A stretch of DNA of 64,000 bases, taken from NCBI GenBank assembly GCA_020438485.1, contig JAGQUM010000033.1, forward strand, positions 1-64,000. The letters run 5' to 3'. Position numbers and translations under genes: made by a program. Under the pieces are notes generated by a model. That model was not told the origin of the DNA, searched no databases, and saw only the letters and a list, made by a program, of their open reading frames with translations. Shown here piece by piece: positions 1 through 64,000 of this stretch; positions within the stretch are counted from its first letter, which is position 1, and every line of letters starts with the position of its first letter. The DNA is from Thermoleophilia bacterium. GTDB taxonomy: Bacteria > Actinomycetota > Thermoleophilia > Miltoncostaeales > Miltoncostaeaceae.

Positions 1-1
1 G

Positions 2-90
2 CGGAGAGGGAGGGATTTGAACCCTCGAAGCGAGGAACCCCGCTTACGCGATTTCCAGTCGCGCTCCTTCGACCGCTCGGACACCTCTCC
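2..90 (-). tRNA. tRNA-Ser(GGA)
   Basis: Class II tRNA with long variable arm, read on the minus strand. The acceptor GGAGAGG pairs with CCTCTCC and is followed by discriminator G at position 2. The anticodon loop CTGGAAA gives anticodon GGA, decoding UCC/UCU. The T-arm GGTTCAAATCC is intact. A TACCAT box (108-103) lies 12 nt upstream of the mature 5' end. It is one of four serine isoacceptors in the window. Confidence 0.96.
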
Positions 91-162
91 GCGAGCCCGC
101 GGATGGTAGCGCACGCGGGCCCCGATCCTCGGGCGTTCCTTCGCCGACGGGGGTGGCCCTGC

Positions 163-168
163 TAGTTT
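163..168 (+). promoter_or_regulatory. -10 box of tRNA-Ser(CGA)
   Basis: TAGTTT ends exactly 7 nt before the mature 5' G of the tRNA at 176. That is the normal distance from a -10 box to +1, so the transcript may start at or next to the mature tRNA end. No convincing -35 hexamer is visible. Confidence 0.55.
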
Positions 169-175
169 TCCCCGC

Positions 176-264
176 GGAGGGGTGGCAGAGCGGTCGAATG
201 CGGCGGTCTCGAAAACCGTTTCGGGCTCTTCGGTCCGACGGGGGTTCAAATCCCCCCTCCTCCG
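176..264 (+). tRNA. tRNA-Ser(CGA)
   Basis: Class II tRNA. The acceptor GGAGGGG pairs with CTCCTCC (one G-T wobble) and the discriminator is G at 264. The anticodon loop CTCGAAA gives anticodon CGA, decoding UCG. It has a long variable arm and a standard T-arm. It is divergent from tRNA-Ser(GGA), 85 bp away. Confidence 0.96.
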
Positions 265-893
265 CTTCCCGGCTCCGGATGCGAGCACCGTAGGACAGCC
301 CCCGCGGTGGACGATGGCCGGTACGGGGGCAGCGCCGCCCCAGGCGAGAGGCGTCCACGCACGCATCCGTCCGGATCAGCCACGCCCTCGCGGCGCTTGA
401 GAGCGACCACCGCGCCCGCAATCACCTGGGATCGCTCGTGCCCGCGACGACACCTCTGCGCGCGCCGGAGGCGCTCGCCCTGGTGCTCGACCGTTCTGCC
501 TTCGATGGCTGGCCGCAGACCCGCCACCGACCCGAAGCGCGCCACGTGCGTCGCGGGACGGCTCGCACCGGACGACCGGCTCGCGCCGTCAACTCCGCCT
601 AGACCTTGGCGGCCGCAGGCGGGACCCCACGACCGTGCACACGCCGACAAGCGCGGTCGACACGACGTGACCCCCGGACCCAGCCGGACGCCGGACACCG
701 CCGGAACCCGCACGCCGTTCCTGCTTCGTCAGCGGGTTCGGCCACACTGGATCTGGCCGAGCCGGCCGTGCTGCACCTCGTGGTGGACGACGGGGTCGGG
801 ACCGTCTTTCACCCAGAGGCCGCGCCCCTTCCAGCCCGCCCACGGGTCGCACGGCGGGGCCTCGCTCACCGGAACCGCGGAATCGCCCCCCGA
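265..893. other. 629-bp interval with no supportable gene
   Basis: Frames are open here only because of the high GC. None has a ribosome binding site plus a recognisable protein, and the translations are Arg/Pro/Ala-rich on both strands. An inverted repeat, GAACCCGC...GCGGGTTC with a loop of about 20 nt, lies near 706-741. The interval directly follows a tRNA 3' end, a common integration site, but I find no integrase and no repeat of the tRNA 3' end. Confidence 0.5.
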
Positions 894-2480
894 TCAGGGC
901 GCGGGGGCCGCCACGGGTTCGACCGCCCCGGCGGTGCATCGCTCGCCCTCGCGGCTGCGCCCGGCCTGGTCGCGCATCCCCACGCACAGTGCGCCCGGCA
1001 CCACCCCGACGGCGGCACTGGCAGGGGCGACCGCCGCGATGGCGGGGAGCCGTCCCGGGGCGGCGTCGGGACCCGGCAGGTCACCCACCCCGACGTCGCC
1101 CGCCACCACCCGGTCGGTGGCCGACGGGACGCACGAGGCGTCGCCGAACACGGAGTAGCCACCGCTCGACAGCGTCGCACCCGGGGCGACGAGGCAGCTG
1201 TCCCCCTCCGCGGGCTGCGCGACGATGTCGGCGAGCGTCGTGACCGACGCCCGGCCCGACACGGCGACGTTCGCGCCTCGCGGCGAGGCGTTGCGCACCA
1301 GCGTGGAGCGCTGCAGCGCGAGGCCGCTGTCGTCGCCCGCGTCGATGCCCCCGCCGCGCCCGGCCCGATTACCGATGAGCGTGGAGCGCACGACGGCGGA
1401 CGTCGAGGACGTCCCCAGCAGCGAAATCCCGCCGCCACCGGAGCCCTGGCCCGCGACGTTGCCGGTGATCGTGGAGCCGTCCACCAACAGCGTTCCGGCC
1501 CGGGAGGACTGGATCGCCACGCCACCCCCCTGGGCCGCCGCCGTGTTGGACGACACCGTGCTTTCGATCAGCGCGAGTTGCGCGTCGCCGGACACCGACA
1601 CCCCGCCGCCGGCGAACGACGCGGCGTTACCCGAGACCACGCTGGACGCCACGCTGGCGCTCGCCCGGCCCGCGCCGGACGCCCTGAAGCTGATGCCGCC
1701 GCCCGACCCCGGCCGTTCCTCGGACCCGGCGACATTGCCGGATACCCGAGAGCCGGTGACGTCCAGCGAGGGCGCGGCCACGTCGACGCCTCCCCCGTCG
1801 GCGGCGTCGCCGGTGGTGACGTTGGTCGTCACGGTGGAGTCCTCGATCCATACGGCCGACGCGGGGTCGGCGAGCTCCGCGCCGAGCCCCGCTCCCGGAA
1901 GGGCGGAGCGGTTGCCCGCGACCTCGGTGCCGCGCAGGACCACGAGGGTGCGGCGCGTCCGTGACCGAGCCACGACGCCGCCTCCCGCGTTGGCGACGAT
2001 GTGGGAGTTGATGGCCACGAGCTCCACGCACTCCTGGCATTCGACCCCGGCTCCCGGGGAACCGGAGAGGGTGGCGTCGCGCATCCACAGCAGGCCGTCC
2101 GTGCGCACGAGCGGCGCGGGGGCGCCGCCCTGCGACGACAGCGCGACGCGACGCAGGTAGGCGACGCCCGAGACCGAGAACACCGGCTGCCCCGGACACG
2201 CCTGCACGACGCTGGCGCCCGACCCGTAGATGACGAGCGTGTCGCCCCTCGGCACGGTCAGCGGGCCGGCTTCACAGTCGCTGAGAACGAACCGCTGGCC
2301 CGCGGGGAGCGTGATCGCGTCGTAGCCCGGGCGGGCGGCGGCGGCGACGGCGTCGCGCAGCGACATCCCCCCGGCCCCCGCGACGTCGGCGGTGGTGGTG
2401 GGGTGAAGCTCGGCGGCGTGGGCTCCCGGGGCGGCCATGCCCAGCGAGCACACTGCGAGGGTGCCGAGCAGACGGGGCAA
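894..2480 (-). CDS. Secreted right-handed beta-helix repeat protein
   Basis: 528 residues. The N-terminus is a signal peptide (hydrophobic stretch, then PGAHAAE, cleavage near residue 22). The rest consists of short Gly/Ser/Ala/Val-rich repeats with recurrent patterns such as SGNAA, GGGV, STVSSN and STITGN. These are the rungs of a parallel beta-helix of the type in adhesin-like, pectate-lyase-like and 'choice-of-anchor' secreted proteins. No catalytic residues can be assigned. The start used is TTG at 2480, with no clear Shine-Dalgarno; no in-frame ATG or GTG lies between it and an upstream stop. No membrane anchor or sorting signal is visible at the C-terminus. Role: extracellular, function unknown. 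Confidence 0.8.
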   Translation of the reverse strand: MPRLLGTLAVCSLGMAAPGAHAAELHPTTTADVAGAGGMSLRDAVAAAARPGYDAITLPAGQRFVLSDCEAGPLTVPRGDTLVIYGSGASVVQACPGQPVFSVSGVAYLRRVALSSQGGAPAPLVRTDGLLWMRDATLSGSPGAGVECQECVELVAINSHIVANAGGGVVARSRTRRTLVVLRGTEVAGNRSALPGAGLGAELADPASAVWIEDSTVTTNVTTGDAADGGGVDVAAPSLDVTGSRVSGNVAGSEERPGSGGGISFRASGAGRASASVASSVVSGNAASFAGGGVSVSGDAQLALIESTVSSNTAAAQGGGVAIQSSRAGTLLVDGSTITGNVAGQGSGGGGISLLGTSSTSAVVRSTLIGNRAGRGGGIDAGDDSGLALQRSTLVRNASPRGANVAVSGRASVTTLADIVAQPAEGDSCLVAPGATLSSGGYSVFGDASCVPSATDRVVAGDVGVGDLPGPDAAPGRLPAIAAVAPASAAVGVVPGALCVGMRDQAGRSREGERCTAGAVEPVAAPAP

Positions 2481-2551
2481 CTGTCGACGAACGCGGCGGA
2501 TGCGCAGACCCTATGCCCCCCGCTGCCCGCGTCACACTGGCCGAACGGCTA

Positions 2552-2576
2552 GGCACCCCTCGCGGCGAGGGGTGCC
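2552..2576 (-). terminator. Hairpin terminator after the glycosidase gene
   Basis: Perfect 11-bp stem GGCACCCCTCG / CGAGGGGTGCC with loop CGG. It lies just past the stop of the minus-strand glycosidase gene (2588) and before the start of the next minus gene. There is no U-tract, as is usual for terminators in very GC-rich genomes. Confidence 0.7.
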
Positions 2577-2587
2577 CGTGGCCGTCG

Positions 2588-3814
2588 TCAGCGGCGCAGA
2601 GACGCGGGCAGCGATCCCCTGCGCGCCAGCGCCCGGAACGCGGCGTAGGCCGGCTTCGGCGAGAAGTCCTCGGCCAGGAGGCCGCCCGGCCACGCGGCGT
2701 TGTCCTGAAGGTTGAACCACATGACGACCGGCACGCGCGGGTTGCGCACGTCCCTCAGCCCGAACATCTGCCGCAGGTACGTGGCCTGCTGCCTGGGGGT
2801 CACCCTGCTGGTGCGCACGTGCCCGTAGCCAGTGGTGTAGCCCGCCTCCGTGATGAACACCTGCATCTTCGGGGCCCGCCTCAGCTTGGCCTTGGCCGAG
2901 CCGCGGGCGCGGGCGATCTCGCGAGCGCGCCGCGCGTCGAGCTGGGCGAAGATCTCGGACAGGCTGTTCCAGGATGGGAACGCGCGCGTGCGCGACACGG
3001 GCGGCTTCGACGGGTAGATGTGCTGCGAGTACGCGTCGAACTTCACCGACAAGGGGCTGCGGGCGAGCCCCGACAGCCACGGCCGGGCGCCGATGCCGTC
3101 CGCGCTGACGCCGCCACCGCGCGGCCCGGTGGAGCCGGCGATGACGATGGCGCGAGGGTTGGCGGCCTTCACGGCGGGATACGCCTCGCGCACCAGGCGC
3201 AGGTACACACCGATGGATGCGCCGCCGGACGACGTGCGCAGGAACCGCTTGAGGTTGGGCTCGTTCCAGACCTCCCACAGGCGCACGGCGGGCAGCGGAC
3301 CCGACGGCGTCGTGGTCGGCGTGCCGCCGGGGCCGCCCGCCGAGGGAGCCGCCAGCGGCGTGAACCGGCCGTTGTAGCGCTTGGCGGCGGCCCGCATGAA
3401 GTCGCGGTAGTCGCCGGCCGCAGGCGCGTACGGGTTGTACTGGGTGACCTGGGGATCGACGGTGCGCCCCGCCGACCACTCGGGCGTGCTGTAGACGGCG
3501 ATGATGGGGTTGATGCCCCGGGCCGCGAGGCCGCGCACCAGCATGTCGGTGCGGGTCCAGTCGTAGGCCGGGTCGTTGGGGTCGGTGGGCTTCGCGGGCC
3601 GCGTGCGGGCGACCTCGTTCCACATGATCCCGAACCGCGTCACCCGGGTGCCCGACTGCTGCAGTCGCGTCATCCGCGACTCGAGGGTCTCGAGCGGGGC
3701 CGAGACCAGCTGGTCGTCCTCCACGGCGGCCACGGCGGCGACGGCGGCGGGGGCGGCGGCACCCGCGAGCGCGGCGGAGGCACCCACGAGCACGAGGCTC
3801 TTGGAAATGGTCAC
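2588..3814 (-). CDS. Secreted clan GH-A glycoside hydrolase (cellulase/GH39-like)
   Basis: 408 residues from a GTG at 3814, preceded by GGGAG. Residues 1-30 are an Ala-rich signal peptide. The remainder is a TIM-barrel glycosidase: the W-N-E-P motif puts the likely acid/base Glu near residue 185, and the VFITEAGY motif puts the likely nucleophile Glu near residue 323. These are the strand-4 and strand-7 glutamates of clan GH-A. A Gly/Thr/Pro-rich insert (about 157-174) precedes the first motif. The protein probably acts outside the cell on a plant- or microbe-derived polysaccharide; the substrate cannot be read from sequence. The frame stays open upstream of 3814 but has no signal-peptide character there. 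Confidence 0.85.
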   Translation of the reverse strand: MTISKSLVLVGASAALAGAAAPAAVAAVAAVEDDQLVSAPLETLESRMTRLQQSGTRVTRFGIMWNEVARTRPAKPTDPNDPAYDWTRTDMLVRGLAARGINPIIAVYSTPEWSAGRTVDPQVTQYNPYAPAAGDYRDFMRAAAKRYNGRFTPLAAPSAGGPGGTPTTTPSGPLPAVRLWEVWNEPNLKRFLRTSSGGASIGVYLRLVREAYPAVKAANPRAIVIAGSTGPRGGGVSADGIGARPWLSGLARSPLSVKFDAYSQHIYPSKPPVSRTRAFPSWNSLSEIFAQLDARRAREIARARGSAKAKLRRAPKMQVFITEAGYTTGYGHVRTSRVTPRQQATYLRQMFGLRDVRNPRVPVVMWFNLQDNAAWPGGLLAEDFSPKPAYAAFRALARRGSLPASLRR

Positions 3815-3861
3815 GTGACGGGTTCTCCCGGTGGTTCGGCGGGCTGACGGCGCCGGCGAGG

Positions 3862-4329
3862 CTAGCGGACGCGCCGTCTCTCGAAGAAGTGGCCAAGGGC
3901 GGCCAGCGACTCCTCGGCGAGTATGCCACCACTGACCTCGACACGGTGCAAGAGGCCCGGGTGTCCCAACAGATTCGTGACGCTTCCGGCTGCCCCGACC
4001 TTCGGATCGGGCGCCCCGTACACGCACCGGTCGACCCTGGCCTGCAGCATCGCGCCGGCGCACATCGGGCACGGCTCGAGCGTGACGTACACCGTCACGC
4101 CGGTCAGCCGCCACCCCCCCACCGCCAGCGACGCGGCCCGCAGCGCGGTGATCTCCGCGTGCCCCATGGGGTCGCCGTGAACCTCGCGGGTGTTGTGCCC
4201 CACCCCCACGACCTCGCCGTCGCGGACGGCCACCGCACCCACCGGGACGTCGTCATGGCCGAGGGCGCGCCGGGCCTCGGCCAGCGCCATGCGCATGAAC
4301 CTCAGGTCGGCGGATGGGTCACTGGCCAC
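3862..4329 (-). CDS. tadA: tRNA-specific adenosine deaminase TadA
   Basis: 155 residues. TadA converts A34 to inosine in tRNA-Arg(ACG), and that tRNA lies 6.4 kb away (10743-10816). The zinc site is complete: H-A-E in GHAEITAL (His ligand and catalytic Glu) and PCPMC (two Cys ligands). The GTG start at 4329 gives an N-terminus matching TadA (about ten residues before the MR.AL helix). No strong ribosome binding site is seen. The gene is divergent from the LOG-family gene at 4429. Confidence 0.93.
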   Translation of the reverse strand: MASDPSADLRFMRMALAEARRALGHDDVPVGAVAVRDGEVVGVGHNTREVHGDPMGHAEITALRAASLAVGGWRLTGVTVYVTLEPCPMCAGAMLQARVDRCVYGAPDPKVGAAGSVTNLLGHPGLLHRVEVSGGILAEESLAALGHFFERRRVR

Positions 4330-4428
4330 GCGCGCATTGTGGACGACCGGGCCCTGCCGCGTCCCCCGCGCCGGCCCCGTGTGGTGGAGTACCGGGAGAC
4401 CGACGAACCGCAGGAGGTGTGGGGGACC

Positions 4429-5184
4429 GTGAGCAGCACCGACGAGCCGCGCCGTTCCGTGCGCCGGGGGCGCCTGACGTTGGCCCCGGGCGAAGACGAG
4501 CGGATGGGACACGCCGACCTCGGCCTGCTGAGCCGCGAGCGCGACAGCGCGTTCGTTCACACGGACCCGTGGCGCGCCCTGCGCATCCTCGGGGAGTTCG
4601 TCGACGGCTTCGACGCGCTGGCCCGCGTGGGACCGTGCGTGTCGGTGTTCGGATCCGCGCGGATCGGCGCGTACCACCCCAGCTACGCCCAGGCCGAGGC
4701 GCTGGGCCGGGGGCTCGCGGACGCCGGGCTGGGGGTCATCACGGGGGGCGGCCCCGGGGTCATGGAGGCCGCCAACAAGGGCGCGTACGAGCACGACGGG
4801 CTCTCCATCGGATGCACCATCGAGCTGCCCCGCGAGCAGTACAGCAACCCCTACCTCAACCTGCGAATCGACTTCCGCTACTTCTTTGTGCGCAAGACGA
4901 TGTTCGTGAAGTACTCCGAGGGGTTCGTGGTCTTCCCCGGCGGCTTCGGCACCCTCGATGAGCTCTTCGAGGCGCTGACCCTGATCCAGACGGGCAAGGC
5001 CCGCCGGTTCCCGCTGGTGCTCGTGGGCGTGGACTACTGGAGCGGCCTCGTGGACTGGGTGCGTGCCCGGCTGGCCGGCGAGGGGATGATCGGCCCGGCC
5101 GACATCGACCTGTTCACGGTCACCGACTCGGTGGAGGAGGCGTGCGCGGTGTTCACCCACGCCGGCGCCGGGCGGACGTCGTGA
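4429..5184 (+). CDS. LOG-family (TIGR00730) Rossmann-fold protein
   Basis: 251 residues. It carries the LOG/lysine-decarboxylase-like signature: GGGPGVMEAANKGA and PGGFGTLDELFEAL (PGGxGTxxE). The family includes cytokinin riboside monophosphate phosphoribohydrolases and related nucleotide hydrolases, so nucleoside 5'-monophosphate hydrolysis is the likely activity. AGGAGG lies 10 nt before the GTG at 4429, which decides the start over two upstream GTG codons (4381, 4384). Its stop overlaps the next start (GTGA), and it leads a four-gene overlapping operon to 6447. Confidence 0.88.
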   Translation: MSSTDEPRRSVRRGRLTLAPGEDERMGHADLGLLSRERDSAFVHTDPWRALRILGEFVDGFDALARVGPCVSVFGSARIGAYHPSYAQAEALGRGLADAGLGVITGGGPGVMEAANKGAYEHDGLSIGCTIELPREQYSNPYLNLRIDFRYFFVRKTMFVKYSEGFVVFPGGFGTLDELFEALTLIQTGKARRFPLVLVGVDYWSGLVDWVRARLAGEGMIGPADIDLFTVTDSVEEACAVFTHAGAGRTS

Positions 5185-5366
5185 CCCGGCGCACGCCCGA
5201 CGGGCCGCCGCAGCGCATGGCGCGGGTCGGCGTGGGCACCGCGATGGGGCTCGCCGCGGGCACCGCCGTGGGGGTCGCCACCGGCGACTCGTCGGTGTGG
5301 CCCGCCGCGGGCGCCGCGGCCGGGGCCGTGATCGCCGTCATCCTCAACCGCACCCGGTACCGGTGA
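5181..5366 (+). CDS. Small glycine-zipper membrane protein
   Basis: 61 residues. It starts at a GTG that overlaps the upstream stop (GTGA) and itself overlaps the next gene. After a basic N-terminus come two hydrophobic Gly/Ala-rich segments (about 20-36 and 41-55) separated by GDSSV, a helical hairpin with glycine-zipper spacing, ending in a basic tail. I do not recognise a family. The tight position between a LOG enzyme and a reductase suggests co-translation, not function. Confidence 0.7.
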   Translation: MTRRTPDGPPQRMARVGVGTAMGLAAGTAVGVATGDSSVWPAAGAAAGAVIAVILNRTRYR

Positions 5367-6103
5367 GGCTGCTGCTGCCGCCGGGCGCTGCCGCGCACGA
5401 CGCGGACGCGGCGCTGGACGCGTTCACCGCGCCGGGCCCGCCCACCGGCCGGCCGCGCGTGCGCGTGAACATGGTGGCGAGCGTCGACGGGGCCACGTCG
5501 GCCGACGGGGAGTCCCGCGGGCTGTCGGGGCCGCCCGACCGGCGTGTGTTCCACCGCCTGCGGGGCCGGGCCGACGCCGTGGTGGCGGGGGCGGCGACCG
5601 TGCGGGCCGACCGCTACGGGCCGGCCCGATGCGACGCCGCCACCACCGCCGAGCGCGCGGCCCGCGGGCAGGCACCGGCACCCGTGATCGTCGTGGTGAG
5701 CGCGTCGCTGGAGCTGGACTGGGAGGCGGACCTGTTCCGGGCCCCCGTCCCCACGATCGTGGCGCACCCCCGCGCCCGCCGGTTGCCGCCCGCGGCGCCG
5801 CCCGGGGTCCGCGACCTCCCGGCGGGCGACGACAGGGTGGACATGGCCGAGATGGTGACGGGGCTCGGGCGCGGCGGCATGACCGAGATCCTGTGCGAGG
5901 GCGGGCCCGGCGTCGTCGCCCAGCTGGCCGCCGCGCGGATCATCGACGAGGTGTTCGTGGCCGTGTCACCGCAGCTCGTCGCCGGCGACGCCCGGCGCAT
6001 GCTCGACGGCCCCGCGCTGGTGCCGCCGGTGGCGCTGCGCCTGACGGCGGTCCTGGAGGCCGACGACTTCCTGTTCTGCCGCTACGCCGCGCCGCCCGGA
6101 TGA
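5363..6103 (+). CDS. RibD C-terminal domain / dihydrofolate-reductase-fold reductase
   Basis: 246 residues from a GTG inside the GTGAGG overlap at 5363. It matches the RibD_C family (NADPH-dependent pyrimidine reductase, DHFR-like fold): RVRVNMVASVDGATS near the start, D-A-V-V-A-G-A-A-T-V-R, and ILCEGGPGVVAQL toward the C-terminus. It lacks the N-terminal zinc deaminase domain of full RibD, so it is a stand-alone reductase. Riboflavin synthesis or reduction of another heterocycle are both possible. It overlaps both neighbours. Confidence 0.85.
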   Translation: MRLLLPPGAAAHDADAALDAFTAPGPPTGRPRVRVNMVASVDGATSADGESRGLSGPPDRRVFHRLRGRADAVVAGAATVRADRYGPARCDAATTAERAARGQAPAPVIVVVSASLELDWEADLFRAPVPTIVAHPRARRLPPAAPPGVRDLPAGDDRVDMAEMVTGLGRGGMTEILCEGGPGVVAQLAAARIIDEVFVAVSPQLVAGDARRMLDGPALVPPVALRLTAVLEADDFLFCRYAAPPG

Positions 6104-6447
6104 GCACGGGGGACGCGACCGAACGCGATCACCTGGATGCGCTCGCGCTCCTGCGCGACGCGGCGCGCGCGACGGCCGGGGGGCGCGAACCCGGCGCGTT
6201 GGACGGGTTGCTGGACGACGCGGCGGTCGCCCGGGCGGCGTCGCCCACCGCCGCGTCCCTCGCCCGCATGTACGTGTTCGCGGCCCGGGTGGGGGCGGCC
6301 ACCGCCGACGCGGAGCGCGCGGCGACGTGGCTGCGCGGCTGGTCGAGCGCGGCCCGCCGCACCCCCCAGGAGGTGCACGCGGCCGTGGTCGACGGCGTGC
6401 GCTTCGGCGAGCGGCTGCACCGGGCGCTGGGGATCGGCGGCGGTTAG
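6100..6447 (+). CDS. Hypothetical alpha-helical protein
   Basis: 115 residues. The ATG overlaps the reductase stop (ATGA). It is Ala/Arg-rich and probably all helical, without membrane segments or known motifs. It is the last gene of the 4429-6447 operon. Its stop (TAG 6445-6447) overlaps the stop of the convergent gene at 6444 within the 4-nt string TTAG. Function unknown. Confidence 0.7.
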   Translation: MSTGDATERDHLDALALLRDAARATAGGREPGALDGLLDDAAVARAASPTAASLARMYVFAARVGAATADAERAATWLRGWSSAARRTPQEVHAAVVDGVRFGERLHRALGIGGG

Positions 6448-7724
6448 CGCCCCGGCGCGGGAAGGTCCGCGAAGCTCACGCGTCCGCCGCGCGCGCCGTC
6501 CACGAACGCGGCGCCCAGGCCACCGGGGCCACCCGCGAACGCCACCACCCCCCGGGTCGCCGCGACCTGCCGCGCCGGCGACCAGCCCCGCGCGCCGCGC
6601 GTGGAGACGATCCAGCGGTCCGGGCGGCCGGCGCTCCCCGCGACCACCCACCAGGCGGCCACGGTGTTCCACGCGCTTTGGATGCCGGGACCCGCGCTGA
6701 CCCTGCCGGGCCTCACCCGCCCCACCGGCTCGGCCGCCGCCCACCTCCCGTCGTCGTCGACGGTGCGCGCCTGGACCAGGCTGGTGGAGGCGTTGGCCAC
6801 CCAGACCCTCCCGGCGGGCGACAGGCCCACCGCGGCCTGCGCCTCGAGGGGCAGCATGCGCCACGGGCCGCCGGGCCGGCCCCAGTAGACGCGAGCGTCG
6901 CGGGCCTGACCCGACGCGGATTGCTGGGCGGTGAGCACCAGGCCGCCCCCGTCCGCCGCGACGTCGGCGAACGGCTGCACCGGAGTGAGGCCGGGGTCGG
7001 GGCGCACCAGCGTCTGGGTGGGCTCCCAGTCGCCGGCGGCGCGCGGCAGCCGCGAGGCCACCACGCGCGGCCCCTCATCGCCGCCCGACGCGATCCACGC
7101 GGCCACCACGGACCCGTCGCGCGCCACGGCCGCCGTTCCCCCGCCGTCGTCGGGCACCGCGAGCGACGCGGCGGTCCGCCACGCCGCGCCCGACCGGCGC
7201 AGTACGAACAGCCGCCACTGCTGCGACGCCCGCTGCTCGATGAGCGCGGTCGCGCCGCCCGTCCCCGACACGACCAGGCCCAGCACCGACTGCGTGGCGT
7301 CGCCGGGCAGGAGCGGCAGCGCCTGCGCCGCCCATCGCCCCGACCGGGTGCGGTCGGCCACGCGCACCCGCCCGGACCGCGTCACCCACATCGCCGCCGC
7401 GCGGCGGCCGTCCGGGGAGATCGCGACGTAAGCCATGCGCCCCGCGCCGATGCGCCGCGGCGCGGAGAACCGGCCGGTACGCGCGGACCGCGTCGCCACC
7501 ACCGCACGCGGCGCGCTCGTGCCGTCCGTCCACCCGACGACCGCGGCGCCGCGGTCGGCGAGCCCCGCCGTGACCGAGAAACCGTCGTGCAGCGGAGACG
7601 GCGGCGCGACGACGCTGACGCGCGTGGCCGCGCCGGACGCGGGCGCGGCGGCGGCCGCGAGCGCGGCGACGGCGAGGGTGGCGGTGGTGCGCATGGGCAT
7701 CCGGGCGGCGACGGCGGTGGTCAC
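6444..7724 (-). CDS. Secreted beta-propeller-like hypothetical protein
   Basis: 426 residues from GTG 7724; ATG 7700 and 7694 are alternatives. The N-terminus is a signal peptide (MRTTATLAVAALAAAAAP, cleavage near SGAA). The body has regularly spaced Trp and Gly-Ala blocks (VVGWTDG, AAMWVTRSG, VAAWIASGG, VAAWWVVAG), the blade pattern of a WD40/YVTN-like propeller. No catalytic motif is seen. It is convergent and stop-overlapping with the upstream operon. Extracellular, function unknown. Confidence 0.72.
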   Translation of the reverse strand: MTTAVAARMPMRTTATLAVAALAAAAAPASGAATRVSVVAPPSPLHDGFSVTAGLADRGAAVVGWTDGTSAPRAVVATRSARTGRFSAPRRIGAGRMAYVAISPDGRRAAAMWVTRSGRVRVADRTRSGRWAAQALPLLPGDATQSVLGLVVSGTGGATALIEQRASQQWRLFVLRRSGAAWRTAASLAVPDDGGGTAAVARDGSVVAAWIASGGDEGPRVVASRLPRAAGDWEPTQTLVRPDPGLTPVQPFADVAADGGGLVLTAQQSASGQARDARVYWGRPGGPWRMLPLEAQAAVGLSPAGRVWVANASTSLVQARTVDDDGRWAAAEPVGRVRPGRVSAGPGIQSAWNTVAAWWVVAGSAGRPDRWIVSTRGARGWSPARQVAATRGVVAFAGGPGGLGAAFVDGARGGRVSFADLPAPGR

Positions 7725-7771
7725 CCTGACGTTACCCGCGCACGGGGCCGGGAACGCCCCGGGACGGTGCG

Positions 7772-8311
7772 CTACGACGCGGTGCGATGCCACAGGCGTA
7801 CCGGGCGCCTGACGCCCCTCTGCTCGACGGCCCGCGGGACCACCTGCCCGCCGGCGTAGCCCGCCTTCTGCGCCACCCGTTCGGAGCCCCGGTTGCCCAG
7901 CAGCGTCGCGAGATCGATCCGCGCGAGGCCCGCGGCACCCAGGCCCCATCCCGTGATGAGCACCAGGGCCCGCGTGGCCAGGCCCTCGCCCCGCGCCCAC
8001 GGCGCCGTCCAGTAGCCCACGACGCCGATGCCGTCGGCCACGAAGCTCAGCGACACCATGCCGTCGAGGCGCGCGGCCCCGTGCCGGGCGAACATGAACG
8101 TGGCCGCGTTCCCCTCGGCCCAGTCCCGGTCCACCAGCGCGAGGAAGGCGCGGCCGTCGGCCTCGGTGTACGGGTCCGGGACCGTCGTCCATCGGGCGAT
8201 CTCCGGGTCGCTGCATGCCTCGGCGACGTCGGCCAGGAAGGCGTCGGAGGGGACGCGCAACGCCAGCGCGTCGTCGGACAGAGGCGGGTCGGGCGGGATG
8301 AGCGTGGGCAC
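7772..8311 (-). CDS. GNAT-family N-acetyltransferase (RimJ/RimL-like)
   Basis: 179 residues from a GTG at 8311. It resembles ribosomal-protein-type acetyltransferases (Acetyltransf_3): substrate-side start LRVPSDAFLADVAEACSDP, GVVGYWTAPWARGEGLATRA (acetyl-CoA P-loop with G-x-G-x-A), and LLGNRGSERVAQKAGY (the usual N.ASxRVxEKxGF region). The acceptor is unknown. It is divergent from the carbonic anhydrase at 8360, only 48 bp away. Confidence 0.85.
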   Translation of the reverse strand: MPTLIPPDPPLSDDALALRVPSDAFLADVAEACSDPEIARWTTVPDPYTEADGRAFLALVDRDWAEGNAATFMFARHGAARLDGMVSLSFVADGIGVVGYWTAPWARGEGLATRALVLITGWGLGAAGLARIDLATLLGNRGSERVAQKAGYAGGQVVPRAVEQRGVRRPVRLWHRTAS

Positions 8312-8347
8312 GGCGCGGAGTCTACGGTCCGCCGCCGGGGCACCGGC

Positions 8348-8353
8348 TAAGAT
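8348..8353 (+). promoter_or_regulatory. -10 box of carbonic anhydrase gene (leaderless type)
   Basis: TAAGAT ends 6 nt before the GTG start at 8360. No Shine-Dalgarno fits in the gap, so the mRNA probably begins at or within 1-2 nt of the start codon. Confidence 0.6.
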
Positions 8354-8359
8354 CGTGGC

Positions 8360-9016
8360 GTGCCGCTTCGTGACCTCTTCGAGCAGAACCGCGAGTGGGC
8401 CGGCGCCGTCGAGAAGGCCGACCCGGGCTTCTTCAGCCGCCTCGCCGCGATGCAGGCCCCCGAATACCTCTGGATCGGCTGCGCCGACTCCCGCGTCCCG
8501 GCCAACGAGATCGTCGGACTGCTGCCGGGCGAGCTGTTCGTCCACCGCAACGTCGGCAACGTGGTGGTGCACAGCGACCTCAACTGCCTGAGCGTCATCC
8601 AGTTCGCGGTCGAGGTGCTGGGCGTCAGCCACATCATGGTGGTGGGCCACCACCGCTGCGGCGCCGTCCGCGCGGCGCTCCAGACCGACCGGCGCATGGG
8701 TCTCATCGACCACTGGCTGCGCCACATCGAGGACGTGGCCGTGGACCGCGCCGACGTGCTGGCGGCGATCCCGGAGCAGAACCACACGGACGCGCTGTGC
8801 GAGCTCAACGTCATCGAGCAGATGCGCCACGTCGCGCGCACCAACACGGTGCGCGACGCGTGGGAGCGCGGCACGCCGCTGCACATCCACGGCTGGGTCT
8901 ACGGCCTGTCGGACGGCCTCATCCAGGACCTGGGGCTGGTGTTGTCGGGGCCCGACCAGCCGGCGGGCGACGTGGAGGGTGCGGTCGCCGCCGTGGCCGC
9001 CCGGCACGGGGCGTAG
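8360..9016 (+). CDS. can: Beta-carbonic anhydrase
   Basis: 218 residues, the usual length of the bacterial Can/CynT type. Reversible hydration of CO2 to bicarbonate. The zinc site is complete: Cys41 in the CADSR motif (with Asp43-Arg45), His97 and Cys100 in GHHRCG. The cytosolic enzyme would supply bicarbonate to carboxylases such as the acyl-CoA carboxylase at 34-38 kb. The start follows a TAAGAT box with no ribosome binding site. Confidence 0.95.
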   Translation: MPLRDLFEQNREWAGAVEKADPGFFSRLAAMQAPEYLWIGCADSRVPANEIVGLLPGELFVHRNVGNVVVHSDLNCLSVIQFAVEVLGVSHIMVVGHHRCGAVRAALQTDRRMGLIDHWLRHIEDVAVDRADVLAAIPEQNHTDALCELNVIEQMRHVARTNTVRDAWERGTPLHIHGWVYGLSDGLIQDLGLVLSGPDQPAGDVEGAVAAVAARHGA

Positions 9017-9025
9017 CGCCGGCGC

Positions 9026-9244
9026 TCAGGCCTCCGCGTGGCGGCGGATGATGGCGTACAGCTCGTCCTTGAGCCGCAGCTTCTGCCGCTTGAGCTGCTC
9101 GATCTCCTGGTCACTGGCCACCTCGATCCGGTCGTCCATGCGCGTGATGCGCTCGTCCAGGTCGTTGTGCTCGTCGAAGACCCGCCGGAAGTGCAGGTCG
9201 TCGTTCTTGAGCCTGGTGATCAGGTCGCGATGCTCGTGGAACAC
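9026..9244 (-). CDS. YdcH/DUF465-family small protein
   Basis: 72 residues from a GTG at 9244. One long charged helix-turn-helix with the family pattern: HRDLITRLK, then F...DE.N.LD.RI, then QEIEQLKRQKLRLKDELY and a short C-terminal IIRRH. It is a predicted coiled-coil hairpin; the molecular role of the family is unknown. Convergent with the carbonic anhydrase, 9 bp apart. Confidence 0.85.
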   Translation of the reverse strand: MFHEHRDLITRLKNDDLHFRRVFDEHNDLDERITRMDDRIEVASDQEIEQLKRQKLRLKDELYAIIRRHAEA

Positions 9245-9333
9245 TCAGAACCCCCCGGGGGCTGCGTTGGTGACCGCCTCACGCTAGCGGGGCGGGGTCG
9301 GGCGACTCGCCCCGGGGCAAGGGCGCTTCGCCC

Positions 9334-9990
9334 CTATCGGCGCGAGGCGAGCCGGCGCTCGAGCCCCTCGAGCAGGAGGTCGAGGCCCCACGCGAACTCC
9401 ACGTCTGGGTCGTAGCCGGACGCGGGAAGCAGACGCACGAGCTCCGCCAGGTGCGGCAACCCATCGGACGAGGGGACCGACGCGGCGCGGCGCGACGCCG
9501 CCTCCCCTGCGTCGGACGGCCGTGCGAACCCGAGCGCCGCCTCCTGGGCCGCGAACCCGTACACGTAGGCGTCCATCAGCGAGTACGCGTGAATCGCGTC
9601 GGCGAACGCGAAGCCCGCGCCCCGCAGGCATCCCAGGACCGCGTCGTGGTGGCGCAGGTTCACCGGCCCGGGCGCCCGCGTCTCCATGATGCCGTTGGCC
9701 CAGGGGTGGCGGCGCAGCGCGCCGCGCACCTCGGTCGCCCGGCGCCGCAGCCACCCGCGCCAGTCGGCCGAGGCGTCGCGAACGCCGATCTCGACGAACA
9801 GCGCCTCAACCATCGCGTCAAGCAGCGCGCCCTTGTTCGCCACGTGCTTGTACAGGGCCATCGGGACGACGCCCAGTTCGTCGGCCAGCGCGCGCATGCT
9901 GAGCCCGTCGAGGCCTGCGGCGTCGGCGCGGCCCACGGCGGCGGCCACCACCCGGTCGCGCGTGAGAGGGGTGCGGGGCTCGGCGCTCAT
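9334..9990 (-). CDS. TetR-family repressor
   Basis: 218 residues. The N-terminal helix-turn-helix (about 10-58) matches TetR: LTRDRVVAAAV, LSMRALADELGV, MALYKHVANKGALLDAM. The C-terminal domain resembles the TetR_C type that binds small hydrophobic ligands. It is transcribed away from a DUF4386 membrane protein gene, and two copies of an inverted repeat occupy the shared promoter region. It very likely represses the DUF4386 gene and probably itself. No ligand can be inferred. Confidence 0.93.
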   Translation of the reverse strand: MSAEPRTPLTRDRVVAAAVGRADAAGLDGLSMRALADELGVVPMALYKHVANKGALLDAMVEALFVEIGVRDASADWRGWLRRRATEVRGALRRHPWANGIMETRAPGPVNLRHHDAVLGCLRGAGFAFADAIHAYSLMDAYVYGFAAQEAALGFARPSDAGEAASRRAASVPSSDGLPHLAELVRLLPASGYDPDVEFAWGLDLLLEGLERRLASRR

Positions 9991-9995
9991 GCGGC

Positions 9996-10050
9996 TTGAC
10001 AGGTGTACATCGTATACCTACTCTCCATGCACTAAGTGTACGCCGTATAC
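9996..10050 (+). promoter_or_regulatory. Promoter with two TetR operators
   Basis: TTGACA (9996-10001), a 17-bp spacer and TACTCT (10019-10024) form a good promoter toward the DUF4386 gene. Operator 1 is the 15-bp imperfect palindrome GTGTACATCGTATAC (10003-10017), which sits wholly inside the spacer. Operator 2, GTGTACGCCGTATAC (10036-10050), lies just downstream of the predicted start. The centres are 33 bp apart, about three helical turns. Both half-sites match in both copies, so repressor binding would block the promoter directly. Confidence 0.85.
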
Positions 10051-10064
10051 CGAGAGGTGGGAAC

Positions 10065-10625
10065 GTGGACAGAATCACCAGAGGCGACGCCCTTGCGGGG
10101 GCGTTCTTCCTCCTCGCCGCGGCGGTGTACCAGCCCCTGCTCACGGACCCGGGGGGTTACCTCACCGACGCCGCGCGCGGCGATGGGGCGGTGCTGGGCG
10201 GGGCGTTCCTGGAGGCCCTGCTCGTGGTGGGGGTGGTGGGGACCGCCGTATGCCTGTACCCGCTCGTGCGCCGCCACGGCGAGGGGCTCGCCGTGGCGTA
10301 CGTGGCCGGCCGGGTGTTGGAGGCCGCCATCATCGCCATGGGCATCGCCGCGGTACTGGCGAGCGTCGCGATGCGCCGCGACCCGCCCGACGGGAACGAC
10401 GCCATGCGGGCCACGGCGGCCGGCCTCGCCGGCGTCCACGACGCGACGTTCCTGCTGGGTCCCGGCCTCGCGATCGGCGTCAACACACTGCTGCTCGCGG
10501 CGCTCGTGCACCGCGCCCACCTCGTGCCGAGGGCGATCTCGTGGCTGGGCCTGGTGGGCGGCCCGCTGGTGTTCGCGTCGTCCACGGCGGTGCTCTTCGG
10601 CGCGTACGAACAGATGTCACCGTAG
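10065..10625 (+). CDS. DUF4386-family membrane protein, truncated by in-frame TAG
   Basis: 186 residues from a GTG at 10065 with ribosome binding site GAGG. Five hydrophobic segments and the family pattern GDALAGAFFLLAA ... VLFGAYEQMSP are present, but the frame ends at TAG 10623-10625. The same frame then continues as AGACALPVFAWEMSLAGWLI, which is the last helix of DUF4386 proteins (FAWEMSL..WLI), without another stop until 10782. The gene therefore appears to have lost its C-terminal helix by a nonsense change. It is controlled by the adjacent TetR protein. Function of the family unknown. Confidence 0.85.
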   Translation: MDRITRGDALAGAFFLLAAAVYQPLLTDPGGYLTDAARGDGAVLGGAFLEALLVVGVVGTAVCLYPLVRRHGEGLAVAYVAGRVLEAAIIAMGIAAVLASVAMRRDPPDGNDAMRATAAGLAGVHDATFLLGPGLAIGVNTLLLAALVHRAHLVPRAISWLGLVGGPLVFASSTAVLFGAYEQMSP

Positions 10626-10710
10626 GCGGGCGCGTGTGCGCTACCCGTGTTCGCGTGGGAGATGTCGCTGGCCGGGTGGCTGATCGCGCGGGGGCTCCGG
10701 CCCGGAGACA

Positions 10711-10738
10711 CCGAAGCCCCGCTCGGGCGGGGCTTCGG
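10711..10738 (-). terminator. Hairpin terminator of tRNA-Arg (may serve both strands)
   Basis: Perfect 12-bp stem CCGAAGCCCCGC / GCGGGGCTTCGG with loop TCGG, 5 bp past the 3' end of minus-strand tRNA-Arg. It also lies downstream of the DUF4386 gene on the plus strand. No U-run. Confidence 0.75.
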
Positions 10739-10742
10739 GCAG

Positions 10743-10816
<74 letters not shown>

Positions 10817-11016
10817 ACGCGTCCGGTGACGCGACGCGGGATTGTAGCACCTCACGGTCCGTGGCCGCGGCGGGAGCCGGTGCCCGGCGCCGCGCGAGCG
10901 CGGTCACGGCGACCCCGGCGCCCCGGACCGCCTCCGAGGCGTCGCCGGGCCGTCGCCCGACCGAAGGGGGACCGAGGCCCCGGGTGCGGGCGGGGCGGGG
11001 CGACCGGGTGTGCAGG

Positions 11017-11106
11017 CGGAGAGGGAGGGATTTGAACCCTCGAACGAGGTTAACCCCCGTTACTCGCTTAGCAGGCGAGCGCCTTCGACCACTCGGCCAC
11101 CTCTCC
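11017..11106 (-). tRNA. tRNA-Ser(GCT)
   Basis: 90-nt class II tRNA. Acceptor GGAGAGG/CCTCTCC with discriminator G; anticodon loop CTGCTAA gives GCT, decoding AGC/AGU. It has a long variable arm. A TAGCAT box (11125-11120) lies 13 nt upstream. The 200 bp between this gene and tRNA-Arg hold nothing I can identify apart from the tRNA-Arg promoter. Confidence 0.96.
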
Positions 11107-11166
11107 GCGCAGACCGCACATGCTAGCGACGAATCGTCCCGCCGGCAGCGGACTTGAGCCCCGCGG

Positions 11167-12386
11167 CTACCCGCGGCCCGCGGCGGCCGTCGCGGCGGCC
11201 AGGCGCTCGGCATGCCGTGGCCCCAGGGCGTCGGGCTCCAGACGCCACGACCAGTTGCCCTCGGACGTGCCCGGGTGGTTCATGCGGGCCTCGTCTCCCA
11301 GGCCCAGGACGTCCTGCAGCGGCGTGATGGCCAGGCGGGCCGGGGACTGCATCGCCAGGCGGATCATCATCCACCACGGCTCGGCGTCCTCGATGCCGCG
11401 CTCGCGGGCCGCGTAGACGACGGCGGCACGCTGCTCGGGCCGCGCCGCGTGCCACCAGCCCAGCGTGGTCTGGTTGTCGTGCGTGCCCGTATACGCCACC
11501 CGGTCCTCAGTGATGTTGGCGGGCCGGTTGACGTTCTCGGGGGGGCCGTCGAACCCGAAGTGCAGGACGGCCATGCCCGGCAGACCCAGCGCGCGACGCA
11601 GACGGTCGACGGGAGGCGTGATCACGCCGAGGTCCTCGGCCAGGAGGTCCAGGCGCGGCACCGCGGACGCGACCGCGTCGAACAGCGCCCTGCCGGGGCC
11701 GCGGCGCCACCGGCCGTTGCGGGCCGTGTCGTCGGCGCGGGGGACGCCCCAGCCCGCCACGAAACCGCGGAAGTGGTCGATGCGGACCATGTCGTGGAGG
11801 TCCATGGCGCGCCGGAACCGCTCGGCCCACCAGCGGTAGCCGTCGCGCTGCAGCGCCGGCCAGTCGTACGCGGGGTTGCCCCACAGCTGCCCGTCCTCGG
11901 TGTACGCGTCCGGCGGGCACCCGGTGACCAGGTCGTCGCGGAAGAAGCGGGGGTGGCCGGCGTGGTCGGCGCCGCCCCACGCCACGAAGATCGGCACGTC
12001 CCCCATGATCCGCACGCCGCGCTCGGCGGCGTACGCGCGCAGCGCCCCCCACTCGCGGTCGAAGCGCACCTGGTCGTCCAGCGCGCCGTCTCCCGCGAAC
12101 CGCTCCCACCCGTCGATCCAGTACGCGTGCCGGCGGCGGAAGGCGTCGCGCTCGGCGCCGGTGACGCGCGCAGCCGGGTCCTCCAGCAGGCCCGGCCAGC
12201 CCGCGAACGCCGAGGGACTGCGGTACGGCGAGCCGTGCTCATCGGGCGGCGTGACGGGCAGGATCTGCCACCACGATTGGCGCGCGTCGCGCAGCCAGCC
12301 GACGAACGCGCGGGCCGGGTCGCCCAGCCGGCCCCCGGGCAGCGACGTGACGTGCAGCAGCACGCCGGCGCTGCGCGCGCCGGAGC

Positions 12387-12390
<4 letters not shown>
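11167..12390 (-). CDS. malQ: 4-alpha-glucanotransferase (amylomaltase), short form
   Basis: 407 residues. GH77 enzyme that transfers maltooligosaccharide units between alpha-1,4-glucans. Catalytic residues are present: Asp in MVRIDHFRGF, Glu in LLAEDLGV, Asp in GTHDNQT. The N-terminal GVLLHVTSLPG and the SPYRSPSAFAG segment also match the family. It is about 90 residues shorter than the usual MalQ (about 500): the loop after TSLPG and parts between strands are reduced. The GTG start overlaps the glgB stop (GTGA). It is the last gene of the glgE-treS/mak-glgB-malQ operon and would recycle short maltodextrins. Confidence 0.92.
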
Positions 12391-14297
<1,907 letters not shown>

Positions 14298-14337
14298 GGC
14301 GCGTCCCTTCGTGGCGGGTGGTTGCGGGAGGGCGGAT

Positions 14338-17709
<3,372 letters not shown>

Positions 17710-19749
17710 CTACAGGTAGTAGTCGAAGTCGTTCTCGGTGCGGGCCCGGTGGCGGATCACGAACAGGTGCGCCGGGAGGACGTGGGGGTCGAGTTCGACG
17801 TAGTTGTAGGGGCCCTGCCACAGGTACCGCGCCCCGCCCAGCACGTCGTGCACCTGAAACGGCTCGTCGCCCAGGCCCAACGCGCCCAGGTCGAGGTGGG
17901 TCCAGCCCGCCGCCGTGTTGTACGGGTCGACGTTGACCACGCACAGGACGGTGTCGCCGCCGGCCGGGTCGGTCTTGGAGTAGACGAGCAGGCGGTCGTT
18001 GTCGGATCCGTGGAACCGCAGCGTGGCGTTGGTCTGCAGCGCCGGGTGCGTGTTGCGGGCCTCGTTCACCCGCCGGATGAGCCACGCGATGCTGCGGGGG
18101 TCGTCCCGGTCGCGCCGGCGGATCTCGTACTTCTCCGAGTCGAGGTACTCCTCGCTGCCGTGTTCGCGGGCCGCGCCCTCGCACAGCTCGAACGCCGGCC
18201 CGTAGATGCCGTAGCTGGCCGCCAGGGTCCCGGCCAGGACCGCGCGGGAGATGAACGCGGGGCGCCCGCCGTGCTGCAGGTGCTCCGTGAGGATGTCCGG
18301 CGTGTTGGGCCACACGTTGGGCCGGAAGTACTCGTGCTGCTCGGTGCGGGTGAGCTCGGTGAAGTACTCGGTCAGCTCGTACCGGGTGTTGCGCCACGCG
18401 AAGTACGTGTACGACTGCGAGAAGCCCAGCTTTGCCAGCCGCTTCATCACCTTGGGGCGCGTGAACGCCTCGGCGAGGAACAGCACGTCCGGGTGGGCCT
18501 CCTGCACCACCCGGATGAGCCACTCCCAGAACGCGAACGGCTTGGTGTGGGGGTTGTCGACGCGGAAGATGCGCACGCCGTCGCCGATCCATCCGACGAC
18601 CACGGCGTGGATGGCGCGCCAGAGGGCCTGCCAGTCGTCGGTTTCGAAGTTGATCGGGTAGATGTCCTGGTACTTCTTGGGCGGGTTCTCCGCGTACTGG
18701 ATGGACCCGTCGGGGCGCTGGATGAACCAGTCCGGGTGCTCGGTCACCCACGGGTGGTCGGGGGAGCACTGCAGCGCCAGGTCCAGCGCGATCTCCATGC
18801 CCTTGCCGCGGGCGGCGTCGCAGAGGGCCCGCAGGTCCTCGCGGGTTCCCAAGGAGGCGTGCACGGCGTCGTGGCCCCCGTCGGCGGCGCCGATGGCCCA
18901 GGGGCTGCCCTCGTCGCCGGGCTCGGCCTCCACCGCGTTGTTGCGCCCCTTGCGGTGGGACGCGCCGATGGGATGGATGGGTGGCAGGTACACGACGTTG
19001 AACCCGAGGCCCGCGACGTAGTCGAGCTGGTCCGCGACGTCGGCCAGCGTGCCGTGGGCGCCCTCCGTGGGCGACCACGACCGGGGAAACAACTCGTACC
19101 ACGACGAGAACCGCGCCCGCTCGCGGTCGACCCGCACCCGCAGCGGCCGATCCAGCTCGGTCGCGAGGCTCAGGTCGGGATACCGGGACGCGACGGCCGC
19201 GGCGGTGCCGTCGAGGGCCGCGGCGGCGCGCTCCTCCGCCGGGCCGGGGCCGTCCAGCCCCTTGGCGAGCGCCGTCAGCACGTCGCGGTCGGTGCCGTCC
19301 GCGCGGTCCGCGGCGTCGCGCAGCAGGAGAGCCCCCTCACGCAGCTCGAGGGACACGTCGACGCCCGCGTCCACCTTCTTGCCCAGGCCGCGCAGCCACG
19401 TGGCGAAGTGATCCACCCAGGCGCGCAGCGTGTACTCGTGCTCTCCCACGCCGCCCACCCGGAACTCGCCGGTCCAGGCGTCGTTGACCAGCGGGGTCAT
19501 CTCGGTGACGGACCACCGGCCCCCGGCGGGCCGGTCGAGCAGCTGCACGCGCACGACGTCGTGGCCGTCGCCGAACGCGTCGGCGCGCACGGTCACTCCC
19601 TCGCCCTCGACGCGGCAGATCGGGAAGCGGCCGCCGTCGATCTGCGGCTGGACCGCCTCGATGACCGCCCTTCGCCGGCCGTCGGGGTCGGGGGGCAGGG
19701 CGGGCGCGGCCGCCTTGCGGCGCCGCGTGCTGGTGGCCTTGGTGGACAT
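17710..19749 (-). CDS. glgE: Alpha-1,4-glucan:maltose-1-phosphate maltosyltransferase GlgE
   Basis: 679 residues from ATG 19749; GTG 19758 (three codons earlier) is possible. GH13_3 enzyme that elongates alpha-1,4-glucan with maltose units. Features: N-terminal beta domain with RPAGGRWSVTEMTPLVND, helical insert about 140-195, FSSWYELFPRSW at the barrel start, YLPPIHPIG, nucleophile Asp in FRVDNPHTKP, acid Glu in LAEAFTRPK, and NVWPNTPDIL. The C-terminus FDYYL is a family ending. First gene of the operon with treS-mak, glgB and malQ. Divergent from glgX (142 bp between starts). No glgC or glgA is present in the window. Confidence 0.97.
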   Translation of the reverse strand: MSTKATSTRRRKAAAPALPPDPDGRRRAVIEAVQPQIDGGRFPICRVEGEGVTVRADAFGDGHDVVRVQLLDRPAGGRWSVTEMTPLVNDAWTGEFRVGGVGEHEYTLRAWVDHFATWLRGLGKKVDAGVDVSLELREGALLLRDAADRADGTDRDVLTALAKGLDGPGPAEERAAAALDGTAAAVASRYPDLSLATELDRPLRVRVDRERARFSSWYELFPRSWSPTEGAHGTLADVADQLDYVAGLGFNVVYLPPIHPIGASHRKGRNNAVEAEPGDEGSPWAIGAADGGHDAVHASLGTREDLRALCDAARGKGMEIALDLALQCSPDHPWVTEHPDWFIQRPDGSIQYAENPPKKYQDIYPINFETDDWQALWRAIHAVVVGWIGDGVRIFRVDNPHTKPFAFWEWLIRVVQEAHPDVLFLAEAFTRPKVMKRLAKLGFSQSYTYFAWRNTRYELTEYFTELTRTEQHEYFRPNVWPNTPDILTEHLQHGGRPAFISRAVLAGTLAASYGIYGPAFELCEGAAREHGSEEYLDSEKYEIRRRDRDDPRSIAWLIRRVNEARNTHPALQTNATLRFHGSDNDRLLVYSKTDPAGGDTVLCVVNVDPYNTAAGWTHLDLGALGLGDEPFQVHDVLGGARYLWQGPYNYVELDPHVLPAHLFVIRHRARTENDFDYYL

Positions 19750-19857
19750 GGGCGCCACGTTACCGACCGCCCCGCCCGCGCGTCACGTCGGGCGTGTCCT
19801 GTTAACCCGATTCCGCCGGTCCGTGGCCGGCGTCGGCGGGGCGCCGCCGGCGTCCGC

Positions 19858-19863
19858 TACCCT
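19858..19863 (+). promoter_or_regulatory. -10 box toward glgX in the glgE/glgX divergent promoter region
   Basis: TACCCT in the 142-bp region between glgE (minus) and glgX (plus). A start near 19870 leaves a leader of about 20 nt containing GGAGG (19883-19887), only 4 nt before the GTG. No operator-like repeat was found. Confidence 0.4.
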
Positions 19864-19891
19864 GCCGGATCCGCGGATCGACGGAGGCGAT

Positions 19892-22009
<2,118 letters not shown>

Positions 22010-22040
22010 CCGGGGAGGCGCCCGCCCGCGGTGGCCGGGC

Positions 22041-23267
22041 TCACGCCCCGCGCACCTGCGGCTGACGCAGCGTGGCGACCAGCAGCGCGAGCGCCGCGAC
22101 CTGAAGCCCGGCGACCGCCGCGACCAGCGCGGCGACGTGCCCCTCCGACAGCCACCCGGCCAGCCCGCCACCCGCGATGGCCGCCGCCCCCTGGATGGCC
22201 GCGAACACCCCGAACGCGGTGGCGCGGCGCTCGCGGGGCGACAGTGACGCCACGAGCGCCTTCACCGTGGAGTCCTGAAGGCCGTTCGCGGCCCCCCACA
22301 CCGCGACGCCGGCGACGGCGACGGCCAGCGCCGGGGCGAATGCCAGGGCCGGGACGGCCGCGACGAGCGCCGGCATGGCCAGCAGCACCCGGGGGCCGAC
22401 GCGATCGAACGCGAACCCGGAGGCCAGGGCGGCGAGGGCCGACGCGGCCTGCGCCCCCGCGTAGATGACGGGCACGGCGGCCTCGGGCACCTGGCCGGCG
22501 CGCACCATGTGCAGGGAGATCACGCCGAACGTCACGAGCCCCGCCGTGGTGAGGGCACAGCACACCGCGAATAGGAAGAACGGGACGCCGAGGCCGCTCC
22601 CCATGCCGTGGCGCCAGCCGGCGCCGGGGGGCACGTCGGCCGGCGCCGGCCCCGGCACGCGGCGGCGCAGCCACGCCAGCAGGGCCATCGCCACGGCCCC
22701 GGGCATGGCCAGCGCCAGCATCGACGGCCAGATGGCCCCGGTCAGGGCGATCACGCCGGCCACCAGCAGCGGCCCGCTGAACGCCCCCACCTCGTCCATG
22801 GCCTTGTGCACCCCGAACGCGCGGCCCTGGCCGCCCATGCCGGACGCCGCCTCGGCCAGCAGCGCCGACTTGGACGGGCTGCGCACCGCCTTGCCGGCCC
22901 GCTCCGCCAGGATCAGTGCGGACGCCAGCGCCAGGCCGGCGGCGCCAACGAACGGCGTCAGGGCCAGCAGCGGCACGCACACGGCCGTGAGCCCGTACCC
23001 GATGATCGTCAGCGGCCAGTAGGCGCCGCGCCGGTCGGCCAGCGACCCGAAAGCCAGGCGCAGGACGAGGGCCATCGCCTCGCCCGCGCCAGTCACGAGA
23101 CCCACCGCCAGCGCCGACGCCCCCAGCGCCCCCAGCAGCGGGCCGTACATGGAGCGGGCGCCCTCGTACACCATGTCGGCGGCCAGGCTGACGAACCCGA
23201 ACCCCATCACCGCCCGCCACGCGGCGGACCGTTCGCCCTCGGCGCGGGTGCGGGTGGGCACGCTCAC
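22041..23267 (-). CDS. MFS transporter
   Basis: 408 residues, 12 hydrophobic segments. The major-facilitator signature lies in loop 2-3 (FGSLADRRGAYWP, GxLaDrxGrr type), with a second copy after segment 8 (SGFAFDRVGPRVLL). It begins MGFGFVSLAADMVYEGARS after a short basic leader. The GTG at 23267 is the preferred start; GTG 23261 is possible. Likely a drug or metabolite exporter; substrate not inferable. It is downstream of and opposite to glgX. Confidence 0.88.
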   Translation of the reverse strand: MSVPTRTRAEGERSAAWRAVMGFGFVSLAADMVYEGARSMYGPLLGALGASALAVGLVTGAGEAMALVLRLAFGSLADRRGAYWPLTIIGYGLTAVCVPLLALTPFVGAAGLALASALILAERAGKAVRSPSKSALLAEAASGMGGQGRAFGVHKAMDEVGAFSGPLLVAGVIALTGAIWPSMLALAMPGAVAMALLAWLRRRVPGPAPADVPPGAGWRHGMGSGLGVPFFLFAVCCALTTAGLVTFGVISLHMVRAGQVPEAAVPVIYAGAQAASALAALASGFAFDRVGPRVLLAMPALVAAVPALAFAPALAVAVAGVAVWGAANGLQDSTVKALVASLSPRERRATAFGVFAAIQGAAAIAGGGLAGWLSEGHVAALVAAVAGLQVAALALLVATLRQPQVRGA

Positions 23268-23332
23268 CCGGCGAGAGTAGCGCCGCCCGAGCACGTCTCC
23301 TCATCCACCGGATGGCCGGTAGGGTCCCCCGC

Positions 23333-23419
23333 GGAGGGGTGGCCGAGCGGTCGAAGGCAACGGTCTTGAAAACCGTCAACCGTGAAAGCGGTTCGTGGGT
23401 TCAAATCCCACCCCCTCCG
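23333..23419 (+). tRNA. tRNA-Ser(TGA)
   Basis: 87-nt class II tRNA. Acceptor GGAGGGG/CCCCTCC, discriminator G; anticodon loop CTTGAAA gives TGA, decoding UCA. Long variable arm (CGTGAAAGCG). A TAGGGT box (23320-23325) ends exactly 7 nt before the mature 5' G, as for tRNA-Ser(CGA). It is the fourth serine isoacceptor in 23.4 kb. Confidence 0.96.
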
Positions 23420-23449
23420 CCTGGCGGCCGGGGCGGTAGAGTCCCGCCG

Positions 23450-23977
23450 GTGACCGAAACGCGGAAATCAGCGACGCGGGGATCCACCGACCTCGTCATG
23501 GTGCCCGTGGCCCGGCAGATCGCCCTGCCCACGGCGCTTCTGGGCGCGATGGCGGTGGCCGGCGTCGTCGCGGCCCTGGTACGTCGCCCCGACCTGTCGC
23601 CGTGGTGGCGCATCGCGGTGGCCGTGGCCCTGTTCCTGCTGCCGCTGGCCGCCACCGCGTGGGCGCTGGCCCCCGCGCGGAAACTGTGGAAGTCGGCCGC
23701 CGCCGCCCCGATGTGGGCCACCGAGGAGACCGGCACCGGCACCCTGATGCGCTTCAAGTGGGCCATCGGCATCACGGTCGTGCTGATCGTCGCGGGCGTC
23801 CTCACGCACACCATGCCGGGCCTCGGGTTGGCCGCGCTGGGGTCCATGGCCGCGTTCGCCCACCACCTCGGGCGGGCGCTGGGGTGGCAGAGCGCCAACG
23901 GACGCCGCCTCTTCAACGAGTCGGCGGTGGCCGCCAACCCACAGGTCGCGCGGGCCTACTGGCAACCCCGCGGCTGA
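23450..23977 (+). CDS. Hypothetical membrane protein
   Basis: 175 residues from a GTG 31 nt after the tRNA. A basic N-terminus is followed by four hydrophobic segments: two adjacent (about 22-38, 47-66), then 100-117 and 119-135. The C-terminal tail is soluble and ends NPQVARAYWQPRG. No family recognised. The Ala-rich composition matches its neighbours. Convergent with the BNR protein at 23991. Confidence 0.75.
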   Translation: MTETRKSATRGSTDLVMVPVARQIALPTALLGAMAVAGVVAALVRRPDLSPWWRIAVAVALFLLPLAATAWALAPARKLWKSAAAAPMWATEETGTGTLMRFKWAIGITVVLIVAGVLTHTMPGLGLAALGSMAAFAHHLGRALGWQSANGRRLFNESAVAANPQVARAYWQPRG

Positions 23978-23990
23978 GGCGGCGCGCGCG

Positions 23991-26114
23991 TCAGCGCGCC
24001 GCGCGAACGGTCACCACCCGCGTCGCCGCGCCGTCCTGGTACCCATCGCCCTCCCACTGCGCCACGAACGTGGTGGTGGCCGACACCCGGACGCGCCGCG
24101 CGAACCGGCCCCGGGAATCCGTGGCGGTGATGTATGTCATCCCGTTGCCCGCGCTGATCTCGACGAGCGCCTCGCGCGCCGGCCGGATGACCCCGCGCAA
24201 CACCACCCGTCCGGCCGCGTTGGCCCGCGACGGGGCCCGCAGCACCAGGCGCGTCGGCCGGCCCGCGTGCCCGGCGCGCGTCGTCGCGAACACAAACCCG
24301 CGGGCGTCCAGCGCCACCACGTGGCGGGGCGCCGCCGCCAGCGCCACCAGTTCGGCGGGGCTGACGCGCTGGGGCACGAACGTGCGCCCCGCGTCGCGCG
24401 TGGTGCGAACGCGGCCGGAGGTCGTGGACACCACGGCCACCCGGGCCGACTGCGCCGTGACGCCCGCGACGAGCGACCCGTCGTGGGGCCTCCCCACGGC
24501 CGCCGTGACCGGCGTCCACGCGGCGCCACCGTTGCGGGTGACGTACACGCCGCGCGCCCCGGTCACGAGCCAGCAGACCGGGCGGGCGGGGCACGACAGG
24601 CCGCGCACCCCCGACGCTCCGGACGGCAGCGGCATGCGCCGCCAGCGCCGCCCGCCCGCGTCGGAGGTCCACACCCGGCCGGACGTGGCCAGGAACACGC
24701 GACCGCCCGAGACCTGCACCGACCGGACGCGCGCGCGGGTATACGGCAGCGGCACCCGCACGAAGCGGCCCCCCCGAGGGGCGCGGCGCATGGCCGAGTC
24801 GCTCCAGACGAACGCCGTGCCGGACGACGACGCCGTCAGGCCGGCCACCTCGGAGCCGATGCCGCCCGGCACCCGTCGCCAGCTCGCCCCGCCGTTCACG
24901 GTGACGAAGACGCCCCCGTTGGCGTCCGCGGCGTAGCCCAGCGCCGGTCGCGGGAACGCCGCCCCGACGATGTCGGCCGTGGTGGGCGCCCACACCGCCG
25001 ACCATGTCCCGCCGCCGTCGACCGAACGCATCACCGCGCCGTTGGGTCCGTAGGCCACGACGGCGCCGCGGGCGACGGCGATGCCCGTGAGCGCCACACC
25101 GCCCCCTCCGCGGCGGCCCGTCCACGTGGCCCCGGCGTCGTCGGACGTGGCCACCATCCCATCGGGGCCGACAGCCACCGCCCGGGTGGGCGATGCGAAC
25201 GCGACGTCGGACACCACGCCGCCCGTGGGCACCGCGTCGGCGACGCTCGCGCCGCCGTCCGCCGTGCGGGCCACCCTCGGCGACGCCGAGAACGAGACGA
25301 GGCACGTCCGGGCATCCGCGCACGCGATCGCCCGCGCGCCGCCCAGGGCGCCGGACGCGGGCAGCACGCTCCACGTGGCCCCGGCGTCGGCGGACGCCAG
25401 CAGCTGCCCGCTGCCGACGGCGTATGCCTGCGTGGGCGACCCGAACGCGACGTCGGTCAGGGGCGCGCCGGCCCGCGCCACGAGCGCCCACGACCGGGCG
25501 CCGTCCGTGCTGCGCACGATGTCGCCCCCCACGAGGCCCAGCAGCGCACCGTCGGGCGCCCTCACCAGCGCGGCCGGGGCCGCCCCGCCCCCGGCTGCAG
25601 GGCTGCCCGGCAGCGACGCGCGCCGGGCGAACGTGGCACCGGCGTCCTCGGTGCGCACGACGGCACCGCGGTCACCCAGCAACTCGCCGTGGGCGGCATC
25701 GGTGAACGCCGCGTCGCGGACGGGCGTGCCGCACGCCGAGGCCCCGGGAAACACCACCCGGCCCGTGACGCGGGACCCGTCGGCCGACGCGAACGCCCCA
25801 CACCTCGACGCGGCCACGAACCCCTTTGGCCCCGCCGGCGCCACCGACGTCAGTTCACCCGCCGTGCCCGGCGCCAGGCCGCGCCACGTCACGCCGCCGT
25901 CGTCCGTGCGGATGACCGTGCCGTCGACGCCGACGGCGAACCCGGTGGGTCCGCGGAACGTGACGGACCGCAGCGACTCGCCGGTGGGCGTGGGATTCGA
26001 CCAGCGCCATCCTCCGTGCCCGCTCGGCACGGTCGCCGCCGCGGCGGCCGGCGGCGCGGCGAGCGCCGCCCCGGCCGCGAGCCACCGCCACCCGACCCTG
26101 ACGTTCCGCCGCAT
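23991..26114 (-). CDS. Secreted BNR/Ycf48-like beta-propeller protein
   Basis: 707 residues. N-terminal signal peptide (basic RRNVRVGWRW, then Ala-rich core to about residue 27). About a dozen copies of an Asp-box/BNR-type blade follow: V.RTDDGGVTWRG, VRTEDAGATFARR, VRSTDGARSWALV, ASADAGATWSVL, ATSDDAGATWTG, VTVNGGASWRRV, VTRNGGAAWTPV. The C-terminal about 100 residues (FVPQRVSPAEL onward) form an Ig-like segment. The fold resembles sialidase/photosystem-assembly propellers but lacks sialidase catalytic residues that I can see. ATG 26114 has GGGGGA upstream. Extracellular, likely binding. Confidence 0.85.
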   Translation of the reverse strand: MRRNVRVGWRWLAAGAALAAPPAAAAATVPSGHGGWRWSNPTPTGESLRSVTFRGPTGFAVGVDGTVIRTDDGGVTWRGLAPGTAGELTSVAPAGPKGFVAASRCGAFASADGSRVTGRVVFPGASACGTPVRDAAFTDAAHGELLGDRGAVVRTEDAGATFARRASLPGSPAAGGGAAPAALVRAPDGALLGLVGGDIVRSTDGARSWALVARAGAPLTDVAFGSPTQAYAVGSGQLLASADAGATWSVLPASGALGGARAIACADARTCLVSFSASPRVARTADGGASVADAVPTGGVVSDVAFASPTRAVAVGPDGMVATSDDAGATWTGRRGGGGVALTGIAVARGAVVAYGPNGAVMRSVDGGGTWSAVWAPTTADIVGAAFPRPALGYAADANGGVFVTVNGGASWRRVPGGIGSEVAGLTASSSGTAFVWSDSAMRRAPRGGRFVRVPLPYTRARVRSVQVSGGRVFLATSGRVWTSDAGGRRWRRMPLPSGASGVRGLSCPARPVCWLVTGARGVYVTRNGGAAWTPVTAAVGRPHDGSLVAGVTAQSARVAVVSTTSGRVRTTRDAGRTFVPQRVSPAELVALAAAPRHVVALDARGFVFATTRAGHAGRPTRLVLRAPSRANAAGRVVLRGVIRPAREALVEISAGNGMTYITATDSRGRFARRVRVSATTTFVAQWEGDGYQDGAATRVVTVRAAR

Positions 26115-26174
26115 TCCCGTCCCCCTATCGCCACCGGTGGGCCGAGTCTATTGCCTGCCCGCGTACCCCGGGGG

Positions 26175-27044
26175 TCAGCCGCGCGGCGCGGCGAGCCGGC
26201 GGTCGGCCGGGGGCGCGTCCTCCCCCGGCCGCTCCTGCTCCACGCGGTCGCGCCCGAGCGTCTTGGCGCGGTACAGGGCCCCGTCGGCTCGCGCCAGCGC
26301 GTCGTCCAGCGTCTGCGGGGGAGCCCACGCGGCCACGCCGATCGATGCCGTCACGACCGTCGTCTCTGCGAACCGCGCCCGCAACCCCTCCAGGTGAGGC
26401 CTGGCCTCGGCAGGATCCATGCCCGCGAACAGCAGGCCGAACTCCTCGCCGCCGAGCCGGCCCACGAACGGCCTCCCGGGTGCATCCGCCAGGACCCTGC
26501 CCGCGGTGCGAAGGGCCTCGTCGCCCGCCGCGTGTCCCCGCAGGTCGTTGAGGCGCTTGAAGTGATCGAGGTCCAGCAGCGCCACCGTCGACCGCCCTCC
26601 CCCGGCCAGCGCGTCGGAGCGCTGGAAGAACGCGCGCCGGTTCGCGAGGCCGGTCAGGTCGTCGGTGGACACCAGGCGCTCGAGCGTCTGCTCCACCACG
26701 CGGCGACGCCCGACCTCCTGCTCGAGCATGCGCGACCTCGTCTGCAGCTCCGACAGCAGCGTCAACAGGAAAAGGATGAGCGGCGGCGCCAGCGTGAGTG
26801 GGGCGATGACGGGCAACCCCACCGACAGGACCCACGCGTCGCGCCCCTGGGGCATGTTGTCCGTGACCAGGTACACGAACCAGCACAGCGCGAGCGAGGC
26901 GAGCGCGGCCAGGACGGCCAGCGCGGCGGTGAGGCGCACGCGGCCCCACCACGTGGAGGCCGAGGCCACAAGCCGGTTGTCGGCCCACCACGGCCTGCCG
27001 CCCGCCTCCGGCCCAGGGGTCTCGGATGGCGGGTGGTCGGACAT
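26175..27044 (-). CDS. Membrane diguanylate cyclase (GGDEF)
   Basis: 289 residues. Two membrane helices (about 38-62 and 71-98), a short coiled-coil linker (SRMLEQEVGRRRVVEQTL), then a GGDEF domain from STDDLTGLANRRAFF to the end. The active-site motif is GGEEF, with LLDLDHFKRLND supplying the metal-binding Asp, so it should make c-di-GMP. The inhibitory RxxD site normally nine residues before the motif is absent. The N-terminal membrane hairpin is too short to be a known sensor. GTG 27053 is an alternative start. Divergent from the PPK2 gene. Confidence 0.92.
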   Translation of the reverse strand: MSDHPPSETPGPEAGGRPWWADNRLVASASTWWGRVRLTAALAVLAALASLALCWFVYLVTDNMPQGRDAWVLSVGLPVIAPLTLAPPLILFLLTLLSELQTRSRMLEQEVGRRRVVEQTLERLVSTDDLTGLANRRAFFQRSDALAGGGRSTVALLDLDHFKRLNDLRGHAAGDEALRTAGRVLADAPGRPFVGRLGGEEFGLLFAGMDPAEARPHLEGLRARFAETTVVTASIGVAAWAPPQTLDDALARADGALYRAKTLGRDRVEQERPGEDAPPADRRLAAPRG

Positions 27045-27172
27045 CAGCCCCACGGTAGCGGGAACCCCCGGGGGTGCAAGTTCGTTCCCTCAGGACCTCC
27101 GACGGCGGCGACCCGCGGCGGGCCCGCCGCGGGAGTATCGTTTGGGCAGACCCGACGACGTCCCCACGGAGC

Positions 27173-28318
27173 ATGAACACCGTGTCGAAGCAACCCGCCA
27201 AGCGCACCCCCCGCACCCCGGCCGCGCGCCCGGCCGCCTCCGGCGACGTACCGCCCGACCTGTCGCCCGAGGGCATCGAGCGCTACGTGGTCGACAGCGG
27301 CGTCGAAGGGGCGATCGACGCGAAGATCGCGGTGGTGAAGGACCTCCTGAACGCGTCCGATCCCGACGTCAGGACCACCGTGCGTGACTGGCTGCTGGCC
27401 GAGCTCGGCGGCACGTCGGAGGAGGACCGGGAGGCGATCCTCGGCACCGTCCTCGCGCCCGACACGTCGATCTACGGCGTCCCGCCGCTCAACCCGGACG
27501 ACGAACTCATCGCGCGCCGCACGCCCGGGCAGTACCCGTACAAGAACCTGATGGCGCGCAAGACGTACGAGCGCCAGAAGTACCAGCTGCAGGTGGAGCT
27601 GCTGAAGCTGCAGGCGTGGGTGAAGGAGACGGGCCAGCGGGTGGTGATCGTGTTCGAGGGCCGCGACGCCGCCGGCAAGGGCGGCACCATCAAGCGGTTC
27701 ATGGAGCACCTCAACCCGCGCGGCGCGCGCGTGGTGGCGTTGGAGAAGCCCACCGATCGCGAGCGCGGTCAGTGGTACTTCCAGCGCTACGTGGAACACC
27801 TGCCCACGAACGGCGAGATCGTCCTGTTCGACCGATCCTGGTACAACCGCGCCGGCGTCGAGCGCGTCATGGGGTTCTGCACCGACGAGGAGTACGTCGA
27901 GTTCCTGCGGCAGGCGCCGGAGTTCGAGCGGGGACTGGTGCGCAGCGGCATCATCCTCATCAAGTTCTGGTTCTCGGTCAGCCAGGCGGAGCAGCGCCGC
28001 CGGTTCCGCGCCCGCAAGAACCACCCGCTCAAGCAGTGGAAGCTGTCACCCATCGACCAGGCGTCGCTCGACAAGTGGGACGACTACACGGCGGCGAAGG
28101 AGGCGATGTTTCTCCACACCGAGACCGCCGAGGCGCCGTGGATCGTGGTCAAGTCGGACTGCAAGAAGCGCGGGCGCCTGAACGCGCTGCGCTACGTGCT
28201 GCACCGGCTGCCCTACCCCAATAAGGACCTGACGCGGATCGGGAAGATCGACCCGCTCATCGCCGGCCGGGCCTCGGCCATCTACGAGAAGGGTGAGCAC
28301 GGGGGCCCGGTCGTCTGA
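27173..28318 (+). CDS. ppk2: Polyphosphate kinase 2 (PPK2)
   Basis: 381 residues. PPK2 transfers phosphate between polyphosphate and nucleotides. The Walker A is FEGRDAAGKGGTI, the Walker B/lid region is LFDRSWYNRAGVERVMGF, and the C-terminal half carries RRRFRARKNHPLKQWKLSP. An N-terminal extension of about 100 residues (Pro/Thr/Arg-rich then helical) precedes the core. ATG 27173 has a Shine-Dalgarno only 1 nt away, so GTG 27182, three codons later, may be the true start. Together with PPK1 at 61750 it indicates polyphosphate storage and use. Confidence 0.95.
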   Translation: MNTVSKQPAKRTPRTPAARPAASGDVPPDLSPEGIERYVVDSGVEGAIDAKIAVVKDLLNASDPDVRTTVRDWLLAELGGTSEEDREAILGTVLAPDTSIYGVPPLNPDDELIARRTPGQYPYKNLMARKTYERQKYQLQVELLKLQAWVKETGQRVVIVFEGRDAAGKGGTIKRFMEHLNPRGARVVALEKPTDRERGQWYFQRYVEHLPTNGEIVLFDRSWYNRAGVERVMGFCTDEEYVEFLRQAPEFERGLVRSGIILIKFWFSVSQAEQRRRFRARKNHPLKQWKLSPIDQASLDKWDDYTAAKEAMFLHTETAEAPWIVVKSDCKKRGRLNALRYVLHRLPYPNKDLTRIGKIDPLIAGRASAIYEKGEHGGPVV

Positions 28319-28327
28319 CCTCCCGGC

Positions 28328-29524
28328 CTACGGGAAGATCGTCAGGAACACGAAGCTCGCGAACACCACGAGGTGGATAGCTCCCTGCAGCGGGGAGCCC
28401 CGCCCGGACGCCAGCGTGACGGTGCTCAGCAGGAACGTCAGGAACAGCAGGACGAGGTGCTGGGCGCTGAGCCCCAGCACCAGCGTGACGTCGGTGAACG
28501 TCGACGCCACCGCGACGGTGGGGATGGTCAGGCCGATGCTGGCGATGCCCGAGCCCAACGCCAGGTTGAGGCTGGTCTGCAGGTGGTTGCGCCACGCCGC
28601 CACGGCAGCCGACAGTCCCTCGGGCAGCAGCACGACGGCCGCCACGATGATGCCGACGAGCGCCTGACCGTTGTCGAGGCCGCCCACGGCGTCCTCGATG
28701 GCCCCCGAGCTGACCTTGGCCAGGCCCACGACGGACACCAGCGCGAGCACGAGCAGCAGCAGGTGCCAGCCGAACGCCATGCGGTCGTCCGGGTACTCGT
28801 CGCCCACCATCGAGTCGGGGTCGTACGGACGCGCCGGAGGCTCGCCGGCGTTGGCGCCGAGCGAGGCGGCGTCGACCGCGTCCAGCTCGGTGTCCGGCAC
28901 GCCGTCCCCGTCGGTGTCGACCTTCACGGGCAGGAACGCGTCGCGGTGGCGCACGGTCTGCGTAAACACGAACACCCCCCACAGCGCCAGCGCCGCGATG
29001 GAGGCGAACGCGAGCTGCGAGCCGGAGTAGATCGGGCCGGGTTCGCTGCTGGTGAACGACGGCAGCACCAGCGTGAGCGTGGTGAGCGTCATCAGCGTGG
29101 CCAGCATCCCGCCGGTGCCTCCCCGCCGGAAACGCCCGATGTGGTGGCGCATACTGGCGATCACCAGCGAGACGCCCACCATCAGGTTGGCCACGATCAT
29201 CACGGCCGAGAACAGCGTGTCGCGGGCCAGCGTGGACGGGCCCGTGGCGTCAACCATGAGCATGATGATGAGCCCCGCCTCCAGCACCGTGACGGCCAGC
29301 GCCAGGATCACCGCGCCGAAGGGGTCCCCCACGCGATGCGCGATGACCTCGGCGTGGTGGACGCCCATCAGGATGGCCAGAACGAGCGTGACACCGACGA
29401 CGCCCAGCACGAGCCCGCGGGGGTCGCTGCCCCAGGTGAGAGCAAGCACGGCGACGGGAACGACGGCGGCGAGCATCGTCACGGCCATCACTCGGCGGGG
29501 CGTGGAGGATGATGTATCGGACAC
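28328..29524 (-). CDS. chaA: ChaA-type Ca2+/H+ antiporter with an inserted calcium-binding loop
   Basis: 398 residues from GTG 29524 (an in-frame GTG at 29563 exists). Eleven hydrophobic segments with the two CaCA alpha-repeats: GDPFGAVILALAVTVLEAGL in the first half and LLPEGLSAAVAAWRN / NLALGSGIASIGLTIP in the second, typical of ChaA. Between the halves is a hydrophilic loop of about 60 residues containing DTDGDGVPDTELD, a DxDxDGxxD calcium-binding loop of the thrombospondin-3/dockerin type, followed by an acidic stretch. It would export Ca2+ (or Na+/K+) from the cytoplasm. Confidence 0.9.
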   Translation of the reverse strand: MSDTSSSTPRRVMAVTMLAAVVPVAVLALTWGSDPRGLVLGVVGVTLVLAILMGVHHAEVIAHRVGDPFGAVILALAVTVLEAGLIIMLMVDATGPSTLARDTLFSAVMIVANLMVGVSLVIASMRHHIGRFRRGGTGGMLATLMTLTTLTLVLPSFTSSEPGPIYSGSQLAFASIAALALWGVFVFTQTVRHRDAFLPVKVDTDGDGVPDTELDAVDAASLGANAGEPPARPYDPDSMVGDEYPDDRMAFGWHLLLLVLALVSVVGLAKVSSGAIEDAVGGLDNGQALVGIIVAAVVLLPEGLSAAVAAWRNHLQTSLNLALGSGIASIGLTIPTVAVASTFTDVTLVLGLSAQHLVLLFLTFLLSTVTLASGRGSPLQGAIHLVVFASFVFLTIFP

Positions 29525-29643
29525 GCTCGGGAATCTAGCGGCCGTGACGCTCCCCGCCTCCACCGGGGAGTTGCGTCACGTTACCCGTGCGCGAAACCGG
29601 GAATAGGGTCACCGGGACCATTTCCGGACGAAACGAGCCCGCC

Positions 29644-30099
29644 ATGATGATCACGGACACGTCGAAGCGCGTCATCCCGTTCCGCCCGCGGGACGCGAAG
29701 CGCGTGGGCGAGGGCTGCTTCTACATCGACCAGATCGTGTGGCTCAACGGGGACCGGATCGAGATGGGCGACCGCGTCGGCTTCAACGTGGGCTGCTTCG
29801 TCAACGGCTTCGGCGGCCTGGAGATCGGGGACGGCACCATCATCGGGCCGGGCACCATGATCCACACCGCCAACCACGAGACCGACCCCGACCGCCCCAT
29901 CCCCGAGCAGGGCTGGGTGCTGGGCAAGGTGACGATCGGCGAGGGCGTCTGGATCGGCATGGGCGTCTGCATCCTGCCGGGGGTCACCATCGGCGACGGA
30001 GCCATCGTCGGCGCGGGTGCCGTGGTCACGAAGGACATCGAGCCGTGGGGCGTCGCCGTCGGCAACCCCGCCAAGGTCATCAAGAGCCGCCGGTCATGA
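29644..30099 (+). CDS. Left-handed beta-helix (hexapeptide) acyltransferase
   Basis: 151 residues. Hexapeptide repeats (I.IGDGTIIGPG, VTIGEGVWIGMG, VTIGDGAIVGAG) form a left-handed beta-helix, ending with the family tail AVGNPAKVIKSRR. The active-site His is in MIHTANHE. Closest in style to maltose/galactoside and serine acetyltransferases acting on sugars. ATG 29644 (also 29647). Its stop overlaps the next start (ATGA), pairing it with a glycosyltransferase, so it probably acetylates a surface glycan or its precursor. Confidence 0.9.
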   Translation: MMITDTSKRVIPFRPRDAKRVGEGCFYIDQIVWLNGDRIEMGDRVGFNVGCFVNGFGGLEIGDGTIIGPGTMIHTANHETDPDRPIPEQGWVLGKVTIGEGVWIGMGVCILPGVTIGDGAIVGAGAVVTKDIEPWGVAVGNPAKVIKSRRS

Positions 30100-31193
30100 G
30101 GGTCCTGTTCCTCCAGCGCCAGCCCTGCATCCGGGCGCTCAAGTGCGCGTCGGCGCTGCGCACCGTGGCGCCCGACGTGCGGCTGGCGTTCGCCGCTCAG
30201 GGACAGACCCTCACCGAGTTCTACGGGTCGGGCGACGAGTTGTTCGAGCGCTGGTTCCGCATGGACGATCCCGCCGCCGAGCTGCGTCAGGCCATCGAGG
30301 CGTATCGGCCGGACGTGATCCACAGCCACAACCTGCCCGACTCCCTCACCGTGATGGCGCTCGACATCGCGGGGGGCCGCATACCCGTGGTGCACGACGT
30401 GCACGATATGCAGAGCCTGCGGTCGACGCCGTACGAGGACGGCTTCCCCGATCCGACCGACCCTGCCGAGATGGAGCGCCGGGCCTCGCAGGAGTGCGAC
30501 GCGCTGATCACCGTCTCCGACGAGGTGCTGACCCAGCTGGAGGCCCGCTACGCGCTGCCCGAGATCACGAGGGTGCTGCCGAACGCCCCGCTCGAGCGCG
30601 ACATCCCCCGCCACATCCCGCCGGCGGACCGCCGCGCCGCCGATCCCCCCCGCGTCGTCTACCAGGGCAGCCTGTCCGACAACGGCAGCCACTACGACCT
30701 GCGCGGCATCTTCGAGGACGTCGCGGCCTCGGGAGCAGACCTGGCCATCCGGCCCGCGCGGCCGCACGCTGAGTACGCGGAACTCGCCCGACGGATCGGC
30801 GCGCGCTACTACGAGCCGGTCCCCCCGGCGCAGCTCATGCGCGAGCTGCCGAGCGAGGACTGGGGCTGGGCCGGGTTCAACGACGGCCTCAACCGCGCGC
30901 ACATCGACACCGCGCTGCCCAACAAGGCCTTCGAGTACCTGGGCGCCGGCCTGCCCATCCTCACCCTGCCGCACGCCGCGCTGGCGCGGTTCGTGCGCGA
31001 TAACGGGGTCGGCCTGGTGCTGGATGACCCGTCCCAGGCCGCCGCCGCGGCCCGCGACGCGGACCTCGGGGCGCTGCGGGCCCGGGTCGCCGAGGCGCGG
31101 TTCGCCTTCACGGCCGAGAACAACGCGCGCCGCCTGGTGGAGGTGTACGGCGACCTCGTGGGCTCACCGCGCGCCGTGACGGCGGGCGCGTGA
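30096..31193 (+). CDS. GT4-like glycosyltransferase
   Basis: 365 residues starting in an ATGA overlap. GT-B fold: N-terminal MRVLFLQRQP, YRPDVIHSHNLPD, and ALITVSDEVL; C-terminal domain with RVVYQGSLSDN and ALPNKAFEYLGAGLPIL (the E-x-x-x-A/G donor-binding region). No membrane segments. Acts on the cytoplasmic side. The paired acyltransferase suggests a small surface-polysaccharide modification unit; donor and acceptor unknown. Confidence 0.88.
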   Translation: MRVLFLQRQPCIRALKCASALRTVAPDVRLAFAAQGQTLTEFYGSGDELFERWFRMDDPAAELRQAIEAYRPDVIHSHNLPDSLTVMALDIAGGRIPVVHDVHDMQSLRSTPYEDGFPDPTDPAEMERRASQECDALITVSDEVLTQLEARYALPEITRVLPNAPLERDIPRHIPPADRRAADPPRVVYQGSLSDNGSHYDLRGIFEDVAASGADLAIRPARPHAEYAELARRIGARYYEPVPPAQLMRELPSEDWGWAGFNDGLNRAHIDTALPNKAFEYLGAGLPILTLPHAALARFVRDNGVGLVLDDPSQAAAAARDADLGALRARVAEARFAFTAENNARRLVEVYGDLVGSPRAVTAGA

Positions 31194-31242
31194 CCGCCCG
31201 CGGGGGGGCGGGCGTCCCGGTCGCGTGAGCGGGGAGTCGCGG

Positions 31243-31248
31243 TACACT
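31243..31248 (+). promoter_or_regulatory. -10 box of the CNNM gene (leaderless type)
   Basis: TACACT ends 6 nt before GTG 31255, the same geometry as at other genes in this window. It marks 31255 as the probable translation start, although that GTG is out of frame with the rest of the gene. Confidence 0.55.
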
Positions 31249-31254
31249 GGCGGG

Positions 31255-32587
31255 GTGACTGACCGGGGGACCGCTGACTAACACGGTCCAGATCATCGGA
31301 GCGCTGCTGCTGGTGGCGCTCAACGGCTTCTTCGTGGCCGCGGAATTCGGCCTGGCTCGTGCCCGGCTGACGCGGCTCGACCAGATGGCGGCCGAGGGCG
31401 TCGGCACGGCCGAGATGGCGGCCGCGCAGGCGCGGCACATCGACCGTTACCTGGCGGCCTGCCAGCTGGGCATCACACTGGCCAGCCTGGGCCTGGGCTG
31501 GCTGGGAGAGCCCGCGTTCGCCACGGTGTTCCGCCCCGTGTTCGACGCGCTGGGGGTCAGCGACAGCGTCGCCCACGTGCTGACGTTCATCGTGGCGTTC
31601 GCGCTCATCACGGCCCTCCACGTCATCATCGGCGAGCTCGCACCCAAGACGCTTGCCATCCAACGCGCCGAGGACACCGCCCGTTACGTGGCGCGCCCGC
31701 TGGAGGGGTTCCGGGTGCTGTTCTCGCCGGTGATCCACGCCCTCAACGGGGCGGGCAACTGGCTGGTGCGGCGCATGGGGGTGGAGCCCGCCAGCGAGTC
31801 CGAGATGGCGTCCACGCCCGAGGACCTCCAGCTGCTGATCGCCCAGGGCGAGGAGGGCGGCACCATCGAGCCCGAGGAGGCCGACATGCTGGAGGGGGTG
31901 TTCTCGCTGGCCGACACCCCGTGCCGCGACGTGATGACTCCCCGCCCCGAGGTGCGCAGCATCCCGCACGACCGACCCCTGAGGGAGGCCCTGACCCAGG
32001 CCATCGAGGCGCGCCACAGCCGCTACCCGGTGATCGACCACGAGGGAGTGGTGGGTGTCGCCCACCTCAGCGACCTCGTGCGGGCCATGTTCGAACACGG
32101 GGAGGACGCCCCGGCGAGCAACGCCGCGTCGCCGCCGCTGTTCGTGCCCGAGACGCAGGCGATCGACGAGATCCTGCAGGAGTTGCAACGCCAGCGGACG
32201 TCCCTGGCCATCGCCCTGGACGAGTACGGAGAGATGGCCGGGGTGGTGACGGTCGAGGACATCGTCGAGGAGATCGTGGGCGAGATCAACGACGAGCGCG
32301 ACGGCGGCCAGCCCATCACGAGCGCGCCCGACGGCCGCCTGATCGTGCGCGGCAGCGTGTCGCTGGAGGACCTGGCCGACTACTCCGTGGAGGTCGAGGA
32401 CGAGGAGGTCACCAGCGTCGGGGGGCTGATCTTCACCCGCTTAGGCCGCCTGCCCCGCACGGGCGACTCGATCACCGTCGACGGCTGGACGTTTCAGGTG
32501 GAGGCCACGCGCGGCACCCGCGTGGTGCTGGTGTCCATCACCGAGGACCGCGCCCCGGCCCCGCCGCCGGACGGCGGCAAGGCGTAG
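31255..32587 (+). CDS. CNNM/CorC-family membrane protein with CBS pair, apparent frameshift near start
   Basis: About 440 residues. CNNM membrane domain (starts VQIIGALLLVALNGFFVAAEF, then CQLGITLASLGLGWLGEPA and IIGELAPKTLAI), a CBS pair (VMTPRPEV ... YPVIDHEGVVGVAHLSDL ... LDEYGEMAGVVTVEDIVEEIVGEI is split here into its parts), and a CorC/HlyC domain (SVGGLIFTRLGRLP). The family is linked to Mg2+/Co2+ transport or efflux. The main frame is open only from 31259 and its first canonical start is GTG 31313, inside the first helix. GTG 31255 would give the full N-terminus if the G5 run at 31265-31269 had four Gs. CTG 31274 is the other candidate start. Confidence 0.87.
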
Positions 32588-32612
32588 GCGGGTCCCGGCA
32601 CCGCGGCGGGCG

Positions 32613-33881
32613 TCACCGAACGGGCGGAGTCAGCAACGGCGGGGCGCCGGCGGCCTGCAGCGCATCGGGCACGACCACGCTGCCGTCCTCGCGCTGGTGT
32701 GTCTCGAGCAGGGCGATGAGCGTGCGCCCCACCGCCGTGGCCGTGCCGTTGAGCGTGTGCACGGGACGCGTCGCCTTGCCCTCCTTGATGCGGCAGTCGA
32801 GCCTGCGGGCCTGGTAGTCGGTGCAGTTGGAGCACGACGTCAGCTCGCGGTAGCGGCCCTGCCCGGGCAGCCACGCCTCCAGGTCGAACTTGCGATACGC
32901 CGGGGCGCCGAGGTCGCCGATGGCGATGTCCATCACGCGGTAGTGCAGGCCCAGCGAGCCGAGGATCTCCTCCTCGATCGCGAGGATGCGCGCGTGCTCG
33001 GCCTCGGAGTCCTCGGGTCGGCAGAACGAGAACATCTCGACCTTGTCGAACTGATGCACCCGGAAGATCCCGCCGGTGTCGCGCCCCGCCGCGCCGGCCT
33101 CGCGCCGGAAGCACGTGGACATGCCCGCGTAGCGCAGGGGCAGGGCGTCGGGGTCCATGATGCGGTCGTAGCCGAGGCCCGCCAGAGGCACCTCGGAGGT
33201 GCCCACCAGGAACAGGTCGTCGTCGGCCAACGCGTAGATGTTGGAGCGGTCGGTGGGGAAGAACCCCGTGCTGTACATCGCGTCCTCGCGCACCAGCACG
33301 GGCGGCACGACGGGCGTGAACCCGTGCGACTCCACCACGCCCACGACGTGGTTGACGAGGGCCAGCTGGAGGCGCACCAGCGGGCCCATGAGGTACGCGA
33401 ACCGGGCGCCCGAGATCTTTGTGGCCTGCTCGATCTCCAGGCCCCCCAGCCCCTCGGCGATCGCCACGTGATCGCGGGGATCGAACGCGAACTCCGGCTT
33501 GGCGCCGACGGTCCGCACGACGGCGGAGTCCTCCTCGCCGCCGTCCGGGGCGTCCGGGTGCGACAGGTTGGGCAGCGCCGCCAGCAGCGCGTCGCGCTGG
33601 GCGTCGACCTCGCGCAGGCGCTCCTCGTCCCGTGCCAGGCGGTCGCCCAGCTCGCGGGCCGCGGCCTCCTCGGCGGAGGAGTCCCTGCCCTCGCGCTTCG
33701 CCTGCCCGATGGCCTTAGACGCCCTGCCCCGCTCGGCCCGCAGATCCTCCACGGCCGTCCGCAGCCGCCGGGCGTCTGCGTCGACCTCGCGTACCTCGTC
33801 CAGAGAGTCGGCCACCCCGCGCCGGGCCATGTGGGCCCGCACCGTGTCGGGGTCGTTGCGAATCAGCCGGATGTCGAGGAT
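32613..33881 (-). CDS. serS: Seryl-tRNA synthetase, probable ATC start
   Basis: 422 residues if begun at ATC 33881. Charges tRNA-Ser, four of which lie in this window. N-terminal long coiled-coil arm (about 30-100) for the variable arm of the tRNA; class II core with motif 2 FRREAGAAGRDTGGIFRVHQ and motif 3 near GTATAVGRTLIALLE. The first canonical start, GTG 33842, would delete the conserved first strand, read here as I-L-D-I-R-L-I-R. The codon at the family's Met position is ATC, with AGGAG 6 nt upstream, and it overlaps the previous stop as TGATC (normally TGATG). Convergent with the CNNM gene. Confidence 0.96.
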   Translation of the reverse strand: MLDIRLIRNDPDTVRAHMARRGVADSLDEVREVDADARRLRTAVEDLRAERGRASKAIGQAKREGRDSSAEEAAARELGDRLARDEERLREVDAQRDALLAALPNLSHPDAPDGGEEDSAVVRTVGAKPEFAFDPRDHVAIAEGLGGLEIEQATKISGARFAYLMGPLVRLQLALVNHVVGVVESHGFTPVVPPVLVREDAMYSTGFFPTDRSNIYALADDDLFLVGTSEVPLAGLGYDRIMDPDALPLRYAGMSTCFRREAGAAGRDTGGIFRVHQFDKVEMFSFCRPEDSEAEHARILAIEEEILGSLGLHYRVMDIAIGDLGAPAYRKFDLEAWLPGQGRYRELTSCSNCTDYQARRLDCRIKEGKATRPVHTLNGTATAVGRTLIALLETHQREDGSVVVPDALQAAGAPPLLTPPVR

Positions 33882-34252
33882 CAGAGTCTCCTGTCGGGGG
33901 GAATCGCCGGGGGGGCCGCCAGCGCGGCGCGCAGGTGGTCGAGGTCGTCGCCGAACACGAACGCATCGTCCAGGCCCGTGATGCTAAACACCCGCGCAAG
34001 CCGCGCCTCGGGGCAGACGATGCCGATGCGCCCGCCGGACCGCCGCGACTGGTTCAGCGCGTGCACGAGGGCCCCCAGGCCCGACGAGTCGAGCAGCGTG
34101 ACGTGCGTCAGGTCGAACACCACCGTCCCTCGGCCGGGGTCCACCTCGTCCAGCACGTGCCGGAAGTCGGCCACCGTGTAGATGTCGAGCTCGCCCGTGA
34201 GGCCGACGATGGTGAGATCGCCATCGGTGCGCGTCTCCATCTCCAGTGCCAT
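33881..34252 (-). CDS. STAS-domain anti-sigma factor antagonist
   Basis: 123 residues, a single STAS domain of the SpoIIAA/RsbV type. The conserved phosphorylation site is in TLLDSSGLGAL. It would be phosphorylated by an RsbW-like kinase and release a sigma factor when dephosphorylated; no such kinase is in the window. The last codons overlap the serS start (TGATC). A TAAGGT box ends 6 nt before the ATG (34264-34259), and AGGAC can also act as a ribosome binding site. STAS and serS form a two-gene operon. Confidence 0.92.
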   Translation of the reverse strand: MALEMETRTDGDLTIVGLTGELDIYTVADFRHVLDEVDPGRGTVVFDLTHVTLLDSSGLGALVHALNQSRRSGGRIGIVCPEARLARVFSITGLDDAFVFGDDLDHLRAALAAPPAIPPDRRL

Positions 34253-34277
34253 GTCCTGACCTTAGCTCAGGCGCGCC

Positions 34278-34306
34278 GCCCGCCCGGCGCCACCGGCCGG
34301 GCGGGC
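34278..34306 (-). terminator. Terminator of the acyl-CoA carboxylase operon
   Basis: Perfect 11-bp stem GCCCGCCCGGC / GCCGGGCGGGC with a 7-nt loop, 12 bp past the stop of the biotin-carboxylase gene on the minus strand. No U-tract. Confidence 0.75.
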
Positions 34307-34318
34307 GTCACACGGTTC

Positions 34319-36115
34319 TCACGCCGCCGGCTCGAGCTTCACCAGCACGGCGCCGGACTCGACGGACGCGCCCTCGACGGCCACCACCTCGGCGACCACG
34401 CCGTCGCGGTGGACGGCCACCTCGTTCTCCATCTTCATGGCCTCCACGACACAGAGCACGTCGCCGGCCGTGACCGCCTGCCCCTTCTCGGCCGAGACCT
34501 TGAGCACGGTGCCCTGCATGGGGCTGACGACGGCGTCACCCGACGAGACCGCGCCGCCGCCCCCGCCACGGGCCTTCTTCGCCTTCGGAGCGACCGGAGC
34601 CGCCCCGCCGCCCCCGAACTGGTCGGCGCGGCCGCTGAGGCGCACGGCGTAACGCCGCCCGTCGACCTCGGCGGTGAGCTCGCGCACCACCTGGGGAGCC
34701 TCGTCGGGCGCCGCGTCTCCCGCCAGTGCGGGAGCGGGGCCGGCCGGGGCCTCCAGCGGGGTCGGCGCGTCGGACATCCGCGCCAGATCGGCATGACACG
34801 CGCCGCCGTCGATGAACTCCTGCTTGTTCAGCAGCCAACGGTGGAACGGGATCAGCGTCGCCGGACCCTCCACGACGTACTCGCCCAGGGCGCGCAGCAT
34901 GCGGCGACGGGCCGACTCGCGGTCGACGTCCCACACGATGAGCTTGGCGACCATGGGGTCGTAGATCTCGGCGATGACCGACCCGGCGTGCACGCCCGAG
35001 TCGACGCGCACCCCGGGGCCCGTGGGCTCGCGGTACGACGTGATGCGCGCCGGGGCGGGCAGGAACCGCTTCTCGGCGTCCTCGGCGTTGATGCGGCACT
35101 CGAACGCGTGCCCCCGGGGCTCCACCCGGTCCTGGGTCAGCGGCAGGTGGGCGCCCGCAGCGATGCGGACCTGCTCGCGGATGAGGTCGAGGCCCGTGCA
35201 CATCTCGGTGACGGTGTGCTCCACCTGGATGCGGGTGTTCATCTCGAGGAAGAAGAACTCCTCGCCCGACACCAGGTACTCGAGCGTGCCCGCCGACACG
35301 TAGCCCACGGCCTTCGCCGCGCGGACGCTGGCCTCGCCCATGCGAGTGCGCAGATCGTCGCTGACGACCGGGCTGGGCGTCTCCTCCACCAGCTTCTGGT
35401 GGCGCCGCTGCACCGAGCAGTCGCGCTCGCCCAGCCAGATGCACTCACCGTGGGTGTCGGCGAGGATCTGCACCTCGACGTGGCGGGGCTCGGGCAGGTA
35501 GCGCTCGAGGTACACGACGGAGTCGGCGAAGAACTTCTCGCTCTCGCGGCGCGAGCCCTCGAACGCCTCCTCGAGCCTGGTCTCGTCGAGCGCGACGCGA
35601 AACCCCTTGCCACCGCCGCCCGCGGCAGCCTTGACGGCCACCGGGTAGCCGATGTCCTCGGCGATGCGCCGGGCGTCCTCGACGGTGTCGACCGGGTCGG
35701 TGACGCCGGGGACGATGGGCACGCCGGCCCTGTCCATCAGCGCGCGGGCCTCGATCTTCGAGCCCATCGCGTCGATGGCCTCCGGCGGGGGGCCGATGAA
35801 CACGATGCCGGCCTCGGCGCACGCGCGGGCGAACCCGGCGTTCTCGGCCAGGAAGCCGTAGCCCGGGTGGATGGCCTCCGCGCCGGCCCGCCTGGCCGTC
35901 TCGATGATCGTGTCGACCTTCAGGTAGCTCTCGGACGCCGGGCCGGGCCCGATGAGGAACGCCTCGTCGGCGAACTCCACGAACAGGGCGTCGCGGTCGA
36001 CCTCGCTGTACACCGCGACGGACGCGATGCCCATCTCGCGCAGCGTGCGGAACACGCGGATCGCGATCTCGCCGCGGTTCGCCACCAGCACCTTCGTAAA
36101 CGTCGTCTCGCTCAT
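34319..36115 (-). CDS. Acyl-CoA carboxylase alpha subunit (biotin carboxylase + biotin carrier)
   Basis: 598 residues. Biotin carboxylase part: VLVANRGEIAIRVFRTL, AIHPGYGFLAEN, ATP-grasp KAAAGGGGKGFR, FLEMNTRIQVEHTVTE. The C-terminal biotinyl domain carries the biotin attachment motif EAMKMENEV. Between them is a BC-BCCP linker, then a Gly-rich hinge (about 510-520). Carboxylates biotin for acetyl- or propionyl-CoA carboxylation. ATG 36115 has GGGGGAG upstream and overlaps the epsilon-subunit stop (ATGA). Last gene of the beta-epsilon-alpha operon. Confidence 0.96.
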   Translation of the reverse strand: MSETTFTKVLVANRGEIAIRVFRTLREMGIASVAVYSEVDRDALFVEFADEAFLIGPGPASESYLKVDTIIETARRAGAEAIHPGYGFLAENAGFARACAEAGIVFIGPPPEAIDAMGSKIEARALMDRAGVPIVPGVTDPVDTVEDARRIAEDIGYPVAVKAAAGGGGKGFRVALDETRLEEAFEGSRRESEKFFADSVVYLERYLPEPRHVEVQILADTHGECIWLGERDCSVQRRHQKLVEETPSPVVSDDLRTRMGEASVRAAKAVGYVSAGTLEYLVSGEEFFFLEMNTRIQVEHTVTEMCTGLDLIREQVRIAAGAHLPLTQDRVEPRGHAFECRINAEDAEKRFLPAPARITSYREPTGPGVRVDSGVHAGSVIAEIYDPMVAKLIVWDVDRESARRRMLRALGEYVVEGPATLIPFHRWLLNKQEFIDGGACHADLARMSDAPTPLEAPAGPAPALAGDAAPDEAPQVVRELTAEVDGRRYAVRLSGRADQFGGGGAAPVAPKAKKARGGGGGAVSSGDAVVSPMQGTVLKVSAEKGQAVTAGDVLCVVEAMKMENEVAVHRDGVVAEVVAVEGASVESGAVLVKLEPAA

Positions 36116-36308
36116 CGCGTTTCTCCCCCGACTCCCCAGGTCTCGAACATCTCCGTGCACGCCCACACCTCGTCGCGCCGGGCGCGGACGGCCCACCCGT
36201 AGACCGACCGGTCCACGGCCCCCGTGGTGCCCCCGCCCATGGTCCCCAGCGCCGCGACGATGGCTGCCGCGACCTCGGGTGTGGGCGCGGGCGTGATCTC
36301 GATGCCGC

Positions 36309-36312
<4 letters not shown>
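36112..36312 (-). CDS. Acyl-CoA carboxylase epsilon subunit
   Basis: 66 residues between the beta and alpha subunits, overlapping both by 4 nt. It matches the actinobacterial ACC epsilon family: [17 protein letters not shown], a variable middle, then a W-x-x-x-A-R ending region (YGWAVRARR). The epsilon subunit is known to raise carboxylase activity by stabilising the alpha-beta complex. Easily missed because it is short. Confidence 0.85.
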
Positions 36313-37871
<1,559 letters not shown>

Positions 37872-38080
37872 GTGTGGCGTGGTCTCCTTGCAATCTGCTG
37901 GTCGCCCGCCCCCCCGAACGGGAACGACCCTTGCACTCCACGCTCGACCGGGGACCGGGCGGCGGTGGACCCGCGGCCCGCCGAGCGTACCAGGGAGGAT
38001 CGTTCCCGCGTCCGCCCCCGCGGCGGCCCGGCCGCGCGGTATCCTGGGGGCCTGAACAACACACCGTCAAAGGCGGAACG

Positions 38081-38188
38081 ATGATCGTCGCCCTCTGCTT
38101 CCTCTACGGCGTCTGGGTGTTTCTGGCTCTGCTCACGATCTACATCATGGGCAAGGCCATGCAGGACCCGTCGGACGACCACCACTGA
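38081..38188 (+). CDS. 35-residue single-pass membrane peptide
   Basis: ATG 38081 with a strong ribosome binding site (AAAGGCGG) and a TATCCT box at 38040-38045. One hydrophobic helix (residues 2-24, CFLYGVWVFLALLTIYIMG), then an acidic/His tail DPSDDHH. The good translation signals argue it is real. It precedes the 136-residue gene by 20 bp. Function unknown. Confidence 0.7.
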   Translation: MIVALCFLYGVWVFLALLTIYIMGKAMQDPSDDHH

Positions 38189-38208
38189 CCCGCCCCGCTT
38201 CCGCCGCC

Positions 38209-38619
38209 GTGGCCGAACGCGAGGAAACCGAGGGTCCGGCTGTCGTCGTCGACGACCCGATTCTGGACGAGCCCGACCTCGATCAGGACGAGGAGCTCTG
38301 GACCGACGATTCGGGGCAGGACTACACCGGCTGGTTCTGCGTGCGAACCGACCCGTGGCCGTGCCCGGCCGCGGGATGCCAGTTCGTCGCGACGTTCCTC
38401 ACCGCCTCACACCTGGTGATCGTCTGGCCGGAGATGGACGACCCGGCCCTTCTGCGGCACTGCGCGGCCGCCCGCGACATCGGCCGCAACCCCAAGGTGA
38501 TGACGTACGAGGCGGGGTTCGGGCCCGCGTGCTCGTACTACCAGTGGGACGCCGCCGGCAACCCGGTGCACGCCGTGCGCCGCGGGGACGGCGACGACCG
38601 CTTCTACGGCAAGAAGTAG
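38209..38619 (+). CDS. Hypothetical cysteine-containing protein
   Basis: 136 residues from GTG 38209. A very acidic N-terminus (about 1-40, DEPDLDQDEELW) precedes a compact domain with CVRTDPWPCPAAGCQF and further His/Cys (SHLVIVW, LRHC), which could bind zinc. No family recognised. It ends DDRFYGKK. Probably co-transcribed with the 35-residue peptide. Soluble. Confidence 0.65.
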   Translation: MAEREETEGPAVVVDDPILDEPDLDQDEELWTDDSGQDYTGWFCVRTDPWPCPAAGCQFVATFLTASHLVIVWPEMDDPALLRHCAAARDIGRNPKVMTYEAGFGPACSYYQWDAAGNPVHAVRRGDGDDRFYGKK

Positions 38620-38742
38620 CGCCCCTTCTCTCCGGGGGTCGTGGGATCGCCCCGAACGGTCGACACACATGGTGTGCCCGCACGCCCCCCCGCCCACGAC
38701 GCGTTCTGCCGCATCGTCCGCTGTTCGGTGGGGGGGACGCAG

Positions 38743-39090
38743 TTGGACGCCCTGAGCGGGCCCCACGGCCGCGGGCGCAAGGCCCGGCAGGCGGCCCTGG
38801 AGCAGGCCGTGATGACCAGCGCGTGGTCGCGGGCGATGCCGGGCGAGCCGGCCTCCGAGTGGGTGCGCATCGTGCAGCCCATCGACCCGGGGCTGGAGGA
38901 CCTGGAGCCGGACCGCCAGCTGCTGGTGCTGGTGGCGGGCCTGCGCCGGGACCTTGCCCTGCGCGCCGACCGCGGCGAGGCCGACGCCCGGGCCCAGCTG
39001 GAGTCCGTCCGGGAGGGCTTCGGCGAACCGCACCGCGCCGAGATCATGGGCGTGCTGGCCCAGGCGCACGTGCGGTCCGCCGCCGCCTGA
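38743..39090 (+). CDS. Hypothetical helical protein
   Basis: 115 residues if started at TTG 38743, which follows a G-run (GGGGGGGA) with 5-nt spacing. Upstream in-frame starts give low-complexity residues. The protein is helical and charged: RKARQAALEQAVM, then EWVRIVQPIDPGLEDLEPD, then a coiled-coil-like RRDLALRADRGEADAR and a C-terminal helix. No family recognised. The start is uncertain. Confidence 0.55.
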   Translation: MDALSGPHGRGRKARQAALEQAVMTSAWSRAMPGEPASEWVRIVQPIDPGLEDLEPDRQLLVLVAGLRRDLALRADRGEADARAQLESVREGFGEPHRAEIMGVLAQAHVRSAAA

Positions 39091-39155
39091 CCCGTCCCGG
39101 CGCTTGCCCCTACGGCTAAACTTGATGGCCCGGCGACTCCTTAAGGAGCGAGCAC

Positions 39156-39404
39156 GTGACAGCAGCCCCACGGGTGGCACGCTTGCTGGTAGTTCCGGAG
39201 CCTGAGCTCAATAGCGCTGCGGTGATAGACCTCATTGGACAGGTTCCGGACATAGCTCTGGGTGATCCTGACGACCCCACGCGCATGGTGTGCGGGGAGT
39301 GCGGGCGGACGCTTGCGGAAGGTGTTCCACTCAGATCGCTAGTAGGGATGCTCTTTCGCTGCCCTGAGGCGGCGTGCCGCGCCTACAACCGGGCTCTGGG
39401 CTAG
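39156..39404 (+). CDS. Small zinc-ribbon-like protein (low-GC segment)
   Basis: 82 residues. AAGGAGC lies 7 nt before GTG 39156, the best ribosome binding site in the window, and TAAACT (39117-39122) is a likely -10 box. The C-terminal half has CGECGRTL and CPEAAC, four Cys that could hold one zinc. The base composition is clearly lower in GC than the surroundings. The stop overlaps that of the convergent gene inside the palindrome CTAG (39401-39404). Function unknown; probably acquired. Confidence 0.72.
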   Translation: MTAAPRVARLLVVPEPELNSAAVIDLIGQVPDIALGDPDDPTRMVCGECGRTLAEGVPLRSLVGMLFRCPEAACRAYNRALG

Positions 39405-40177
39405 GTCACCGCTTCGCAATCACTGAGAATCCCCTGGGTAGCGAGATACATCTCCCATAGATCCTCCAGGAGCGGACCCGAACCACCCTCCAGAACGGGC
39501 ACGCACTGCACCTCACCGACGACGTGAAGGCGTAGGGGTTGTCCGACGAATGGCCGCAATGGCAAGCGGAGGATCTCGTCTCCGACCGAGATCGTCGAGC
39601 CGGCCCCCACGACTTCGGACGGGTGACTAACTTCCCAGTTTGTACGCAGGGTTGCGTGTGCGTCCAGCGCTTGATGAGACACCGAGACCGACACTCGGTG
39701 CTTGTCGGGGTTGGATTGGTCGCGCAACCGAGCGAGGGCGTCACCAGGCCTCGAGCCACTAAAGGGTTGAACATCGCGAATGGCTGCGAGGTGGGGATCA
39801 CCAACCCCAGGGAGCGCCTTCTTCGCTTTCGTCTCCCAAGTTGCGACGTCATCCACGATCGGGAAGTAGACGGCCTGCGGCCGGGTCAGAACTGGCGTGG
39901 CGCCGAGCGCTACGCACGCCCAAGCCAAGTGGTCCAAGCTCTGCCGAAGATTCCCCAGAACGTCACCCACGGTGGGAGGCAGGTCCGAGGGCACAGTTGG
40001 AAGCGACGCAATTCTCACGACAGCTTCAGTGGACTCTGCGTCGAACGAAACCTCGCATGAGGCAGCCCAACCGCCCCTGGCGCCCACGCGCGTGAGAATT
40101 CCCTTTAGCGACTGAAGGTGCTCGTATGCCCGAAGGTACTTGTGCCGCGCGCTCTCAAAGGGGTGAACGGTCGCCAT
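39401..40177 (-). CDS. Hypothetical protein with SLDHL and DKHR motifs (low-GC segment)
   Basis: 258 residues from ATG 40177. Helical N-terminal region with LRQSLDHLAWACVAL, middle region LARLRDQSNPDKHRVSVSV, and a beta-rich C-terminal part. The pairing of an (S)LDHL motif with a later (N)xDKHR motif is, from memory, a pattern of widespread accessory proteins of unknown function. Lower GC than its neighbours. It starts 5 nt after the stop of the deformylase-HD fusion, so it may be co-transcribed with it. Confidence 0.75.
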   Translation of the reverse strand: MATVHPFESARHKYLRAYEHLQSLKGILTRVGARGGWAASCEVSFDAESTEAVVRIASLPTVPSDLPPTVGDVLGNLRQSLDHLAWACVALGATPVLTRPQAVYFPIVDDVATWETKAKKALPGVGDPHLAAIRDVQPFSGSRPGDALARLRDQSNPDKHRVSVSVSHQALDAHATLRTNWEVSHPSEVVGAGSTISVGDEILRLPLRPFVGQPLRLHVVGEVQCVPVLEGGSGPLLEDLWEMYLATQGILSDCEAVT

Positions 40178-40182
40178 GCCCC

Positions 40183-41202
40183 TCAGCCCAGGGCCGCGTC
40201 GAGGGCGACCCACATGCGCGCGATCGCGTCAGGCGGGCATTCGCCGCGGTCGGCGTCGGCCAGCAGAGCGCGGAACACCGGCTGCTGGCCGCGGTACTTG
40301 TCCACTCGCGCGTCGCCCCGCCGCCGCACGTTGGCGATGCGGTCCGCCAGCTTGACGGCCACCGCGCCGGGCGTGACCGCGATGCGGCGCCACGAGTCCT
40401 CGTGGCCGCCGCCGTCCGCGTCGGGGTAGACGGTGAGGGCGTCGACCAGGTCGGCCACCCGCCGGCCGAAGTCGGGCACGAGGTCCTCGACCCGAACGGG
40501 CGTGTCCTCCACCGCGTCGTGCAGCCACGCCGCGGCCCGCAGACCCGGGTCGTGGACGCCGAACTCGTCCAGGACGCCGGCGACGTCCTCCAGGTGGATC
40601 GCGTACGGGCCGTGGTCTCCGTACCGCTGGCCGGCGTGCGCCACGCGGGCGAGCGTCTCGGCCCGCACGACCCGCGCCTGGGCGCGGCTGAGGCCCCTGC
40701 CGCGCCCGCCCGCCAGGCGCGGGAACACATCGCGGGCCAGCGACGCGACGCGGTCGAGGATGAGCACGCCGTCGAGGTGGTCGATCTCGTGCAGCAGCAC
40801 GCGCGCGTGGAACCCCTCGGCGCGCACCTCCACCGGCGCCCCTTCCAGGTCGAGCGCGCGCATGGTGATGCGCTCGGCCCTGCGGACGTTGGCCGTCACG
40901 TCCGGCAGTGACAGGCAGCCCTCCCGCCCCACGTCGGCCCCGTCGAAGCCCACCACGACGGGGTTGACGTACGCGGCGGCGGCCACCGCCGGGTCGCCCT
41001 TGGGGTGCCCGGCCTGGTCCACGTGGATCATGCGCCACATCGCCCCGATCTGGGGCGCGGCCAGCCCCACCGTGCCCGGATGGGCCGCGGCCGTGTCGCG
41101 CAGGTCATCGGCGAGCCGCCGCGCCGCGGCCCCCACCCGGGGCAGCGGCACGGCGGGCGTCTTGAGGCGACGATCGGGGAACTGAAGGACCGGGCGGATC
41201 AC
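40183..41202 (-). CDS. Peptide deformylase fused to a SpoT-like (p)ppGpp hydrolase domain
   Basis: 339 residues. Residues 1-160 are a complete peptide deformylase: GLAAPQ (46-51), EGCLS (94-98, metal Cys96) and HEIDH (138-142), which removes the formyl group from nascent proteins. After a basic hinge (163-180), residues 181-339 are an HD domain of the RelA/SpoT hydrolase type: AHAGQRY...GPYAIH (His203), HDAVED (His228-Asp229, Glu232-Asp233) and KLADRIAN (Asp287, Asn291). The spacing of HDxxED and DxxxN equals that of SpoT/MESH1 hydrolases. No synthetase, TGS or ACT domain is attached. It starts 19 nt after a tandem-ACT gene and is followed by a hypothetical 5 nt later. The frame is continuous through both domains. 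Confidence 0.93.
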   Translation of the reverse strand: MIRPVLQFPDRRLKTPAVPLPRVGAAARRLADDLRDTAAAHPGTVGLAAPQIGAMWRMIHVDQAGHPKGDPAVAAAAYVNPVVVGFDGADVGREGCLSLPDVTANVRRAERITMRALDLEGAPVEVRAEGFHARVLLHEIDHLDGVLILDRVASLARDVFPRLAGGRGRGLSRAQARVVRAETLARVAHAGQRYGDHGPYAIHLEDVAGVLDEFGVHDPGLRAAAWLHDAVEDTPVRVEDLVPDFGRRVADLVDALTVYPDADGGGHEDSWRRIAVTPGAVAVKLADRIANVRRRGDARVDKYRGQQPVFRALLADADRGECPPDAIARMWVALDAALG

Positions 41203-41221
41203 GCCGCGGCGCGTGCCCCGC

Positions 41222-41752
41222 TCACAGGAGGTCCTCGTCCCACGGGGTGACGGCCAGTTCCACGCGGCTGCGCTCGGCCGTGGGGGCCAGCGCCACGCGA
41301 AGGGCCTCGGCGCTGAGCGCCGGAGGCAGATCCACCTCGACCGCCAGGGTGTAGATGGGCGGCGTGCCCACCGCACGCGACGACAGGTCGCGGATGTTGA
41401 CCCCGTGGGCGGCGAGGTCGCGCGCCACGGCGTGGACGATGCCCGGATGGTCGATGCCGTACACGGACACGACGCAGCGCTCCACGTCCTCGCCGGGCAT
41501 CGCCGGGGGCGGTGCGTCTCCCACCCACAGGCCCATGCCCAGGCGGTCGGCGTCCGGCTGCAGCGCGGCGCGCACGTCGCCGGCGGTGACGTCGTCGGGC
41601 ACCCGCACCAGCAGCACGATCGCGAACGACCCCCCGAGGATGGAGGCGCGGACGTCGTCCAGGTTCCCGCCGACCGCGACGAGGCCCCCGGTGAGGGCGG
41701 CGACGATTCCGGGACGATCGGCACCCATCGCGGTGACGGCGATCTCGCGCAT
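41222..41752 (-). CDS. Tandem ACT-domain protein (GcvR-like)
   Basis: 176 residues, two ACT domains: REIAVTAMGADRPGIVAALTG (1-80) and CVVSVYGIDHPGIVHAVAR (92-176). ACT domains bind amino acids. The closest well-known relative is GcvR, a regulator of glycine cleavage, but function is not proven by homology. No DNA-binding domain. First gene of a probable operon with the deformylase-HD fusion. TACTCT (41764-41759) ends 6 nt before the ATG, so the mRNA is probably leaderless. Confidence 0.9.
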   Translation of the reverse strand: MREIAVTAMGADRPGIVAALTGGLVAVGGNLDDVRASILGGSFAIVLLVRVPDDVTAGDVRAALQPDADRLGMGLWVGDAPPPAMPGEDVERCVVSVYGIDHPGIVHAVARDLAAHGVNIRDLSSRAVGTPPIYTLAVEVDLPPALSAEALRVALAPTAERSRVELAVTPWDEDLL

Positions 41753-41758
41753 TGCCCA

Positions 41759-41777
41759 AGAGTACCCCGGATAGGAT
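41759..41777. promoter_or_regulatory. Back-to-back leaderless promoters of the ACT gene and pgsA
   Basis: TACTCT on the minus strand (41764-41759) is 6 nt from ATG 41752, and TAGGAT on the plus strand (41772-41777) is 7 nt from GTG 41785. Only 32 bp separate the two start codons, so polymerase at one promoter must exclude the other, which may couple the two operons. Confidence 0.55.
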
Positions 41778-41784
41778 GAATCGC

Positions 41785-42342
41785 GTGAACGCCGCGCTCT
41801 GGGTCACCACCGTCCGCATCCTCGCCATCCCGGTGGTGATGGCGCTGATGCTGAGCGAGAACGAGCGCACCCGGTGGTGGGCGGCGGGCGCGTACGTCGC
41901 CGCGGCGGCGACGGACAGCCTCGACGGCTGGCTGGCGCGCTCGAGGGGGCAGGTCACGGTCGCGGGCGCGTTCCTCGACCCGCTGGCCGACAAGCTGCTG
42001 GTGACGGCAGCGTTCCTGGCGCTCATCGAGACGGGCGACGTGCCCGCGTGGGCCGTGATGGTGATCCTGACGCGCGAGTTCGCGGTCACCGGGCTGCGCC
42101 TGCTGGCCGTCAGCGAGGGGCTGGTGATCCCCGCGGCGGGGCTGGGCAAGGCCAAGACCCTCACCCAGAACCTGTCGATCCTGGCGTTCACCGTGCCACA
42201 CCCGTGGAAGTGGATCGACGATCCGCTGCTGTGGCTGGCGCTGTTCCTGACCATCCTCAGCGGCGCCTACTACTTCATCATGGCCCGGCGCCGCCTCACC
42301 GCGCGCCGATCGCCCGGCGCCGACATGTCAGGTGACCCATGA
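41785..42342 (+). CDS. pgsA: CDP-diacylglycerol-glycerol-3-phosphate 3-phosphatidyltransferase
   Basis: 185 residues. CDP-alcohol phosphotransferase signature DGWLAR...G...D...D is complete (DSLDGWLARSRGQ, then GAFLDPLADK). Makes phosphatidylglycerol phosphate from CDP-diacylglycerol; integral membrane, five to six helices. GTG 41785 fits the leaderless TAGGAT box; ATG 41776 overlaps that box and is less likely. The stop overlaps plsY (ATGA). Both genes act in phospholipid synthesis. Confidence 0.94.
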   Translation: MNAALWVTTVRILAIPVVMALMLSENERTRWWAAGAYVAAAATDSLDGWLARSRGQVTVAGAFLDPLADKLLVTAAFLALIETGDVPAWAVMVILTREFAVTGLRLLAVSEGLVIPAAGLGKAKTLTQNLSILAFTVPHPWKWIDDPLLWLALFLTILSGAYYFIMARRRLTARRSPGADMSGDP

Positions 42343-42953
42343 ACGAGGCCATCGCCGTCGCCGCCGCGTACCTGCTGGGCTCCATCCCGTTCGCGTACCT
42401 CGCGGGACGCATGAAGGGCGTCGACATCCGCACCGTCGGATCGAAGAACGTGGGCGCCACCAACGTGTTCCGCACACTGGGACGGGGCATCGGGATCACG
42501 GTGATGGCCCTCGACATCGCGAAAGGCCTGGCGGCCGTGCTGCTGGCCAAGGGGATCACCGACCCCCACTGGGACCTCGCGGCGGCCGCCGCAGCGATCC
42601 TGGGCCACGTGTTCCCCGTGTGGCTGCGGTTCAGGGGCGGCAAGGGGGTCGCGACCGCCGGGGGGACGATCCTCGCGCTTACGCCCCTCCCGGCCCTCAT
42701 CGTGCTGGTGATCTGGTTCGTGGTCATCGCGGCGACGCGCTACGTATCGCTGGGCAGCATCCTCGCCGCAATCGCGTTCCCGCCCCTGTTGATCGCGTTC
42801 AGGGAGCCGTGGGCCGTGCTGTTGTTCGGCACCGTCGCCGCCGCGGTGGTGGTGTGGAAACACCGGGCCAACATCCAGCGCCTGCGCGCCGGCAACGAAT
42901 TGCGGCTGGAGCTCGGGCGGCGGCCGGGACCCGGGGCGCCGCCACCGACATAG
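42339..42953 (+). CDS. plsY: Acyl-phosphate glycerol-3-phosphate acyltransferase
   Basis: 204 residues. PlsY makes lysophosphatidate from acyl phosphate. Three conserved cytosolic motifs: LLGSIPFAYL, GSKNVGATNVFRTLG (motif 1), RFRGGKGVATAGG (motif 2), and the third near YVSLGSI. Five membrane helices. It starts in an ATGA overlap with pgsA. The 253 bp after it (42954-43206) hold no gene or signal I can support. Confidence 0.95.
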   Translation: MNEAIAVAAAYLLGSIPFAYLAGRMKGVDIRTVGSKNVGATNVFRTLGRGIGITVMALDIAKGLAAVLLAKGITDPHWDLAAAAAAILGHVFPVWLRFRGGKGVATAGGTILALTPLPALIVLVIWFVVIAATRYVSLGSILAAIAFPPLLIAFREPWAVLLFGTVAAAVVVWKHRANIQRLRAGNELRLELGRRPGPGAPPPT

Positions 42954-43206
42954 CGCGGCGACCGGTGTCGTGTCGTTCGTCGCCGATCCACCCGCGGGGT
43001 CGCGCCACGCGCGAAACGTGCCGCGGCACGGGCGCAGCGGCCGGCACGCCACCTGGAGCGCAACCATGCGCCCGTCCCCTGTTCGTTCTCGCCCCGCCCG
43101 TCGCCTCGGGCGCCGGCGAGCGCGCCACCCGGCCGATCCGGACCGCCATCGTCCGGCGGGCGGTCCCCGCGGCTCCGGCCCCGCGGACCGGGGCCACGCC
43201 CGGGGG

Positions 43207-44235
43207 TCAGGCCGCCAGCCACCCCCGCAGATCGATGTGCCCGGCCCGCGTCGCGGCGCCGGCCAGTTCGGCGCGCACGTCGCCGATCAGCCCGGTGCGC
43301 TCGGCCTCCACGTCGTGGGTGTGGATGGTCTCGAAGTTCGCCTGGTGGGCCCACACGAACGCGTCGTCGGGCAGGGCGGGGAACGCGTCGACCACGCCGC
43401 GGATCATCTCCCGCACGCTGTCCTCCACGAACCGCGGCCGGCGGTGAGCGCGGTCGACCACGTACTGCTCGTCGCTGCGCTTGAGCAGCTCATAGATCTC
43501 CGACGACATCGAGTCCTCGACGATGCGGATCAGCGCGTCCGCCGGCACGTCGAGGCCCCCGGGCGCGCCGACGTAGAGCGTGCCCTTCGCGCGCTGGTTG
43601 TGCGTGGCGATGGGCACCCGGGCGACGATGCGCGCGACCTCGTCGGCCGAGAAGCCGTCCGCCCGCAGCGCCGCCTCGGCCTGTGTCTGGATGAGCCCCT
43701 GCGCGCACGGGCAGGCGTTCATCCCCTGGGCGGCCACCCCCAGCGCACGACGTGCGCCCCGCGGGCCGGCGGCGGCGGCGCCGAACACCTCGTACATCTC
43801 CTGGCTCGCGACGTCGGACACCGGAGTGCGGCGGGTCACCGGGTAGCGCGCGGAGATGCGCACCTCGCCGTGGCGGGCGTGCTGCGCCCCGGTCACGGCC
43901 TCGGCGATGCGCTGGGCCAGCACGTCGATGGCCACGGCCTCGCCCGCCGCCACCGCATCGATGGCGTCGTTGATGCCCTCCTCGAAGCGCGACATGTGCA
44001 CGCCCTTCTGGCTTCCCGCCAGATCGACGAAACAGCGGATGTCGGCGTGGAACAGGCGCTCGGCGCCGTCAAGGCGCATGACGATGGCCTTCGACGAGCG
44101 CGTCACCCCGGCCCGGGACAGGCCGATCGGCGTCGTCGGCATCGTCTCCTGCATGTCGACGTCGGGCAGCAGCGGGGCGGGAGTGGTGTCCACGGGCGGC
44201 GCTTTCGGGAGGGTTTGCGGTGCGGCTGGGCGCAT
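43207..44235 (-). CDS. folE2: GTP cyclohydrolase FolE2 (type IB)
   Basis: 342 residues. First step of folate (and queuosine) synthesis; type IB enzymes can use metals other than zinc. Signatures: the metal Cys in MNACPCAQ, PIATHNQRAKG, MSSEIYELLKRSDEQYVV and RFVEDSVREM. Several N-terminal starts are possible; ATG 44235 is used. No ribosome binding site is obvious and no Zur-like box is seen in the 127 bp shared with the sigma gene. It is divergent from that gene. Confidence 0.94.
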   Translation of the reverse strand: MRPAAPQTLPKAPPVDTTPAPLLPDVDMQETMPTTPIGLSRAGVTRSSKAIVMRLDGAERLFHADIRCFVDLAGSQKGVHMSRFEEGINDAIDAVAAGEAVAIDVLAQRIAEAVTGAQHARHGEVRISARYPVTRRTPVSDVASQEMYEVFGAAAAGPRGARRALGVAAQGMNACPCAQGLIQTQAEAALRADGFSADEVARIVARVPIATHNQRAKGTLYVGAPGGLDVPADALIRIVEDSMSSEIYELLKRSDEQYVVDRAHRRPRFVEDSVREMIRGVVDAFPALPDDAFVWAHQANFETIHTHDVEAERTGLIGDVRAELAGAATRAGHIDLRGWLAA

Positions 44236-44362
44236 TGTGGCAATCGCGGTGCCCGAAAGCCGGATGGACCGGTTCGTCAGGTCGGTGCCCCGACGGGTCG
44301 AACTTTGCGGCAATAGTCACTAACATACTTCGGGCTAGGCACTCCACAGGACGGATTCCGCC

Positions 44363-45415
44363 ATGTCCGACCACGTTTCCGACACCGCCATCGCGACCGC
44401 CGAGAGGGCGCTGGCCGAGCAGGGGCGAGCGGATGGCCTGCTGCGGCACTCCGACATCGCCGCGGCCGTGGAGGATCTGGAGATCACCGCCGGCGCCCTC
44501 GCGGCCCTCGTCGACCGGCTCCGCGAGCGGGGTATCGACATCGTCGAGGACGGCGACCGCCCCGCCGTCCGCCTGGACGCCGGCGTCGAGACCAGCCTCG
44601 ACTCGCTGCGGCTCTTCCTCACCGAGATCGGCAAGGTGCCGCTGCTCACCGCCGAGCAGGAGGTCTCGCTGGCCCGCCGCATCGAGCGCGGCGACATGGA
44701 GGCCAAGCGGGCCATGATCGAGGCGAACCTGCGCCTTGTCGTGAGCATCGCCAAGGGGTACGGCAACCGCGGGGTGGGCTTCCTGGACCTCATCCAGGAG
44801 GGCAGCGTCGGCCTGATGAGGGCCGTCGAGAAGTTCGACTACCGCCGGGGCTTCAAGTTCTCCACGTACGCGACGTGGTGGATCCGCCAGGCCGTCACCC
44901 GCGCCATCGCCGACAAGGCGCGCACCATCCGCATCCCCGTGCACATGGTCGAGAAACTCAACCGCGTGGTGCAGATGGAGCGGGCGATGACGCAGGCGCT
45001 CGGGCGCGAGCCGCGCGCCGACGAACTCGCCGCCGAGCTGCGCATGCCCGAGGCCGAGGTCCGCGAGATCCTCCGCATCGCCCAGCAGCCCATCAGCCTC
45101 GAGCGCCCCGTGGGCGAGGAGGACGAGTCGGCGCTGGTGGACTTCGTCGAGGACGACCGCTCGCCGTCGCCGTTCGAGTCCGCGTCGGAGTCCATCCGCC
45201 ACGAGGACGTCCGCCGCGTGCTGGGCACGCTGTCCGAGCGCGAGCGCCGGGTGCTGGAGATGCGCTTCGGCCTGGGCGGCGGCCAGCCCGCCACGCTGGA
45301 AGAGGTGGGACGGGCGTTCGGCGTCACCCGCGAGCGGATCCGCCAGATCGAGACGAACACGCTGCGCAAGCTCGAGACGCTGCCGCTGGCGCAGAGCCTG
45401 CGCGAGACCGCCTAG
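44363..45415 (+). CDS. Primary-type sigma-70 factor (RpoD/SigA/HrdB group)
   Basis: 350 residues. Short region 1.1 (about 1-65), region 1.2 ([20 protein letters not shown]), region 2 ([20 protein letters not shown], then [19 protein letters not shown]), region 3, and region 4.2 helix-turn-helix ([20 protein letters not shown]). All core-binding and -10/-35 recognition parts are present, so it is probably the housekeeping sigma or a close paralog. ATG 44363 with AGGACGGA upstream. Confidence 0.94.
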
Positions 45416-45440
45416 CGTCGCGAGCCGGAGGTCCGCGGCG

Positions 45441-46241
45441 CTAGGGCCGCGCCACCGCCCAGCCCCCCAGGGGGCGCGCCCCGCCGCCGTCCCGTGCGGC
45501 CGCGGGTGCCTCCGTGGCGCGCCGGTCACCGGGCATCGCCCGTGGGGTCGCCTCGAACCGGTAGCCCACGCCGTGCTGGGTCTGCACGTACGTGTACGCG
45601 CCCGCCGTCTCGTCGATCTTGCGGCGCAGGCGGCGCACCAGCACGTCCACGCTGCGGTCCCCGTGCCCGCGCTCACCCCCCCACACCCGCTGGAAGATGA
45701 CGTCGCGCGTGAGGACGCGTGCGGCGCTCTCGGCCAGCACCCACAGCAGCTTCCACTCAAGCGGGGTCAGCGCGACGGGCCGGCCCGCCACGGTGACGCT
45801 CAGCCGCTGCGCATCGATCGCCAGCTCGCCCTCCACGATTGGCGCGCGCGGCCCGGCCTGCACGACGGCCGAACGCCGCAGTGCGGCGCCGACCCGGGCG
45901 ACCAGCTCGCGCATCGAGAACGGCTTGCCGATGACGTCGTCGGCCCCCAGGCGCAGCGCCTCCACGCGGTCGTGCTCGCTGGTGCGGGCCGATACGACGA
46001 GGATGGGCAGCTGCGGCGCCCACTCCCGCACGTCCCGGATGATCTGCCAGCCGTCGACGTTGGGGAGCATGAGGTCGAGCACCATCGCGTCGGGCGGACC
46101 CCCACGCAGGGCCCGCAGGCCCTCGGCGCCGTCGAGTGCCGCCGTGACCCGCATCCCCGCCTTCGACAGGTGGAACGCAATCGCCTCGCTGATGCTCTCG
46201 TCATCCTCAACCACGAGGATGTGCGCGTGGTCCTCGGCCAT
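45441..46241 (-). CDS. OmpR/PhoB-type response regulator
   Basis: 266 residues. Receiver domain (1-120): acidic pair in VVEDDE, phosphorylated Asp in VLDLMLP, Lys in GKPF. Winged-helix DNA-binding domain (about 150-235): LTPLEWKLLWVLAE, SVDVLVRRLRRKI, THE loop YTYVQTQHGVGYRF. C-terminal tail disordered. No histidine kinase is adjacent. It faces pstS, with three 11-bp repeats of PHO-box type between them, so it is probably the phosphate regulator. TAGCAT ends 7 nt before the ATG (leaderless type). Confidence 0.88.
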   Translation of the reverse strand: MAEDHAHILVVEDDESISEAIAFHLSKAGMRVTAALDGAEGLRALRGGPPDAMVLDLMLPNVDGWQIIRDVREWAPQLPILVVSARTSEHDRVEALRLGADDVIGKPFSMRELVARVGAALRRSAVVQAGPRAPIVEGELAIDAQRLSVTVAGRPVALTPLEWKLLWVLAESAARVLTRDVIFQRVWGGERGHGDRSVDVLVRRLRRKIDETAGAYTYVQTQHGVGYRFEATPRAMPGDRRATEAPAAARDGGGARPLGGWAVARP

Positions 46242-46579
46242 GAGGGCGATGCTACGGCGGCGCCCCGGGGCCCGGTGCATCGGATCGGTGACCACGGTGT
46301 GAACGTGCTGTGAACCGCCGCCCCCCGCCCGTGAGCGGCGCGGATGGCGGGCTTTCCGCGCGCGAGCCCCCATCGTGGCACCCCGCCGGGCGGCCCGCGA
46401 GGCCCCCGTCGCCGCGTGTGAAGACGCTGCAACCACGTGTTACGGCGATACCCCTGCCCGGCCCCGGCGGCCGTGACTAGCGTCGGCTGCGCCGGATGAA
46501 CCCCCGGCGCGAACCAGAGCGCGGCGCCCCGCCCACCCGCGGACCCGCGCCGCCATCCGAGAGAGAACGAGGCAACAGC
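46242..46579. promoter_or_regulatory. 338-bp phosphate-regulon control region with three-unit PHO-box-like repeat
   Basis: At 46283-46315 lie three contiguous 11-bp units: GATCGGTGACC, ACGGTGTGAAC, GTGCTGTGAAC. On the other strand they read GTTCAC-type repeats at 11-bp spacing, the layout of actinobacterial PHO boxes. They lie about 30 bp upstream of the TAGCAT box of the response-regulator gene and some 160 bp upstream of a TAGCGT box (46478-46483) before pstS. A weaker repeat run near 46414-46446 is noted but not claimed. The rest of the interval has no gene. Confidence 0.7.
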
Positions 46580-47668
46580 GTGAAGCGATCCATGCTCACT
46601 TCCATCGTGGCGGGCGGCGTGGCCGTGATGGCCGCCGTCCCGGCACTCGGCGCCACCAGCGGCTCCGGCGCCACCTTCCCCCAGCTCGTCTACCGTGATT
46701 GGTGCCAGCAGCTCGGCTGCTCGTACACCGGCAAGGGATCGTCGGGCGGCATCCGCGACTTCATCGCGGGCACGGTCGACTTCGCCGGCACCGACGCCAT
46801 CATGACCGGCGACCAGGCCAGCTCACTGGCGTCGCAGCGCGGCGGCGTGAAGGCCCTGTACTTCCCGACCCTCCTCGGCGCCATCTCGATCCCGACGAAC
46901 ACGCCGTCGCGCCTGCGGCTGGACGGTCCCGTCCTCGGCCAGATCTTCTCCGGCGTCATCACCAAGTGGAGCGACGCCCGCATCAAGAAGCTGAACCCGG
47001 GCAAGTCCCTCTCGGGAGACATCACGGTGTGCGTCCGCGCCGACGGCTCCGGCACCAGCAACGGCTTCTCCCTGTATCTCGAGAAGGTCTCGAAGGACTT
47101 CAAGTCCCGCGTCGGCAACGCCTCGCAGTCGCCCAACTGGACGGCCCCGAAGCTGGTGAAGGCCCCCGGCAACCCGGGCGTCGCCCAGTGCGTCAAGGAC
47201 AACGCCGGCTCCATCGGCTACGTCGATCTCGGTGACGCCACCAACGCCGGCCTGGCCAGCAAGGTCGCCGCGATCGGCAAGTACCAGAAGATGACGCGGG
47301 TCGTGAAGCGCGGCGGCAAGCGCGTCAAGCGCACCGTCACGAAGGAGGTCTTCATCCTCCCGTCGCCCAAGACGATCTCGGCGGCCGCCCAGCTGAAGCG
47401 CGTGGACCTGACGAACCCGTACGGCGTGCAGCGCTCGCTCGTGGCCTCCCCCGCAGTGGGCGCGTACCCGATCACGATCACGACGTTCATCCTGGCCTAC
47501 AGCGACTACTCGAGCGCCGGCAAGAGCGGCTCGCTCGGTGACGTGCGCAAGGTGCTGAACTACGCGTACGGCGCCGGCCAGAGCTCGGTGTCGAAGTACG
47601 GCTTCGCCCCGCTGCCGGCCCCGTTCCTGAACGCGGGCAAGGCGCAGCTGTCGAAGATCAGCAAGTAA
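46580..47668 (+). CDS. pstS: Phosphate-binding protein PstS (non-lipidated form)
   Basis: 362 residues from GTG 46580 (ribosome binding site GAGG). Periplasmic-binding-protein fold: [37 protein letters not shown] (phosphate-binding loop), [15 protein letters not shown]. Signal peptide 1-25 ends with A-x-A (ALGA) and has no lipobox Cys, unlike most PstS of single-membrane bacteria, so the mature protein is not lipid-anchored. Captures phosphate outside the membrane for the PstCA-PstB transporter encoded next. Confidence 0.94.
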
Positions 47669-47684
47669 CACCGCACGTGCACCG

Positions 47685-47716
47685 CGCGGGGTCCCGGATC
47701 ACTCCGGGGCCCCGCG
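47685..47716 (+). terminator. Partial terminator between pstS and pstCA
   Basis: 14-bp stem (CGCGGGGTCCCGGA with TCCGGGGCCCCGCG, one G-T pair) and a 4-nt loop, 16 bp after the pstS stop and 66 bp before pstCA. It could give excess pstS mRNA relative to the transporter genes, as needed for the binding protein. Confidence 0.65.
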
Positions 47717-47782
47717 TCGGCCTCTTCTCCGGGGGGACGCTCCTCGTCCGCCGCATCCACACCTCCACGCCGCGGACCGCGC

Positions 47783-49906
47783 ATGACCGTCTCCTCCCAA
47801 CCCGCCTCCGAGCCCCAGGCCGCCCTCCCCGGCGACGCCGAGCTGCGCCGCCCCGTCGTCGCGATGCTCGCCGATCGGGCCTATCTCGCGGTCGCTCTGC
47901 TGGCCGCGCTGGCCAGCGTCGGCATCGTGGGGTACCTCCTGTACGCCACCTGGACCCATACCGACCCCGTATGGAAGGCGTTCGGCGTGTGGGGGTTCCT
48001 GTCCGGCCGCGAGTGGGTGCCGGTGCCGGCGGTCGGCGATCCCGTGTTCGGCGCGCTGCCGTTCATCTACGGCACGCTCGTCACGTCCGCCATCGCCATG
48101 GCCATCGCCGTGCCCATCGCCATCGGCATCGCGCTCGCCACCACGCTCATCCTCCCCCGGCGGCTGCGCGGCCCCGTGGCGGGCACCATCAACCTGCTGG
48201 CCGCGGTCCCGTCCGTGGTGTTCGGCTTTTGGGGCATCGTGGTGCTTGTCCCGAAGGCCCGCCCGGTGCTGGAGTGGATCGCCGAGCACAACCTGCGCTT
48301 TCTGCTCATCACGGCACTCATCGCCCTCGTCGCGGCAGTGTTCGTGCGCGGCCTGGCCCGGCTCGTCCCCGTGACGCTGGCCGCCTTCGCCCTCGCCGTC
48401 GTGGTCCTGACCCGCTGGGACATCCCCGGGCTGCCTCATCCGGAAGCCCCGTTCGCGCTGCTGTCCGGGCCCGTCCTGTCGGGGTCGTACGCGCTGTCGG
48501 GCCTCGTCCTCGCCGTGATGGCGCTCCCCGTGATCACCGCCGTCGCCCGCGAGGTCATCGCCACCGTCCCGCGCGACCAGATCGAGGCGGCGTACGCCCT
48601 CGGCGCGACCCGCTGGGAGATGATCCGGCACTCCGTGCTGCCGTGGGCGCGCTCGGGCATCGTGGGCGCGTCCGCGCTGGGCCTGGGCCGCGCGCTGGGC
48701 GAGACCATCGCGCTGGCCATGGTGGCCGGCAACGTGCAGAACATCGGCGGTTCGCTGCTGGGCCCCACGTCGACGGCCGCCGGCGTCATCGCGCTGCAGT
48801 GGGGCGAGTCGTCGGACCTGCAGATGGCCGCCCTCACCGCGCTGGGCCTCATCATCTTCGCGATCACGTTCCTCGTGAACCTGTTCGCCCGCATGTTGGT
48901 GCGCCGGGGCGCGTCCGGCCCGGGCCCCGTGGAGCGCCTGCGCTCGCGCTTTCGCACCGCCGACGAGGGGACGGCGGCCGACGCGTCGGGCGCCATCGAA
49001 CGGCTGCGCCGCGAGGGCATGGACGGCGCCCCCGTGGTGCCCATCGCGCGCCGTCTCGGCTCGGTGGCCTCGGAGGGCCTCGTGCTGGTGCTGGTGGCGC
49101 TGGGTGCGGTGCCGCTCCTTCTGCTGCTGTTCGAGATGCTGCGCTCGGGCCTGGGCGTGATGAGCGGGGACTTCATCACCCAGCCGCAGCCCGTGGACCC
49201 CAACGACGTGAGGGGCTACGGCATCCGCGACGCGATGATCGGCACGTTCGTGATGTCGGGCATCGCCACTGCCGTCGCGGCGCCGCTGGGCATCCTCACC
49301 GCGGTGTTCATGTCCGAGGCCCGGAGCCGCAGCGGCCGGTGGAAGCGCCTGGGCGACGGCATCGGGATGTTCGTCGACGTGCTGCTGGGCATGCCGTCCA
49401 TCATGGCGGGCGTCACGCTGTACCTCACGCTCGTGCTCGCGATGGGGCACTTCTCGGCCCTCGCCGGTGGCTTCGCGCTGGCCGTGGTGATGTTCCCCAT
49501 CGTGGTGCGTTCGTCCGACGAGGTGATGCGCCTGGTGTCGCCTGGGCAGAAGGAGGCCGCGCAGGCCCTGGGCGCGCCGCGGTGGCGCACCATGTGGAGC
49601 GTCGTGCTCCCGGCCGCCGCGCCCGGCATCGCCACCGGCGTCCTACTGGCGATCGCGCGGGCGTCCGGCGAGACCGCCCCGCTGCTGTTCACGTCGCTGG
49701 GCAGCCAGGTCGGCTTTCAGGGCATCCTCGAACCCATCGCGTCGATGGCCCAGTTCATCTACGGGTTCACCATCCAGGTGCGCACCGACCAGAGCATCGA
49801 GTTCGCGTGGGGAGCCACGCTCGTGCTCGTGACCTACATCCTGATCCTGACCCTTGCCGCCAACCTGATCACACGCATCGCGGGTGCCCGGAGGAGCAGC
49901 CAGTGA
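47783..49906 (+). CDS. Fused phosphate permease PstC-PstA
   Basis: 707 residues, both permease subunits in one chain. The N-terminal half (about 30-375) is PstC-like with EAA loop [20 protein letters not shown]; a hydrophilic linker (about 380-425) follows; the C-terminal half (about 430-700) is PstA-like with [20 protein letters not shown]. Each half has six membrane helices. Phosphate transport across the membrane with PstB. ATG 47783; the stop overlaps pstB (GTGA). Separate pstC and pstA are the norm. Confidence 0.94.
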
Positions 49907-50802
49907 CCGACGAGACCGACATGTCCGACGTCCCCGCCCCGGGAGCGGCGGACAGCGCGCCCGTCGCGGCCCCCGCCCCGCAGCCGCGGCGCGGCACCGA
50001 CGCACCCCCAGCCGCCGACGGCGCGCCGGTGCCGCTGCGCTCCGAGGGCCTGTCGTGCCTGTTCTCGGGACGCGTCGTGGTGGAGGACGCCACCATCGCG
50101 TTCCCGACCAACACCGTGACCGCCATCATCGGTCCGTCGGGCTGCGGCAAGAGCACGTACATCCGGGCGTTGAACCGCATGCACGAGGCCGTCCCGGGGG
50201 CCACCACGACCGGCCGCGTGCTGCTGCACGATCACGACATCTACGGCAGGCGCGCCGATCCGGTGGCCATCCGCCGGCGCATCGGCATGGTGTTTCAGCG
50301 CCCCAACCCGTTCCCCACCAAGTCCGTCGCCGACAACGTCCTGGCGGGCGTGGCGTTCACCCGCACGCGCCTGTCCCGCGCGGAGCGCACGGCGCTGGTC
50401 GAGTCGACGCTGCGCGGCGCCGGCCTGTGGGACGAGGTCAAGAACCGCCTGCACTCCCCCGCCGGCGGCCTGTCGGGCGGCCAGCAGCAGCGCCTGTGCA
50501 TCGCCCGCGCGCTCGCCGTGGAGCCCGCCGTGCTGCTGATGGACGAGCCGTGCTCCGCGTTGGACCCGCAGTCCACCCAGCGCATCGAGGACCTCATCCA
50601 CGAGCTCAAGCAGCGCATCACCGTGGTGATCGTGACGCACAACATGCAGCAGGCGGCCCGCGTGTCGGACTTCACCGCGTTCTTCACCATCCGCACCGAG
50701 GGCGAACCGGGCAAGGTCGTCGAGGCGGGCCCCACGCGCCAGATCTTCGGCGCGCCCAAGGATCCCCAGACAGAGGCGTACGTCTCGGGCCGCTTCGGCT
50801 GA
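49903..50802 (+). CDS. pstB: Phosphate ABC transporter ATPase PstB
   Basis: 299 residues from GTG 49903 (GGAGGA upstream). Walker [11 protein letters not shown]-loop VFQRPNPFP, signature LSGGQQQR, Walker B VLLMDEP, H-loop VIVTHNM. An Ala/Pro-rich N-terminal extension of about 45 residues is unusual for PstB (about 255 residues). Last gene of the pst operon; no phoU follows. Confidence 0.96.
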
Positions 50803-50807
50803 CGGGT

Positions 50808-50847
50808 CGACGCACGGGGCCGGGCACGAGGCGGCCCCGGCGCGTCG
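50808..50847 (+). terminator. Terminator after pstB (bidirectional)
   Basis: Two-part stem: CGACGC/GCGTCG outside and GGGGCCG/CGGCCCC inside, with a small internal loop. It lies 5 bp after the pstB stop and between two convergent genes. Confidence 0.65.
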
Positions 50848-50936
50848 GGCGGACGCCGACAGGGGTGGAGACGCGGCGGCCCGCACCGGCATCGTGCCGC
50901 GCCCGGCCGCCGCCGTGGTGACAACCGCGTAACGCG

Positions 50937-51959
50937 CTACGCGGGTTCGGCCGGTGCCGTCGCCGGGGCGTCCGCGCCGAGCCCCCCGCTGGCCTCGCGG
51001 CGCAGGTCGCCGAAGCTGGCGCCCTCGAACAGCAGGAACAGGAAGCCGAACGCGACCCCCACCACCACCTCGGTGAACTGCAGGCCGATGGAGAACGCGA
51101 TGGCGTCGGCGGCCCCGACGCCGTAGGACGTGGTCAGCGGCAGCGTCGCGGCCGCCTGGAACATCACGAGGTTGCCGGGCAACACGGGGAACGCCTGGGC
51201 CAGGGTCACGGTGACCAGCAGCAGGCCGGCCCCGCCCCAGCCGACGTGACCGAGCCCGAACGCGCGCAACGTCAGCCAGATGCCCCCCACCTGGCAGACC
51301 CAGGTCATCAGGCTCGCGCCCGCCACCATCGCCGCCGTCCGCGGGCCACGCAGGCCGTGGTGGGCGGTCTCGATGGCGTCCCAGACCCTGCGTCCCAGGC
51401 GCGAAGCCCGCGCGCCGATGCCAGATCCCGCCCGGGCGGGGCCGTGAGCCCGCCGGCCGCGGGTGAGCAGAGCGGCGACAACCACGCCCACGCACACGGC
51501 CCCCAGCGCCAGGCTGGCGATCCACGCGTACCGGGGCAGCGGCAGGAACAGCCCGATCGCGACGACGAACAGCACCCACACGATCGTGGACACGACGTTC
51601 TCCACCACGACCGTCCCCACCAGCGTGGTCCCCCGCACCGGCGTGCCGGCCTTGTTCAGGCGCTTGCGCAGCAGCAGCACCTTCACCAGCTCGCCCACGC
51701 GGGCGGCCAGCAGAGTGTTGAAAAGGAACCCCACGAACAGGGGGCTGACCACCTGGTGAAGACGCGTGCGGCGCCTCCGCAGCTCGGGGAGTGCGTCGAC
51801 GACCGCCTTCCACGCGATGCCCTTGAACACGACCGACGCGAAGTTGGCGGCCACCGCGAACGTCAGCGTCCACGGGTGGGGCGGGTGCAGCGCGGTGCCG
51901 ACCTTGTTCCAGTCGACGCGCCATGCCACCAGGCCGACGACGGCCACGACGAACAGCAC
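50937..51959 (-). CDS. YbhN/UPF0104-type membrane protein (LPG synthase TM family)
   Basis: 340 residues from GTG 51959; seven to eight hydrophobic segments with the family core WKAVVDALPE..., FLFNTLLAARVGELVKVLLLRKR and VLPGNLVMFQAA. Relatives include membrane domains of lysyl-PG synthases and possible lipid flippases. The frame extends upstream as TAPPAPVQRLWRRREVRVAA, a natural basic start, beginning at CTG 52025. That CTG overlaps the previous stop as CTGA and has GGGGA 7 nt upstream, so the true start may be CTG. Confidence 0.85.
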   Translation of the reverse strand: MLFVVAVVGLVAWRVDWNKVGTALHPPHPWTLTFAVAANFASVVFKGIAWKAVVDALPELRRRRTRLHQVVSPLFVGFLFNTLLAARVGELVKVLLLRKRLNKAGTPVRGTTLVGTVVVENVVSTIVWVLFVVAIGLFLPLPRYAWIASLALGAVCVGVVVAALLTRGRRAHGPARAGSGIGARASRLGRRVWDAIETAHHGLRGPRTAAMVAGASLMTWVCQVGGIWLTLRAFGLGHVGWGGAGLLLVTVTLAQAFPVLPGNLVMFQAAATLPLTTSYGVGAADAIAFSIGLQFTEVVVGVAFGFLFLLFEGASFGDLRREASGGLGADAPATAPAEPA

Positions 51960-52021
51960 CTGGGCCGCGACCCGGACCTCGCGGCGGCGCCACAGGCGCT
52001 GAACCGGTGCGGGCGGAGCGG

Positions 52022-52825
52022 TCAGAGCGCGGTCCCCAGCAGCTCGTCCATGGTCACCATCTCCAGTCCGCGTTCCCGTCCGAGCGCCAGGATGCCGGGC
52101 AGCGCCGCGGCCGTCTGCGGCCTTGAACGCTCGGGGGCCCAGCCGTCGGCGTCATGCAACAGCAATACCGACCCGGGCCGCATCGCGGGGTTACAACGCG
52201 CAACGATGACGTCCACGCCGGGCTCGGCGGAGTCGAACACGCCGGTCGTCCACCCGGCCATGCGGTACCCGGCGGCGCGCGCCGCCGGCCACGTCGCGGG
52301 CCCCCTGAACCCGTGCGGCGCCCGGAACAGCCCGCTCATCGCCCCCGGGCCCGCGGCGTCCTCCACGGCCCGCTCGCACAGGCGCAGTTGCCGGCGCACG
52401 TGGCCGGGTCCGCGGAAGATGAGGATCCCGTGGTCGTCGCCGTGGTTGGCGATCTGATGCCCCTCCCGGGCCATCCGCGCGATCACGTCGGGGAACCGCC
52501 GCGCCTGGCGGCCCAGCACGAAGAACGTGGCCCTGGCGCCCGCATCCCCGAGTGCGTCGAGGATCGCCGGCGTCGACTCGCTGGGGCCGTCGTCGAACGT
52601 GATCGCCATGCGCTCGCCCGTCACCGAGCCTCGCCACGCAACCCGCCCGAACAACGGGTTGCGGGGGGCGAACGCGGCCCACGCCGCCACCCCCGCGGCC
52701 GCCGCGATCAGCGCGGCCCGCACGGGCCTATCGGCCCTCGCGGTGACCGCGACCCCGCCCGCCGCCACGATCCCCGCGCCGGCGACGCCGGCCACGGCCT
52801 GGCTCTTGCGCATGGGTCGGCTCAC
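52022..52825 (-). CDS. Polysaccharide deacetylase (NodB/CE4)
   Basis: 267 residues. Two N-terminal hydrophobic segments (about 10-30 and 37-52), then the NodB domain: MAITFDDGPSEST (metal Asp), NHGDDH (metal His pair), FRAPHGFR, and LLLHDADG. The second motif NHGxDH varies from the usual H-S/T-xxH. Removes N- or O-acetyl groups from an envelope glycan outside the membrane. GTG 52825 with AAAGG. The stop overlaps the likely CTG start of the next gene. Confidence 0.92.
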   Translation of the reverse strand: MSRPMRKSQAVAGVAGAGIVAAGGVAVTARADRPVRAALIAAAAGVAAWAAFAPRNPLFGRVAWRGSVTGERMAITFDDGPSESTPAILDALGDAGARATFFVLGRQARRFPDVIARMAREGHQIANHGDDHGILIFRGPGHVRRQLRLCERAVEDAAGPGAMSGLFRAPHGFRGPATWPAARAAGYRMAGWTTGVFDSAEPGVDVIVARCNPAMRPGSVLLLHDADGWAPERSRPQTAAALPGILALGRERGLEMVTMDELLGTAL

Positions 52826-52994
52826 GTGCCTTTCCCGCCGTCGGTGGGCCCGTCCCCGGACTGGGACGACGCCGCGTCGGCCCGATGATGCCAGCATGGC
52901 CCGGCGCCCGCGCGTTTGGCAGACTCCCTCCGAGAGTGCCAAGATGGGCCGAGCGGGCCACGGCCCGCGGCAGTCGTTGCGATCAGGGGTGCAT

Positions 52995-53360
52995 GTGCCG
53001 ACGTACGTCTACCGGTGTGACAACGGTCACCAGTTCGAGGTCTTCCAGAGCATCACCGCCGAGCCGGTGTCCGAGTGCGAGGAGTGCGGCGCACCGGCGA
53101 CCCGCCTGTTGTTCGCGCCCGCCATCCACTTCAAGGGCAAGGGCTTCCACAACACCGACTACGGCACCAAGCGCCGTCCCGTCGGGGGCGACGGCGACGG
53201 CGGCGGGTCCTCGTCGGGAGGGGACTCCGGCGCGGGGGCGAGCGGTGACTCGGGCGGGGCCTCGTCGGGTGGCGACGCGGGGGGTTCGTCCACGTCCACG
53301 TCCTCGTCCTCCTCCTCGTCGGGCTCGTCCGGCAAGACGATCGGCCTGGACAAGGCCTGA
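52995..53360 (+). CDS. FmdB-type zinc-ribbon protein with Ser/Gly tail
   Basis: 121 residues. Residues 1-45 are an FmdB/CxxC_CxxC_SSSS zinc ribbon (PTYVYRCDNGHQFE ... CEECGAPATRLLF); GKGFHNTDYG follows. Residues 70-110 are a low-complexity Gly/Ser/Asp tail with a run of Ser, ending GKTIGLDKA. Possibly a small regulatory protein; function uncertain. GTG 52995 with AGGGG upstream. Confidence 0.87.
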   Translation: MPTYVYRCDNGHQFEVFQSITAEPVSECEECGAPATRLLFAPAIHFKGKGFHNTDYGTKRRPVGGDGDGGGSSSGGDSGAGASGDSGGASSGGDAGGSSTSTSSSSSSSGSSGKTIGLDKA

Positions 53361-53370
53361 CGCGCGGCGC

Positions 53371-54567
53371 TCAGCCGGGGCCGACGAACTGCTGGATCTG
53401 GCGGAGGTTTTCGTCCGGGTTGCCGATCACGTAGTCGACGCCGCCGATCATCTGGTCGGTGCCGGCCAGGATGATGCGGTCCGCCTTGTCGTGCTTGAGC
53501 CGCATCTGCAGCCAGCCGAGCTTCACAAGGTCGTTCGTGCCCATGTCGGTGGTCAGAGTGCGCACGACCTTCGCGCCGTTCCACGGCGCGTTCCACAGCG
53601 ACAGGGGCGACAGCACCTTCTTCTGCAGCGCGCTGAGCACTGCCTGCTGCCGGGCGGCGCGAGCGAAGTCGCTGACGCACGACCCCTTGCGCACCCGCGC
53701 GTACATCAGGGCGCGCTCGCCGTTCAGGTCGATGTTGCCCTGGGGGAAGCTCACGGTGCGCCCGCCGGGATACGGGCAGTCCGTCAGCGCCGTTGGGTTG
53801 TAGACGGTCACCCCGCCCAGGTCGTCCACCAACCGGGGGAATCCCCGGAAGTTGATCACCATGAGGTGGTGGATCGGCAGCCCCGTCAGGCGGCGCACCG
53901 CCCGGATGATGCCCCGCTGCCCGCCGTGGTAGAAGCTCTCCGTGATCTTGATGTGCCCCAGCCGCGGGCCCGAGTACACCCGGAAGTCGCGGGGGATCGA
54001 GAGGTACTTGATGCGCCCCGAGTCGGGGTCGAGTCGCATGATCATGATGGTGTCGGCGCGGCTGCGGGTCTCCCCCGGCCGGGCGTCGGATCCCACCATC
54101 AGGATGTTCGTGGGCGTCGACAGCATCCCGCCGCGCTGGTCGGCGAGAAGCTGCGGGACGCCACGCTGGATGCGATCGTTCGACTCGCCGACGGCCGAAC
54201 GGAGCACGAGGAGACCGATGACGAGCCACACGCAGAGGGCCGCGACGGCCACCGCCGCGACGCGGCGGGCGATGGCCCACGGTCCCAGGCCGCGCAGCGA
54301 CCACCAGGGCCGCCCGGCCCGCACCAGGGCGCGCTCGCGCACGCGGTCGTCGCGCGAGCGGGGCGGGCGCTGGTCCGCGGCGGCGGGGCGGCGGCGGGTG
54401 GGGTGCGCCTCGCGGGGCGGCGCGTGAGGTCGCGTGGCCTTGGCGGCGCCGGCGCGGGCCTCCTCGGTGAGCCTGCGCAGCTCGTCCAGGCCGTCGCCAC
54501 CGTCCCCGTCTCCGCCCGACCCGCCACGTGCGGTGTAGCGGCGGTACGGCTTGGAGGGCTTGCTCAT
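53371..54567 (-). CDS. LytR-CpsA-Psr (LCP) family protein
   Basis: 398 residues. A cytoplasmic Pro/Arg-rich N-terminus (1-95), one membrane helix (about 100-122), and an extracellular LCP domain with NILMVGSDARP, RADTIMIMRLDPDSG, SIPRDFRV, and MYARVRKGSCVSDFARAARQ. Transfers glycopolymers from a polyprenyl carrier to peptidoglycan. Convergent with the FmdB gene and divergent from rsmI. Confidence 0.94.
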   Translation of the reverse strand: MSKPSKPYRRYTARGGSGGDGDGGDGLDELRRLTEEARAGAAKATRPHAPPREAHPTRRRPAAADQRPPRSRDDRVRERALVRAGRPWWSLRGLGPWAIARRVAAVAVAALCVWLVIGLLVLRSAVGESNDRIQRGVPQLLADQRGGMLSTPTNILMVGSDARPGETRSRADTIMIMRLDPDSGRIKYLSIPRDFRVYSGPRLGHIKITESFYHGGQRGIIRAVRRLTGLPIHHLMVINFRGFPRLVDDLGGVTVYNPTALTDCPYPGGRTVSFPQGNIDLNGERALMYARVRKGSCVSDFARAARQQAVLSALQKKVLSPLSLWNAPWNGAKVVRTLTTDMGTNDLVKLGWLQMRLKHDKADRIILAGTDQMIGGVDYVIGNPDENLRQIQQFVGPG

Positions 54568-54626
54568 CGGCCGCGGATGGTAGCCCCCGCGTCGGCCGCC
54601 GCCCCTCCGGCCGGTCCGGCGGTACC

Positions 54627-55454
54627 GTGACGGGCCGCCTGCGTGTGGTGGGCACCCCCATCGGCAACCTCGAGGACCTCACGCCGCGCGCGGCCGACGC
54701 CCTGCGCGGCGCCGCGCTCATCGCGTGCGAGGACACGCGGCGCACCGGCACCCTGGCGGCGCACGCCGGGGCACGGGGCCGGCTTCTCGCCGTCCACGCC
54801 CACAACGAGGCGGCCCGGGCCGACGCCGTCATCGCCGCCCTGCGGGCCGGCGACGACGTGGCGCTCGTCACCGACGCCGGCATGCCCTCCGTCAGTGACC
54901 CCGGCGCCCGCCTGGTGGGAGCCGTGGCCGCGGCGGGCCTCCCGGTCGACGTCGTGCCCGGGCCCAGCGCCGTCACGGCGGCCGTCGCGGTCGCCGGGGC
55001 CCCCGCTGACCGGTTCGCGTTCGGGGGCTTCGTGCCCCGCAAGGACGGCGACCGCGGCCGGTGGCTCGACGCCCTGGACGGCGCCGGGGCCACGGTCGTG
55101 GCGTTCGAGAGCCCCAACCGCCTGCCCGCCACGCTCGCGTGGCTGGTCGCGCGCGACCCCGCCCGTCCCGTGGCGGTGTGCCGGGAGCTGACGAAGCTGC
55201 ACGAGGAGGTCACCCGCGGACCCGCCGCCCGCGTCGCCGAGCGCTACGACGCGCCCGCGCGAGGCGAGATCACGCTGGTCCTGTGGCCCGCCGCGGCCCG
55301 CGAGGACGACACGACCCCGCGGGCCGTCGACGCCCTGGTCCGCGCCGGCCTCGGTCCCGGGCAGGTGGCCGACGCCGTGGCGGCGCTGGGACTAGGCAGC
55401 CGCAACGACGCGTACCGCGCCGCCCTGGCTCACCCCAGCCGGGTCGACGCGTAG
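54627..55454 (+). CDS. rsmI: 16S rRNA (cytidine1402-2'-O)-methyltransferase RsmI
   Basis: 275 residues. Tetrapyrrole-methylase fold: VVGTPIGNLEDLTPRA, ACEDTRRTG, LVTDAGMPSVSDPG, VPGPSAVTAAVAVAG, and FGGFVPRK. Methylates C1402 of 16S rRNA with SAM. GTG 54627. The 3' end overlaps the convergent nucleotidyltransferase gene by 25 nt. Confidence 0.95.
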   Translation: MTGRLRVVGTPIGNLEDLTPRAADALRGAALIACEDTRRTGTLAAHAGARGRLLAVHAHNEAARADAVIAALRAGDDVALVTDAGMPSVSDPGARLVGAVAAAGLPVDVVPGPSAVTAAVAVAGAPADRFAFGGFVPRKDGDRGRWLDALDGAGATVVAFESPNRLPATLAWLVARDPARPVAVCRELTKLHEEVTRGPAARVAERYDAPARGEITLVLWPAAAREDDTTPRAVDALVRAGLGPGQVADAVAALGLGSRNDAYRAALAHPSRVDA

Positions 55455-55957
55455 GCCTCGTCGCCGGGGCCGCACACGGCTCGCGCCCGGGCGATCCGCG
55501 CGGCGTCCCCGCGCGCCAGCGCGCGAGCCAGGCACTCCCCCGGAGGGGCCACGCGCAACGGGCCCCCCGCCCACCACACCTCGCGGGCCGCCGCCCACAC
55601 GGCCGGGTCGTCGGGCTCAACGCGCCCGCCGGGACCCGCCACGGCGAGCCCCGCCGACATGTCGACGTCCACCCCCGCGATCCGCAGCCCGCCCCGCAGC
55701 GAGCACACGACGCCGTCGTCATCGGTGCGCATCACGACGCCCAGCGCAGCGGCCACGGCGTCGGCATCGGCCAGCGCGCACTCGGCGTCGACGTCTCCCG
55801 GGCGCCGGTCGAGCCCGTGGAATGCCGCCGCGACGCCGCCGGTCACCCACCAGCGCGCGCCGGTGGGTGCCAGACGCGCCCGCAGCGCCGCCAGCGCGGC
55901 GGCGGGTCGCGGGGGCAGCGGGCGCCGTAGAATCCCCCCACGATGAGCGACGGACAC
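55430..55957 (-). CDS. Nucleotidyltransferase-fold protein (MNT-like)
   Basis: 175 residues if started at GTG 55957, which lies inside the 5' end of divergent metG. The key stretch WWVTGGVAAAFHGLDRRPGDVDAE is a nucleotidyltransferase motif (G-G-x-A...R-x-x-x-D-x-D). No canonical start exists between 55957 and GTG 55848, which would cut into this motif, so the long form is preferred. Helical C-terminal half (ECLARALARGDAARIARA). It overlaps rsmI at one end and metG at the other, both antisense. No partner toxin/antitoxin gene seen. Confidence 0.68.
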   Translation of the reverse strand: MSVAHRGGILRRPLPPRPAAALAALRARLAPTGARWWVTGGVAAAFHGLDRRPGDVDAECALADADAVAAALGVVMRTDDDGVVCSLRGGLRIAGVDVDMSAGLAVAGPGGRVEPDDPAVWAAAREVWWAGGPLRVAPPGECLARALARGDAARIARARAVCGPGDEAYASTRLG

Positions 55958-57463
55958 TTCTACCTCACCACCCCGATCTATTACGTGAACGCCGCCCCCC
56001 ACGTGGGCCACGCGTACACCACGATCATGTCCGACATCATCGCGCGGCATCACCGCCAGCGCGCAGAGGACGTCTTCTTCCTGACGGGCACCGACGAGCA
56101 CGGCGCCAAGATCGCTCAGTCCGCCGCGGCCGCCGGGCGCTCGCCGCGCGAGCACGCCGACGCGCTGTCTGCCCAATTCCGCGAGCTGGCCCGCACCGTG
56201 GACGCCACGAACGACTTCTTCATCCGCACGACCGACGAGCACCACGTCGCCGAGGTGCAGCGCCAGCTCACCGTGATGCACGACAACGGCGACATCTACA
56301 AGGGCAGCTACGGCGGCTGGTACTGCACGGCGTGCGAGGCGTTCTACCCCGAGGGGGACCTGCGCGACGGCAACCTGTGCCCCGTGCACGGCACCCCCGT
56401 CCAGTGGATGGAGGAGGAGAACCACTTCTTCCGCCTGTCCGCGTTCCGCGACCGCCTGCTGGCCCTGTACGACGAGCGCCCCGACTTCGTGCTTCCCGCG
56501 TCGCGCTACAACGAGGCACGCCGCATGATCGAGCTGGGGCTGGAGGACCTCTCCATCAGCCGCTCGCAGATCTCCTGGGGGGTGCCGATCCCCTGGGACC
56601 CCGAGCAGGTCGTGTACGTGTGGGTTGACGCGCTGTTCAACTACTGGACGGCCCTCACGTACGCCCCCGGCGCCCCGGAGCGCTTCTGGCCTCCCGACCT
56701 GCACGTCCTGGGCAAGGACATCCTCAAGTTCCACGCGGTCATCTGGCCCGCCCTGCTGATGTCGGCGGGCATCGAGCTGCCGCGTCGGATGACCATCCAC
56801 GGGTACGTGCTCAAGGGCGGCGAGAAGATGAGCAAGACCACGGGGAACATCGTGGACCCGTTCCCGTTCATCGACCGTTACGGCCTCGACCCGCTGCGGT
56901 ACTACCTCACCCGCGAGATCCGATTCGGCGAGGACGGCACTTTCAGCGCCGAGGGGTTCGACGCCCGATACCACGCCGAGCTGGCGAACGAGTACGGCAA
57001 CCTGCTGAACCGCACCGTGACGATGATCGGGCGGTACCGCGAGGGCGTGGTGCCCCCGGACCGCGGCCGCGACGCGGAGCTCGCCGCCGAGATCGACGAC
57101 ACGGTGGCCAAGGTGGTGACGGCGTTCGACGCGGTGGACCCCACGCGGGCGGCCGACGAGATCTGGGTGCTGGTGCGGCGCCTCAACCGCCTGGTCGAGG
57201 AGCGTGCCCCGTGGAAGCTGGCCAAGGACGACGCGGCGGCCGAGGACCTCGACCAGGTGTTGTTCAGCCTGGCGGCGGGCCTGCGGGCGGTGTCGGTGCT
57301 GCTGTGGCCGATCATGCCGGAGCGCTGCGGAGCGGCGCTGGCCGCGCTGGGCCAGCACGCCGACGGCCCGCCACTGGCCGCCGCCGCGTTCGCCCAGCCC
57401 CTGGCCGGGACGGCCGTCGCGCCCTGCCCGCCGCTGTTCCCGCGCATCGAGGTGGAGCCGTAG
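55943..57463 (+). CDS. metG: Methionyl-tRNA synthetase MetG
   Basis: 506 residues, class I. HIGH motif as PHVGHAYTT, KMSKS as EKMSKTTGN; the zinc-knuckle region has only the pair CTAC and CPVHG, as in the MetG2-like group. Anticodon-binding helical domain at the C-terminus; no tRNA-binding TRBP domain. TAGAAT (55928-55933) ends 9 nt before the ATG. First gene of the metG-tatD-ksgA-ispE operon. Confidence 0.96.
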   Translation: MSDGHFYLTTPIYYVNAAPHVGHAYTTIMSDIIARHHRQRAEDVFFLTGTDEHGAKIAQSAAAAGRSPREHADALSAQFRELARTVDATNDFFIRTTDEHHVAEVQRQLTVMHDNGDIYKGSYGGWYCTACEAFYPEGDLRDGNLCPVHGTPVQWMEEENHFFRLSAFRDRLLALYDERPDFVLPASRYNEARRMIELGLEDLSISRSQISWGVPIPWDPEQVVYVWVDALFNYWTALTYAPGAPERFWPPDLHVLGKDILKFHAVIWPALLMSAGIELPRRMTIHGYVLKGGEKMSKTTGNIVDPFPFIDRYGLDPLRYYLTREIRFGEDGTFSAEGFDARYHAELANEYGNLLNRTVTMIGRYREGVVPPDRGRDAELAAEIDDTVAKVVTAFDAVDPTRAADEIWVLVRRLNRLVEERAPWKLAKDDAAAEDLDQVLFSLAAGLRAVSVLLWPIMPERCGAALAALGQHADGPPLAAAAFAQPLAGTAVAPCPPLFPRIEVEP

Positions 57464-58209
57464 TCGACTCGCACACCCACCTGGCGTCCTGCGACGCGCC
57501 GCCGGCCGAGATCGTCGCCGAGGCGGTGGCCGCCGGGGTCACGCGGATCGTGACCATCGGGTGCGGGCGTGAGTCCAGCGAGGGCGCGGTGGCGCTGGCC
57601 GACGCCCACCCGGAGGTGTACGCGGCCGTCGGGGTCCACCCGCACGACTCCGATGCCTGGACCGACGACGACGCCCGCTGGATGGCCGACCTCGCCTCCC
57701 ACCCCAGGGTGGTGGCCATCGGGGAGTGCGGCCTGGACCACTTCTACGACAACGCTCGCCGCGACAACCAGCAGCGGGCGTTCCGCGCCCAGATCGCCGT
57801 CGCCCGCGACGCGGGCCTGCCCGTGGTGGTGCACACCCGTGACGCGGCCGACGACACCGTCCGCATCCTGCGGCAGGAGGCGGCGGGCCACCCGGTCATC
57901 ATCCACTGCTTCTCGATGCCGGAGCGCGTGGACGACGTCACCGCCGAGGGGTGGTACGCCAGCTTCGCCGGCCCGCTGACGTTCCCGAAGTCCCTCGCGC
58001 TTCGCGAGGCGGCCGCCGCACTGCCCGCGGACCGCCTGCTGGTGGAGACCGATGCGCCGTACCTGGCCCCCGTGCCCCGCCGCGGGCGTCCCAACCGGCC
58101 GGCCCTCGTCGCCCACACGCTGGAGCGCCTGGCGGAGGTCCGCGGCCTGACGGTCGCCGACGCGGACGCGCTGACGTCCGCGAACGCCGCGGCGGTGTTC
58201 GGCTGGTGA
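57460..58209 (+). CDS. tatD: TatD-family metal-dependent DNase, probable GTA start
   Basis: 249 residues if begun at GTA 57460. Metal ligands: H-x-H in VVDSHTHL (residues 5, 7), GECGLD (Glu), VVVHTR (His), IIHCF (His) and ETDAPYL (Asp). The family begins M-(V/I)-D-S-H-x-H, so the first codon must be near 57460; the nearest upstream canonical start in frame (GTG, 57304) lies deep in metG. GTA overlaps the metG stop as GTAG, where GTGA would be usual, and GAGG lies 7 nt upstream. Its stop overlaps ksgA (GTGA). Confidence 0.93.
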   Translation, partial: VVDSHTHLASCDAPPAEIVAEAVAAGVTRIVTIGCGRESSEGAVALADAHPEVYAAVGVHPHDSDAWTDDDARWMADLASHPRVVAIGECGLDHFYDNARRDNQQRAFRAQIAVARDAGLPVVVHTRDAADDTVRILRQEAAGHPVIIHCFSMPERVDDVTAEGWYASFAGPLTFPKSLALREAAAALPADRLLVETDAPYLAPVPRRGRPNRPALVAHTLERLAEVRGLTVADADALTSANAAAVFGW

Positions 58210-59030
58210 GCGGGCCCGGCCCGCGGACCGAGCGGGTCAACGTGCTGCGCCTCCTCGCCGCGCGGGGGCTGACGCCCGACACGACCCTCGGGCAGCACTT
58301 CCTCGTGGACGAGAACCTGGTGGACCTGGCGCTGCGCGAAAGCGGCGTCGGAGGCGGCGACGTGGTGCTGGAGGTGGGCGCCGGCCCCGGCGTGCTCACG
58401 GCCGCGCTGGCCCGGGCGGCCCGGACGGTCCACGCGATCGAGATCGACCGGCGGCTCGAGCCGCTGCTGGCGCAGACGGTGCCGCCCGGTGCCGACGTCC
58501 GCGTCCACTGGGGCGACGCGATGCGGATGGCGCTGGAGGACCTGGACCCGCCGCCGACGCTGATGGTCGCGAACCTGCCCTACAACGTCGCCACCCCCAT
58601 CGTGATCGAGAGCACCTGGCGGGTGCCCTCGCTGCGGGGCTGGTGCGTGATGGTGCAGCGCGAGGTCGCCGACCGCTGGACCGCCGCGCCGGGTGACCGC
58701 CTGTACGGCGTGCCCAGCGTGCTGCTGGCCCTTTGCGCCACCCCGACGTTCCGGCGCAACGTGGGCCGCGACGTGTTCGCGCCCCCACCCCGCGTCGACT
58801 CGGCCCTCGTGGCGCTGCGCCGCACCGGCCCAGCGCCGGGTGCCGCCGTTCGCGCGCTGGTGCGCGCCGCGTTCGCCCAGCGCCGCAAGACGCTGCTCAA
58901 CGCGCTGTCGGCGGGAGGAGTGCCCCGCGACGACGTCAGGGCCGCATGCGCCCGAGCGGGCGTCGACCCCGGGGCTCGCGCCGAGGATGTCACGCCCGCG
59001 CAGTTCGCCCTGATGGCCGGCGATGCCTGA
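58206..59030 (+). CDS. ksgA: 16S rRNA dimethyladenosine transferase KsgA (RsmA)
   Basis: 274 residues. SAM motif VLEVGAGPGVLTAAL, acidic EIDRRL, catalytic NLPYN, and QREVADR. Dimethylates A1518/A1519 of 16S rRNA. It starts in a GTGA overlap with tatD. LGQHFLVDENL is the usual family N-terminus. ispE begins 8 nt before its end. Confidence 0.96.
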   Translation: MSGPGPRTERVNVLRLLAARGLTPDTTLGQHFLVDENLVDLALRESGVGGGDVVLEVGAGPGVLTAALARAARTVHAIEIDRRLEPLLAQTVPPGADVRVHWGDAMRMALEDLDPPPTLMVANLPYNVATPIVIESTWRVPSLRGWCVMVQREVADRWTAAPGDRLYGVPSVLLALCATPTFRRNVGRDVFAPPPRVDSALVALRRTGPAPGAAVRALVRAAFAQRRKTLLNALSAGGVPRDDVRAACARAGVDPGARAEDVTPAQFALMAGDA

Positions 59031-59889
59031 CGACGTCGTGGTCGAGCACGCGCCGGCGAAGCTCAACCTCGCCCTTCACGTGGGGGCGGCCCGGACGGAC
59101 GGGTACCACCCGGTGCGCACGCTGATGGTGGAGCTGGAGGGCCTGCACGACACGGTCACCGTGAGACGCTCCGGGGCCCGGCGCGTCGATTGCGCCGGCG
59201 CCGACGGACCCACCAACCTCGCGTGGTCCGCGCTGGACGCCCTCGAGGCCCGTACCGGCGTCGCGCTGCCCCTCCACGTCATCATCGACAAGCGCATCCC
59301 GTCGCCCGCCGGGCTGGGCGGCGGGTCCAGCGACGCCGCGGCCACGCTGCGGGCCGCCCGGCGGCTCGTGGGGATCGGCGTCGACGACGCCGGGCTGGAG
59401 TCCGTCGCCGGGCGCGTGGGCTCGGACGCGGCGTTCTTCGTGCGGGGCGGAGCGCAGTGGGCGACCGGTCGCGGCGAGGTGCTGCACGCCGCGCCCCGGG
59501 TGGAGTTCTGGGCCGTCCTGACGAGGCCCGTGCCGGGCCTGGCGACGGGGCGCGTGTATGCCGCGTTCGACCGCATCGCCCGGCCCGGCGACGTCGACGG
59601 CCCGCCGCCGGACCTCACCCGGTGGTGGGACGCCGCGGGCGTGACGAACGACCTGTGGCCCGCCGCGCTCGCCACCGCGCCCGCGCTGGGCCGCGTCGCG
59701 CGCGCCCTCACGGCCGCCGGGGCCCGCCGGGTGATGCTGTGCGGAAGCGGCGGGGCGATGGCCGGGCTGTGGCGCGACGAGGAGCCCGCCCGCGTCGCCG
59801 CGGCGGCCCTGGGACCCATGACCCTCGCCGTGGCGCGCGCGGCGCCGGGGCCGGGCGTGAAACGGGGGGCGGTGATCGCCGGAACCTGA
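59023..59889 (+). CDS. ispE: 4-diphosphocytidyl-2-C-methyl-D-erythritol kinase IspE
   Basis: 288 residues. GHMP kinase: APAKLNLALHVG at the start, ATP-binding IPSPAGLGGGSSDAAA, and a C-terminal CGSGGAMAGL. Fourth step of the MEP isoprenoid pathway. Its ATG 59023 overlaps ksgA by 8 nt. Last gene of the operon. Confidence 0.95.
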   Translation: MPDDVVVEHAPAKLNLALHVGAARTDGYHPVRTLMVELEGLHDTVTVRRSGARRVDCAGADGPTNLAWSALDALEARTGVALPLHVIIDKRIPSPAGLGGGSSDAAATLRAARRLVGIGVDDAGLESVAGRVGSDAAFFVRGGAQWATGRGEVLHAAPRVEFWAVLTRPVPGLATGRVYAAFDRIARPGDVDGPPPDLTRWWDAAGVTNDLWPAALATAPALGRVARALTAAGARRVMLCGSGGAMAGLWRDEEPARVAAAALGPMTLAVARAAPGPGVKRGAVIAGT

Positions 59890-59976
59890 CGGGGCCGGTG
59901 AATTATTCGTGCGACAACCGTTCCGATACCGAGGCGCCGCATGGGCGGGGGGTGGTCCCGGGTACAGTGGCGGCAT

Positions 59977-60348
59977 ATGCACCAGCCGCTTCCCGTCATC
60001 GTCCAGCCGCCGACCGGGGCCCGCGAGCGGGTCCGGCACATGTTGCGCACCCGCCGCGTCGCCGCCGCCGCGGGGCTCGCCCTCGCCGAGGTCGTCACCG
60101 TGCTCGTGACCCGGCCCGGGATGCTGGCCGCCACGTTCATGGCGCTCCTCGTGCTCGTCGCGGCGGTCGCCGGCCTGCGGCGCGTCGGCCCGGGGCTCGC
60201 GTCGGACGCGCTCATCATCGTGGCGCTGGCGCAGGGCATGGTGCTGTTCATCCCGATGCTCCTGGGTTTCTCCATCGCGCTCGGGCTGATCGTGGGCGCC
60301 GCCCTCGTGGCCCTGCTCGTCGTGGCCGCGGTGGGGTCGCGCCGCTAG
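59977..60348 (+). CDS. Hypothetical small membrane protein
   Basis: 123 residues. A cytosolic basic N-terminus (about 1-27) and four hydrophobic segments (about 28-45, 48-65, 73-91, 95-118). TACAGT (59963-59968) ends 8 nt before the ATG, so it is leaderless or nearly so. It ends 4 nt before the protease gene and is probably co-transcribed. No family recognised. Confidence 0.7.
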   Translation: MHQPLPVIVQPPTGARERVRHMLRTRRVAAAAGLALAEVVTVLVTRPGMLAATFMALLVLVAAVAGLRRVGPGLASDALIIVALAQGMVLFIPMLLGFSIALGLIVGAALVALLVVAAVGSRR

Positions 60349-60352
60349 CCGC

Positions 60353-61681
60353 GTGCCGTACGCCACCGTTCCCCACCCGGCCGTCGCCCCCACCCCTGCG
60401 GGCCGCGTGGCGACGACGCCCGCACAGCCCGGCGACCCGCTGCGAAACGGCCAGACCTACCTGACGCAGATCGGCTGGACGCCCGCCCCTGTGGGCCAGA
60501 ACGGCCCGCTCGTGGCCGTCCTCGACACCGGCGTCGACGCCGCCCACCCCGACCTCGCGGACGTGATCGCCCCGGGCGCCCGGTCGTTCGTCGCCGGCGG
60601 CGGCCCCGCCACCACCGACAGCGCGACGCACGGGACCCAGGTGGCCGGCATCATCGCGGCCCAGTCCGACAACGGCGTCGGCATCAGCGGCGTCGCGCGC
60701 GCCCGCATCCTGCCGGTCAAGATCGCCGACGCCGACGGCCGTGCCGAGACCGGCTCGCTGGTGCGCGGCGTGAAGTACGCCGTGGCGCGCGGCGCGAAGA
60801 TCCTCAACATCTCGTTCGAGGGCGGCACCCGGTCGGCCCTCGAGCAGGACGCCATCGACTACGCCGTGCGCCGCGGGGCGATGGTCGTGGTGGCCAGCGG
60901 CAACTCCGGACGGCGGCGGATGGAGTATCCGGGCGCCTACCGACAGGTGGTGTCGGTCGCGGCGGTCGACGAGACCGACACGCCGCTCGACTCGTCCACG
61001 TCCGGCCCCCAGGTCACCCTGGCCGCCCCCGGCGGCAACGTGGTGTCCACGCTGCCCGGCGGGCGCTACGGGGAGGCCAGCGGCACGTCGTTCGCTGCCG
61101 CGGTCGTGTCGGGACAGGCCGCGCGAGTGTGGGCGGCGAACCCCCGCCTGACCGCGTCGCAGGTCATCGAGGTGGTCGAGCGCACCACGCGCGACGTCGG
61201 CACGCCCGGCCGCGACGACGCCACGGGCCTCGGCGTCGTCAACCTGGCCGGCGCCCTGCGGGCGCGCCCCATGGCGACCGACCCCGGCGAGGCCAACGAC
61301 GAGCCCCGTCTGTCCGCCCGGACCACCGCCGGGCTCTCGGCGTCGCGAGCCAGGGCCGCGATCTCGGCGCGCGTCGACGGCTACCGCGATCCGCGCGACA
61401 CGTACCGCGTGGTGATGGCCGCGGGCGACACACTGCGGGCGACGCTCAACGGCCCCGCGGCCGGCGACATGGACCTACGTCTGTGGCGCCCCGGAACCCC
61501 GACGCTGCGCCGCAGCCGGCTGTTCGCGCGCACCTGGCTCGCGGCCTCGTCCCTCGGCCCGTCGTCGCAGGAGTCGCTGACGTTCACGGCGGCCCGCGGA
61601 GGCACGTACTCGGTGGAGGTCGACGGCGGGGGCGGGCGTGGCGCGTACCGCCTGCTTCTGACGCGCAACCCCGGGCGCTGA
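60353..61681 (+). CDS. Subtilisin-like S8 serine protease with C-terminal PPC domain
   Basis: 442 residues from GTG 60353. Catalytic triad: Asp in VAVLDTGVDAAHPDL, His in HGTQVAGIIA, Ser in GTSFAAAVVSGQ, plus ASGNSG as the oxyanion region. Residues about 320-442 form a pre-peptidase C-terminal (PPC)-type beta domain typical of secreted proteases. No signal peptide or membrane segment precedes the protease domain, and the frame upstream has none, although PPC suggests export. Confidence 0.92.
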   Translation: MPYATVPHPAVAPTPAGRVATTPAQPGDPLRNGQTYLTQIGWTPAPVGQNGPLVAVLDTGVDAAHPDLADVIAPGARSFVAGGGPATTDSATHGTQVAGIIAAQSDNGVGISGVARARILPVKIADADGRAETGSLVRGVKYAVARGAKILNISFEGGTRSALEQDAIDYAVRRGAMVVVASGNSGRRRMEYPGAYRQVVSVAAVDETDTPLDSSTSGPQVTLAAPGGNVVSTLPGGRYGEASGTSFAAAVVSGQAARVWAANPRLTASQVIEVVERTTRDVGTPGRDDATGLGVVNLAGALRARPMATDPGEANDEPRLSARTTAGLSASRARAAISARVDGYRDPRDTYRVVMAAGDTLRATLNGPAAGDMDLRLWRPGTPTLRRSRLFARTWLAASSLGPSSQESLTFTAARGGTYSVEVDGGGGRGAYRLLLTRNPGR

Positions 61682-61704
61682 CCTAGGGGTGACGGACCTG
61701 CAAC

Positions 61705-61727
61705 GGTCCGCGCTTCACTCGCGGACC
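61705..61727 (+). terminator. Hairpin after the protease gene
   Basis: Perfect 8-bp stem GGTCCGCG / CGCGGACC with a 7-nt loop, 23 bp past the protease stop and before ppk1. CACACT (61737-61742) 7 nt before the ppk1 ATG follows it. Confidence 0.6.
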
Positions 61728-61749
61728 GGGAGCGGGCACACTGGCGACC

Positions 61750-63825
61750 ATGACCACGCACGTCAACCTCACCGACCCGTCCCTGTACCGCAACCGCGAG
61801 CTGTCGTGGCTGGACTTCAACGCGCGCGTCCTGGCGATCGCGGCCGACCCGGCGACCCCGCTGCTCGAGCGCTGCAAGTTCCTCGCGATCTTCGCCAGCA
61901 ACCTGGACGAGTTCTTCATGGTCCGGGTGGCCGCCGCGCAGGACGCGTTCGAGCAGGGCCGCCCGCCGTCGAGCGCCGACCAGCTCGACCGCCGTGAGGT
62001 GCTGGACCGCGTGGCCGACACCGTCCGGGGGCTCGTGGCCGAGCACAGCACGCTGTGGCGCGACGACGTGCGCCCCGCGCTCGCGCGCGAGGGCATCGTG
62101 ATCGCCGGGATGGCGGACCTCGACGGCGAGCTGCGGCGCGCCGCCGCCGACGCGTTCCGCCATCAGGTGCTGCCGGTGCTGACGCCGCTGGCCGTCGGGC
62201 CGGGCCTGCCGTTCCCCTACATCTCGGGGCTCTCGCTCAACCTGGGCCTGCGCGTGCGCGACGCGACGCGCGACGAGAGCCGCTTCGCCCGCGTCAAGGT
62301 CCCGCCCGGCCTGCCGCGCCTGTTCGGCGTCGGAGAGGTGCGCGTGCCCATCGAGGACCTCATGCAGACCCATATCGACCAGCTGTTCCCGGGCATGGAG
62401 ATCGCCGGGTCGCTGCAGTTCAGGGTCACCCGCGACGCCGACTTCGACATCTCGGACGACGCCGACGACCTGCTGGGTGCCGTCGAGGACCAGCTGCGGC
62501 AGAGGCGTTTCGGGCACGCCGTGCGCCTCGAGGTGCGCGAGGGCGGATCGCCGGAATTGCTGGGCGAGGTGACCGACGCCCTCGAGGTCAGCGACCGCGA
62601 CATCTACGCCATCCCGGACGCGCTCGACCTGACGTGCCTGTGGGAGGTGGTGGGCCTCGACCGCCCCGACCTGAAGGACGCGCGCTGGCGCCCCCTCACC
62701 CACCCGCGCCTGGTGACCGAGACGGGCCAGCCCGCCAACGTGTTCGGCGCCATCGCCGCGGGCGACCTGCTGGTGCACCACCCGTACGACGACTTCCGCA
62801 CCAGCGTCGAGCGGTTCGTGCTGGACGCGGTGGACGACCCTGACGTGCTGGCCATCAAGCAGACCGTGTACCGGGCGGGGGCCGACTCGCCCATCGTCGC
62901 TGCGCTCGTGCGCGCGGCCGAACGCGGCATCCAGACCGTGTGCCTCGTCGAGGTGAAGGCCCGCTTCGACGAGCAGCGGAACATCGAGTGGGCGCGCAAC
63001 CTCGAACGCGCGGGCGTGCACGTGGTGTACGGCTTCCCCGGCCTCAAGACGCACGCCAAGTTGTGCCTGATCGTGCGCCGCGAGGGCGACGACGTCGTGC
63101 GCTACGTCCACATCGGCACCGGCAACTACAACGCCGCCACCGCCGGGCTTTACACCGACGTGGGCCTGTTCACGTGCCGGGCCGCGCTGACGGAGGACGT
63201 CGCAAACCTGTTCAACCACATCACGGGCTTCGGCCGCCCCCCGACGTTCGGCGAGTTGCTCGTGGCCCCCGAGCACATCCGAAACGGCCTGCTGGCGGAG
63301 ATACGCCGCGTTGCGGACGCCCACCGCGAGGGCGTGCCCGGGCGCATCCGCATGAAGCTCAACGCGCTGATCGACGCCCCCGTCATGGAGGCGCTCTACG
63401 AGGCAAGCCAGGCGGGCGTGCCCGTGGACCTCGTCGTGCGCAGCATCGTGGGCCTGGTGCCGGGGATGCCCGGCGTCAGTGAGAACATCCGCGTGCGCTC
63501 CGTGGTGGGCCGCTTCCTCGAGCACTCGCGCATCTTCAGCTTCCACAGTGGCGAGGCGCGCCGCGTGTGGATCGGGTCGGCCGACATGATGGTGCGCAAC
63601 CTCGACCACCGCATCGAGGCTATCGCGCCCGTGGACGACCCCACGTGTGCCGGCGAGCTCGATGCGATCATCGACGCGATGCTGGCCGACACCGCCCTGG
63701 CGTGGGAGATGACGGCCGACGGATCGTGGAGCCGGGTGAGGCCCGCGTCCGGCGAGGAGCCGGTGAACTGCCAGGAGGCGTTCATGCGCGCAGCGACTGA
63801 GCGGCCGCAGGCGCAGGGTCACTGA
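61750..63825 (+). CDS. ppk1: Polyphosphate kinase 1 (PPK1)
   Basis: 691 residues. N-terminal RELSWLDFNARVL and FLAIFASNLDEFFMVRV; middle domain; catalytic His in the HxK motif THAKLCLI, followed by VHIGTGNYN; second phospholipase-D-like half with GSADMMVRNLDHRIE. Makes polyphosphate from ATP. The start is 7 nt after a CACACT box without a ribosome binding site. It complements PPK2 at 27173. Confidence 0.97.
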   Translation: MTTHVNLTDPSLYRNRELSWLDFNARVLAIAADPATPLLERCKFLAIFASNLDEFFMVRVAAAQDAFEQGRPPSSADQLDRREVLDRVADTVRGLVAEHSTLWRDDVRPALAREGIVIAGMADLDGELRRAAADAFRHQVLPVLTPLAVGPGLPFPYISGLSLNLGLRVRDATRDESRFARVKVPPGLPRLFGVGEVRVPIEDLMQTHIDQLFPGMEIAGSLQFRVTRDADFDISDDADDLLGAVEDQLRQRRFGHAVRLEVREGGSPELLGEVTDALEVSDRDIYAIPDALDLTCLWEVVGLDRPDLKDARWRPLTHPRLVTETGQPANVFGAIAAGDLLVHHPYDDFRTSVERFVLDAVDDPDVLAIKQTVYRAGADSPIVAALVRAAERGIQTVCLVEVKARFDEQRNIEWARNLERAGVHVVYGFPGLKTHAKLCLIVRREGDDVVRYVHIGTGNYNAATAGLYTDVGLFTCRAALTEDVANLFNHITGFGRPPTFGELLVAPEHIRNGLLAEIRRVADAHREGVPGRIRMKLNALIDAPVMEALYEASQAGVPVDLVVRSIVGLVPGMPGVSENIRVRSVVGRFLEHSRIFSFHSGEARRVWIGSADMMVRNLDHRIEAIAPVDDPTCAGELDAIIDAMLADTALAWEMTADGSWSRVRPASGEEPVNCQEAFMRAATERPQAQGH

Positions 63826-63849
63826 GGACGGGCGCGGCGGCCGCCGCGT

Positions 63850-64000
63850 CTAGGGGACGATCTCCACCGGTGCGCCGCGCGGCACGCGGCGCGCGATGGT
63901 CCGGATGTTGGTGTTCGCGATCCGCACGCAGCCGTGACTGGCCGCCTGGCCCAGCAGCCCGGGGAGGCTGGTGCCATGGATGGCCACCTGCCCGTTGCCG
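63850..64000 (-). CDS. L,D-transpeptidase (YkuD), 3' part only
   Basis: Minus-strand gene entering from beyond the window edge; only the last about 50 residues are present. They contain the YkuD active site, AIHGT and SHGCVRIANTN (catalytic Cys, His and Gly-Cys-Val-Arg), ending GAPVEIVP then TAG at 63850-63852. Forms 3-3 peptidoglycan cross-links outside the membrane. Convergent with ppk1. Confidence 0.9.
   Translation of the reverse strand, partial: GNGQVAIHGTSLPGLLGQAASHGCVRIANTNIRTIARRVPRGAPVEIVP

Follow-up and report, generated by a model that had tools for sequence, protein, structure and literature searches.

A peptide deformylase joined in one reading frame to an HD domain of the RelA/SpoT-hydrolase (RSH) superfamily was found in the window, the 64,000-nucleotide stretch of contig JAGQUM010000033.1 analysed in the present study. 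The host, a member of the class Thermoleophilia, is represented by a 2.58 Mb genome in 91 contigs that is 95% complete. This fusion is a real, conserved and new domain architecture combining two known kinds of enzyme. Herein, we propose, with a probability of about 0.45, that it is a lineage-specific fusion of a second deformylase with an RSH-superfamily HD domain, the latter acting as a Mn-dependent hydrolase of a 3'-(pyro)phosphorylated nucleotide near ribosomes. The features of the locus are as follows.

40183..41202, minus strand: pdf-hd fusion gene, 339 aa, with GTG at 41202 and the stop codon at 40183-40185
40735..41199, minus strand: peptide deformylase domain, residues 2-156 (PF01327, E 3.8e-39; ligands C96, H138, H142)
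40675..40722, minus strand: basic hinge, residues 161-176, where standalone orthologs end in a short basic tail
40186..40674, minus strand: HD_4 domain of the RSH-hydrolase superfamily, "QRYG" subfamily, residues 177-339 (PF13328, E 4.1e-11; phrog_990, 118 bits; tree; fold)
40603..40629, minus strand: alpha2/alpha3 loop Q192-R-Y-G-D-H-G-P-Y200, with Y194 and G195 at the positions of RelSeq R44 and K45
40504..40521, minus strand: H228-D-A-V-E-D233, metal and catalytic motif, its H, D, E and D invariant in 4/4 fusions
40330..40353, minus strand: K284-L-A-D-R-I-A-N291, with N291 replaced by Arg in genome G001
41222..41752, minus strand: gene with two ACT domains of the ACT_6 type (Pfam ACT_6, E 1.2e-20)
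41752..42342, plus strand: CDP-alcohol phosphatidyltransferase (pgsA-like), divergent, conserved flank (PF01066, E 6.6e-40; synteny)
42339..42953, plus strand: glycerol-3-phosphate acyltransferase (plsY), conserved flank (PF02660, E 5.8e-58; synteny)

First, the architecture described in an earlier note on this DNA, a deformylase and an HD domain in one open frame of 339 residues, was confirmed. Both Pfam domains were recovered from the product, Pep_deformylase at residues 2-156 followed by HD_4 at residues 183-298, together with the motifs GLAAPQ (46-51), EGCLS (94-98), HEIDH (138-142), PYAIH (199-203), HDAVED (228-233) and DRIAN (287-291); the GTG start codon is positioned as in relatives in the alignment. 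Orthologous fusions lacking a stop codon were present in three more genomes, with identities of 70% (G001), 61% (G006) and 62% (G015), over residues 1-338 in each case, and the fusion is therefore neither a product of chance nor an assembly join. A stop codon or frameshift in the hinge, which the earlier note had named as a refutation, was not seen in any of the four independent genomes of two genera, all of which have an open hinge. The full-length model reached a pLDDT of 94 and a pTM of 0.86, with the pLDDT falling to 73 in the hinge block at residues 161-170, and this pTM, read by itself and not with a PAE, suggests that the predicted domains are packed rather than freely flexing.

Second, the N-terminal half carries the complete deformylase active site that had been claimed for it, with the three motifs and the metal ligands of PF01327 enzymes as well as the Gln and Glu. 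The PF01327 match scored 134 bits against a cut-off of 22.8 and covered profile positions 1-154 of 156, the best PDB matches of the full-length fusion were all deformylases, and C96, H138, H142, Q51 and E139 were invariant among 20 aligned deformylase homologs. The first Gly of the E. coli deformylase motif G-x-G-x-A-A-x-Q is Thr in the fusion. The fused protein differs from the ordinary members of the family in its C-terminal HD domain, in its ACT-gene partner and in its status as a second copy, the genome holding a separate ordinary deformylase. The fused deformylase domain probably acts on nascent chains. The E. coli enzyme docks near the tunnel exit on ribosomal protein L22 via its C-terminal helix (PMC8712518). 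In the fusion, the HD domain follows this end of the deformylase, and against our proposal, a C-terminal fusion could obstruct the docking to the ribosome that it requires.

Third, profile, fold and tree agree that the HD domain truly belongs to the RelA/SpoT-hydrolase superfamily. The HD_4 profile (PF13328) matched with an E-value of 4.1e-11 and 43 bits (cut-off 27.2), and the best family was phrog_990, at 118 bits versus 43 for HD_4. The top 50 Foldseek PDB matches of the AlphaFold2 model of the domain (pLDDT 95) were all of the RSH type, comprising small alarmone hydrolases (SAHs), MESH1, RelH, Rel, SpoT and RelA. In a profile search with the HD domain and its relatives, MESH1 (1e-33), Rel (1e-31) and the small alarmone hydrolase 7p1y (4e-10) were retrieved; the same profile gave 3e-3 for an uncharacterised protein outside RSH and 0.75 for the degenerate RelA hydrolase domain. 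Because this profile includes one Rel sequence from the host genome and other HD_4 rows, it represents the family and not the fusions alone. In both profile and fold, the superfamily match exceeded that to other HD proteins.

The description of the domain as "SpoT/MESH1-like" could not be upheld. In a tree of 109 HD domains, computed by a quick method with SH-aLRT supports, with the P. aeruginosa SAH left out and with solved structures including 7qoe (Leptospira levettii SAH) and 7qoc (C. glutamicum RelH), the fusions fell inside a 35-member QRYG clade (support 99), a distinct and supported clade whose other members are standalone proteins of phage or scattered bacterial origin. Its members come from Nocardia, Photobacterium, Grimontia, Sphingomonas, a myxobacterium and genome G025, and 17 of the 35 come from viral contigs; none of its members was a characterised protein among those compared. 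Rel formed a separate group (support 99), and MESH1, Lmo0812, RelH and the Leptospira SAH were placed elsewhere, the fusion HD thus standing apart from Rel and five other solved members in the tree. Within the family, standalone HDs of this QRYG clade turned up in a single one of the genomes searched, G025, which has two (L035:6532-7002 and L036:6400-6948), 41% identical to the fused HD in the alignment.

Among the known systems, the small alarmone hydrolases (P. aeruginosa SAH 6yvc/6z3o, MESH1, C. glutamicum RelH and Leptospira SAH) have the fold in common with it, at TM-scores of 0.66-0.78 and ~21-28% identity, as well as the metal and catalytic residues. However, the fusion HD belongs to a clade apart from MESH1, RelH, the Leptospira SAH and Lmo0812 (the P. 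aeruginosa SAH being outside the tree), reads R-Y-G where their loop has R-K, and is joined to another enzyme. With the Rel/SpoT hydrolase domain it shares the superfamily and the motifs PYxxH, HDxxED and, apart from the Asn in G001, KxxDRxxN, whereas it is 33% identical to the Rel hydrolase domain of its own genome over the matched stretch, has no equivalent of Arg44 at that position and shows another spacing. The nearest relatives are the phrog_990 family, annotated as "metal-dependent phosphohydrolase", and standalone QRYG proteins from Nocardia, Photobacterium and phages, the Nocardia protein being 42-45% identical to the fusion HD. A C-terminal Y..E/Q...F stretch is common to most QRYG proteins, including the fusion HD, but in the loci examined these relatives are standalone, with no deformylase attached.

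The residue content of the HD active site bears most directly on what the domain might hydrolyse. The Mn site and the ED motif are present (H203, H228-D229, D287 and E232-D233), and neither these residues nor K284 and R288 vary among the four fusions. In an ungapped alignment, the Rel loop Q-x-R-K-x-G-x-P-Y reads Q-R-Y-G-D-H-G-P-Y, with Tyr194 at the R44 position, and the Arg-Lys pair (RelSeq R44-K45) is missing throughout the QRYG clade. Arg193, one residue before Tyr194, is invariant in the four fusions and, on its position, could substitute for the guanine-stacking Arg. The Asn of DxxxN is kept in three of the four fusions and is Arg in G001; since all three codon positions differ, this replacement is not a single-base error. 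Thus, the "full RelA/SpoT hydrolase set" announced in the earlier note stood as far as the PYxxH, HDxxED and DxxxN motifs are concerned and failed for the missing Arg-Lys pair and for the Asn in G001. Nor is the spacing that of SpoT, as had been stated: 58 residues separate the HD from the D-x-x-x-N motif here, versus about 66 in RelSeq.

These residues weigh on both sides of the reading that a true (p)ppGpp hydrolase sits on a deformylase and couples N-terminal maturation to the stringent response, which we regard as unlikely. Membership of the RSH superfamily and the retained catalytic residues speak for it, K284 and R288 among them, since the matching SpoT residues hold the 3'-pyrophosphate (PMC9974481), and Arg193 could replace the missing Arg beside it. 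However, Tyr-Gly occupies the Arg44-Lys45 positions, and hydrolysis is abolished by R44Q in RelSeq (PMC13299517) and by replacement of R45 with Ala in A. baumannii SpoT (PMC9974481). The Asn replaced in G001 corresponds to SpoT N147, which is essential (PMC9974481). Moreover, neither Rel nor MESH1 nor any other solved member that was tested belongs to the clade of the HD, and the Rel of this genome, a 745-aa frame, already carries both hydrolase and synthetase domains. The absence of the base-stacking Arg from its usual place and the loss of the SpoT-essential Asn in one fusion count against our own proposal as well, and the domain is at most a candidate ppGpp hydrolase.

It is conceivable, if unlikely, that the domain hydrolyses NADPH or another cofactor-like 3'-phosphonucleotide, a side activity of MESH1 thereby becoming the main one, and that the fusion is unrelated to the stringent response. 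Both MESH1 and XccSAH cleave NADPH (PMC9765508). The neighbourhoods of some standalone relatives point in the same direction: the Photobacterium gene (L072:4004-5509) adjoins NAD synthase and cytidylyltransferase-like genes, the Grimontia gene (L070:3992-5427) adjoins an NAD synthase gene, and in Caulobacter phage Ccr5 the HD gene is 2.5-4 kb away from nadM and NAMPT. However, different genes surround the Nocardia, Myxococcales and Nodularia phage relatives, the link is one of neighbourhood only, and the Ccr5 HD itself is not in the tree. The Ccr5 gene (L248:3908-8474) matches the HD hydrolase domain, and its annotation as GTP pyrophosphokinase, a synthetase, therefore looks wrong.

The two domains have not evolved at the same rate. 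In five of the six fusion pairs, the HD domain had a dN ~1.3-1.75 times as high as the deformylase, and in the sixth the two were about equal (range 0.94-1.75). This faster divergence weighs against our proposal, and the "tight conservation of both active sites" on which the earlier note relied was overstated to this extent. The dN/dS values lay between 0.17 and 0.62 over both domains, a rough estimate because synonymous sites have diverged; for the closest pair, G006/G015, they were roughly 0.17 for the deformylase and 0.30 for the HD. From these ratios, the HD appears to be kept by selection, less tightly than the deformylase. The faster drift of the HD, the Asn lost in one of the four fusions and the compact arrangement of the two domains in the predicted model would suit an HD that has lost catalysis and, in the manner of the inactive RelA hydrolase domain, serves to bind a nucleotide and to control the deformylase. 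This reading appears quite unlikely, however, as all four fusions keep the same His, HD, ED, Asp, Lys and Arg residues and the HD-family profile does not match the degenerate RelA domain.

With regard to distribution, the full fusion was observed in four genomes belonging to two genera (g1 and g6), in both of the two species of each, among 42 genomes of the family and 399 of the class. No further fusion was detected in the 395 other class genomes, in which the best five candidates per genome were scored, and among the best 80 HD relatives in the genome collection the only one was L057, which is the G006 contig. Phage and plasmid records contained no fusion and no match covering 80% of the query, and the viral contigs examined contained none either. 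In most other members of the family, the orthologous deformylase is standalone, with 164-179 residues, a short basic tail and the same neighbours; thus, the HD was joined to the C-terminus of a pre-existing second deformylase. The four fusions formed one group in the HD tree (support 100) and were not one clade in the deformylase tree, in which a single clade was not rejected (p-AU 0.317). Taken together, these sequence comparisons favour one fusion event, on the strength of the HD tree and the identical join, the deformylase tree alone being neutral. That two genes were joined by an assembly or annotation artefact, a concern with draft and mostly metagenome-type assemblies, is hardly credible, since four genomes that were assembled separately, two of them belonging to another genus, share the identical join with the expected flanks. 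The architecture, of which the earlier note knew no described example, indeed has no precedent in the literature searched, where no description of a deformylase fused to an alarmone-hydrolase-like HD was found.

A second HD_4 family (L037:7739-8536 and relatives), 266 aa long in its closest members, was observed in 27 of the 42 family genomes, none of which is one of the four that carry the fusion. The fusion might have taken over the role of this 266-aa protein; there are few evolutionary events to judge from, and some genera have neither.

The surroundings of the gene are conserved. The ACT gene lies upstream in the same direction, 19 nt before the fusion start codon, and the two are probably in the same operon. 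An ACT gene was found beside the deformylase in nearly all family genomes whose loci were read, the order being folE2-plsY-pgsA / ACT-PDF, with folE2 seen wherever the contig extends far enough. Outside this family, too, an ACT stretch adjoins the deformylase in one genome (L032). The literature found apparently contains no discussion of this ACT-deformylase module. The true start of the pgsA-like gene may lie slightly downstream of 41752. On the other side, the downstream gene (39401-40177, same strand as the fusion, ~258 aa) has no Pfam, NCBIfam or PADLOC match.

The hypothesis that we prefer, a second deformylase bearing a nucleotide hydrolase, can be described as follows. The second deformylase of the ACT-PDF pair would have gained a C-terminal HD in the line leading to the two genera, from an RSH subfamily otherwise standalone in phages and scattered bacteria. 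Its deformylase part would dock near the ribosome tunnel exit and remove formyl groups, and its HD part, dependent on Mn, would take the 3'-(pyro)phosphate off a purine nucleotide, which would thereby be destroyed close to translating ribosomes. Candidate substrates are (p)ppGpp, (p)ppApp, pGpp and NADPH; NADPH is among the several 3'-phosphorylated nucleotides cleaved by SAHs that have been characterised (PMC9765508). A role as the antitoxin of a toxSAS-SAH pair was considered and rejected, as no small alarmone synthetase was found in the genome; no RelA_SpoT synthetase domain other than that of Rel was found in this 95% complete assembly. No PADLOC match supported a defence system.

Deformylase and RSH enzymes have each been well studied, and a stable fusion of both was not found described. 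The link of the fusion to nucleotide signalling is plausible but unproven. There is a slim chance that it represents a ribosome-exit enzyme clearing an alarmone locally, such that ribosomes in the act of translation would erase the stress nucleotide in their vicinity, or that the nucleotide would gate deformylation. If the HD is active, the fusion would offer a natural means of testing whether the ribosome exit is a place where nucleotide signals are handled. Moreover, it points to a clade of alarmone-hydrolase-like proteins that is carried largely by phages and is apparently uncharacterised, and the substrate of which may differ from ppGpp.
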